Below are positions 1 to 64,000 of a stretch of 64,000 nt of DNA, piece after piece. Origin of the DNA: Hypomesus transpacificus (lineage: Eukaryota > Chordata > Actinopteri > Osmeriformes > Osmeridae); the NCBI RefSeq assembly GCF_021917145.1, contig NC_061065.1, positions 12,335,412 to 12,399,411 of the forward strand, given 5' to 3'. Position 1 is the stretch's first letter. Every line of letters starts with the position of its first letter. A model generated the notes under the pieces. The model did no database searches. It saw nothing but the letters and a program-made list of their open reading frames with translations, and was not told the origin of the DNA. Position numbers and translations under genes: made by a program.

Positions 1-237
1 TAATTGTAGAAAATCTTACAATGTTGCAAAAATGTGGCGCTTATGACTGCATAAAAAAGAACACTGTGCCTTAACCTCTACTTCTATTTCATACCACACA
101 GTTCCTTCACTCAGTCATACTTAAAATGTTACACTTTAACTGGATGCAGATCAGGCTCAATAACCGAGACAACACACACAGGCCTATCCTCAACACGTAA
201 GCGGGTTCAGACCGGCACTTCTGCTTTATAGTCCTGA

Positions 238-351
238 GAAATTAGACAGGTGGACGTTAACAGATGGTCAAAGGGGAAATTAGACAGGTGGACGTTAACA
301 GATGGTCAAAAGGGAAATTAGACAGGTGGACGTTAACAGATGGTCAAAGGG
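238..351. repeat. 38-bp tandem direct repeat, 3 copies
   Basis: Three consecutive units of 38 bp at 238-275, 276-313 and 314-351 begin GAAATTAGACAGG and contain GGACGTTAACAGATGG. The units are nearly identical, differing by about one base, so the duplication is recent or homogenised. No gene is associated with it. Confidence 0.9.
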
Positions 352-1179
352 GAAGCGAAAGAAAATCAGCACCTTCTGGGTGCAAATATTTGTGGCAGTG
401 ATTTTAGATAAACCGTTGTTTAGGTCCAGTGGTAGTCCCATCAGGGACAGAGTTGTTACCTGGTTTTTCAGACTAATAATTTACTGTAATGAAGAGTTTT
501 GTTGCTCCATTGAACAAAGGCCAGGGCCTTTGCCATCTTATGATCTTTAAAGTGCAATCGTCCTAGAAATCAATGATCTGATTATACTGAATTTCTAACA
601 GCTGTGTCAGGGAGCATGTGCAGTTTGATGTGCAATCATATTATCAGAGATTACCATGAGTACGTGAGATATATCTCTTATATTGAGTTTTAGATTGGGG
701 CCTGTGTTTTGTCCACGGAGAGTTAGGAAGAGCAAACACGGCACCGCTGGGGCCTTGGTAAGATTGTTCTGGAAGAGTGCCATAACTAGGGCTTAGCCCA
801 CTGTGCATGTGTGGGACATGCGGCACCACGGAAAGTTTAGAATTGCTTCCAGGAGCTCTTTCAAGAGTCATATTGAATCCTTTTTGTATATTGATTTCAT
901 TTTTGGTATGACTATGTCATGACTAAGTAATGAACTCTACTAACTGTAACATAACATACATTTTACAGTTGTCTTCATGGGACTTTGACATCGTGGCTTG
1001 GATATATGAATATCTATTAAACCTTGACAAAAGGCGGTTGACAATTTACCGAAAAGGAATATCCCTTTGCCTAAATCCTGACTACAGTTGTTAGAGCCCC
1101 TGATTATGATGGTTTCAATTGGAAAGGTTAATACCATTTTGTCTCTATTAAATGCTGTACTCCACCGTTTTAATGTGGG

Positions 1180-1368
1180 CGGCTGTGACTCAGGGGGTTG
1201 AGAGGGTCGTCTTTCAATCGCAAGGTTGGTGGTTCGATCACCGACTCCTCCAGGCCATGTGCCGAAGTGTTGTTGAGCAACACTGAAAGTCTCTCTCAGA
1301 GGCAAAACATGTAAAGCGCTTTGAGTACCGCTAAGGTAAAAAGGCGCTATATAAGTGTTGTCCATTTA
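1180..1368 (+). mobile_element. tRNA-derived SINE-like element
   Basis: A tRNA-like head is visible: an A-box-like stretch (GCTGTGACTCAGGGGG, near 1182-1200) and a B-box-like stretch (GGTTCGATC, near 1231-1239). These are followed by a non-tRNA body and the tail AAAGCGCTTTGAGT ... GGCGCTATATAAGTG. That tail style is widespread in fish SINEs. The family was assigned by pattern only, and the element is not the same family as the elements at 4324, 26117 and 39132. Confidence 0.6.
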
Positions 1369-2596
1369 ATCAAGGAATCTAATTCCACTGACAAATCAGT
1401 ATGATTGCATTAAAGAGTGAACTCTCATGAACCACCCACTTCACATATCAGAAAAATGCTCTATTTAATCATTCTTGGATCTATTGAGCATCCCTGTAAA
1501 ATATACCAAAACCCCATAAAGTTGATTTGAGCAAAAACATTCTGTCTTTCTGTAAGGTCCTTGCATCGCTACATTTTTGTAACCAGTCCATGACTGGTGG
1601 TTGGAATTTTATCTCCCAGTGTTCTACCTGTAATTTACAAGCTACAGACCTGTTTGGTTTTCCTGAACACCAGCATGAAGAAAGACAACATACTTTTGAT
1701 GCTGTGTAATCACCAAATCAACAAATGAATGTATGATATCATCACATCACTGGCAATGGGCCTATTCTCCCCACCTAAATATTTTGTTGTCTATTTTGTG
1801 TGAATTGGTTCTATGTTTTCTACAAGTGTCACGTGAAGTCCTCTTTTTGGTCTCAGCTCAAATCATCTTTGGTGTGACACCTATCACCTTTTGTTATAGG
1901 AACAAACTCAGCAGCACTCATAACATGAACATATGTTATATTTTAGAAATTACAATTTAACAGTGTTTCAGAGGAAAATACAGTTGAGTACACCCACTAT
2001 CAAAAGGTGTGCCCTCATTTACTTTTTGACAATATTTGCTTTGCAAACAAATTTGCTTCCAAATCTAAACAATGCTTATGTGATTCAGTTAGCCTACAAC
2101 AATCAGAATTTGTCATTTTGTGTTTCACATTCATGAACAGAAAAGCATTACTAATAAAATGTAATGTATTTGTCTTATCATAAGCTACGTATTGCACAAG
2201 GGTCTTGTAGAAAGTTGTCTACCAAATTGTCTTTATACCACAGTTGCCACTGCCTATTTAAACACAGTAAAAGTCCCCCAATGGCATGGTAATAGGGACA
2301 TCATCTTATGGACATACCAACCGTCCATTCTTGTTTTTTTAAGCCCAATAACAAACGCATTTATATGGTTAAATGGCCTTATTTCAATCTTAAAAGTCAG
2401 GAATTATGTTTTAGAACAGTGCGCAAACTATAATTCATATTTATAATTGTGTTCATATTAACCTACACATTTATGGACAGTAGTTATAAGATTGTAGTAT
2501 TTAAGGCAGAACATAAATGTTGGAAGGAGACGTTAAATAATTTAACCTGGTTCTATCTGCGCACACATGGCATTTTTTCATTATGGTCCAAAATGA

Positions 2597-3568
<972 letters not shown>

Positions 3569-4323
3569 TCAAAGGGTATCCACGGTGCAGAAGACTAGTC
3601 CGCTTGACGTTTCAGACGCAATTGGTTCTTCACCAGTTCCCTTGTAACACTTTGTAATCAAACTCTTCTTTTTTTCACACGCAGCTTGAGCAGAACATCT
3701 GCGTTGCCATGTTAATCGAATGTGTAGTGGCAGAGAAGACGAAATGGTGAGCTGGTATTGTCTCCGTGACGCGCGCTTGCTGTGACAGGTGTTTATGGTT
3801 AAAGAAAAACGGGTAGATTATATATGTCCTGCGGTCCAGGCAGTGATGTGTGATTAATCCAGTCATTAAAAGAAACCGTAAGGTACACAAGGACGCCTTG
3901 CTTGTTGTTTAGCGAATGAAGTGGCTGGATTAGTCGGGAGGCGGTTCCTTAAAGGAGCGAGACCAACTAGCCTACATACATTTTGCACTAACTGTAGGCT
4001 AGTTTACCTCAAATAACATGCATGTTCATAAGCATTTTGACCATGGTTTTTAGAGTGTATCTTCAATTGCAAACTGTAGCTACTTGGCTCATTGTATTAC
4101 TCTCAAATATCATTTTAACCAATAAAATTACCGTAATCATAATACATATTGGGGGACACATCCCCCCCAATATTCAAATCTGGTCAAAATATCCCCCCCA
4201 ATATATTGATATAAAAATATAAATGTGCTACGCTACGACAGGCAACCACGCACACTGTCCAAAATGATCATAAACAAATTAATACTATAACATATACAAT
4301 TATATTATTAAGATACTAATTAC

Positions 4324-4508
4324 ATTACATTACGTCATTTAGCAGACGCCCTTATCCAGAGCGATTTACAGTAAGTACAGAACATTCCCCCGAGACAAGT
4401 AGGGTGAAGTGCCTTGCACAAGGACACAACGTCATTCGGCACTGCCAAGAATCAAACCGGCAACCTTCTGATTACTAGCCTGATTTGCGTTCCGCCACCT
4501 GACTCCCT
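4324..4508 (-). mobile_element. tRNA-derived SINE, full-length-like, minus orientation
   Basis: Read on the minus strand this is GGGAGTCAGGTGGC (A-box region), GGTTGCCGGTTTGATTC (B box), then GTGTCCTTGTGCAAGGCACT and the tail AAGGGCGTCTGCTAAATGA. The same element occurs at 26117-26283 (minus), at 39132-39255 (plus) and as a tail fragment at 15659-15770 (plus). It is a common fish SINE type; I do not give a family name. Confidence 0.75.
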
Positions 4509-6902
4509 GTTATTCTTATAGTATTATTATGATATTTTTTTACTAAAATCAGATGTGAACGTATTGGATTTACACTGCAATGAGTAATGCAGTTGTTAGT
4601 GCAAACAGAATAAGCAAATTAGAAGTAATGTCCAAATGGCTAGTGCCAGAAAAAGTCAGTTAGGTAGACTGATGGCCTGGAGGTGGAGGCTGTCTTTGAG
4701 TCCTTGGTTTAAGACTTGATGCTCATGTACCGCCCGCTCAATAGCAAGTTCAGTGCAGGACATGTCCACCAAATATTTGTCAAGGTTCGAGTTTGAAACA
4801 GACTGAAAATAATTTTATTTTGAATTTAATGAGTCCCCTAAATATTTTATTTATGAGGATTTACTACATGAGGCAATCCATAGCCTACAACTGTTTGTAT
4901 CTAAATTAAGACCACTAGTTTTATCCCTCATCCTATTGCCTAGTTTGTTATTACCTGAAAATGTGTCATTGTTGTAGAATAACACATTGTTTTCAACAAA
5001 CATTCAATTGTTTCTAAATCACAGGGTCCTACTGCTAAAACCAACAAGCTAGGGTGGCCCACTACCATTTAAAGCTTTCACCCATCTGCTGTTTCGACGG
5101 AAACGTGAATTACGTCAGCACCATGATGCAAGCTGTGTTCCCATGCAAGCAGAACTAAATTTGTAGCTCACTAGTGGTGTCTGACCGTCAAGGGAAGGGA
5201 CCTCATCTGCTCGCCTCAGTGTTCTGGGACTTAACCCAGCATAGACCGCACAGTCAAAAAATGCATTTTATACTACCCCCACCAATTTATTTTCCCATCC
5301 TATTGGGTTTGTGAGACCATCAGGGCTAAATCTAGTTTGGGCTTTAATGAAATCAACATGGGTAGCCTAATTGAAGGACATCATTTAGAATTCATAATCG
5401 ATGAAGGTCGTTGCAGAGGCTATAATAGAACAGTGTCACATCAATGTAAATGGCGCAGGGAGCATTGTTGAAGCATTGAGTCTTAAGCATGAAGGCCATA
5501 CATGTTTGCTGAGGGTCTACCTACTTTGGCAAATGTGTGTGGTTGCCTGCCTGTTTGGGTTAGGGTACATCCTTTGTTTCATTCTCCTGCTCAACCATAT
5601 TATCCTACACACAACCAAATACATGGTTGGATACACTCAACCTAACCGAACGTCAGAATGACATTACTATTCTGCCCTTTGTAGTCTATTGTTTCTGTTC
5701 GATTGTAGACCCTGTTTTGCTATGGATGTATTGTTGTCCTTGCTCAGTTTCTTTTTACTTTAGTTGATATTGGATTCTTTCCCCCAGCCTCTAACCTTTC
5801 CCACATTCCCAGTTGGATTTGGTATGAATTATAGATAATCTCTGGGGAAGTGCAGGCGAGCCCGTAGGGTTAATGTGGTTGAGACTGACAGCTCAGCGTT
5901 TGATAGCTTCAGGCTCATCTCTTTTAGATATACTCTGTGTTGGCTACGTGTGCCTCTTCTGATATCTCTTCCTTACATGGGTATTCTCAAGCCTGTTTTA
6001 GGCTATAGTGCTATAAGAGACCCATGTATGTAAGTATTGTGAATGTGGGTGTAGTGTATGTGCCAAGGTGTAATCTTATAATATTTTGAATAATAACACA
6101 ATGTCACTGATTTCCTGAAAGAACATTCCAAATAAGGAACTGCCCACAGACCATTACCACCTCCAGCACCTAAATAAACACCCTATACAGACCACTACCT
6201 CATCTTCCACCTGGTCATTAGTATCCCTAGCAGGTGGAAGGGCTGAAAATCCACTCTCGAGTGTGGGCGCAGCAATGCCGTCATCCTTCATAGATCTAGT
6301 CAGCCTCCATTGTTTCCCTTACATCACATCCTCCCATTATCTATGTTTTGGGCATGCTGTGAAGTCGACAGGAAGGCACTTATTTCCCTGTTGGCACTTG
6401 GGTGTTCTTGAGCAGTGGCAAGGGTGATAAACATGCAAGGTTGGTGCCAACAGTAGCAGCTGGGCATTATAAATATGGGAGGGGGAGTTGGTGTGGACAG
6501 ACAGAGCAGGGCCAGGACTAGATGGTGCTGCCAGGATGCTGAATTACAACCAATAAACTGATGCCACCCCAAGCCGTAACAGGGTTTATGAGCCTTTGGC
6601 CTTGAAAACAGTAATTAGATTTGAATGAGACTTTGATTTAGTTCTGAGGCATGGAATGTTCAGTAAAAAAAATAAACAGTTGTCTGCCTATTTAATATGC
6701 TGCTGGTATATCAGCCTATCTGAATTTCCTTCATGTATTAACCAAATTGAATGAACTAAGGCTTACTGCCATGCCCTGAAAACTCAATGCGTAGATCAAT
6801 ATGGATTCAATCCATATTTCCGTGCTGGTCCAAAGGCCCTGTTCAATCAAAAATTATTACCAGGTTCGGTGAATATGCCAAAGTAACAGATACCTCAAGC
6901 TT

Positions 6903-6926
6903 TGTGTGTGTGTGTGTGTGTGTGTG
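6903..6926. repeat. (GT)n microsatellite
   Basis: Twelve uninterrupted GT dinucleotides in intergenic DNA. Confidence 0.9.
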
Positions 6927-9005
6927 CGCATGTGGGTTTCTTTTTTAAGATGCAATTACATTTTTATCTACAATGACGAAATGTCTAACACACACACGCA
7001 GTGTTTTTCCCCCAACTGATAAAAGCTATGTTATGGCCTCCAACCAAGGCATGGGGGATTGCTTGTGGCTCCTTTGGGAAACCTACTGATGTCATTCAGC
7101 AGTTTGTACTTGGAGACATGAACTGCAGCTTTAGAAAGTCTGTGTTACACACTTTAACTTGAGCTTGGCTTACGTCTTCATACAAACATTGTGTGCATGC
7201 CTGTGTATAAAAGCATGAAAACACACATTATCGAGTTGTCCATCCCTTCCAAAAGATGGTATATAACCCTCTATACCACATCTACGGCCCCTCCCCACTG
7301 TGCAGTGACACTTCAAACCATCTTACCGAATGATATAGACCCAGAGTGTAATGCTTAGTGACATAGAACACAGCAGATAAACGGCCATGGTGACTGGTGG
7401 TTCAAATGACCATCTGCACATCAAACAAGCATCTGGCTGTAGCTACAGGATCAGAGGGAAGAGAGAGAGGTGTATGGCACAGCAAATGCAATGAGGCTCA
7501 AAACCCTTGTGTGCATGCAGGCACGTGTTTGAGAAAGAGACTGTTTCAGTGTTCTCCTGTCTGTGTACAGTGTGTGTGTGACCGTACGTGTAGAAGTGAA
7601 CTGCTGTGTGGTTAACGTGACGGTGTCACATTGAAGGAAAAGTAGAAAGGGTTACTTTACACAGGAACGAGGAAAATCTTAAAAGGGATCCTATTTAGGA
7701 TAGCCTGTCACCATTAGTTAGGATATCCGTCATCTATAATTAAGACTGTCATCTTCAGTGTTGATTCTCAGGCTCTCAATAGATGAATCTGTCTTGTATA
7801 TATTGTACTGTGTGATTCATTACATTTTTTTGATCACCATTACAATGATAGGGATGTTGCTAATCCCTTGAATCTATGAGGAGATTGTTTGGATGACATC
7901 CACTGCATGGCAACACTGCATATGAATATTAATTAATTCCATAGCAATTATCACAAATCACCACACAGTACATGTTTAAAATGTGGGTATGTCTACAATG
8001 ACAATTGCTATGAAATAAAAAATGTAATATCTTTAATGCTGCTTTAAATATATTTATACATGTAACTTTATCCTAATAATTTGTACAATGACTCTTATAA
8101 AGCACAATCTTACCTTTCTAATGAACTCATATACTGTAGAGGGCAGAGTTGATTTAAAGTATATAGAAAGGAATTTCTCAGTAATAACATTAAATTGCTG
8201 GTGAACTTAATTGTTTAATACAGACAATATATTAAAAATAATAATAATAATCATTTGGCCTGGTAATGGCATTCTTTCCTTTGCTCAAAGCTAAGCTTTA
8301 GGGGGGACAAGACCGGTTTTCTCTTTCACTGATTTGAGAATCAACTAATACTGTACGTGCTTGTAATATCCCAGGCATGTGTATTATACAGTTATAATCT
8401 TCAGAGAAACAGAAGACACATTAATTAAAAGCAATGAATAAGCAATGAATCAGAAGCAGTCTGTGCTGAGCTGTGCTTTATTTTCTAAGCAGTATAGTAC
8501 TACTCATTTCACTAGCAGGGAACTTAGCAAGTATTCATAAGCAATATTTCAGTTAACAACTGGAATTATTAATGTCATAATGGACACATTTGAATCACAT
8601 GCCTTTATAGCAAAGAAGGTTCATTTCTGTCAGAGTAATCAAGGATCAATAGGAGAACAGCTTTGCTGTCATCAAATCGTCAAAAACCTGCTTGTGACTG
8701 TTATAATGTTATAGGGAATTATTTATTTATTTACTAATTTGCTCATAGCACCTTGACCACTATCAAACCATAAACGTGTTTGCTATTGCAAAGTAGCATT
8801 GGCACATACATGAATATGACAATAAAATAAGCACAGTCAAATGTTTTGTTTAACCAAAATCAATACATATAACCAAGGCACTACTGTAGGATTCAAATGT
8901 CACTCTGAGGGGGAAAAGATCTGTGGAAAAGGTAACTGATGATTTTACAATACTTTTTGGGACATTTAGACTTGGGTATTAATTGGCAATATCCATTCAT
9001 GATTA

Positions 9006-9011
9006 TTTATT
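9006..9011 (-). terminator. Poly(A) signal AATAAA of the myosin gene
   Basis: AATAAA on the minus strand, about 110 nt beyond the myosin stop codon at 9121. It is the nearest canonical signal, so it would give a short 3' UTR. There is no A-rich tract immediately after it that would mark a fresh retrocopy tail. Confidence 0.6.
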
Positions 9012-9120
9012 GCAGGACATTTCTACAAGAGTTATACATGGTTATCTACTGTGTCATTGTGAGAAAGTAAAGCTAATGCTCTAAGCAACACACTTGTGAC
9101 ACTGTGGCTTTATGTCCTAC

Positions 9121-12100
9121 TCACTCTTCAAGGCCCTTTTTGCCAGGCCCATCCCTGGTCTTGGCCTTCAGCTTGTTTACTTGGGATTCAGCAATATCTG
9201 CTCGCTCTTCAGCCTCTTCAAGCTCATGCTGAATTTTCCGGATCTTGGCCATGTTGGTGTTGGCCAGCTCCTCAGCCTCTTCAGTGGAGCGCTTGTAGGA
9301 CTTAACCTTCAGCTGCAGCTTGTCAATCAGGTCCTGGAGACGAGCCATGTTCTTGCGGTCCTCCTCTGTCTGGTAGGTAAGCTCCTTGATGCGCCGCTCA
9401 TACTTGCGCACCCCCTTGAAGGACTCTCCGCCCCTTTTCTGCTCTGCCTCTAGCTCATTCTCCAGCTCTCTGATGCGGCCTTCAAGCTTCTGAACCTGCT
9501 TTTTACCACCTTTCATGGCAATCTGCTCTGCCTCATCCAGCCGATGCTGAAGGTCTTTGATCGTTTGCTCCATGTTCTTCTTCATGCGTTCCAGATGGGC
9601 GCTGGTATCCTGCTCCTTCTTCAGTTCCTCAGCCATCATGGCAGCATCAGTGATAGCCTTCTTCGCTTTCTCCTCAGCATTGCGGTTCTCCTGAATGGCC
9701 TCCTCAACCTCACTCTGCAGGTGGAGAAGATCGGTCTCTTGCTTCTTCTTCTGGTTTATGAGGCTGGTATTCTGGGAGTGCAGGAGTTGCATGCGCTCTG
9801 TGGCATCAGTTAGTTCCTGCTCAGCCAGCTTGCGCCCACGTTCTGTCTGCTCGAGAACGGCCCGCACTTCCTCCAGCTCTGCCTGTGTCAGGTTGTGTCT
9901 GCGCTCCAGTAGAGCAATATTCTCCTTAAGGTCATCATTGCAATGCGTGACATCATCCAGCTGCAGCTGAGTGTCCTTCAAATAGGACTGGAAGCTCTTG
10001 AGCTGCTTTTGTGCGTCGGCCGCCTGCCGGTTAGATTGGCTAAGCTGAATCTCCATTTCATTGAGATCACCTTCCATCTTTTTCTTGACTCTCATGGCCT
10101 CGTTACGGCTTCTGGTCTCAGACTCGAGAGAGCTCTGCAGGGACTCTATCATCCGTTGATAGTTTTTCTTGGCCTGATCCATTTCCTCATCCTTCTCAGC
10201 CAACTTTCGTTCAAGATCTGCTTTAACTTGGTTGGATTCCATCTGTGCCCGAAGGATCTTGCTCTCCTCATGTTCCAATGAGCCCTCTGCCTCCTCCAGA
10301 GCTGACTGGAGCTCCGCTTTCTCTTGTTCTAGCTGTTTCCGCAACTTCTCCAATTCATGGGCACTTTTCCCCCCTTCTCCAAGCTGGTCGGTGAGATCAG
10401 AGATCTCTTCTTGCAGGTTCTTGTTTTCTCTTTTTGTTGTCTCAAGATGGTCCAGCGATTCCTCATAAGCATTCTTCAGTTTGAAGAGTTCGGTGCTTAG
10501 AGATCGAGCCTCCTTTTGGGACGCCTCAAGTTCACACTGTGATTCTTCAAACTTCTGCTTCCATTCAGCCATGACTTTATCAAATACTCTCTGTTTCTTG
10601 TCCAGGGCTGCAGACGCTGCATTAGATCTCTCAAGGTCCAACATCAGGTCCTCAATCTCATTTTGGAGGCGATGCTTGGTCTTTTCAAGGGAGGAACACT
10701 TTGCATTCACAACTTCAACTGCCTCTTCTGCCTCTTGCAGCCTTTGAACCAGTTTCTTTTTAGCCTCTTCCAGCTCTTCAGTTCTCTGAATTCCATCAGT
10801 CTCATACTTTGCTCTCCATGTGGATACTTCTGTGTTTGCCTTGGACAGTGCCCTTTGGAGTTCTGCCTTTGCTTCTTGTTCCTCTTCAAACTGCTCTCTG
10901 AGCAGATCACAGTCATGGCGAGAAGACTGCACAGCATGGGCAAGTGCATTCTTTGCTTTGACCTCCTCTTCATGTTGTCTGCGCAGGTCCTCGAGTTGTT
11001 GGGTGTTGGAGCTTTTCCCCCTGGTGAGTTGAGAGATCAGACATTCCTTTTCCTCCAGTTGGCGTCCAAGTTCTCCATTTTCTGTAAGGAGCTTGGCCCT
11101 CTGTGTCGAGAAGTCATTGAGGGATCTTTGAGTCTCCTCATACTTGCACTTGTACTCATTCATGTTGTCTTCCATTGAACGGCACATCTTCTCCATGTTG
11201 GCTTTTGCTTTCACCACACTCTCCATGTTCGATGACATGTCATCCAACTCCAGCTTGAATTCACTCTTCTCTTTCTCAAGCTTCTGCTTGACACGCTGGA
11301 GATTGTCAAGTTGCTCTCCCAATTCAGCCACGCTGTCAGCATGCTTCTTCCTCAAGGATGCAGCAGTGGCCTCATGCTGCAGAGTGGACTCCTCCAAGTC
11401 CCTGCGAAGCTTGTGAAATTCAGCGTCCCTTTTCTTGTTGAGCTCTACCTGAGCAGATGTGGCTCCCCCTGCCTCTTCCAAACGCTCACTGATGTCCTCT
11501 AGCTCTCGGGAGAGATCAGACCTTTGCTTCTCCACTTTTGCTCGGGCTGCCCGCTCAGCATCCAACTCCTCCTCAAGCTCCTCTATACGTGCTTGGTTTT
11601 CCTTCAGCCTTTTTTGGAGTTGAACACCTGACACTATCTCATCCTCAAACTTTCCATTCAACTGATTGACTTCAAAGTCTTTCTTTTTGAGTTTTTCTTC
11701 CAGTTGCTGTTTGTCATTCTCAAAATCCATCACACTCTCTTGGGTTAGTTTCAGGTCTCCCTCAAGCTTCCTCTTTGAGCGCTCCAGTTCCATTCTGATT
11801 TTCTTTTCCTGTTCCAGAGAACCTTCCAGATCATCTACCTGTTGCTCAAGCTTAGCTTTTGCTTTGGTCAAAGTGTTGGCTTTGTCCTCTTCACTTTGAA
11901 GGTCATCGAGTGCCTGCTGATGAGCCTCCTGTAATGCCCTCTTCTCTTTCGTCAACTTCATTAAGTTTTCATCTTGGGATGCCATCTCTTCGGTGAGGTT
12001 TTTGACCTTGTTTTCTGTCGCATGTTTCTCTTTCTCCACTTTGGCTAATGTTAGCTCCAGGTCATCTATATCTTTCTTCAACTCTGAGCACTCATCCTCT

Positions 12101-14916
12101 AGCTTACGTTTCTTGGCTGTGAGGTCTGCAGTCATTTCCTCTTCGTCTTCCATTCGTTCTGTCATCTCTTTCACTTTGCCCTCCAGTTGTATCTTACTCT
12201 TAATAAGTTGTTCACAGCGCTCTTCAGCATCTGTTAAGGTATCCTGTTCAGACTGGACTTCTAGCAGCAGGTCATTCTTCTCTTGGAGAATCGTCACCAT
12301 TTTTTCCTCTAGCTCCTTCCGTCTCGCTTCAGATTTTTCCAGTGCCTCTTTAAGTTTTCCAAACTCATCTTTTATGTTTGCCATCTCTTTTTCAGATTCA
12401 GCACTCTTCAGCAGTGGTTTGATCTTGAAGAATAACATCATCCAGGGCCAGTTCTTAACCCCCAGGAAGGAACGAAGATTCCACTGGATGACCATTAGGG
12501 CATCCCTGCGCTCCACAAGCTTTTGGTACTCTGCCCTCATTAGCAGAGCCCTGGAGTTAGCCTGGATCATAGTGATGATGCGAGAAAGTTGCTCATCCCG
12601 CATCTCCTCAAGTGTACCCAGAAGACCTGCTTTGAAGAAGACCTTGGTGTTGCCAAACCTGTACTGGGTGTGGTCAATATCCAATGATCCCAGCAGCTTT
12701 TCAGCGCTCTTTTTACAGTCGATGAACTGACCCTCAGGAATGGCAGATGCATTCAAGATTCTGTATCTCTGTTTGAAATCGCCATACAGGACTCGATTTG
12801 GGAAGCCCTTTCTACAAATTCGAATACCCTCCAGCACACCATTACAGCGAAGCTGGTGCATCACCAAGCAGTTGTCCATGATGCCTGGTGTTTTACTCTC
12901 ATTTGGGATCAAACAACGCACAAAGTGTGGATGAGTGGTCTTCAGAGTGTTCATCAGCTTGTTCAGATTTTCCCTGTGCAACGCAGATACAGTCTGGAAG
13001 GAGGATCCCTTCTTTTTGGCTCCTTTCCCCTTGTCAGCCCCCGCTTCAGCTGCGTAGCTAGAGAAGAGCAGGCTTAAAAGCTTTATGGAAGATTTTTGGA
13101 AAAGCCCAACCACCGTTTCATTCAGTGGATCCTTATTCTTCACCAACCAGTTGGTTATGTTGTAATCAACAGTGCCAGCATAGTGGACCAGGGCGAAGTG
13201 TGCCTCTGCTTTCCCTTTTGCTGCACGTGGTTTCTCAAACATTCTGTTCTTGCCCAAATGATTATCATAGAGCTTAGCCTTGAAGGTCTGGTCGCTGGCC
13301 TTGGGAAACATACACTCTTCCTCCAGAATGGACATGATACCTAGTGGCTTTTCAATGAGATCAATGCAAGCTTGCAGATCCATCCCGAAGTCAATGAACT
13401 CCCAATCAATCCCCTCTTTCTTGTATTCCTCTTGCTCCAGAACAAACATGTGATGATTGAAAAACTGTTGCAGTCTCTCATTTGTGAAGTTGATGCAGAG
13501 TTGCTCAAAGGTGTTGAAGTCAAAGATCTCGAATCCAGCAATATCCAGCACTCCAATGAATTGCTGGCGATGCTGTTTTGTGTCAAGGGAGTGGTTTATT
13601 CTCACCACCATCCAGTTAAACATCTTCTCATACACTGACTTGGCCAATGCACCTAGAGAGTAGTAGACTTGATCTACACCCTGCCCTTTGGTGACATACT
13701 CATTGCCAACCTTGACCCTGGGATGGCAGAGTCCTTTCACAAGATCTGCAGAGTTCAGCCCCATTAGGTAAGCTGACTTGTCAGCCGCCTCAGTGCCGTC
13801 AGGCTCTGCCTGCTCCTCACGCTGCTTTTGCTTGAACTTCATGTTGCCAAAATGCATGATAGCTCCTGTCAACTTGTAGACCCCCATTTTCTCCTCTTGA
13901 GTAAAGCCAAGGATATCAAAGGCACTGTCAGTGGCCATCAACTCATCAGCATCATTGATAGATGCTACTGTTACCTCTCCTTGGGAGATGTACGAGTAGT
14001 CATATGGGTTGTTGGTAATCAGAAGCATGTCCAACAGCTCTGGCTTTTTATTGGACAAGATCTGAAAGAAGATATGGTAATTCCTTTCCGACTTGAGTTG
14101 GAAGGTGACACGTGACTTTTCCAAAAGATAAGTCTCTATGTCAGCTGAGGCCAGCTTGCCACTGGTTCCGAAGTGAATCCGGATAAATTTTCCAAATCGT
14201 GACGAGTTGTCATTCCTCAATGTTTTGGCATTACCAAAAGCCTCCAAGGCAGGGTTAGCCTGAATGATTTGATCCTCCAAGGTTCCCTTGCTGGGATCTC
14301 TCTTGGCTCCAGGAACTGCTGCAATGCTGGCCAAGTACTGAATAACTCTTTTGGTGTTGACAGTCTTTCCAGCACCGGATTCTCCGGTGATAAGAACAGA
14401 CTGGTTCTCCCTGTCAGTGAGCATGTACTGGTAGGCATTATCAGAGATGGAGAATATGTGAGGTGGAGCCTCCGTTCTCTTTTTACCTCTGTAGGCAACC
14501 ACCACTTCGGTGTCATAGACAGGGAGCCACTTGTAGGGGTTCACTGTCACACAGAAGAGCCCGGAATAGGTGTAGATCATCCATGCAGCATAACGCTCTT
14601 TGAGGTTAAACAGCACAGCAGGCTCATGGAGGAAGGTGAACATGGCCATGTCTTCGATTTTATCGAATTTCGGTGGGTTCTGGGGATGGACGTCGGATTC
14701 CTTGACTGTCACAGTTGTCCCGTCTTCTTTCTTCACTGTAGTTTTACCGCCCTCCTTGCTGACAATCTGCCCTTTGACATATTCCACCTTGTCATCAATG
14801 ACGAAGCACTCTATTTTGATATCAAAGGCCCTGGTCTGGGATTCAAGTCGCTCTTTGTCTGACTTTCTCAGGAAAGCAGCCGCCTTCCCAAACTCAGCCA
14901 TGAGAGCATCACCCAT
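9121..14916 (-). CDS. Sarcomeric (skeletal-type) myosin heavy chain, intronless
   Basis: Class II muscle myosin heavy chain: actin-activated ATPase motor and thick-filament rod. The coding region is one uninterrupted frame of 1931 codons, the usual length for sarcomeric MYH. Visible parts in order are: SH3-like N-terminus (to about 80); P-loop GESGAGKT at 178-185; switch regions NDNSSRFGK and [11 protein letters not shown]; a Lys/Gly-rich loop 2 ([12 protein letters not shown]); the relay and SH1 helix region ([30 protein letters not shown]); the lever arm with IQ-like segments; the hinge around [16 protein letters not shown]; then a heptad-rich coiled coil to the end, closing with [18 protein letters not shown]. 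The ATG at 14916 begins MGDALMAEF, the standard MYH start; an in-frame ATG 46 codons upstream is probably leader. Ordinary vertebrate MYH genes have dozens of introns, so this is probably an old retrocopy that stayed functional. The nearest paralogue cannot be named by eye. Confidence 0.95.
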
Positions 14917-15043
14917 TGTTGCCGGCGTAGGTCTACAGACAACAGAGAAAATAATCCGCTCAGGAACATGCAGACCTAAGATCTTGCTTCTGGGAACTCT
15001 GAAGGGTTCTGCAAAGATACTCACTGCTATCTGCTCTTTATAA
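14917..15043 (-). promoter_or_regulatory. Myosin leader with TATA box and possible 5'-UTR intron
   Basis: On the minus strand a TATA box (TTTATAAAG context, 15038-15043) lies about 120 nt before the ATG. Between them is GATTATTTTCTCTG followed by TTGTCTGTAG. This looks like a 3' splice acceptor ending at 14933, and it would leave a 16-nt leader (ACCTACGCCGGCAACA) on the ATG exon. Either the transcript begins about 30 nt after the TATA box and runs straight through, or a 5'-UTR intron ends at 14933. The sequence alone does not decide. Part of this leader is duplicated at 31477-31545. Confidence 0.5.
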
Positions 15044-15591
15044 AGGGATCCCACATCGCCAAATTAGGTGAAAGTTGGGAGGCATGACAGAATAGACCCC
15101 AAGACTGAGTACTGACACGGCAGCAGATTAGAGGGACCTTTAGGTGACAGTGCCCATTTTAGGAAAACTGACATTTCCCTGTTTATCTCCTCTCATCCCT
15201 CTCGATAGTGTCCATTACGATAGACATTCCAGACACCTCACTAGAATTACATGTGGAGTTTATTTGAATGCCTTAGCATTCTGTATCTTTCTCTACAATA
15301 TTTTCTAAATTATATTGAGAACTTGAATATAAGTAAATCTTTTTTTGTTTTAATGCATAGGGAATCTGAGGTTTTGAATTAAGGGTTTTACTGAATAGAC
15401 TCTGGTTGGCCTTATGCCATGGCTGCTATCAAAGAGACGACACTGACACCTTTCACAAAGCAGACTGTCTCAGCTCATCTCCACTTAGCCATGCCCCACA
15501 AATAGCACAGCATACAAAGGCCCTCTGCTATTTTCAGTAGAAGTTCCAGTAACTTAATGCTTTCTATGTCACATCATACATAAAGACATTT

Positions 15592-15870
15592 AACATGTAT
15601 TGTGTCTATAAGACAGAGAGGCCAGTTAAATAAAACAGTAAAACTTAAGACACATAAACTAGGGACTACCTCGTTCTTATGATCAGTGACCTATGCTCTT
15701 TTGTAAAGCTCTCTCTTGGAAGTCGCTTTGGATAAAAGCGTCTGCTCAGTGCATAAATGTAAATGTAAATAAATTGTAGATGTTGACATTGAACATGTAT
15801 TGTGTCTATAAGACAGAGAGGCCAGTTAAATAAAACTGTAAAACTTAAGACACATAAATTGTAGATGTTG
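15592..15870. repeat. 67-bp direct repeat interrupted by a SINE-like insert
   Basis: The 67-bp blocks 15592-15658 and 15792-15858 differ at about one base. A further 15 bp (AAATTGTAGATGTTG) follows the second block directly (15856-15870) and also appears at 15771-15785. The simplest reading is a tandem duplication of about 85 bp, with about 112 bp (15659-15770) inserted in the first copy and flanked by ATAAA on both sides. Confidence 0.8.
15659..15770 (+). mobile_element. SINE tail fragment inserted in a tandem repeat
   Basis: The insert contains AGTCGCTTTGGATAAAAGCG and TCTGCTCAGTGCATAAATG, the 3' part of the fish SINE seen at 4324, 26117 and 39132. ATAAA on both sides may be a short target-site duplication. 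The tRNA-like head is missing or unrecognisable. Confidence 0.5.
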
Positions 15871-17672
15871 CATTTAAAAAACATTTTTTTAACTACCTTG
15901 TAATGATTTCCTGGAACAAAACGTCTTTGGATTATTCCATTATAGGTATTGAGACATTGAAGGAATTCATACGTTTATTAAAACTTATAATATAAACGTA
16001 TACTCAAAAAGATATTTAGTAAAATATTTAGCTTTTGGGGAGGTGTTTTTCCATCTCACATTTTTGAAATGTACATAGATTACATTCTCAAGTACTCATT
16101 CACTCTTATCACAAAGCGCCATGCCAGCCAGCCATGTAGCTCAAGCCCTTGTCTGCTTAAGTTTGCAGAGTGACATAGAGAGTTTAGCTAGAAAGCTTTG
16201 TAGTACAAAGCAACCCTTCCAAAATTTAAAACAGCAGAACTTGGTGGAATGTAATTTCTCAAACGGAAGCAGAGTTCAGCTTAATGCTCCATAATATTGT
16301 GCTTTAAACATGATAAACATTCTGGAAAAACAAGATATAATTATTTATTTGTCTTGTTAGTTACTGAAGCACAGCTATTGTAAACAATGTCCAAATGCAA
16401 AAAAAAAAAAAAATTAATTGACAATGTTTTCACAGATCAGACACTTTTATCCAAAGTGAAGAGAAGACTTGAAATGGTCTGGCACTTCTTAATCTGCTAG
16501 CAGATACTTTACCACTGCTTAATAAGATGCAAATGTAATCTAATCTGAACCGGTTGCCATTCTTCATGTATTATCTGTTCTGCAATTACTAAATTAGCTC
16601 CAGCAAATTTGGACTCAACCCAGCAGTGATAGTCTTATTCATTTTTGATTATACAATAGATGGATTATAATTTGACCAAAATGAAACAATCAAACTTTAT
16701 TTATTTCTATCGAACATGTCATACCAGGAGGCAACACAATATGCTTCACAGAGGGGTGTCTCAGGTTGATACCAGAGGCTGTTTGTTACACTGTCTTGTA
16801 GGTGATTACAATATGTCCTTATAATCTCTGGTTTTTCTCATGGTCCTAGGAACAGGTTTCTATGCATTCCCCTAGAATCTTTGTTTCCTTTTCGTATGCT
16901 TCCTGATGTAATGTTTGACTGTTCGTGATCCTATTGATTGAAAGACTCAACTGTGTCACATGTTAATTGAAAGAAGTACATTTGAAATACTACACATATT
17001 ATTTGCACCGTCAGATCTGACCTGCAAAACCTTAACTGGTGAACAACTGTGTTAGAATAAGATCACAATGTTGTAGCGAGTTCAACACGTCAATAACAAT
17101 ACTGATTAATTAACTAAGACCTTGCTTCAAAAATATCACTAGAAAGATGTTGATAACATTTGATTTATTCACATTCACATTTACAATATGCATACATACA
17201 AAAGGTTATTACATGTTGTTGGCCATTTAATAGTAACACAATGTTAAATTGTGCAAACTTGCATTATACTTTTGATGAAGAACTCTAAAATGTAAAAATA
17301 TATAGACTTTTCATATTTACAAAGGGCCTGGTACAGAAATGTTATGAGCGATACAGGAAAGTTTAGATAAGGAAAGGCATGTGGATTGGATATACTGTAA
17401 TAAGATGTGCAATGTCACTAAATGGTTATCAATCTGCCCTCTGACAACACCGCAGACATGTGGAATAAACATGAACATTCATGAAATTAAGAGAAGACAG
17501 GAGAGAATTAGAGTAATGGGGAAAAAGCGTATAATTAGCATAAGGTACTATGAAGCCATGTGAAGAAAAGAAGGCTCCCCCCCCAAGTGCTTCCTCTTAA
17601 ATCCTTGTTTACTGGGCTATGGGACTTAAAAGAGGCTCAGAAGTCATTGGGTAGGTTGTCGGCTCCATCCGG
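15871..17672. other. Region between the myosin promoter and pak6, including pak6 3' UTR
   Basis: No coding exon was seen. Transcription of pak6 runs leftwards into this stretch. The nearest clear AATAAA on the minus strand that I noticed is at 17164-17169, about 500 nt past the pak6 stop, so the right third is probably its 3' UTR. The left part is AT-rich, and enhancer sites could not be assigned. Confidence 0.45.
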
Positions 17673-24360
<6,688 letters not shown>

Positions 24361-26116
24361 TCCGAGACAGCCGGCAGAGCCAAAGGGGAAGGCCTGGGGT
24401 AGGTGAGATGGACCGCTGTTAAAACAGGAGGCAAGTCTCTCCTTCAGTGCCATGGTGGGACTGTTTTAAACCACGCACAAAGACGCATGCAAGTGTCAAA
24501 CACACACACATGCAATTACAAACACGCTTACAAACAGAATCGCATTCACATACAGCAGGCACACACACAGCACAATCTAGACTGTACTGGTTCTCAGTAC
24601 GACTCAACATGATTTTCCAGTTACTTCCTTCTGAGGGTGTTTTGAAAAGAAGTCACCTGTATGACCTCCTTCATTCCCACCCACTCTGGCTCCTCCCCTC
24701 TCCAGCTCCTCCCCAGGGACAAACCCAACAGCCCAGACGAGCTGCATGCTTGCCTAACACTGCTCCTGTCAGGCCTCCCGTAATTCCCTGGCACTGTCTG
24801 CTGTTGTGTGGCCTAATCCCTCCTCCTTGTCATTCCACCTGTCAAGTGTAAAACCGCTTCCTGGTGGATTAGAAGATACCCTCAGGCACAATTTTGGAAT
24901 CGGCCTCCCCCACCCAAATCCTAACCTTAACTTGGACAAAAATGTACTGGGGGTGCAGTGTCACCCTTTACTAATTACAATAGTAAAAGTGCCTTGAAGC
25001 TAAACATATTCTCACTCACTGTGAGCATATGTGCCTGAGCATGAGTACTGCGGAGCATGGTATTTTCTACGGTCGCTTTTTGCCCTCATAAACATTGCAA
25101 AGACTCACAGGAAAGTGCTCCACTTTCTGAACGAAGTTATGCTGTGTTAGTGTGTTCAGGGTCAGCTGATTGGGAAGGTGTTCAGGAAATGGTAACAAGA
25201 TAAGCTAAACTACCCTGAATGCTCAACATATTTAAATATCTATGTGGTTGAAAACAGCAATGGTTGTTGTAACCATCCATCATTTTACAAACAAATATTT
25301 ATATATCCCAAAAGGTGGATAATATCCTTTTTCTAATATCCACCCCATTAGCTCCATGGAAAAGCGTTGCTATTGGTTTAGTCAAGTCAATAGGCAAATA
25401 CATTCTAACTTCTAAGGAAGCAGCCATGTATGATATGGGTTTTGTATAAGCAGTTTTTTATACTGAGCCCTGGACAATTGTGTTTTGCCAACACATGCAC
25501 ATACCCACGTATTCTTGGCCTCACATGATAACACACACATATACCCATAAAATGATACAGTATACACAAGTTTTCTGTTTAGACACACTTGGGTAGCGTG
25601 TTTTGCTGGCCAGTAAATTGCATGATGCACAGGCATGTGCTAGGACTGGGCAATCCTTCTTCGGTCTCAGTGCCAAGCCAAAGTAGGCCAATTGACATTT
25701 ACCCAAGGATGGAAAGTACACAGTGAAAAGAGGGGTATTAAGATAAGACACAGTTAATCAAAATTAAACTTTATATTATATACACACTACGTACTGTACA
25801 GTGTACCACTGTGAAGATCAAGTTATTCTAGATTTTTGGGGGTTAGGAGATTGTTGTCGATTTAAATATTGTTTTGAAGTGAACATGCGTCATTAAATGT
25901 GATTATTCTCCAACTATGCACAGTACAGAGGTACATATAAGTAGTTCCAAAGTACTTACAGTATATTTACATTAAAATTGCATATATGCATAGGCTTATT
26001 GATTGGGTGTGGATGAGCATCCTGTATGTTTAAATTGAGGATAAAGCTTACGAAAACATCAGAATATTACCAAGGATTGACTACGTCAGAAACTATAATT
26101 GGGGATGTACAGATAC

Positions 26117-26283
26117 ATTTTACATTTACTCATTTAGCAGACGCTCTTATCCAGAGCGACTTACAGTAATTACAGGGACATTCCCCGAGGCAAGAAGGGT
26201 GAAATGCCTTGCCCAAGGACACAAAGTCATTTTCGCCCGGCCAGGAATCGAACCGGCAACCTTATGATTGATAGCCCGATTCC
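26117..26283 (-). mobile_element. tRNA-derived SINE, minus orientation
   Basis: This is the same element as at 4324-4508, better preserved. On the minus strand it reads GGTTGCCGGTTCGATTCC (B box), then TGTGTCCTTGGGCAAGGCAT and CTTACTGTAAGTCGCT-like sequence, ending in AAGAGCGTCTGCTAAATGAG. It lies upstream of the pak6 coding region. Confidence 0.75.
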
Positions 26284-26920
26284 TTTTCTGTTTTTGAAAT
26301 GCAATAAGGGGGTATTCCGACACTGATTGTAGGCCCATAGATATGCCTATCTGTATCCCTCTTCTTTAACTACAGTAAACCGTTTCTAGGTCCAGGTCAA
26401 GTGACAAGCTAATTTAACATAAATGACCCTCTAGCACGCAGTCCACACTAAGGTAAGTGATAAGATCCCATAGCAATATTTCCATAGCTCTAAAGACAAA
26501 TATTGGAAAAATGTAAAGATTCAAAGTCTGTAGAAACCGTTTGAGCTATCAAAGCCTACTCTTTTCAGTCAGGTCGAACACTTCTAAAACAAGTGACACA
26601 ACAGTATAATCAGGAGAACATTATAGGCCTGAGAAACAGGCTATCTTACCTGTGTTAGAAAGTACACTTTACTATCTTACCTGTGTTTTGAGGGCTTGTC
26701 AACCTCTGTCCCTTTCCAAGTTCCTCAGTACCGTACAGGCCTGTAGAATCAAGCTCTCTGCCGTCTGCCTGTTGGTCTGTCTCTCCCCCTCCTTCTGTCT
26801 GTCTGAACCTGGAAGCAAAGGGAAACCATGGAGAGTAGGAACGAAAAACGGATTCTCATCTACCAGTCTATCTCTCTTCATGGCTTTATTATTCTCTACT
26901 ACCAATCTTTCTCTCTTTAT

Positions 26921-26956
26921 TTCTCTCTCTCTCTCTCTCGCTCTCTCGCTCTCTCC
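26921..26956. repeat. (CT)n microsatellite
   Basis: CT dinucleotides with a few CG interruptions, within a longer pyrimidine-rich stretch. Confidence 0.85.
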
Positions 26957-29900
26957 CGTTCCACTGTTTGGTTTGGAGGAGTGGTTGAGGATATAGAGCG
27001 ACAAGCAATGGGATCTATAATCATGTCACTCATGAGCTGTGTGTAGAGATCACTTCCCTTGCTCTTAATGATAAAGAGATGTGTGTAAACTGTAGCTAGA
27101 GATCAAGGGTGATTACTCTTTGTGATAGTAGCTTAACAATGTCTTCTAAATGGCTGTATCTGTATGTATCTATACATTTAAGTTAATAATACAAAAAAGA
27201 AAGAGTTGCATATTTGATTGCTGCAATTGACACCACTCTATGTACACAATTGGGGTACTTGGCTACCATAGCTGTATATTTCATGAATCAGAAAGGTTTT
27301 CATTACTTTGCACAATTCACTACTTGCATTAAGTAATATACACCCTAGAATTACAAAGAAAGGATGAATGCTTGCTAGTGAGTTAGCAAGAAAGACTTGC
27401 TGTACTCAGTCTAACAACCATTTTTCCTTATTCCTCGACTACACTGAGGTGACTCCAGTGACAACATTGCGCCGCTCCTGGGATGGGTGGAGGCATTCCA
27501 GTAAGCATCCTCCAAGAAATATGAGTAATTTATCAACTCACTAGGGAGTGATACCTGTGTGATAGAAAGCACGCCCTCTCTCATAGGGGGGTGTCCCACC
27601 GACCAAACAGGTTGGATAACAGATCAACTGGGGCGTCTCATCTCCTTATTCTTTGTGTTTGGATTACATCCAGAAGTGTCCCTTCCTCATTTGCTAGACT
27701 GGATAGCTCCCGGGGCAGCGGTGGGTTGCATTCCTTTAGACGGCTCGTTGACACAGTTCCACTTTAGCAAAAGTGAAACAGGATGGAGTAGAGAACGTTC
27801 TCACCATGGTACTGTTTTGTGTGTGCTCTCCAAAGTGGCTTTTGTCAGACTTTGGTATTTTTAGCATTTTCCTGTTTGCATACTTTTTGAATAATGCACA
27901 ACACCTTCGGAGAGTTAAACACAGTCTTTCCTGGACATGCCATGTCTTAATACTCCATGTATGTTTTGTCAAATGTGAGTATTTCTGTCAATTCGTGGAC
28001 AAATCATTTTCTATGACCAAATAATATCATATTGTAACTACCATGCCACCAAACTGTACTGCAGCACCTGTTGAATGCTGTGGCATACCTGTACAGGCAC
28101 ACACCGTTAAACACTAGCCTATTTCTTTTAAAACCATTTATACTGTATACTTTTTTCATTAAACTTTTCTAACATGGTTTTCTGAGAGATCCACGTGATT
28201 CAATCGAGTGCCAGGTGTAAGGCCAACACCTGGTTGGTAGTGTCAGAGCTTTCACATACAAAGGTTGTCAAGAATTGACAAGTTTATATCTGATGACACA
28301 CCTGGATCTCGAGCAGTCTTACACAATTGTGTCTCATCATACTGTTGGACCAAACAGTGAGAGAAAAAAATTGTTTCTGATGTCCTCGTTCTCACCAATT
28401 CAGTTTTGACGGGTTAGAAGATGTCATGTGAGCCAACTTTGTTGTTGACTAGAAAGTTCCACGTTGCAAAGGTCACTTTCAAATGCAGAGTGGAGACCAA
28501 AATAGGAACAAATGCAAATGAAAAAAAAAACAACACTAAATAACTATATATTTGGAATGTTTTTTCACTTACTTTAATAAGGACGTGAGGCTGTCTATTC
28601 CATGCTTTCCTGTTGAAATTTTAGTGGGTGTGACTAGTGCATACCAGGAGAGTAATCCCAACAGCTACATGACCAGACATCTCCGGATGCCTCATTATAC
28701 AAAATAAAGCTTCTCCAATTCAACGGCCAAGGAGAAACTTTGCCTGGCAGAAAAAAAGAAGACAACATAACAATGTAAAAATATAACAACATGGTAACAT
28801 ACTATAGGTATAGTTTAACATACCACGGGATGCTTTATCCTAAAAACTTTAAATCCATTAATACAATTGTAATCTGCTTGCTGCATACCAATAATTGCAC
28901 TAAACAGAGCATCAGTTCATAGACTTTTAACAAAACTACCATCTACATCTGATTCAATATCAGATCCCTCCTAACAAGTTTTAATAACGTGGCAGAGTTT
29001 GTCCCATATGTCTTTACCCAATTTAAAAGCACTCCAACAATGTGCTTATTCACATAGATCAAGACTTAACAAGGGTAACAATAGCAATCATATTTAATCT
29101 TAACTACTGCCTATAACAGCAATTGTGGCTTATTTCAAACCTATATCAAGCATACTGTAACAATGTCTATGTACAGCCCAGTTGGTCTTTGTTGTTCCAG
29201 CAGTGGAAATAGATACATTCTAAAACCCTATTGAAATGGATCAATTTACCTATTGTATAGTTATTCAACACAGACACTGAACACAGTTACAAAGCTCAAC
29301 ATTGGTTTATTGTATATTCATCAGTCTCAGTGAAATGTCTTTCATTAGAAGTGTGATTACACATTTAGTCATTTCAACACTTAACTACTTAGACGTTGTG
29401 TTTATCTACCTTGTACACAAATGGCAGCATAGATAGCTTCAGGAGTCCAATCTCTCAATAACCAAGTCTTGGACTCCTTTCTAACTATACGTCTTACTAA
29501 CAATAGGACAACGTGTTTGCGCGATCCTATTGCAGTGTTATAGCATTTGAAAGTATAATAGCAAAACCGGGGTCATCTATTCATTAGTTTTGAACGATTC
29601 TTTAGTTAAGAATTGCTGCAAAGAAGCTGAATCAGCTAGAACTTCAGAACAGGTCTCAGGCAGGTCTTATACCTTCCAGTCAGCCATTCACTCACCTGAC
29701 TGTTTAGTCGTTTTAACGAGAAACACAGGTAGAGGGAACGGACAGCGTCAGGTGGGAGCGCCTGTGTTCATGCATGGCGTAGACCTGTCCCTACTCCAGG
29801 TGTTCTGTGGTTCTATCTTTCCTCTCCTTAATCGGTCACCGTTTGCCACATGGTTGCTGCTGACTACTCTATCCCCGTATCTCTCCTCCCCCTCTTCACC

Positions 29901-31476
29901 TAGCCCTTTTGTCAGTGGAGCGTAGCTTCCTTTTTTTTCTTCACTGCTCCTTTCTCACGCCACCCTTCCCTTCCCCTGCCTTCTCTTGTCCCACCCTCTT
30001 TCTGGAGGGAGTGACAGAGATGAAGATAACTTAAAGTGGGCAAATGGGAATGTTACATTGAATTCAGTTGAGTGTAATATTATGTCTTCCTTTTTGAGGG
30101 AGAACTTTCTTCCCCCACCCCAACACACACTCAGCCTGAGGGGGGGAAGTTAGCTTTGCGTCCACACGGTGCAGGCCCCCGCTTGTCTCGAAGGGTTGAG
30201 CGCGTCTTTACCCTCGGGGGCTGAAGCACACGGCTGTTTTAAACGACTCTCTACGGGTGGTGACTCATCAGAACCATGGCTGACTTGGCGTTTGTACGGC
30301 ATTGCCTAGGCTGGAAGGTTGAACAACACTGGCAGTTATGCAAGCATGCCTGATTAGTGTTGAGCTTTGAAAGAAAGCTTGTTTAAGGAGCAGCAGCAAC
30401 TTGTTTCAGTCTGAACAGCTGAGGTTATAGAAAAAATGACACAGACCCAAAAGAGTGTTATAGCCAGGTTGTTTACCTGCACTTCCCCCATTCTCACCCC
30501 CGCCACCCACTCACCTGTGAAGGACTGGAGTTTTCCCTGACAGATGATTGGCCACAGCTTAGTCACCTTTTAACATGTACCACAGAAACTGGAGGTCATG
30601 GCAAAGAGACAGTGGTGATAAAAAAATAAAACATTATGAACAACTACCTGTAGTTTTGGTCATTGGACTTTCGCAGCGTTTGAGCCACCCGGCAGTAATC
30701 GCACATTCAGTGATAACACTGGGGTTTCCCTGTTGCTAGGGGCAACCGCTTTTGTCACCAACGTCCATTGGTGAGCTGAAAGGTTGTGTTTGCAGCTCCT
30801 TGAGATGGCCTTCATCCTTCTTTCTTTTACTAGACAGTCTGGAAAATGTTGTAGTTATAGGAGGACTGTAATTACCCTACAACCTGCGATACCAGAAGAT
30901 AGTAATATTCTAGAGAAACCTGTCAAACTTACATGCAAAAAGCCTTTATTTTACAACCTTTACAAAGTAGAAGGGATTTTTGTATTCAACATCAGGGCAT
31001 GTACTCCTGCAAAATAAGTAATGTCCTATCCCATGGACACCTAGTGGTGTAGGATGTGTGACACATTGTGTCTCATACTGTACAGAAGTAGGGACACAGA
31101 CACTGAGTCACAGCCACCGTCTACATTTTAGCCAACAGGGCTAACAGTAGGTAGTAGTCTGCTTTTTCTTAAAGAAGGAAAAACTTGTAAACTAAGAATT
31201 TTGAGGGTCAGACTTCATTTGAGGGGGAAGTGAAAAAAAAGAACTTTACAACAGGGAATAAAATCTGTCCCAACCTTTAACGTCTTCATTCTCCTATATG
31301 TGTTTCAATATCCACGACTTAACGTTAGGTTCCGAGAAGCTGGATGCTTTAGTGCCAGGCACAGCTTGTACATGTAGCTGACATGCTGCATCTGCGTCAT
31401 AAAAATGACTCCTGAAAACAGCGAAGCCCAAAGCACGCCGACGTCTCTAAAATCGAGCCTGAGTCTACAAACTCAC

Positions 31477-31545
31477 TTCCAAAAGGCCGGAGAATCCGGC
31501 GTAGGTCTGGCGTAGGGCTACAGAGAAAATAATCTGCTCAGGAAG
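31477..31545 (-). repeat. Duplicate of the myosin leader, exon-like
   Basis: Read on the plus strand, AGAGAAAATAATCTGCTCAGGAA (31523-31545 region) matches the myosin leader near 14944-14966 at 22 of 23 bases. CCGGCGTAGGTCT is shared next to it. Read on the minus strand, it has an acceptor-like TTTTCTCTGTAG ending at 31518, a 41-nt exon-like piece (31517-31477) with an internal CCTACGCC duplication, and a donor-like GTGAGT directly after. It could be an untranslated exon, a relic of a second myosin gene, or a shared dispersed repeat. Confidence 0.55.
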
Positions 31546-32018
31546 GATACGTCCAGGCAAGTGTATTTGAGCTGTTGGCTGACTCACTGAAGGTATATCC
31601 AGACTAAGTATACGTGTGCAAATTGCCCACAAGCCATGAGTAATCCCTTGTCCAACAGCTGCATGGCGATTGAAGCAAATTATACCAGTTTACAGAAGCA
31701 TGTAGTTTCAGCTCAATGTCAATGTAGAGCCAAACAAAGCACAACAATTAGCACTCGTAAAAAAGTAACAAAAAGTAGTATACCACATATTCCAAAATAA
31801 TTTGTCATGCCTTATTCCTGCTTTTAACTTGTCTAGTCATGGGATGAAATGTACCTACTTTAGATGTAAAAGTAGTTTGACGAATGTGACCAGTTAAATG
31901 ATTTGACTCACACCCCATAGCTCACTTGTCCATGATCTACCAGTGTGCAGTCCTCACGATAAGAGAGGTAAGGTAAGGAGAGACTCACCCTCAAAAGAAT
32001 GTTACATGGCTTGTTTAT

Positions 32019-32034
32019 CCCCCCCCCCCCCCCC
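32019..32034. repeat. Poly-C tract (16 bases)
   Basis: A homopolymer of 16 C, lying beyond the putative bub1b poly(A) signal and therefore probably outside the mature bub1b mRNA. Confidence 0.85.
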
Positions 32035-32251
32035 ACAATCATCTCACTATTCTAATGAGGGAATATTTGACTTGCAAATGAACCATATTTCTCATTACAT
32101 ATTAACTTCACAGTAAGACGCTTGCATGGATGGTCACCTGTGCAGACACAAACAGTTCAGGAGACATTCATCAAATGCCACTGACAAGACGTCACTATGC
32201 ACCATAAGCCTCCGTAACAATGCAAATTGTAATATATACAGTAAATATTTA

Positions 32252-32257
32252 TTTATT
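32252..32257 (-). terminator. Poly(A) signal of bub1b
   Basis: AATAAA on the minus strand about 195 nt past the bub1b stop, with a second overlapping AATAAA-like copy next to it. It would give a short 3' UTR that includes the poly-G run at 32352-32374. Confidence 0.55.
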
Positions 32258-32351
32258 GTACAAATACATTACAGCCAACAGCAAGACGTTTACAAAATTA
32301 AGACTTGAAAAAGTTATTTTACTCAACAACTGGTGGATATCCTCCCTTATA

Positions 32352-32374
32352 CCCCCCCCCCCCCCCCCCCCCCC
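32352..32374 (-). repeat. Poly-C/poly-G tract (23 bases) in the bub1b 3' UTR
   Basis: Twenty-three C on the plus strand, so an uninterrupted 23-G run in the bub1b transcript, about 80 nt after the stop codon. Runs of this length can form G-quadruplexes and mutate quickly. Confidence 0.85.
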
Positions 32375-32451
32375 TCTACTGGACCTACGTACAGCATCCT
32401 AAAAGAAATACCTTCTTTATAATACACAATGGATTACAAACAGCCACGTGT

Positions 32452-35400
32452 CTACATGGTTGATACTGCAAAATCAGCCATCTTCATATCTCCAAGCAGC
32501 TCAGTAAGGACGGATACAGAAGGCTTGTCTCGAGGGTTGAGAATGGTGTGAAAGAACTTGCTCCAGAAAGCCTTACTGTGACCACTACAAAAAAAAAGAA
32601 CAAAGTCAAATTATTAAGGTAGAATCTACCATCTGAAAAATAGAAATTAAGTTGTGCTTTTATTTATTTTTAATAAAAATACAGAATACTTTTCAGTACC
32701 TGGGGTGTGCTTCACTATACTCCTCCACAGTGTACTCTGGGCCATCCTTGACTAGATGCATGCTTTTCTTGGTTAGCATAGTATAGATGGTCTCAGCAAT
32801 GCCCACGAGGTCCACCTTCCAAAAGACAAATGTTGAGGACATTTTTTTGTATTTGTTTCTTACCGGTTTTTGAATGCCTGACTGAATATTTCGACATTTC
32901 TGACTGCTGTTAAACTATACCAGGCAGTACCTGGTAAGGGCTGGCAGAGGGCGCTAGCAGACCCCGAGTGATGTACGCCTGGGCTGCAGGGAGGTGTTCC
33001 ACTGTCGTGATATCCCTTTGTAGCTCCAGGTCCAGTGAGTTGGATAAGTCCAAGGCCACAATACTCTCATGGTCATCTTCAGACAGACTCTGACTGTTAA
33101 CATAAAGAAATAATGACATAGAAACATTGTGTGATGACAAGAACACACTGATGGTGGACTTGGGTGAATTACTATGACTACCGTGTAGGCATGAGTGTGA
33201 CGTCTGAATGGGTGCAACTTAATGAATCTAGTGATGAGTCAAATCAGTCCACTCCACATATAGGAAACAGGAGGACAAAGAGAGCATGTGGAGTGTGACT
33301 GAATTACTCCAAGATAGTCACGAGATGTGTTCCTAGGTGATGCTACATGATACAACTGGTGTGTATGTGTGTGTGTGTGTGTGTGTGCGTACCTCAGGCT
33401 GAAGAGCAGTGTGTCTGGGCTGAGGACTCCGTGGACCAGGCTGCTTGAGTGCATGCGTCTGACCAGCTCCACCAGCCCCATGGCCAGCGACGCCAAGCAG
33501 CGCTCGTTGGACCACAGCTCTGACATCTATGTCGGAAGAGATCATTCAGTGACACCACGGAATGGCTCCCAAACGGCATTTAAAAAAAATCTGGTTCTGA
33601 TTAACAGCAGTCAAGCACTTGAGGGCTCACTTGACCTAGTTTCAGAACAGTGAAATGAGGAATTCTGAATTCTTAGAGACACCTCAAAGTCCCTAAATAC
33701 TTTTTAGGACTCAATATGACCTTGGTTCCGACATTTCAGATACTACCCCTAGAGTTTTGCATGTGATCAGTTTCATCGTGTAATGTCCCCGCCAACTACA
33801 CTGAATGGACCTTGATGGGGAAATATTGTGGTCTAGTCATGAGGGGGAGAGGGAAGAAGAGAGTGACATGGCGACGTCTGACCTGCAGAGCGTAGGCCTT
33901 GTGGACAGTGATGCAGCCGTCCTGGAATAAAAAGTGCCGTCCGGGGTCGTAGGCGGGCGCCTGGGGTTCCTTCGCCAGGCGCTCCCTCAGCCGCGAGGAG
34001 ATGTAGAAATCCCAGGGTGCCGTGCTTCGCTCCACCTGGCGAAAGTGACATCATCAAAAGGGCATTAGGACATGACGTCGACTTGTCCGTGTACAAACGC
34101 ATACGAGCATGTATATCAGTTGTTCCCTCTGGGAAGGGAAGTAGCTGGATGGTAAAGTGTGCGCGCATAGTTTTTGAACTTTCGTTTGAGAGGGTTTAGT
34201 TAGTCAAGGCCGCTTGTCAAACCCCATATTACCTTGATGGTTACGTGTTCCCCGCACTGTCCAGAGTAAATGGAAAAGTTATCACGCTCCAGAATCTTGG
34301 AAGACACGAAAAAGGTCTCATTCCCTTCAAAAGAAAAGAATACATTATACAGAATACCTGAGAACACAAATTAAAACTAAATTAATTTATTTAAACTACT
34401 ACACACCAATATAATTTGAATGTATCTACGCTAACTGGTGTGATTATTCCTGTTAATCGACATGTAAATGTGATTCAGAGGTTGAATTACCGAGGAAGAG
34501 CACCTCATCCTCTTCAACCATGGGCAGAGCACCTGGCTCTGAATGGTAGTTTGGGAAGGCTCTGAGATCAAACTGCTTAAGCAGCTGAAGCCTCGTGTTT
34601 AAACTGCAGGGGTCTTCTGGTGGACTGTGGACTGACAAAATCAATGTTCAGTCTGAACATGTTATACTGTATGTATAATCGAAAAAGGATATTCACATCC
34701 TATGAAGAAATTTTGATGTTTTATGGCTTAGACACTGACTGATAACGGTCTGGTTCATGATCTCCAGGTCAGCCTGGCTCTCCTCAAGCCTGCTGAGGTG
34801 GTTCATGGCCTTCCCTTCTGACTGGACACCCAGCAAAGAGGCACAGGCTTTGGAAGACACCATGGACGCCTCAAGGGCAGCTTCCTGGATGGGGCTACAA
34901 AACAGAATTCAGGCCCGAGAACAGTTTGTGCAAGTAGTATGGTGGACTGAAAGTCAATATCAATGTGCAACATAAGCACAATCAAATATACTTCGGCAAG
35001 TTTTTCCTAAAGTGGATTTAAACAGTACTCGTTGAGTGCACAGCGAAGTATACCTTAACGTCTTCCTGCTGTCTACTTCAGGTTGAGGAGTCCCCACATT
35101 TACGGCCGTGTCACGGATGTCCTTCGTCAGACTGCCAGTGTTTGGCAAACTCATTCTATGTCCCAGTGTGCCGGTGTAGGGGGTGGATGCCATTTTGTTG
35201 GCCAGTGCAAAGTCGTTTGTGTCATCGGGGCTGGCACACAGGGTCTTGTTGTTGTGGCCGTACACGATGGCCTCGTCAGTCAGGGTCTCCGTTTTCTCCG
35301 GAAAGCTCTGCGATTGGAAAAAAAGGTGTTGGTGAGGCTTTGTACATTGTGGAATAGTTTCTTTTTTGTATTCAGCCATTTCCATTTCAGTTGAGGAAAA

Positions 35401-38400
35401 CACACACACACACACTATGTACTGTAACAACCGATTACATGTTTCCATTAGTTCACTACCAAAAACAAGCACTAACCTTTGACATCTGGGCCTGTTCATT
35501 CAGAGGTACTTTGCCATCTATCAGAAGAAAATATACAAGTCATTAATGAGTGGAACATCAACTGCACAAGGCTAAATGTTCAAGGCTTGCCAAAGTGTAA
35601 GTGTGTGTGTGTATTTTACAGTTTTACCCTTACTACGGGGGTACTGAATCCTTATACTCATAGCATTTTCTCCAAGCGGATAGAAAACATCATCTAAAAA
35701 TGAAAAGGCAAAGATCCAAACTGAACGGTTAAACTTTCCCCATCTAGTGACAAACTTTGCAAAGATACAAATTAGTATAGTCACTGTCATTTTAGACAAA
35801 AATATCTATGGAGGGGATCATTTTATACACACACTGTTTAAAAAAGCACATACCTGTGGGAGCAGCATTTTGACATAAATTAGAGTTCCTGTAAAATGTA
35901 AAAACTGGAATAAATCATACTCATCTTGTACATGCAAAACTGTGTGATTATTAAGAAACAGACATGTCTTATGCATTTCCCATGCATATTCTGTTATTCA
36001 AACCTTTTTCAAATGCACATAAAATAGTCTGAATTACTCAAATTAGCATAAACCTCATACCCAGATGAGCCAGATGGAGAATCCACAAAGATTTGGAAAG
36101 GCTGTTGAGTAGATGAACCTGATCCCGGCTCTGCAGCTGGCGTATGGGAACTCTCCTCCTCGATAGTGACATCCTGACCAACCGAGAAAAAGTGAAAGTT
36201 ACTAAGGAGTAGCAACTTTCAAAAGTAAAAAGAGTCTGGACGTGTTTTGCCAGTAATTGTAAACGTGTGTACCGCCGTTAGATGTGTGCAGTGAAGCGTT
36301 TCTGAGAAGCCTGGGCCACTTGCCTGTGGATGCTGTGCGTGTTGAGACTTCCTAAGTTGAAGGTCCCTCTGCTTTGCTTCAATCTTCTGCTTCAGGTCCT
36401 CCTCCACTTTGCTCAGGTGGTGGAATTTTTCTATTGTTTGGAAACGGGTGGATGGACAACAATACCAAAGCTCTTATTGGGTGTTAGGAAACTAACAATT
36501 CTCAAACTGTACATTTGAACAGGCTTCCATTTTCAGCATCTTTAGGAAAATATGTCATTTGAATCAGGTGTGTTGGAAGAACGAAATAACTAAAACATGC
36601 AGGGCAGGAGGGTCCGTGAGAACCAGGATGAAGGACCACCGGTTTAAGACATCTTTAACATCATGTGCAACTGTAAGAATTGCTTACATTCCCAAATTAC
36701 TTTGCGACTCTAAACAATGACAAGACAAGACATCAGGCACGGCACAGCTTCTTCAGTCTGTAGTTTTGAACCGTATAGCATATTCCCTGTGTTTAATGTC
36801 TACCGTCAAGGCCTCGACTTATGCACTTGTAGTAGCGCTGGGCACGCAGCTCCTCAAAGCTCAACTCGATCACGCCGCTGTGGATCAGCTCCTTGCAGTA
36901 CATGCTCTGCTCCTTGGCTCCTCCCGCCACTTGCGACTGCGTCTGTTGCTTGGGCTGGCACTCCAGGGCGGACTCCTCCTTAGCGGGCCGCAATGTAAAC
37001 AGGTCCATGTTCACTTCTGGGTCTCTCTTATGCGCAGCCCTGCAGCCAATCGGGAGAGGAGGATGAGAAGGTGAAATGGCGGCTCTGGCAGATGTTGTGA
37101 GGTCCAGAAGCCATCTCTGAAGCCAAAGTTCCATTGTTTTTGCGGCAGTTAGAGATGAAGAGGCGATAAACATCTTCGATCAAATGATCCTGATCAATCT
37201 TCAAAATTCAGTGCTTACTAGTGTCAAACACATACAATTCCAGACTACTTACACTGATGGCATCTGGTCACCTTCTACATAATGCTGGAAACTGTTCTTG
37301 CTGGGAGGGGCCTCCACACTGGAGCATCCAATCTGCTGGGAATCAAGAGGGAAGTTTCCTACTGAAAATGCCTCAATTCCAAGCAAAATGTTCACGCCAA
37401 TACAGATTGACCACATACAATACTAGACAATATCAAAAGCAGGGGAAGGAGAAGACACTGGTTAAAACAGATGTGTGTCTACATGGAGCCAAACTTTGAC
37501 ATTGATCCAATTCTGAGGCACAAGTTCATGTTCTCCAGCCCCTGGAAGAGGGAGGCATCGTCTATGGTTCCATTTTTGGGGCTAATGCCACATAGGAACC
37601 CACCTGGTTCTCATCAAATATTGCCATTGGGGCATTCTGACTGCTGCGGGTGTCTTGTTTGTCAAGTCCTCCAGACTGGCCTATCACAGAAAGAAAAACA
37701 AACTCAGCATAATCTCTAGTTGCTTGACAAAACAGTATTTTTTGGTTAAATGTTTCATTTTACAGTGAAGTCTACCGCTTCAGATTGGTTTACATTGACA
37801 AGTCCACTATGAGCCCCATTCAAATGGCTCTCCTACTAAAGGCCTTACCTCTGTTCATGGGGGCAACAGACCTTTTCCCTCGCCGGGGTCTCAGGTCAAC
37901 CAGACACCTAGGTGGCGTTTCCTCCTCCTGGGCTCCCTTAGCTACACCTTCCTTGGCATGACAAGATGCCCGGTCTTGCAGCCCCCTAAAATCCACCATG
38001 ACAAATAACACATGAACCCTGATATGGTACGCAGGTCTTTCACCGGTCACATATTGTAGTGTGGTAATGCATAATATGATATCAATACTGTACACAGCTG
38101 CTTATTCAACATAATACACAATTCCATACCTAGGCCAAAGAATGAATACTAACGAAGACATATGAAGCACGTGTCAGCATTAGACATATTGATACATTAT
38201 AGACACACGTACTTGTGGTACTGTCGTAGTTTCTCAACGGGCTGGGCACCCGACTTCAGCCCATTTTGCAAGACGACGTCCGCCTTCTGGTAGTCGCCGT
38301 GCTTCTCGTACTCCTCAGACCAGGCTATGTAGAAGGCAGCTCGGGTAACCCCAATCCCCTGAGCCTGCATGTAGCTGTAGGTGTTCTCTGGCCCTGTGCT

Positions 38401-39475
38401 GTTCTGTGCCTGCACCACACAACATGATGTGGAGGGGGTCAGTATAACAGTTCATTGCTCTTGCAAATTTGGGTCATTCTGCTTTACGTGCCAGCTAATG
38501 ATTGGGCTGAGGAACACTGCAAAAACGTTAGTTTACAAATGCGTCAGTCCACCTAGATTGCATTTATGAATAGATAACTGTATGTTGACTGTAATGTTTT
38601 TTGGCTATAGAAGCCCTAATACTATAGTTGTCACAATACACAATGAGAATAGTTATATCCTTGTATTCTTAATGTACCATGTCACCACTCACCAGTTTTA
38701 GCCAGATGTCAACATAGCGAGAATCGTCAGAGTATCTCTCGTCATCCACAAACAACTGCACTGCCCTTTCCAGCAGGTCTGTTAGATTGCTCTCTTTACT
38801 TCCCTGAGGGTATGCATGTGCTGTCCATCTTATATACCTAAAACATAACATTCAAAGACAGACATTGTCAAATATCAAATGGCATTTAGTATGTGGTCCT
38901 GGAGTTGTATTTGCACGGTCTCTCACCTGTCCCATACATCAAGCGGGTCACCCCCAGTGTACATGCAGAGTTCCCATTCAAATGCCCTGAGGCAGAAAAT
39001 GCAATGTTAACAACAATCACATAACAACTACGCTTTAATCTACAGCAGAGCTGGCTTAATCTTTTCCTAGAGATCATCTTCCTGTAGGTTTTAACTCCAA
39101 TCTTAGGCTACATAACCATGATTCAGCTTGTTTACTTGCTAGTAAGTTTAAGGTTGCATGTTCGATTCCTGACTGTGCAAAATGAAGTTGTGTCCTTGAG
39201 CAAGGCACTTCACCCTACTTGCCTCAAAGCGTCTGCTAAATGACTAAATGTAAAGTAATATGTATACAATATAGTTAAACTACAATCCATGGATGGTCGG
39301 GTTGCTTGAGGTCTCTATGGTAGCAAACTGTGAATAACATAAATGTCTTAACATACTGCCTCTGTTTTGTAGCTGCATGCCTGGCTTCTTCTTGTAGTGC
39401 AGTGACACCCCGTCCTTCTCCTGATGGCAGCATGTTTTCTTTGTAGAATTCCCATTCTGCCCCACCCTCTGCCAT
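32452..39475 (-). CDS. bub1b: Mitotic checkpoint kinase-like protein BubR1
   Basis: Spindle assembly checkpoint protein: part of the mitotic checkpoint complex that inhibits APC/C-Cdc20, and a kinetochore protein. Coding exons (minus): 39357-39475, 38927-38986, 38693-38837, 38213-38409, 37849-37985, 37604-37680, 37253-37335, 36819-37039, 36324-36430, 36061-36173, 35854-35888, 35628-35693, 35477-35517, 35054-35307, 34740-34894, 34491-34631, 34233-34324, 33883-34035, 33393-33526, 32931-33093, 32700-32815, 32452-32584. Phases agree throughout and give 913 aa (human 1050). N-terminal KEN box at 12-14; TPR-like domain about 40-175; GLEBS (Bub3-binding) about 315-340 (MYCKELIHSGVIELSFEELR); kinase-like domain from about 650. 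VTIK and PWDFY are kept, but the catalytic loop reads VHGVLSP (764-766 HGV) and DFG is LDLS, so it looks inactive. The exon ending at 36324 uses a GC donor. The ATG lies two bases after an acceptor, so an untranslated exon precedes it. The donor at 36818 is the least certain junction. Confidence 0.93.
33366..33387. repeat. (GT)n microsatellite in a bub1b intron
   Basis: GT run that ends within a few bases of the donor site at 33392 of the exon coding for the kinase-like catalytic loop. On the transcript it is a CA-rich stretch just inside the intron; CA repeats at that place can bind splicing factors such as hnRNP L (family knowledge). Confidence 0.8.
39132..39255 (+). mobile_element. tRNA-derived SINE in bub1b intron 1, plus orientation
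   Basis: AAGGTTGCATGTTCGATTCC (B box), GTGTCCTTGAGCAAGGCACT, CACCCTACTTGCCTC and the tail AAAGCGTCTGCTAAATGACT identify the same family as at 4324 and 26117. It lacks part of the middle body and inserted antisense to bub1b, within the first intron of the modelled coding region. Confidence 0.7.
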
Positions 39476-39952
39476 TGCTGTAACAGTAATAAATCACATA
39501 AGAGTTACAATTAGCACACTTGGAAAGCCAATAAGTAACCATTAAGTAAAACATTAAGCTGGTAGTCCCTATACGGCTGATTGGTACATTAACAACCTAG
39601 CAAGGTAGAGCTAGTTCTAGCTAGCTAGAAAATGTATACATTCACATTTTGTTAGAGCCATGTAGCGTTAGTTAGCTAGCTGGGCTACCACGAACACTGA
39701 CATTTACTGTTTACTAAAAATCGTGGAAACAACGTAATGTCAAGTACTGTAGTCTAGATAAATTAATCCAGAGAGTGCTTGCAAAACTTGTCAAGCTACT
39801 ATACAAATACGTAGCATACTATACAGCTAGGTTAACCAGTTTGTCAGCAGACAGCACTGCAGACGACTCAAACGACATGCAATCATCACAGTACTGCCAG
39901 TGCATAACGTCCAGCTAGAACAACTTTTGCTTGGATAAAAATAACCACTTAC

Positions 39953-40064
39953 CGTTTCCCTGTAAATATAGAACTAGTGAATACACTACTTCTATGAAAA
40001 ATATATTTCTTACTTTGACTGGCTTTTTCACGGAGGTCTGTAAATAAATTTCAAATCTACCGCT
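39953..40064 (-). promoter_or_regulatory. bub1b promoter with CDE/CHR-like element and first-exon donor
   Basis: On the minus strand AGCGG, a 4-nt spacer (TAGA) and TTTGAA lie at 40050-40064. This is the spacing of the tandem CDE/CHR site bound by DREAM/MuvB complexes, which restricts expression to G2/M. Downstream, GGGAAACG followed by GTAAGT gives a splice donor at 39952, and the ATG exon starts right after an acceptor at 39478. This supports a short untranslated first exon. A second possible donor (CAAA then GTAAGA) lies near 40011. There is no TATA box at the expected place. Confidence 0.6.
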
Positions 40065-40438
40065 CCTTAAAAACGATTGGATGGATTTCAATTCCGGTTC
40101 ACTTGATTAAAATCTTTCAAAATAAAGGTTTGACATTTTAATCGTTGGCAGGTACAAAATATCAAAATCCCCACCAGAAAAGTAGTTTTAGACACCGTTG
40201 CAAATTGTTTCCACCTTGATTTTTATACATTTATGCTTGAAAATTGTTGCTATTCAAGGTGGTCCGGATAACTTTTATGAAAAACATTTTAGTTAAAAAG
40301 TATATCTTGCTGCTACCGAATTCCCACGGAATGATGACTCTGTACAGATCAACTCATGCTCTTATTCTGAAGGCAAATTAGTAACGTTTATGGCAAGCCG
40401 TTATTATGTCTGCGGTTTTAACATTTTATTCCTAAAAA

Positions 40439-41131
40439 CGTACTAGTCACTATTTTGAAGTTACTAGTACTTATTCTTTAGTTACTAGTAACTATTGGAT
40501 TAGTTACTAGTATCTATTCCCGTTTTACTAGTAACTTTTCATTAGATACTACCTATTTTTTTGTTACTAGTAACTAATCCAATTCTTACTAGTATCTATT
40601 CCTGTTTTACTACAGTAGTAACCTTTTATTAGACACTATTACCTATTCTTTAGTTACTAGTAACTAATCCAATAGTTACTAGTATCTATTCCCGTTTTAC
40701 TAGCAACAAATTGCACAATTTTACAATTGTATTCTATGGGGCTCTTCTTTACAGATATCTACTATTTGTTTCCAACTATTATCTATTCCAATAGTTACTA
40801 GTATCTATTCCTGTTTACTTGTAACATTTCATTAGATACTAGTACCTATTTTTTAGTTACCAGTAACTAATCCAATTCTTCCTAGTATCTATTCCCATTT
40901 TACTAGTAACATTTTAAATTTTACTATCAAGTAGTAATTTTTACCCGTCATAAGCAACGACGAGTAAAAAATGCAATTCTTACTAGTAAGAATAATAATG
41001 GTACTAGTAACAATTGTAAAAGTTACTAGTAACTAAATAATAGTTACTAGTATGTAATTAAAAGTTACTAGTAAAATGGGAATAGATACTAGTAACTATT
41101 GGATTAGTTACTAGTAACTAAAGAATAGTTA
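40439..41131. repeat. Tandem and inverted TTACTAGTAA repeat block
   Basis: About 690 bp built from the palindromic core TTACTAGTAAC. In the left part, units of about 90 bp recur (for example from 40474, 40563 and 40654): core, AATCCAAT or its inverse ATTGGATT, core, ATCTATTCCCGTTTTACTAG. The right end (about 41060-41130) is the reverse complement of the left end (about 40470-40540), so the block is a foldback structure. A perfect-but-one hairpin (TTTTTACCCGTC / GACGAGTAAAAA) sits near 40937-40972. Nothing in it is coding. It begins about 375 bp upstream of the bub1b CDE/CHR site. Confidence 0.85.
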
Positions 41132-43001
41132 AGCATGGCCATGGGTAAAAACATTAGCCATGTCAGATGGCCCTGGCCCATTGTAATCAGTGATTTATTT
41201 TGTACTTCTTCAAAAATAGGCCTACATATCCAAAAGCATTACTTAAATACAAAAGTATGTGTCATTTTAAGCAAATGTGTGTTTTGTCATAGTCTGTCTG
41301 GTTTATGATTGAGAACATGTCCCACTTTCCACTTGCATGAAACACCTTAATCAGTACCAGTTATTAAATATCATACTTTTATGAAGTCAGTCTAATTTGT
41401 ACTATAAAAATGATGAAGTCAGTCCACCCTGTAATGCATATAATTGTACATTACAAAAACCGAAGAGATTCCTGTTAGGGAAGTTCAGAGCGAGTGGACC
41501 CAATGCAGGAGAAACCGGCAGGCAGGGTGAAAAGAACTAAGATTTATCTAACTCAAAAAAGGGGTAAAAATTGAATAAAAGGATTTCCGTTGAACTTGAC
41601 TTGACCAGGCCACTAGTGAAAATTCCTGCAAAGTAAGCCTTTGACTTTACAAATTAAATCTCACAGTCGCTTCGTACAGTCCAGTCCAATTACTTTGGTG
41701 TAGGGACAGTATGCTGCTGTGTCAGGTGTGACAGCTTCCTCCTCCTCGGCCGTTAATTAAGTGGATACACCTGGGCCGGGGTGTCTATCCCCTTTAAGAG
41801 GACGTCGGAAGCAGAGAGAAGATCCTTCCCTTTGTCCGCAACACGTTTTTGACCTTTGACCTTTTTGCACTCCATTTTCCTAATCAGCGGATAATGCGGT
41901 GGTGTATGTTTTTGCAGGGGTTTAATTTGGACGTGCGCCACATCAAGGGGAGGGACAATGTGGTGGCTGATGCTCTGTCGCGTGCCCAAGTCCCTTAGGT
42001 TTGTTTACGTGTGTGTGCGCTGTCTCTTTTTGCTGCTCCTGCCTGTTTCCCCCCCCTCTTTTTTTTTGTTCTGTTCCAGACTCTGGGCTGCTGGTGCGGA
42101 TATGAGAAAGAGAGACAATAGAGCCCTTTCAGCCTATAAATCCATGTAGGGGTCAACCTCAAAGGTATGATATAGTAATGTGGACAGAGGCCAGCTGACC
42201 AAGGGTCAATTAGACAGTACAGTATGGTGATCCACACAACATTAGTTTAAAATAAGTTTTTACAGAACAGTTGAAGGTATACATAAACCAGTGATGATCA
42301 TTTAAATGAATGTACTTTTTATTAATGGTATATCCTAAAAACAAAAACCTAACCTTGCACAAAATGTTATTGACCATATGTTTTATACTAATCCCTTCTG
42401 TTAGATACAGACTTGTTCTAGAGGACTGGTATGTTTGAAATCGACACCCATAACTATATTTGCTAGAACATTGATCTCTATGTGTTGAAGGTGATTTCAT
42501 CACAATACAAAATAAACAAGGGGCTGCAAATAATATCACATCTTCACAATTCCAGTATTCACATCCACACCAGAAAGATAATCAGTGACATTAAATGATA
42601 TAACAGACGGGTAAATCTCTGATCCAATGCATCTTCTCAGGGAACCACTGAAATATAATGTAATTTCTATTCTGCATGATTTTGTTTGACTTGACGTTGT
42701 GAGAATCTACTGTTTCTAATATTATTACTGTTCACATGTTGTTGGTCACATTTTACAACTTTATTCATGCTAATTTTGTTTGTGTGTGATAGAGGTTCCT
42801 CTGTCCCAGTGCTAGTCCCCACACTGCACCACTGAAACTACATAGTGTGTTATGAAGATCCTTTGATCTTCTGGTAAACTATTATCACAACTGCCCAGTT
42901 TGAAGTGGACCCATGTGGCTGTAGGCCCATGTAGCCTCAGCTAGTTGTTGGTGTGAAGGAAGATGTGGCCTGTGTACATTGTCTCTGCCTCACAGGATGA
43001 T
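41132..43001. other. Region between the TTACTAGTAA block and the PPP1R14 gene
   Basis: Contains the gypsy remnant at 41879-41998 and flanking sequence of retrotransposon character: a GGACCCAATGCAGG motif near 41497 and a purine-rich stretch. The 42000-43000 part is AT-rich, and I see no gene in it. Its right end should hold the 3' UTR of the PPP1R14 gene; TAAATC directly after the stop gives an overlapping AATAAA at its very end. Confidence 0.5.
41879..41998 (+). mobile_element. Ty3/gypsy LTR retrotransposon remnant (end of RNase H region)
   Basis: A short frame reads NQRIMRWCMFLQGF, then LDVRHIKGRDNVVADALSRA, then a stop. The pattern RW...LQ.F...VRHIKG..N.VADALSR is the standard end of the reverse-transcriptase/RNase H part of gypsy-type pol. 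No further pol, gag or LTR could be read nearby, so this is a fragment and not active. Confidence 0.8.
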
Positions 43002-46000
43002 TTATTTCCTCAAAGGTCCTGACATCTTGCGTAGGCCCTTTATCCGATACAGCAAGCCATTGATAAAATCCTGTCAGGGAGTTGTAAACCAGTAAAGATA
43101 CTGTACACAGTATAATACAATACAACAATACAACATAATTATAAAAGAATACAAGACTGCTGAAATAATACAATACAATAAAAGCTATAAAGTGGTTACA
43201 TCAAAAAAAGTACAGTAACCGGTTGTGTGTATTTGGGGTATTTAGCATCCGGATTATCTCATATCTTAGCTCTTTTACATGAGAAGAATACCAATAGCTA
43301 AGGATCTTTCAGTTGAATTCCCAAACCTAATGTTATGTAATGATACTGGTGTCAGAGGAAAACTTGTAATGAAACTGACATGACACTTTTTACCTCTCTG
43401 GGTTTGCCACACTCTTGTAGCAGTTCCTATGGAAAAAAGTTGGTAAACCATTAGCTATTGTTCTTGTAGTCTGTGAAATATTTTTTTTAGGCTGGTAGAG
43501 GAGGGAATCAATGGGAAATCAGTGACAGGTCAGAGTAGTTGCAAAATAATTTACACTTACGTGTAGTTTTAATCTTTGTTCTGAGTCTGAAAGGTCTAGC
43601 AATTCGTCAATGTCAATCTCCAACTCTGGTATGTCCTCTTCCTGCAGAGGATAAAAAAGATTCAAAAAGGGACATAAATAATAACTTGAAATATCTAGTA
43701 CCTTCCAACTCGAAAATACGTGGTATGGCATCATACTGAATGTCCTTATTCCTGAGCAGTGGATACTTTTTTATTCATATCATGTATTGAGTTTCACATT
43801 TCTTTAAAATGTTAATGTGCACGACGATTAACAAAACACAATGAAACAGCATTGCACCATAGAGAATAGAAGCCTTTTTTTCAGGGGGATTTTGATTGTC
43901 CTCTTACTCCTGCCTGCAGTTCTCCATATTCATTTAAACTGATTGCATTTTTGTGGCCCACATGGTCACGCACAGTCATTTTATCCAGACACTGAGCCCA
44001 TTGTGTGGACAGCCAAAAACATCTCCCAGAATGCACTTTGATGGACAACATTTTCCCCACCGATGATCATGCAGTCAGTGCGATAGTTAATCGTCATAAT
44101 GAGTTGTCTAATGGCTACTCAAAATGGTTTCAAATATTTTTCAGTTGCAATTGACCAGAAAGTATGCTAAATGCACAAGTAAAAAAATCACAGTGTAATA
44201 TATTTCACCAAACTAGAGTTCCAAAATAATGTGGAAATAAACACACTATGGTTCTCACAGCTTTTTCATAGCAGTCTGAATCTAGCAAGAGTTACTGTTC
44301 TGTGAGAGCTGAGAAACACAAGTGATTAGTCATCAAGTAGCAATAACAAGTTTCTACCTGGAACTTCTAGTCAGTCCGTTTAATAAGCAAAGGGCTGACA
44401 GGACAGATCCAAGAGATTTTAACCTATCAGTCTTACTGTTGCCTCTTACTGTACATCTTTAATCATCTTAAATGGCAGCCGAGAATATGGGAACTAATTT
44501 GTTTATGTTCAGTCTTGAGTGGAGAGGGCCAAAAAACATGTACAGGTGCATCTAATGTTACCAGCACTTACTGAAAGATAATGTGGGATCTTGTTCAGCA
44601 CAGCAGAATTGTTATCTTGATTGGCACATCAAAAATCGTTTAGTGCAAAGAAAGTGCTGAGATAGTTTTTCTTGCAAAGAAGGGACACTAATGGAGGAAA
44701 TGGAATACTCCATGTTATTGTTTATTATGGTAATTGCAATCAACTGTACAGAAACATTTTGAAACCTTAAAAGAGTAAATTGGATGTTGAAATGGAAAAT
44801 TGTTGTATTCATTGTGCACTTCTCATTAGTGCACTTAGTGATTCAGGGTACATTTTATTTTCAGAGCTATTTATGCCCAGGATGCTGTGGAAAAACAAGG
44901 AAATACAGCCTTCCCCTGTTTGTTGGTGGTGATCTGAGATAAGTATTAATGACCATCATCAACCCAAGCCTAAAATCTAGAATTTTCCACAGGATTTGAG
45001 TGACTATGGCAGAATTTCCCTTTGCTTGGTGTAAGTTTATGTTCCTGATAGTTTGACCTGGTGTAGCAAGGTTGTTCTATGAGGTCTTTCCTGTACAGTT
45101 TGGACCCTAAAGTCATAGTAATCTACAGTAGATGTCCTATACAGTCTCTTCTGACACAGCACTTTACAGTATCGGTCCAGGATAACCTTCAGAGGTCGGA
45201 CTCTATGAAATAATAGCCATTAAATCAAGACAGAACGTTACCATTATTATCTTTACTCATGAAACATTTTTCAAGGAAATTGTGGTTTCCTGAAGATGAA
45301 TAACAATATATAAAAATGAGCAGTAAAATATGAGAACCGTTTTTATTCCTTCATCCTCTTATTAATTTTTGTGAAAATAATTATGAGTACGACCTTTAAA
45401 AGCAACTGAAAATGCAAAAAGTTCAAAGTCTTACTTTAACCACAATCAATGCAACGGTAAAAAAAATGCTTAATTAACACATGAAGGGTGGGCTTTGTGA
45501 CCATACTGTATGAATTAGCCTTTGAATGAAATAAAATGATTCATGAGCTTAAAGGCTGTGTGTAAAAGCGAGTGGCAGTGCATCCATACAGCATGAAGTG
45601 GTCTTCCTTATACGACAGCGTCAATTACAAGTAGGCGTTTACATGTAGTCATTTTGTTCAGAAAGCTTTAGGCTGTCATGCACTCTTTAAGGAGCTAAGT
45701 GTTTTTTTCCTGTTCTTTTTTTTCATTCTTAATCCAGTATTATTACTATCACTATTATTAAAGCTTAGTGGAAAACAATTATGGAACAAAACCCTTTGCC
45801 TATTTTATGGCACAAAGCTGCTTTAAACTTAGATTATCAAAAAGGCTAAAGGCCACATTCTTTTTTTATATTAAAAAAACACAGGGCATGCAGACCACAT
45901 TGAGTGCACTGCATGCCCCAGCAAGAAAGCGATTAGCTTCAGTAATATGTGAACTTATTTGTGCAAAACTTATTGTGGCCACAATAAATGTTTCCCTCCA

Positions 46001-49000
46001 AATTCAATTTAGGATACCTTCTGAACACTGGCCATTTATTTGATACTATATCTGGACAAAATGTCAGCCTAGACAAGAGGTCACATATTTTGATACCTAC
46101 ATAATCCTACCTAAGTTATTTTAAAGCAAAAGTCCTCCAAAGTGATAATGATGGAGATAACATGAAATACTAACACAAGGTTGGATTTTTTATTACAAAC
46201 ATACTATACAGAAATCCATAAACTGTTGGCATTATCAATAGAAAGGAAAGAATAAAATAACATGTTAGGAATCAGACCTATGGAAAAGCAACTAAATAAT
46301 GTAACACTTAAACCCCAAGGGTAGACTGAAATCAGTTACAACATGGAATATCTTCATAAGACTACCCCACCATGTGACCTTTACCACTGTATATCTAATT
46401 ATCATGGTTAGTATACCATGAAGATAAACCCAGTTAAAATCTTTTTTTTTACAAAGTGTTGTATTTGAATGTCATTGGTAATATAATTTTTATATAATTA
46501 AATATACTTCTGAAAAGTTTCTACTAAATGCTGCAAAATGTAACTTTCCAGCACAATCTCTTATCTAGGAAGCTCCTATCCTGACACTGTCATGATGTAA
46601 TAGATTACATGTCTTCTCTTTTCATACTGTTCATTAAACAGTTTCCGTTCAAATGGGGATAAAGAAACACCTGTGTAGGCACAAGCAGTGGCAAATGATT
46701 TTAAGAGTAACCAAAGTATTTAGTTTGTCTACCTGCCCAGGGAAATTAGATTCTAGCTAATGCTGATGCACTTCGTTTTTAAATTGTGCTCTGCCCCTGC
46801 AAAAAAATAAACAGTGACATTTTATGCATATAACTATTTCCTTTTAGAGGCATTTACAGAATAATTACAACTCATATATCCGTCAAACATGCTCTTTTCA
46901 TTTAGATATTTTCTTTGTTCACTGAACATTACTTTACAAGATCTACGATTGTATAGGGTTCCCAGAGAAAGGGGACATTGGGGGCATTGTGGGCCAAAGC
47001 ACAAGCCCATTGTCACCCACATTATTTGTGACTTGAGGTCTTAGTTGAACCCTGACTGTGCCCTTTTTATCCCACACACAGAAGGGTTTTTGGCCACTGG
47101 TTATTCACATCCATATATGCCCTGTTGGATCAACTGTGTTTCCCGATCATGTAATAGAGAAAACATTTAATCCTGTGATATAATCCTCAAGTAAAAAATA
47201 CACGGATGGGTTCACTGTTTGTGAATGGATTGCAGACACGGTCAGTTTTGACATTAAGCTATTTAGATAGTTCAACAATTTAAGTTTTGGCAATTCTTAA
47301 CTATGGGGACCTCAGCTTAAATTCACAGAGGTATCGCAGTTCACACAGTTTAGGGTTGTGTTTTTTTTAATGGTCCTGGGTTTGAACCCAGCCTGTCACA
47401 GCTGGACATCTTCTATTGGATCAGTCAGTTAGTCCTTTAGACCTGCAGGCCTCTCATTAGCCTGCTTTACACAGAACACCAAAATAGGAAGCCAAATTGG
47501 TTGCCATGGCGTTTCCAAGGGGCTGGTAATCAAATTGTCACAGCTGATGGTATAATTGGACAGAGTGCAGTTTAGTCATTGGGATCAATCAAGCTTACAC
47601 AGTTAGATCCTGGGAAGTTTTTATATCTGGTAACCCACAGAGAAATTTAATGGATATTCTGTCACTGCATGCACATCTTGCCACTATAGACAATCCATGA
47701 AAATACCAATAAGAGTAGGCACTGATGGAGCCTTGTTCTAAAGAAATCAAGGCTTGATTCTGATTGTCAAACAAGTTACACTAATCACATGAAGAAAAGT
47801 TGCATGATAAACTGCTTGTCAGAAGATGGGAATAGTTTGATGGTCATGAGTATATACTGGACATACTGGGACTAAAGCCATAAGAGTGTCCACGGGGGTA
47901 GACAACTGGAAGTCCAAAGAACTATTCAATTGTCCTCTTTTGTAGGGAAAAGTCACCAATGCAGTACTGCTGGACATTGAGTAAACACAATGAGATGCAA
48001 TTGAGTCCTCAGAAATATAGCCCCAGTGCCCCTTTCAGATGTATTATCTCTAAGTGGAACATACCTGGCCTAAACCTGTTTGGATTCCAAATTAACCTTA
48101 AAATGCTAATTTAGCAATAATTTGTTGTAATCTGTACTGTACTATACTGTAATCAGTTTATCATAGATAAGTATTTAGTAAGTGCAAAGAGTTGAGCAGA
48201 AACAACCGATAACACACTTCTGTAGGTCATTTGATCATCATAATAAATAATAATATACTTTAATAATAATAAATTGTCAGCTACAGGACAAAGATTTTTT
48301 TTCATTTTTTTTTATTATCTTATTGTTCCAGGAATTTATTTGTGGGAGGGAACATCACATCTGAATTCCTGAACTGAAATGTCTGTTGTTCAGACACATT
48401 TACAGATTTATGCAGATAGTTAAAATACAGCAAAAATCTAAAATTGTAAACACACAACATTTGTAATTTGCCATTGAACACTTTATGACCTACCGTAGCT
48501 ATTGAACTCAGTCCTTATGGCACACAGCATTTGCAAGAGAGCTGACCAAGGAGATCATTGAAGAAACGATAGGAACCAGTTTGAAATTAAAGAAATATAT
48601 CTTTCTATATATGCATTTCATGTTTACTGTTTTACCTCCCTTGTGTTGGCCTGTATCTTTCACTCTTGTTTCCCATGTTCTTTCCTGTACAGCTCCTTCT
48701 CTCTATCCTTTCAGTGTGAATTATTCACAGTATATGGAAGGGAGCACTCTGCCTACACCACTTTAATGCCGGTTTTTCTGTCTCTCTAGTGACTGTGACT
48801 ATGGGAGACCTCTTAGGATACTCCAAACAAAACGTAACTACTCATAGTAACATTTCCCTCCTAACTACTTACACAGACCACTGTTTATTATCTCCAGATC
48901 CAAGGCAGCTGACCCGGGATCAGAAAGCAACCAGACCAACTCACCCCACAGTCAAACAGGAGATGGAGTTGCCCATCGATCCACTCCTCGATGTCCAGTC

Positions 49001-49130
49001 TCCGCTGCAGGTCTTTGCGGTTGTATTTGACGGTGAGTTTCCCCAGCCTCCGCTGGGAAGGCTCTTCTTCTTCCTTCTCCTCCGGGGTTTGGAACAAGAC
49101 CCTGCCTTGAGGACCGGATTGTGTTGCCAT
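43002..49130 (-). CDS. ppp1r14d: Protein phosphatase 1 regulatory inhibitor subunit 14 family (PPP1R14D-like)
   Basis: CPI-17/PHI family inhibitor of PP1/myosin phosphatase. In the family, phosphorylation of one Thr turns the protein into a strong PP1 inhibitor. Coding exons (minus): 48945-49130, 43561-43641, 43394-43426, 43002-43070; all phase 0, 122 aa. GKLTVKYNRKDLQRRLDIEEW matches the family PHIN domain, with the regulatory Thr at residue 33. EEDIPELEIDIDELLDLSD and CGKPREDFINGLLYRIKGL follow, as in PPP1R14A-D. The first intron is 5.3 kb, the others below 350 bp. Assignment to the D member rests on its position next to spint1, as in human; the sequence itself also resembles PPP1R14B and C. 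Family identity is firm; the letter is inference. Confidence 0.88.
43642..48944. other. Large first intron of the PPP1R14 gene
   Basis: AT-rich intron with no nested coding gene that I can support. The longest frames are below 95 codons. Around 47380 GGGTTTGAACCCAGCC resembles a tRNA-type B box with a palindromic context, but no A box or tRNA fold accompanies it. Confidence 0.55.
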
Positions 49131-52100
49131 GACTGACTATGACTGCTGGCTGCTCTGAATCAAATCGCTGAGCTACCGACCCTTTGTGGGATACCAACCA
49201 GCTATTGCTCCAAAGGTCTTTCTCTCTTTTAGAGTTGGTCTTTATTGGTTTCTTGCTGCTTCCTGTCTTCTTCTGTTGTGCTTTTTTGTCTCTGTGTGCC
49301 TCTTTCCTTGACCCCCCTCTTCCTCTGGCCTTAGCTTCCCTATGCAAAGCTCACTCTGCTAGACTGATGCCTATTTGTGTGTCTGTCTCTATTGCCTGCC
49401 TCTCTTCTCTCCTGGGCTCTCTCTCTCTCACACACACATTCACACAATGTCTCCTCCCCCTGTTTCCTCCTTCCTACCTCTTGCCTGTTTTCTCCTTTTT
49501 TTTACCACTGTCTCTCGTATATGCTGTTCTCTCTGTCTCTAAACTTTACTCTGTGTATAGAGAGAAAGAGATTGTCACAATTATTATCAAATATATAATT
49601 GTCAATTTTGTCAATCTAGAGATCAAATACAAGCTTTGTCTACAGGGACACCAGCAATCCTTGATCAACAGGAAGAGCCAAAAATGAGTGTGCCCACATT
49701 TGTCTGTTTTCACATTTCCTTTTGACTGCTTTACATAGCTTTTGTTATTAACTTAAAGCCATCAGCTGTTGTAAAGGTTTCGACTGTTGCATAAGTACAT
49801 GTTCTAACCTTTAAAGTACCTACAGATTTATATTAACATATTTGGATGATATACATCTTACAGTTAATTTTGTCCGTTAGACAATGAAGTCATACAATTA
49901 AAGCTACCAATTGAATCACAGTCCTGTTTTCTAGTATGCAAATATAGTTGACTGTAACTTTAAATGTAACAATCCACACACCCCAAACCACTTATTATAT
50001 GTGCTCATGCAGTCTGCAGCTTGAGAAGAGAAACGATTTGTGGTATATTGTTGTCTCCTCTCAGGGCGGAAACCAACTTCACCCCCACAGTGAAATTAAT
50101 TAAAGACATAATCAGATCATGCATTCATTTACGCTTGATTTGTACCCATATTACATAATAACTGACAAAGGTTGGCACCCAATTCACAGTTCAACAGTGT
50201 ACTCATATTTGATTTTAACTGTCTACTTTTAAAAGTAAAATCTGTTCTACGTGAATTTATCAAATATGTATAAAGCAAGACACTTAAACCATGACTCTTA
50301 GCTGTGAAGATTTTAGGAACATTTATCTAGAGCATTCAGCCATTATTAAAACATACAGACTTACAGACTGTTGTCTAAATGTCGTACAGTACAACCTAAA
50401 CAATCCTGAAATGTTGATGATTCTCTTGCACACAGCCCACCTCACATGCAGCAGCCTTCATCTTGCTCTGTTTTCTTTGTATTTGTTAACTACTTTAGTA
50501 GAAGAAGCAAGTTGATACCCAGGCGTACGTAGTGTAACGTAAGTGTATATTGTATAACCCGCCCTTCTCAAATTTGACACCGGACAGCGGTTGACCAGAA
50601 AGGTCAAAGGATTACAGGCCGAGACAATTTGTCCACTGATAAAGAAACAACAGCTGTGATGAATCAGATTAGAAACGGAAATGAGGTAGACATAATGCAC
50701 ACATTTGTAAATCTGATTTGAAACTGAATTTTGTTGAAACCAGAATATTGTGGAATGTGTGGAAAGTAACATGCAGTTTATATTTCAACAAATTTGATTA
50801 AAGTATTTATTGATTATTTACCACTAAGTAGTAAGTGTGTGAGAAACTGGTCAGTGCATCGACAGTTAATTGAGCAATCCACTGTGTGATCCTATTCACT
50901 TCTCATTACTACACACGAGTAGTGATCTTAGCCTAGGGCTTTTGACCAGCTGCTATCTGGTGCTGTTTTGATAAGGCTTCAGGCTAATGAGTATGCTCAA
51001 TTACACAGCTATAAAACATGAATGAGACGTGTATACGGGGCCAGTAAATGCCCTATTTTAATCTTTTGGGGGAGAAGAACATAAAATAAAGGCATACTCT
51101 ACTGCATTTTCACAATTAAAAACCTTTAAATTATACAGGATTTTCTAAAATACATGTATAATTTTCCATTCATTCTAAATAGCCATAGCTACAGCAGCAG
51201 ACAAAGACATTCTTTTGTAACCATTGGTCTTACTAACAATAGAAAGCAACATATAGTATTCAGATTTGGGATGAGAAAAGCATGGTTAGCCAATGAAGGT
51301 TATCCAATGAAGGCAATTCATGGTTAAACTGCAACTAGAAGTACATGGAAGGTCCATATAATTCAGCGTGCAATATTAACAACTACCGTACCACTCTCTG
51401 GACTTCTGTGTGGGGTTAACAGGATTTGCAGTATAAGAAAATAGTCAAGAATATCCTTTCAGTTGGGCAGTTTTAATAATGCCCAACTGAAAGTGCATAT
51501 AATAATAATGCCTGTAATGCAGTAATGCCTGTCTGTTAGAAGCACTGAATAATTTAAAGTTGTTTGAGACTCGTCTTTCCTGGGTAACAAATTAATTTGG
51601 TTTGTCAGCATACACACACATGCACACAAGTGTATATACTGTGTACACCCTCAACATTACATTACAATTCTAACAGAGGGCATAACACTGCCATCCAACA
51701 TTGAGGGGATATACCCACAGCCATTGTGATGAGTGATGCTTTACCAAAATAAACGTATTCCATACTGAGAATACTGTAGGGTATTATAATAATAAAAAGG
51801 CATAGACTATGCATGCTTAAGATATCCAGTATATGGTACAGTGTTTACCATTGGCCATTTATACAATGTTGACCATCTTTTCTTTCACATTTGAGTATTT
51901 TGGTCACCCATGGTTGCAGTTGGGGCACAAGTGAATACACACTTGGTCTAGTCAGCAATGACACGTTGGTATTTGTAAATTGTGTGTGTTCTCCCATAGG
52001 TTTTTTCCATGGGACTATTTGTTAGTGTGACACTGCTCTCTGGTGGCTAAATCTATTTGCACTTTATTTCCACTAGATAGTTACCAAATACTTGAATAGA

Positions 52101-52834
52101 TAAGTCAGTCTTTGTCTGGAATAAATAGACATGTCTACGGTAAGTTTTGTCGTAAATATGATCCTTTCTAGAGCTTTCACAAATGAGGAACCCATACAAT
52201 GACGTATTGTCTGCATCAGAAGATCTGGAATCAAAGACCGACTGTCTGGGAACGTCTACTGATTCAGCACCGTCAGACACGGTTTATCACTCATGTCATT
52301 GTAACAAAGAATACAAAGCATTGATGAGTAGTATCATTTAGACTTAATGTCGGAAGTTGGAAGACGAACATATGTTGTTTTAACAAATTTAAAAGGATAT
52401 GGAATTGTTATCTTTTTAATACGATAAGCCTGTGGACATTTTATTGCACGCCTCAACGACGTCAGTGCGTATGTCAATGCACATTGGCTCAATTTCACTT
52501 CCTGGTTTTATACAGGTGACACACCTAATTTTTTTGCAGGCTTAATTGTCTGCTTATCTCGCCAACGGAAACACCCCAAGATCAGCGTTCTGTAGATTTG
52601 GACTTTTCTTACTTATAATACAGCTTAGCCTACTATTTCAATCAAGGACAAAGACGTTCGACGATATTAGATGATGTTTTTAGTTTAACATAGTTTTTAA
52701 TTTTGTGGAATTATTTCAAACCTTACTGAAGTGGAGAGTTTCATTTGTACAGTTGTTTTTAGTTAATTTTCTTCTTATAACTTTTTTCTATATACTTGGC
52801 GTAGGCTATTTGTGGATATTTCAAACCTTTGACG
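49131..52834. other. Intergenic region between the divergent PPP1R14 and spint1 genes
   Basis: The two genes point away from each other, so both promoters should lie here. A strongly pyrimidine-rich stretch at 49200-49560 adjoins the PPP1R14 start (purine-rich in its leader). Directly upstream of the spint1 ATG is AT-rich sequence without an obvious TATA box at a fixed spacing. No other coding gene was seen. Confidence 0.5.
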
Positions 52835-55800
52835 ATGACAGGTTTGTCTATTGGATTTGTTTTGGGATCCACTTTGTTGTTCAGTGCAGTTTTCCAAGTA
52901 AACGCACAAGCTGTCACGAATGGCGCAGCCTGCAATAAGAAATTCAAGACGGGCACAGAAACATTTGTACTAGACACACAAGACGCTGTTAATGCAGGAG
53001 CCACATTCATCTCGTCCCCAACTGTTACTCATGCCGACGATTGCGTGAGCGCGTGTTGTCAAATCCCCCAATGTAATTTGGCATTAATTGAAAATGGACA
53101 GGAGACGGGATCGGTTAAGACCTGCTTCCTATTCAACTGTCTATACCGGAACGAATACGTATGCAGATTTGTGAACAACGTTGGATTTACAAATTATATT
53201 CAGGAGACAGTTTATGAACAACACCTTGGAGGACGTGAAACTTCTGGTAAGTTAACAGAGACTGTGGGCCTATGGTGTGTGTATAGAAACAATCAATCCA
53301 GGTGTAACAGGCGTGCAAAACAGATTGTATTTTACTTTTAAATAATGAAATAACTTTGACGAATACACATTTTTCAATTATGAGATTTATAATATCTAGA
53401 AACCAAAACATTTCCAATATTAAAACATGTTTCCAGAGAAGGAATCCCCCATTGCCAACGCCGGCCTGGATATTGTGGTCCAGCCCAAAGAGTGGGTGTC
53501 ACTCAATGGGTTAGAGAGTAAAGCCAAGGATGGCAAGGTGATCTCCAAGTTCGAATGGAGCCTTCAGAAAGGGGACTCTTCTGTGGTTATACAAGTAAGA
53601 GCATCATACATGGTCATCATCATTTCCATCCATAGTGTCCTAAGCTGATGCTGTCACTGAATAATAAAACAACTAAGGAATTGTTGTCAGTGCCCTTTGA
53701 ATGTAACCAGCATCAGTCTAAACTAAAATGATTGTCAATATCTGTATACTAAGTTATATGTTACATACTTCTGTTAATTCTCAGAAAACCGCCCTCCCTG
53801 ATCAAGTAGAGCTGTCTGACCTTAAGCCAGGTGTGTATGAGTTCCAACTGAAAGTCACCGACTCCAAAGGCCTATCTGACACAGCCCAGGTCACCGTCCT
53901 CGTCCTTACTCCTGAACAGTCTGATCGTGAGTACCTGGTTATGGGAAATGCAGTCAAATGACATTTCTGTGTGAAAACTTGAAGTACAGATTCTGTTTTT
54001 AATAGTCCTACTGGCTTTTTGTGGAAGATTATTATCTAGTGCATGGGAATAAATAGTCCTGTGGAAATGTATTCTGTTTAAATATCACTTGCCTGCCTTC
54101 TCTACGTTTTGGTTTTGTAAATTAAGGTCAACATTCCTCTTTTAGCCTAACTACACACATACACACCCACACAAAAGCCTATGCTGTTGCTGACGTTTGA
54201 GTATTGTATTTCACCTTAAAGTCACCTTAGAAATAGTATTGCTAGCAGATGAAAAGAGCAGGTTTTTCTCAAACTCCTCATAGCTAATCAAAATTGTTAT
54301 ATTTAAGTGAGATTTTTGAGATGCCACATGAGAGTACTCAAACAACAAGTCATAAATGTGACTGTTCCCCCATCAAACCTCAGAACAGGTTTGGTGTGAT
54401 TCAGAGTTGAGTCACATCAAGGAGTTTCACACGGTTGAGCAAAACACACATTGTCACACACACACAGTTTATACACTAAGGTGTCTGGGCTGGTTTTTAC
54501 CAGCTTTTACCAACCATCAACCACCTAGTGAGAGAGAGGAGTGGAAAAATGGGTTGTCCTTCCAAATCATGTTTTGATGTTAGGAGAGGGGTCAATGAAG
54601 ACTTTTTGAAATGGAAACAAAACGTAATTCATGAGTGACTTCAAATAAATGTGGGGCAAGACACTGGCTACAGATTAAGTAAAACATTTAAAACCAGGTT
54701 AAATTACATTGTTGGGCAGAATAATTGGACTTAAGGTAATGTATTCACGTGAATGGCAACAATTAGCTGTAGACTATAACAAGGCTACGAAAATGTATGG
54801 ATCATCACACTAGCCTTGTTTTAGTTCTTAATCCCCAAAGAAACATACATTTCCAGAAGATTCAGTGATATTGGCAGCAGTTTAAGCAACCAGCAAACTC
54901 AACAATCAAAATGTGGGTTATCAACCAACAAAAGAACATGGAACCTTGTCTGGACTGTTGGCAGTGTTGGCTAATTAGGTGTATTATGTAAACCTGTATA
55001 CATAGGTAAACATGTATGCAGTAGTTTATCTGGGATTATTCAGTTTCTTACTCAGGAGTAGGACATTTTTCTACATCCCAAAGTGTACCTGTTGAATTGT
55101 ACCTGAGGAGGACAGACTATAATGTAAGAATTCATTGTGGTAAGGCTATTGGCAGAAATGTATTGTCATCTACAGCATCTTTTTGTGCCCAATGTACCAT
55201 GACAGACCGTTGAAGCCACTTTTTGTTAATTAGTCTTCTTTACTTTTAATTTCAAATGCAACAGCCTTAGTGGTAGCCTGGTCCTAACCAGACCCTCGTA
55301 CATTTCATTTGTACAGAGGGTCTGGGATCGCTTCATTGGCAAGCGTTAACTTCCTTGAAGGCAGGTACTCTGTTGAAGTTTAAAACTATTGGCTCTGCCC
55401 AGAGCGACTCTGATCTGCCATAACCAATCGCTAGCGTTCGCCTTAGCCAACCAGCCTTCACCACAGAGCTAGCTGCCGTAGCTGGAAAATCAAACTTTTC
55501 CCGAACCCCTACAAAAACATTGTTTCTGAAAACCGATTGATGCACTGAAATCCCAGACCTAGTTCAGAAGCAAAATCTAAATTGAGCGGAAGTACGTAGG
55601 AGGGTAGAAACAGGCTACCTTAGTGGCACTTTGGATATTAAATGCATATAAGCTATCATCTTCCCTCAGCCAGGTTATGCTAGGCCTAAACATGTGCTTG
55701 TGCCCTTCCTAATTTAATTCACAGCTTTCTTTTTGTAACTGGTTTCTTTAGAAGGGAGTATCACATCTGCACAAGCAATACACCTACACTAGTGCCACGG

Positions 55801-58800
55801 AGAAAATGCACACTACAGTGATCATCTTCAAAATCATTCCATTGACAACGCATAAGATGACTATGGGTTTATGGTTATGGGTTTAAAGGGTGCTTTGAAC
55901 ACCTGGTAAACAGTATCTACGGTATTGTATTTAACTGCCTGCTTGGTTTTATAGCCTTATGGTAGGCCTACATAAAAAAATCCATCACCTCTATGGTGGA
56001 ACTTGGAATCAACATGCTGTACTTTAAATGGAGAGTCACGTGCATCAACATTTAAAAAATTTCTAATGGACTGTGTTATGTCACCACATGTTGCGGATAA
56101 AAATCCCAATGCAACCTATTTCCAAAGTCTGGTGTTGTAAAAAGCTGTGAGAGTACAGAGGCTTATTTTTCAACGGTTGTTACAGAACATCTGGAATGAA
56201 TGCATCTTAAGTGTGTAAATAAGAATGTGAAAGACTCCTCACCCATGGTAGTCTCTGACCCACAGTAGAGCTCTAACTGTCCTGACTGTTATCCTGTCAC
56301 CATCCAGATCAGTCTGGCTCTATCTGTCCTGACTGTTATCCTGTCACCATCCAGATCACTGTCTGGCTCTAACTGTCCTGACTGTTATCCTGTCACCATC
56401 CAGATCACTGTCTGGCTCTAACTGTCCTGACTGTTATCCTGTCACCATCCAGATCACTGTCTGGCTCTAACTGTCCTGACTGTTATCCTGTCACCATCCA
56501 GATCACTGTCTGGCTCTATCTGTCCTGACTGTTATCCTGTCACCATCCAGATCACTGTCTGGCTCTAACTGTCCTGACTGTTATCCTGTCACCATACAGA
56601 TCACTGTCTGGCTCTAACTGTCCTGACTGTTATCCTGTCACCATCCAGATCACTGTCTGGCTCTAACTGTCCTGACTGTTATCCTGTCACCATCCAGATC
56701 ACTGTCTGGCTCTAACTGTCCTGACTGTTATCCTGTCACCATCCAGATCACTGTCTGGCTCTAACTGTCCTGACTGTTATCCTGTCACCATCCAGATCAC
56801 TGTCTGGCTCTAACTGTCCTGACTGTTATCCTGTCACCATCCAGATCACTGTCTGGCTCTACCTGTCTTGACTGTTATCCTGTCACCATCCAGATCACTG
56901 TCTGGTCCCCAAAAAGGTTGGGCCCTGCCGGGGCTCCTTCCCCCGCTGGCACTACAACGCTGCATCCGAGGAGTGTGAGGAGTTCACCTACGGAGGCTGC
57001 AGGGAAAACCACAACAACTACATCAGTGAGCTGGAATGCACCGACGCCTGCAAGGGTGTGACAGGTACAATGAGCCGCTGGTCGTGTCGCAACTCTGGTA
57101 TAGCGGGAACACACATCCAACATTAAGGTGGATCCTTGTTATTGGAAGTTTTTATCCATGTTTGTGTCCTGCTGCCACAGTAAATCATTGTATAAATGTA
57201 TTTATTTTTTATCAGCAGATGCCACGGGAAGAATTGGTCCCCTTCCAACAGAAGGTATAACTAATTATCATGTATCATCAACAGTACTTATTGCATTATT
57301 CAGTTTTAGACATCTTCAAGTAACCGATCATGTAAGTATTTTTCTTTCTGTCCTCTCTGTCTCTGTGGGTGGGTGGGATTTAAGTTGAGGTGTGTGGAGT
57401 CCCCTGTAAGCCTTGGCAGTTTGTTTGTAACAGCGGCTGCTGTCTGAGCAAAGCCCTAGAATGTGACGCTGTGGCACACTGCACAGATGGTTCGGACGAG
57501 GCATCCTGTTACAGACGTAAGCTTTCAAACGTTTCACTCATTCGTACTCTCAATGTTTTACATTAGCATTTTAGAGTAATTGTGTTTACAGTTTCTCCAT
57601 TGGCATTATAAATGTACCGCATAAACCAGTTACAATTCCAAAGTAACATTTGTACATCAATTTCATGTTTGTTCCGCCAGTCAATGAAACCTTCTCTCGT
57701 CTTTTGAACGTTGATGTGGATCACAAAAGAGGTGGGTTGAAGTCCTTGAGCAGCCATTGTTGTACTTCCTCATACTGTTCAGATGTTTTGTTGATATTTC
57801 TGTACAAGAAGGATTCACTTTATTTACAACGTTTTTGCACTAGATGACAATGTGCCTCAGAAGGCTGACAACCTATGTTGGTGACATAACAAATAGTACC
57901 ACTTACCTTTCTTAAACCCCCTTTCTGCAGTACGTTGCACTGAACCCCCCAAGACAGGCCCTTGCCGTGCGAGCCACACCCGCTGGTACTATGACCCCCT
58001 CAACAGAAAATGCTATCGCTTCACGTTTGGTGGTTGCGAGGGCAATGAGAACAACTTTGAGCAGGAGGACACCTGTTCCTCTACCTGCGATGGTGTGACT
58101 GGTACGGGCATTTCAGATAACTTATCTTCTGCGTGTGATATATTTTGTCAGAGTTGAGAATTCTTGATTACAGACTGATATTTGACATTTCAAACTCTTA
58201 TTCTAATTGCAAGAAGGACAGTGCTTTATCAGGTTCATTTGAGCTTGTAGGCAGAGAATAAAATCTTCTGGCTACACTTTTTGTTGCTTCAACAGGTACT
58301 CTGATTTCAAAGAAATAAACTAGCATTTTAGGACCTTCACCTGCACAATTAACTATCCCACCCCACATCCTCTGAAAGGCAAGTCTTATCTACCAACACC
58401 CATCTTTGCTTGCTGCTAATAGATATGATGTCTCTTTCTCTGTACAGAAAAACATGTGTTTGCTAGGGGAATGTTTGAATACCAAGAGGATGAAGGAACT
58501 GAATCAGGTAATATATTTTTGTTAATAAATACATTTCAAAATTACTTTTTTGGGGGGGTGGGGGGGAGTTGCTAAATCGTTGTGTATTTCTTATGGGTAT
58601 TTGTAACTTTCAAACTTTGTGTTACCAACTCAATACACAAATGTAACATTTCTATTTGAATAGGCTATATGATTTACTATCAAATCTTTGGCCAAATGCT
58701 AGCTAGAAAACGTATTCCATTTTACGTATTGCATCTTATTTCCCCCAGCCTCTATCGCTATAGCAATTTTGCTAGCACTAGCCATTTTGGCTGTGCTTGC

Positions 58801-58924
58801 TGTCTTGGGCTACTGCTTTCTTAAGAAAAGGAAGGACCGGACACAGCACCAGCCAGTGACGACCCATGTCCCCTTTGAGGACAGAGACACTATGGTGTAC
58901 AACAGTACCACCAAGCCTGTCTGA
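52835..58924 (+). CDS. spint1: Kunitz-type protease inhibitor 1 (HAI-1)
   Basis: Membrane-bound inhibitor of HGF activator, matriptase and related serine proteases in epithelia. Coding exons: 52835-53246, 53437-53594, 53785-53926, 56894-57064, 57216-57254 (or from 57219), 57385-57516, 57681-57731, 57931-58101, 58448-58507, 58749-58924; phases agree, 503 aa. Order: signal peptide (about 1-24, VNA/QA); MANSC domain with its cysteines (about 30-130); PKD-like domain (about 140-235); Kunitz 1 (238-293; GPCRGSFPRW, P1 Arg); LDL-receptor class A (about 310-350; CTDGSDEASC); Kunitz 2 (about 368-424; GPCRASHTRW, P1 Arg); membrane helix (about 446-467); short tail ending MVYNSTTKPV, like the human VYNHTTRPL end. 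Domain order and length equal human HAI-1. The frame begins six bases earlier with TTG; I chose the first ATG. The 3' splice site of the Kunitz 1 exon is the last unit of a 13-copy minisatellite. Confidence 0.94.
55274..55617. mobile_element. Non-autonomous DNA transposon (MITE) in spint1 intron 3
   Basis: A 344-bp element flanked by identical 9-bp direct repeats CCTTAGTGG (55265-55273 and 55618-55626). It has imperfect inverted ends TAGCCTGGTCCTAACC / TAGCCTGTTTCTACCC (13 of 16 bases). A second inverted pair, CCAGACCCTC ... GAGGGTCTGG, lies just inside the left end. It has no transposase frame. The 9-bp target duplication suits a Mutator-like element; if one base is shared by chance, 8 bp would suit hAT. 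Confidence 0.8.
56272..56905 (+). repeat. 49-bp minisatellite carrying repeated 3' splice sites
   Basis: Thirteen units of 49 bp (the first is two bases shorter), each containing GCTCTAACTGTCCTGACTG, TTATCCTGTCACCATCCAG and ATCACTGTCTGG. The last unit is the real intron 3 acceptor of spint1 (AG at 56892-56893) plus the first 12 exon bases. Units are almost identical: the seventh has CCATACAG, two have CTATCTG, and the twelfth has ACCTGTCTTG. Confidence 0.95.
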
Positions 58925-59473
58925 ACCTGCTGAGGTTTAGAGACTGGATCTGGAGATTATGCATGCCTTCATCAAGTGTAAGTTTGAATACACAAACAAT
59001 GTATTCTGACCCGACTACAGTAGCACGATCATTTGGTGTGAACATATCAGACTGCCTAATAATCTATGAGTCTTTGCAGCTTTCAGATCATGAATTTTAA
59101 TACTGTACATATTGCACACACACAGTTGAGCGTGCAAAACATAAACAGGTTTATTAACATGTCTAACAGATCCTAGTGATCACAATGTACAAACTAAATG
59201 AGCATGCAGATGCAGCATTACATTTAACCAGAGCTGCTTCTTCCAACAGAACCACCAGTTTGAAGTTTGCTTGTAAAGATACATTAGGAATTTTGGTATT
59301 AGAAGTCCGCTAAAGTGGAAAAAATCCTGTACATTTGTGCATTGTCTTTTAAGATGTTGTGCGTTTAGATTTTTTCTTGGAAAATATATTTTTTTGTTCT
59401 CAGTGGAAAGCTTACTTTTGTTTCATACTTTTTTTGTATTTTACTTCAATATCATCTTATATTTATAGTATAA

Positions 59474-59479
59474 AATAAA
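59474..59479 (+). terminator. Poly(A) signal of spint1 (proximal)
   Basis: AATAAA 550 nt past the stop codon, in T-rich surroundings. Confidence 0.5.
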
Positions 59480-59655
59480 TTGGATCATGAGGGAGGAAGA
59501 AGTTTGTTTTTATTTGTATTTAAATTTTTTTCAGCAAAGCTTTCTTGCAATTCTTTATATGTTCGTTTGTATAAACACTAACATGTGCAACTGTACACCT
59601 TTGACAAAACAAAGTAGATTGTGTGATTTTTTTTGTGTGTGTTTATTAAATTCAC

Positions 59656-59661
59656 AATAAA
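59656..59661 (+). terminator. Poly(A) signal of spint1 (distal)
   Basis: AATAAA about 730 nt past the stop, followed by a TG-rich stretch (GCTGTGCTAATATGTATGGT) that fits a downstream processing element. It looks the better candidate of the two. Confidence 0.5.
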
Positions 59662-61548
59662 ACAACTGTTTAATAATGCGCTGTGCTAATATGTATGGTG
59701 CTTGTACCTTTTGTCTTTACCCCAGAATTGCATGGGAAGTTCACTAGTTTAGGGAGTGGCCAAGTATTTGTTGTTTTGTCTCCTGGATGATTTTTTTTAA
59801 ATCATTGGGATATTTTAGTGAATTATAAAATGTGTTTTAGGGTACAGAGGAGAAGCATCAGTAATACTGACTTTTTATAAGTCCATCATAACCATAGGCT
59901 ATTTTATGGCCGACAAATTTATATTGGACCACGCACACCTTTTAAGCAAACTAAGATCTAAACTATTTTGTGTGCCCTTTATGGGCTTCGATTGTCCATG
60001 ACAGGCAGTGACTTGAATGAACTTGTCTCAAATGGTTTATGGTACATGGGCATGGATCAGGTCTTTCTTGTTATTTCATAATGCAGTGCCTATAGTTGGC
60101 ATTTCAACTTGAGTTTTGGTAACCCTTTCTAATAAGTATACTTGAGGAGGTTTTATAAACCATGATTAATCTACATAGTACGTTTGTTTTATAAATGAAT
60201 AGATGAAAAGTAAATGCACAGAGCCTCTGAAGCTTATTACACCCAGAACTGAGTCTTGACTGCTAGTGACACACTACACACTAGTTTTTCTCTAAAGGGA
60301 GATTTGTAGTGGTTTGAAGTGGTTTTCATGTAATAATAATTTACTAATAATTAGAAGTTATTTGCTTATATAAGTGGTTTATATAGATCTTAAAGGATAG
60401 CTATAAAGTTTTATTGAGCTTTGTCAGCAGTTTTTCTCTGTTTTAGTTTCGTAGTCAGGAGTGTAGTGTACTGAACCAAATGGGATGATGGGCTGTATCC
60501 TGTATGCATTGCGTCAGTGCACTGATGACCAGTAGGGAGCATCAGTGTACTGTACCATATACAATTCCATTGCAGCACACCGTCTGTCTATGTACGCAAT
60601 GGGTAGTATATGTATATAACTAATCTACATGTTTTCTGGTTTCATCCAATTCCAAAGTGTTTTGGCATGGTAACCTGATATTGGTATCATGCTTAAGGGC
60701 CAATTCCACCCGAAGCTAAAACAAATTCAGCTGGAAAAGGAAGTAAACATTTAGGATTATGAATCATTTCCCACTCAATGTACAATGTTTATGATTTACA
60801 ATGTTCTAAAAGGATGAGAATGAACAGGGATCTGTGCAAGATCAGTTACCTTCGCATGGCATGATTGTCCCTCAGCGCTCTTTAGTCCACCATCAACAGA
60901 AACACTTCAAAGATTGTAGAGATACGAGTGACATTCTTCTTCAGTCCCTGGAAAACAGGCCACGTCCCTCAACCTGTTTGTAGGTGCTGTGTAGGCTTGT
61001 TGGGAATGCTTTTGTCCTGACATGATTTGGGTTGTGTCTATTGTAAATGGAGTTGAGAGACCCACACCTCTAGGAGTGAGAGAAAGTTACATGGAGGAGT
61101 GTAGGAACACAGGACAAATTGTCACCTTTTGTTTATCAGAAAGCTGTCTTACTTGCTTTTTTGCCTCTAGTCAGATAATACTGGGAGGATCTCGCTGGGG
61201 TCAGAACAGTCATTGCTTGTAGGTGTGATAACAGACAAACTGACACTTTAGGCCCTTCACATTGTATGTGTATAAGAGGTTTAGTATACTGTATTGTATA
61301 TTGTATACTATTTTGTATACTTAGGAGGTTAATTATATTTTAGCTTATCATAGATGTAATCTATGTTCTGAGTACCTCTATGTTATGTCATGCCAGGTTC
61401 TTTTGCGTTGTTGTGAATTTCAGTGCCCATCTGACCTTGTGTTGTTCTGTGCATCTGACAATAAAATACTTGAACTTGAACATTGAGAACAGTGTGTGAT
61501 ACCGTGTTCAAACCACAAAAATAATGTGTGAGCACACCTCAAAACCAT

Positions 61549-61587
61549 CTCTCTCTCTCTTTATCTCTCTCTCTCTCTTTATCTCTA
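61549..61587. repeat. (CT)n microsatellite
   Basis: CT dinucleotides interrupted by TTTAT in two places. Confidence 0.85.
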
Positions 61588-61869
61588 TGTGTGTCTATTT
61601 GGTGTGCGTGCACACCGCGGTACATTTTGCGATTGGGAGGGGTAGGATATTGGAGAAGGCTACGTACAATGCGGGGAAGACAACTGGTTTGAAAAATGCT
61701 CCACCGCATCCGAGTCATGTTAGACTTCCTGGTGATTCTTCAAGCCGTGCGACGCACCTAGTTTTTCAAGTAGGGTATATTAGTGGTGACGCAAATGTGG
61801 ATTTAACATTTTATATGATGTGTTTTATTCATTGATATCTTAAATGTTAGACTTTTTTTTTTTTTTTTT

Positions 61870-62082
61870 ACAACTGACGCACGCGCAAAGGGGCGGCGAT
61901 TTTCGGCCGGTGAAGGCGTTGAACAAACGAAGATTGCACAGTCGTGTTTTAGACGCTGTCAACCAACTAATCAGAGGGAAATTACCTGTCAGCTTGGAAC
62001 TTTCTTTAAAACAGCGGAGCTCACGAATGTAACTGCAGGTCTTGTTGCGTTCTCAGTGCGGTTTTAGAAACTTTTATCCCGC
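61870..62082 (+). promoter_or_regulatory. Probable promoter and untranslated first exon of an unidentified gene
   Basis: This is the richest local CpG patch in the right end of the window (GACGCACGCGC, GGGGCGGCGATT, TCGGCCGGTGAAGG). It is followed by CCCGCG and a strong donor GTAAGT at 62083. GGGGCGG is an Sp1-type box. This fits a CpG-type promoter with a non-coding first exon on the plus strand. No start codon with a convincing frame precedes the donor. Confidence 0.4.
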
Positions 62083-64000
62083 GGTAAGTAGCAACATGGT
62101 TCTCTTAAGTTTCAAACAATACGAAATGATGTGAATCTTACCGTTAGAGCCGATTATTTGTTCTTTCTTTAACCTGCCGTTTACCTGTGTAGCTTTTGTC
62201 TGTTTTAGAAAAAATAATAACTTTTTGTCAACATTTGTAGGCTAATGTCGGACATTGTGGGTTTCTCTCAAATGTTAAACTTTATTTAACGTTACTACTA
62301 CTATCCTACATTAAGATTGCAAAATTGTTTGATCTGAGGTTACCCTGACCCCTATTTGTAAATGTACTCAGGCAAATGCATGGCTAAGCCTATAAACAGA
62401 CAGAAGTTGCTTTCATGACAGACTTTCGTTATGAATATGTTTTTGAGTGTGTTATAGCGGACACCTTCCGTTAAGCCTGCTCAAGTGACTTTCTCCTGCA
62501 ATGTCCGTCTTCATCTCATAGCCTATGCAGATCATTTCACAATGTACTAAGCTGACTACTAGTATTATTTCAGATTTCAAACTGTTGCTTAGCCTCAGTT
62601 TACCCCAAGGAATGAGTTATCTAACACATTGTTGCTTGGAAGTAGAGCATGTGAGTCATGTAGTCAACCTGGCAGTTTGTGACTTTATAGCCTTATATTA
62701 TTACTAATGGCTTTGGGGTAAATGCAGTGTTACCTTAGACATAGGCTTGCCTCCTAAACCCATAGCTTCATAAACACATCTTTACACCACTGCTATTCAC
62801 CTTAAAGAGGATGCATGTTCCAGAAAACATGACTAAAAACCTGTTGGAAGATTTTATGATTGTTGACATGTCCATTCCGTGTTTGAAAACAACATCCTTG
62901 CGTTTCTCATTATTGTTCCTGTCTCTCATATTGTTAATCACTTTCCATGCTGATAACAGTATTGAACAACAAATGACCAAAGTGTGACCTTCCTGTAATT
63001 TTTTGGAACTTGGTAACTGGTGTAGGCTTGTACTATTCAGGTAAATAGTTTGCATAGCTAAGCTGCATGTTTGGAATTTGTGGTGGATCAAGAAGCACTA
63101 CAACCTGTTGCAACAGAAACTTTATCATTTTCTTGGGTAATAGTGATAACTTGGCATGGGTCAGTTTGTTGACGTTGGATGTTATACCAGAGATAAGTGT
63201 CCAGACAGGATTACCACAGTGTGTTCTCGCCAATCAGTAAATGGTGAATGCTGTTTTGGAAAGATTTGAAAAAACCTTTAGTAGATTTCAGAAAAGACTA
63301 ATTGTATGTTAAGGTGCAAACTGTACTCCATCAATGACCTAAATCACAAGGAATGTCCTAGTCAAACTGTGATCCTAAATAAAGACAGTCTACGGCTGGA
63401 CTGTCACTCTCTACCCCGTCAACTCATGAGAAACCCGAGGACGATGCACCACGGCAGTCGCATCTCTCCATATCGGCAGAGATTTCCTCCCATAAGCAGC
63501 CTATCCCAGAGAATAATACATCGAAAGAGTAGAAGAGTCACTGAGGGTGGCCTTCTTTTCCTACACTAAGCCATTGATCGAAATTGCAAATGGTATTATG
63601 TGGGCAATGGGAAGGGAAGCTCATTTGCTTTGGCTTCGCTCTAAGGCAGGGACTGGCATTGTCCAAACGTTAATGAGTGATGGAAAGTTTGGGTAGTCTA
63701 GAACAATGGTTCTCGTGTGAAAGGGCTGAGGCAGGGTGAAGGCTTGTATGACAGATACACCCAGTTTCTCTGGGATGACCAGGACTGGTGTGTGGCTCCC
63801 GTCACACGAGGGATGCTCAACAAGTATTACCATGACTCAATCCCATACAGATCATGGCCGCCTTAGAGGAAATCATCTATTTTGTTGGGACATAGATTCG
63901 GGAAGTTGCTTTGTTTACATAATGAGGGACTGCAGGTGAGACTTGGTGCTGGTTGTGTCTGGGTTTCCTCCTGACCCTCCAGCATGCAGCTTTGCCACAC
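62083..64000 (+). other. Start of an unidentified plus-strand gene; possible second exon
   Basis: Downstream of the presumed first exon, CTGCAG then GTGAGA near 63932-63937 is a good donor site, so an exon may end there. The frames that run to it (for example 63736-63939) or lie before it (63306-63569, 87 codons, basic) resemble no family I know, so the exon may be untranslated. In human, RHOV, VPS18 and DLL4 follow SPINT1, but none of their starts is visible. Confidence 0.3.

Follow-up and report, generated by a model that had tools for sequence, protein, structure and literature searches.

A minisatellite made of 13 copies of an exon's own 3′ splice site precedes the Kunitz-1 exon of spint1 in Hypomesus transpacificus

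Minisatellites are built of units of roughly 10-100 bp. Introns derived from tandem arrays were reportedly the subject of work by Zhuo in 2007, and Reed and Maniatis are said to have used duplicated β-globin 3′ splice-site constructs in 1986. Among the systems that come closest to the locus described here, the VNTR in intron 18 of the human ABCA7 gene, composed of 25-bp units, starts at the exon's own splice site and repeats that site in its units; use of a site shifted by one unit leads to a frameshift and a premature stop, and the array extends from the true site into the intron (PMC5954066). In the potato RdRp gene, the duplicated piece, an intron end (branch site, pyrimidine tract and AG) together with an exon start, was added once, and a cryptic GTAAG supplied by the exon enabled a new intron (PMC4974935). 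Human paralogs contain exon-intron boundary variable internal tandem repeats, that is, boundary minisatellites that alter splicing and that are retained or spliced out as novel introns (PMC2812944). Finally, β-globin constructs with tandem identical 3′ sites carried as little as 14 nt of exon behind the upstream copy (PMC5389562). Here we have examined a window of 64,000 nt (contig NC_061065.1, positions 12,335,412 to 12,399,411, forward strand) in which a minisatellite shares with these systems the repetition of an existing splice site, a position on the intronic side of that site, the joining of an intron end to an exon start, and a very short exon piece, 12 nt in this case, behind the upstream copies.

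The array lies within a gene of the forward strand for which we obtained a coding model of 10 exons and 497 aa (52835 to 58924 of the window). The model has a 498-codon frame (497 aa plus stop) with GT-AG introns and no internal stop. Pfam domains follow the order MANEC, PKD, Kunitz 1, LDLa and Kunitz 2, and the C-terminal part contains a hydrophobic, membrane-like segment (judged by eye) followed by a short tail. The protein aligned over residues 28-425, with 348 bits, to PDB 5h7v, human Kunitz-type protease inhibitor 1. Because of this domain order and of the similarity to HAI-1, the gene is, on sequence grounds, spint1 (HAI-1). Exon 3 (53785 to 53926) encodes the end of the PKD-like domain according to the gene model and Pfam and finishes at the donor GATC/gtgagt, where the slash marks the splice boundary. 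Intron 3 occupies 53927 to 56893 and, at 2967 nt, is the longest of the nine introns in the model, the others ranging from 145 to 346 nt and intron 4 measuring 154 nt. Exon 4 (56894 to 57064, 171 nt, phase 1 at both ends) encodes Kunitz domain 1, as indicated by the gene model, the 5h7v alignment and Pfam (Kunitz_BPTI, 2.4e-19, for a query with one extra base at its start).

Several other features were noted in the window. Intron 3 also carries a transposon-like insert at 55272-55619 on the forward strand, with 9-nt inverted ends (GGTAGCCTG) and flanking TTAGT repeats; in an alternative parse, the ends are 7 nt and a 9-nt duplication, CCTTAGTGG, flanks them. TRF reported diverged tandem arrays at 40441-41131, with periods of about 21, 22, 43, 64 and 90 bp and TTACTAGTAACTATT-like units, and a second small minisatellite at 238-354 (38 bp × 3.1 copies). 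On the reverse strand, a single open frame of 1977 aa (9121-15054) contains complete myosin N-terminal, head and tail domains and appears to be an intronless muscle-type myosin heavy chain gene; the GTG start of the extended frame may lie upstream of the true ATG. Most vertebrate muscle-type myosin heavy chain genes have dozens of introns, and this one is possibly an old retrocopy.

The minisatellite was mapped by TRF at 56270-56905 of the forward strand, with a period of 49, 13.0 copies in this one assembly, 98% matches and a score of 1223, and its units are highly alike and arranged head to tail. The unit consists of 37 nt of intron end (CTCTAACTGTCCTGACTGTTATCCTGTCACCATCCAG) plus 12 nt of exon start (ATCACTGTCTGG), and the exon part of unit 13 is formed by the first 12 nt of exon 4. 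The original prediction that each unit copies the 3′ splice site of the exon itself was borne out by the unit table, which matches the real boundary, and its finer points were right for most units. A 49-bp unit accounts for 11 of the 12 spacings; the first measures 47 nt owing to a 2-nt deletion in the exon-like part of unit 1, and as a result the first 12 exon bases, which had been attributed to every unit, are present in 12 of the 13 (unit 1 has 10). The presence of both CTAAC and CTGAC in each unit does not hold as it was put forward: CTAAC is missing from three units, being replaced by CTATC in units 2 and 6 and by CTACC in unit 13, so that 10 of 13 have it, and CTGAC is missing from unit 13 alone, where TTGAC takes its place (12 of 13 have it).

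Identity at a lag of 49 was 0.99 over the best 500 nt of the array, whereas 200 mononucleotide shuffles of 53927-57064 reached no more than 0.33. A 31-nt unit core was matched 13 times in the window at ≤3 mismatches, every time within the array and never outside it, compared with a mean of 0.00 matches in 100 shuffles. An exact 34-nt match was absent from the viral and prokaryotic contigs of IMG/VR and GTDB, and megablast against a plasmid collection found no match; neither result is informative about animal relatives. The 37-nt intron parts of the 13 units exist in only 4 versions, 12 of them differing by 0 or 1 base from the commonest and unit 13 by 2. These figures bear on the possibility that the array is an assembly artefact, the real one having fewer units, just one unit or many more. 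Assembly errors are common in tandem arrays, and such a small number of versions could be expected from an error of this kind; however, the variants are scattered along the array (the deletion in unit 1, a T in units 2 and 6, an A in unit 7, a C and a T in unit 13), unlike the simple stutter of one read, and we regard an artefact as very unlikely. Variation in copy number between individuals appears plausible.

The earlier claim that only the last unit leads into the real exon, with 12 acceptors upstream of it, agreed with the unit table, the gene model and the HAI-1 alignment. The AG of the 13th acceptor, contained in the intron part of unit 13 (56857 to 56893), ends at 56893, and those of the 12 decoy units (56270 to 56856) end at 56307, 56354, 56403, 56452, 56501, 56550, 56599, 56648, 56697, 56746, 56795 and 56844. 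The exon 3 donor could pair with any of the 13, yet just one of them, the last, gives an open frame from exon 3 to the end of exon 4, and the 5h7v alignment runs without a gap over the exon 3/4 junction formed with it. For these two reasons we take the 13th acceptor as the real one: judged by open frame and homology, it is the acceptor that yields the homologous protein.

Each of the 12 decoys is followed by a premature stop. Most decoy choices had been expected to shift the frame, which is correct but understates the outcome, since the three decoys that keep it (4, 7 and 10, adding 441, 294 and 147 nt) run into a stop inside the array. Decoys 1-10 all stop in the array at branch-point-like motifs, the unit frame CTC TAA CTG TCC TGA showing how these motifs supply the ten array stops; the codon is TAA for decoys 1, 2 and 4-9 and TGA for decoys 3 and 10, where CTAAC is replaced. 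With decoys 11 and 12, exon 4 is read out of frame and translation would end at a TGA located 3 and 86 nt, respectively, before the end of the exon. Exon 4, of 171 nt when the real site is used, would be 220, 269, 318 and up to 757 nt long with decoys 12 to 1. It is an established rule that a premature stop with exons downstream of it leads to nonsense-mediated decay, and such decay would be expected for the decoy products because six exons come after exon 4. None of the 12 decoys has lost its AG, which probably says little about selection, given the few changes overall.

In core motifs, almost all decoys are as good as the real site or better. The pyrimidine fraction of the 20 nt before the AG is 0.75 in 12 of the 13 units and 0.70 in unit 7, and the acceptor score, calculated with a simple, approximate matrix, is 6.24 in 12 units including the real site and 5.84 in unit 7. 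A value of 6.24 is also the median of the nine spint1 acceptors. Of the 175 AGs scored in 53950-57064, 8 that lie outside the array exceed the array acceptors, so the matrix discriminates poorly. As to the branch-point-like motifs, CTGAC is present in 12 of 12 decoys and CTAAC in 10 of 12, while the real site has only TTGAC; the two sites at which unit 13 departs from the commonest version both fall in these motifs (CTACC and TTGAC). Two scores near the array and in the gene model are worth recording separately. An acceptor-like sequence, CTGACCCACAG/TAG, immediately 5′ of the array (56266 being the first position past the AG), reaches 7.34 versus 6.24, and the acceptor of exon 6 at 57400 (gtgtgtggag/TCCCCT), picked by reading frame and LDLa homology, has a pyrimidine fraction of 0.40 and a score of -6.41, indicating a possibly misplaced boundary or a weak site. 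A better acceptor score at the real site was ruled out as the basis of the choice, its 6.24 being that of 11 of the 12 decoys. Since the local signals we measured do not favour the real site, the choice is probably set downstream.

The array could alternatively behave as a leaky cluster in which a number of decoys, chiefly the ones closest to the exon, serve to an appreciable extent as ordinary alternative 3′ splice sites. That 11 of the 12 decoys have core signals at least as good as those at the real acceptor would be compatible with such use, and in a human survey the upstream one of competing 3′ sites was preferred overall when they were separated by 20 nt or more (Carranza et al., PMC9225289). 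Likewise, frameshifting isoforms of ABCA7 (exon 18 cryptic acceptor and one-unit retention) reach 14 ± 6 and 2 ± 1% (PMC5954066). In contrast, two-copy globin constructs with duplicated 3′ sites were spliced exclusively, although inefficiently, to the distal site (PMC5389562), and with a premature stop in 12 of 12 products heavy use of the decoys would cost functional protein. Appreciable use seems improbable to us, although low-level use of some decoys is possible.

Three further readings were considered. Recursive splicing at ratchet points needs an acceptor directly followed by a donor (AG/GT), and it was rejected because all 13 acceptors read AG/ATCA and none AG/GT. New introns or micro-exons are unlikely to be generated from the units because the array has no good donor: the best GT donor in 56251-56893 has 4 of 9 consensus bases, whereas the nine donors of the model have 6-8 (the scoring covered GT donors), and the duplicated stretch thus does not hold the usable donor and acceptor that intron gain calls for. 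The third reading was masking of the decoys by RNA structure. A hairpin of 6 bp and -5.7 kcal/mol, CCAGAUCACUGUCUGG, was predicted in silico to straddle the acceptor (56890 to 56905 in unit 13), identical in most units and reduced to 5 bp in units 1 and 7. Masking was discarded, as the AG is predicted to be paired in every one of the 13 units, that of the real acceptor among them (unpaired probability 0.02-0.12). It is still predicted to be paired in a one-unit version (0.04), and so is the AG of the exon 3 acceptor (0.02), the other seven acceptors showing values of 0.25-0.77. The region 56240-57064 folded no better than shuffled sequences (z 0.74; 17 of 20 shuffles as good).

Downstream of the decoys, exon 4 contains 2 GARGAR hexamers, 6 GAG, 2 GAA and 6 purine runs ≥5, and the 587-nt decoy array contains none of the four; this absence is in effect one observation because one 49-nt sequence is repeated. 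The enhancer-like motifs RGAAG and TGAAG are absent from exon 4 and array alike. G+C content rises from 0.393 in the intron to 0.489 in the array and 0.591 in exon 4. The lengths of introns 3 and 4 place exon 4 in the LS class (long upstream, short downstream intron), whose members showed exon-defined behaviour at 3′ sites (147 events), and the preference for the upstream site was significantly lowered under exon definition (PMC9225289). At the same time, as the downstream intron is short, recognition of exon 4 need not occur purely across the exon. In the globin constructs, the distal site was chosen regardless of the length of exon behind the first copy (14, 55 or 205 nt), and earlier reports of an influence of exon length are acknowledged in the same paper (PMC5389562); the constructs thus support distal choice but not specifically a role of the complete exon.

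Taking these data together, we lean towards the view that the minisatellite arose by tandem duplication over the intron/exon boundary and is tolerated through exon definition favouring the complete-exon copy, an account that we hold to be probable, if well short of certain. A 49-nt stretch spanning the boundary between intron 3 and exon 4 would have been duplicated in tandem to give 13 copies, an origin that is supported by the unit being an exact 37 + 12 nt copy of the real boundary. Divergent end units together with uniform inner units are the mark of an array homogenised by slippage or unequal exchange, and this array has uniform inner units flanked by divergent ones (the deletion in unit 1, two differences in unit 13). 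The upstream copies would offer only their 12 exon nt (10 in unit 1), and the 13th acceptor alone would adjoin the complete Kunitz-1 exon. Recognition of exon 4 would proceed by exon definition, in which its purine-rich stretches and the 5′ splice site at its end favour the closest acceptor, the 13th; the other 12, which no exon follows, would for the most part be bypassed. Occasional use of a decoy, most likely decoy 12 or decoy 11 (giving an exon of 220 or 269 nt), would lead to a premature stop and nonsense-mediated decay. By analogy, likeness to the two-copy globin constructs supports the view that the decoys are passed over, and it predicts slower splicing. In another duplicated substrate, both 3′ sites were occupied at once by U2AF/U2 and splicing was poor, and a competitor oligo that lowered double occupancy brought a several-fold gain (PMC5389562); by analogy, several U2AF/U2 complexes sitting on the array at once may slow the splicing of intron 3.

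Inhibition by double occupancy would also suit a copy-number rheostat, in which the number of decoys sets the rate of intron 3 removal and the diversion to decay, so that array length tunes the output of spint1 and varies between individuals, with consequences for epithelia. All 12 decoys are poison acceptors by sequence, and in ABCA7 a longer VNTR is associated with lower expression and with more skipping of exon 19 (PMC5954066). Furthermore, zebrafish mutants of hai1a, a possible counterpart of this gene, show inflammation and epidermal defects (PMC8291973), so that by analogy the dose could matter. A neutral array would nevertheless predict an identical sequence, and the one-unit retention isoform of ABCA7 does not change with VNTR size (PMC5954066); we consider such tuning unlikely. 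The proposal that a hypervariable poison-acceptor array dims spint1 in a length-dependent way, with every further unit serving as a U2AF/U2 landing site that would delay intron 3 removal or divert RNA to decay and thereby create heritable, fast-mutating variation in an epithelial protease inhibitor, is one to which we give quite a low probability. Returning to duplication tolerated through exon definition, choice among equally good 3′ sites has so far been studied with two-copy constructs, and spint1 supplies 13 natural copies. In 11 of the 12 decoys the local signals that we measured match or surpass those at the real acceptor, which could allow the choice to be assigned purely to position and the downstream exon; and because the decoys all break the frame or bear stops and arrays are prone to change in length, the locus can be used to test neutrality versus a dose cost.

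Compared with the known systems, the spint1 array shows the sequence features of a splice-site minisatellite of the ABCA7 kind: an AG is present in 13 of 13 units, preceded by a pyrimidine fraction of 0.70-0.75, and the array terminates 12 nt inside exon 4, at the authentic site. The ABCA7 array concerns the donor (5′) site at exon 18 and the spint1 array an acceptor, and the spint1 unit, unlike that of ABCA7, brings together branch-point-like motifs, a pyrimidine tract, the AG and exon bases. For ABCA7, length variation and RNA effects have been measured (PMC5954066). The potato RdRp duplication differs in its single extra copy and its cryptic donor (PMC4974935), spint1 having 12 extra copies and no good donor, and the repeats of human paralogs are not, in the available text, copies of one existing acceptor (PMC2812944). 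By analogy, the array resembles a natural 13-copy form of the 14-nt globin construct, although the latter is artificial, has two copies and was assayed in nuclear extract (PMC5389562) and the former has 13 copies in an animal. A literature search for natural acceptor arrays, mainly in freely available papers, gave no dozen-copy array of one existing acceptor among the matches listed. On sequence grounds, the spint1 array is a splice-site minisatellite that repeats an acceptor, with a dozen extra copies.
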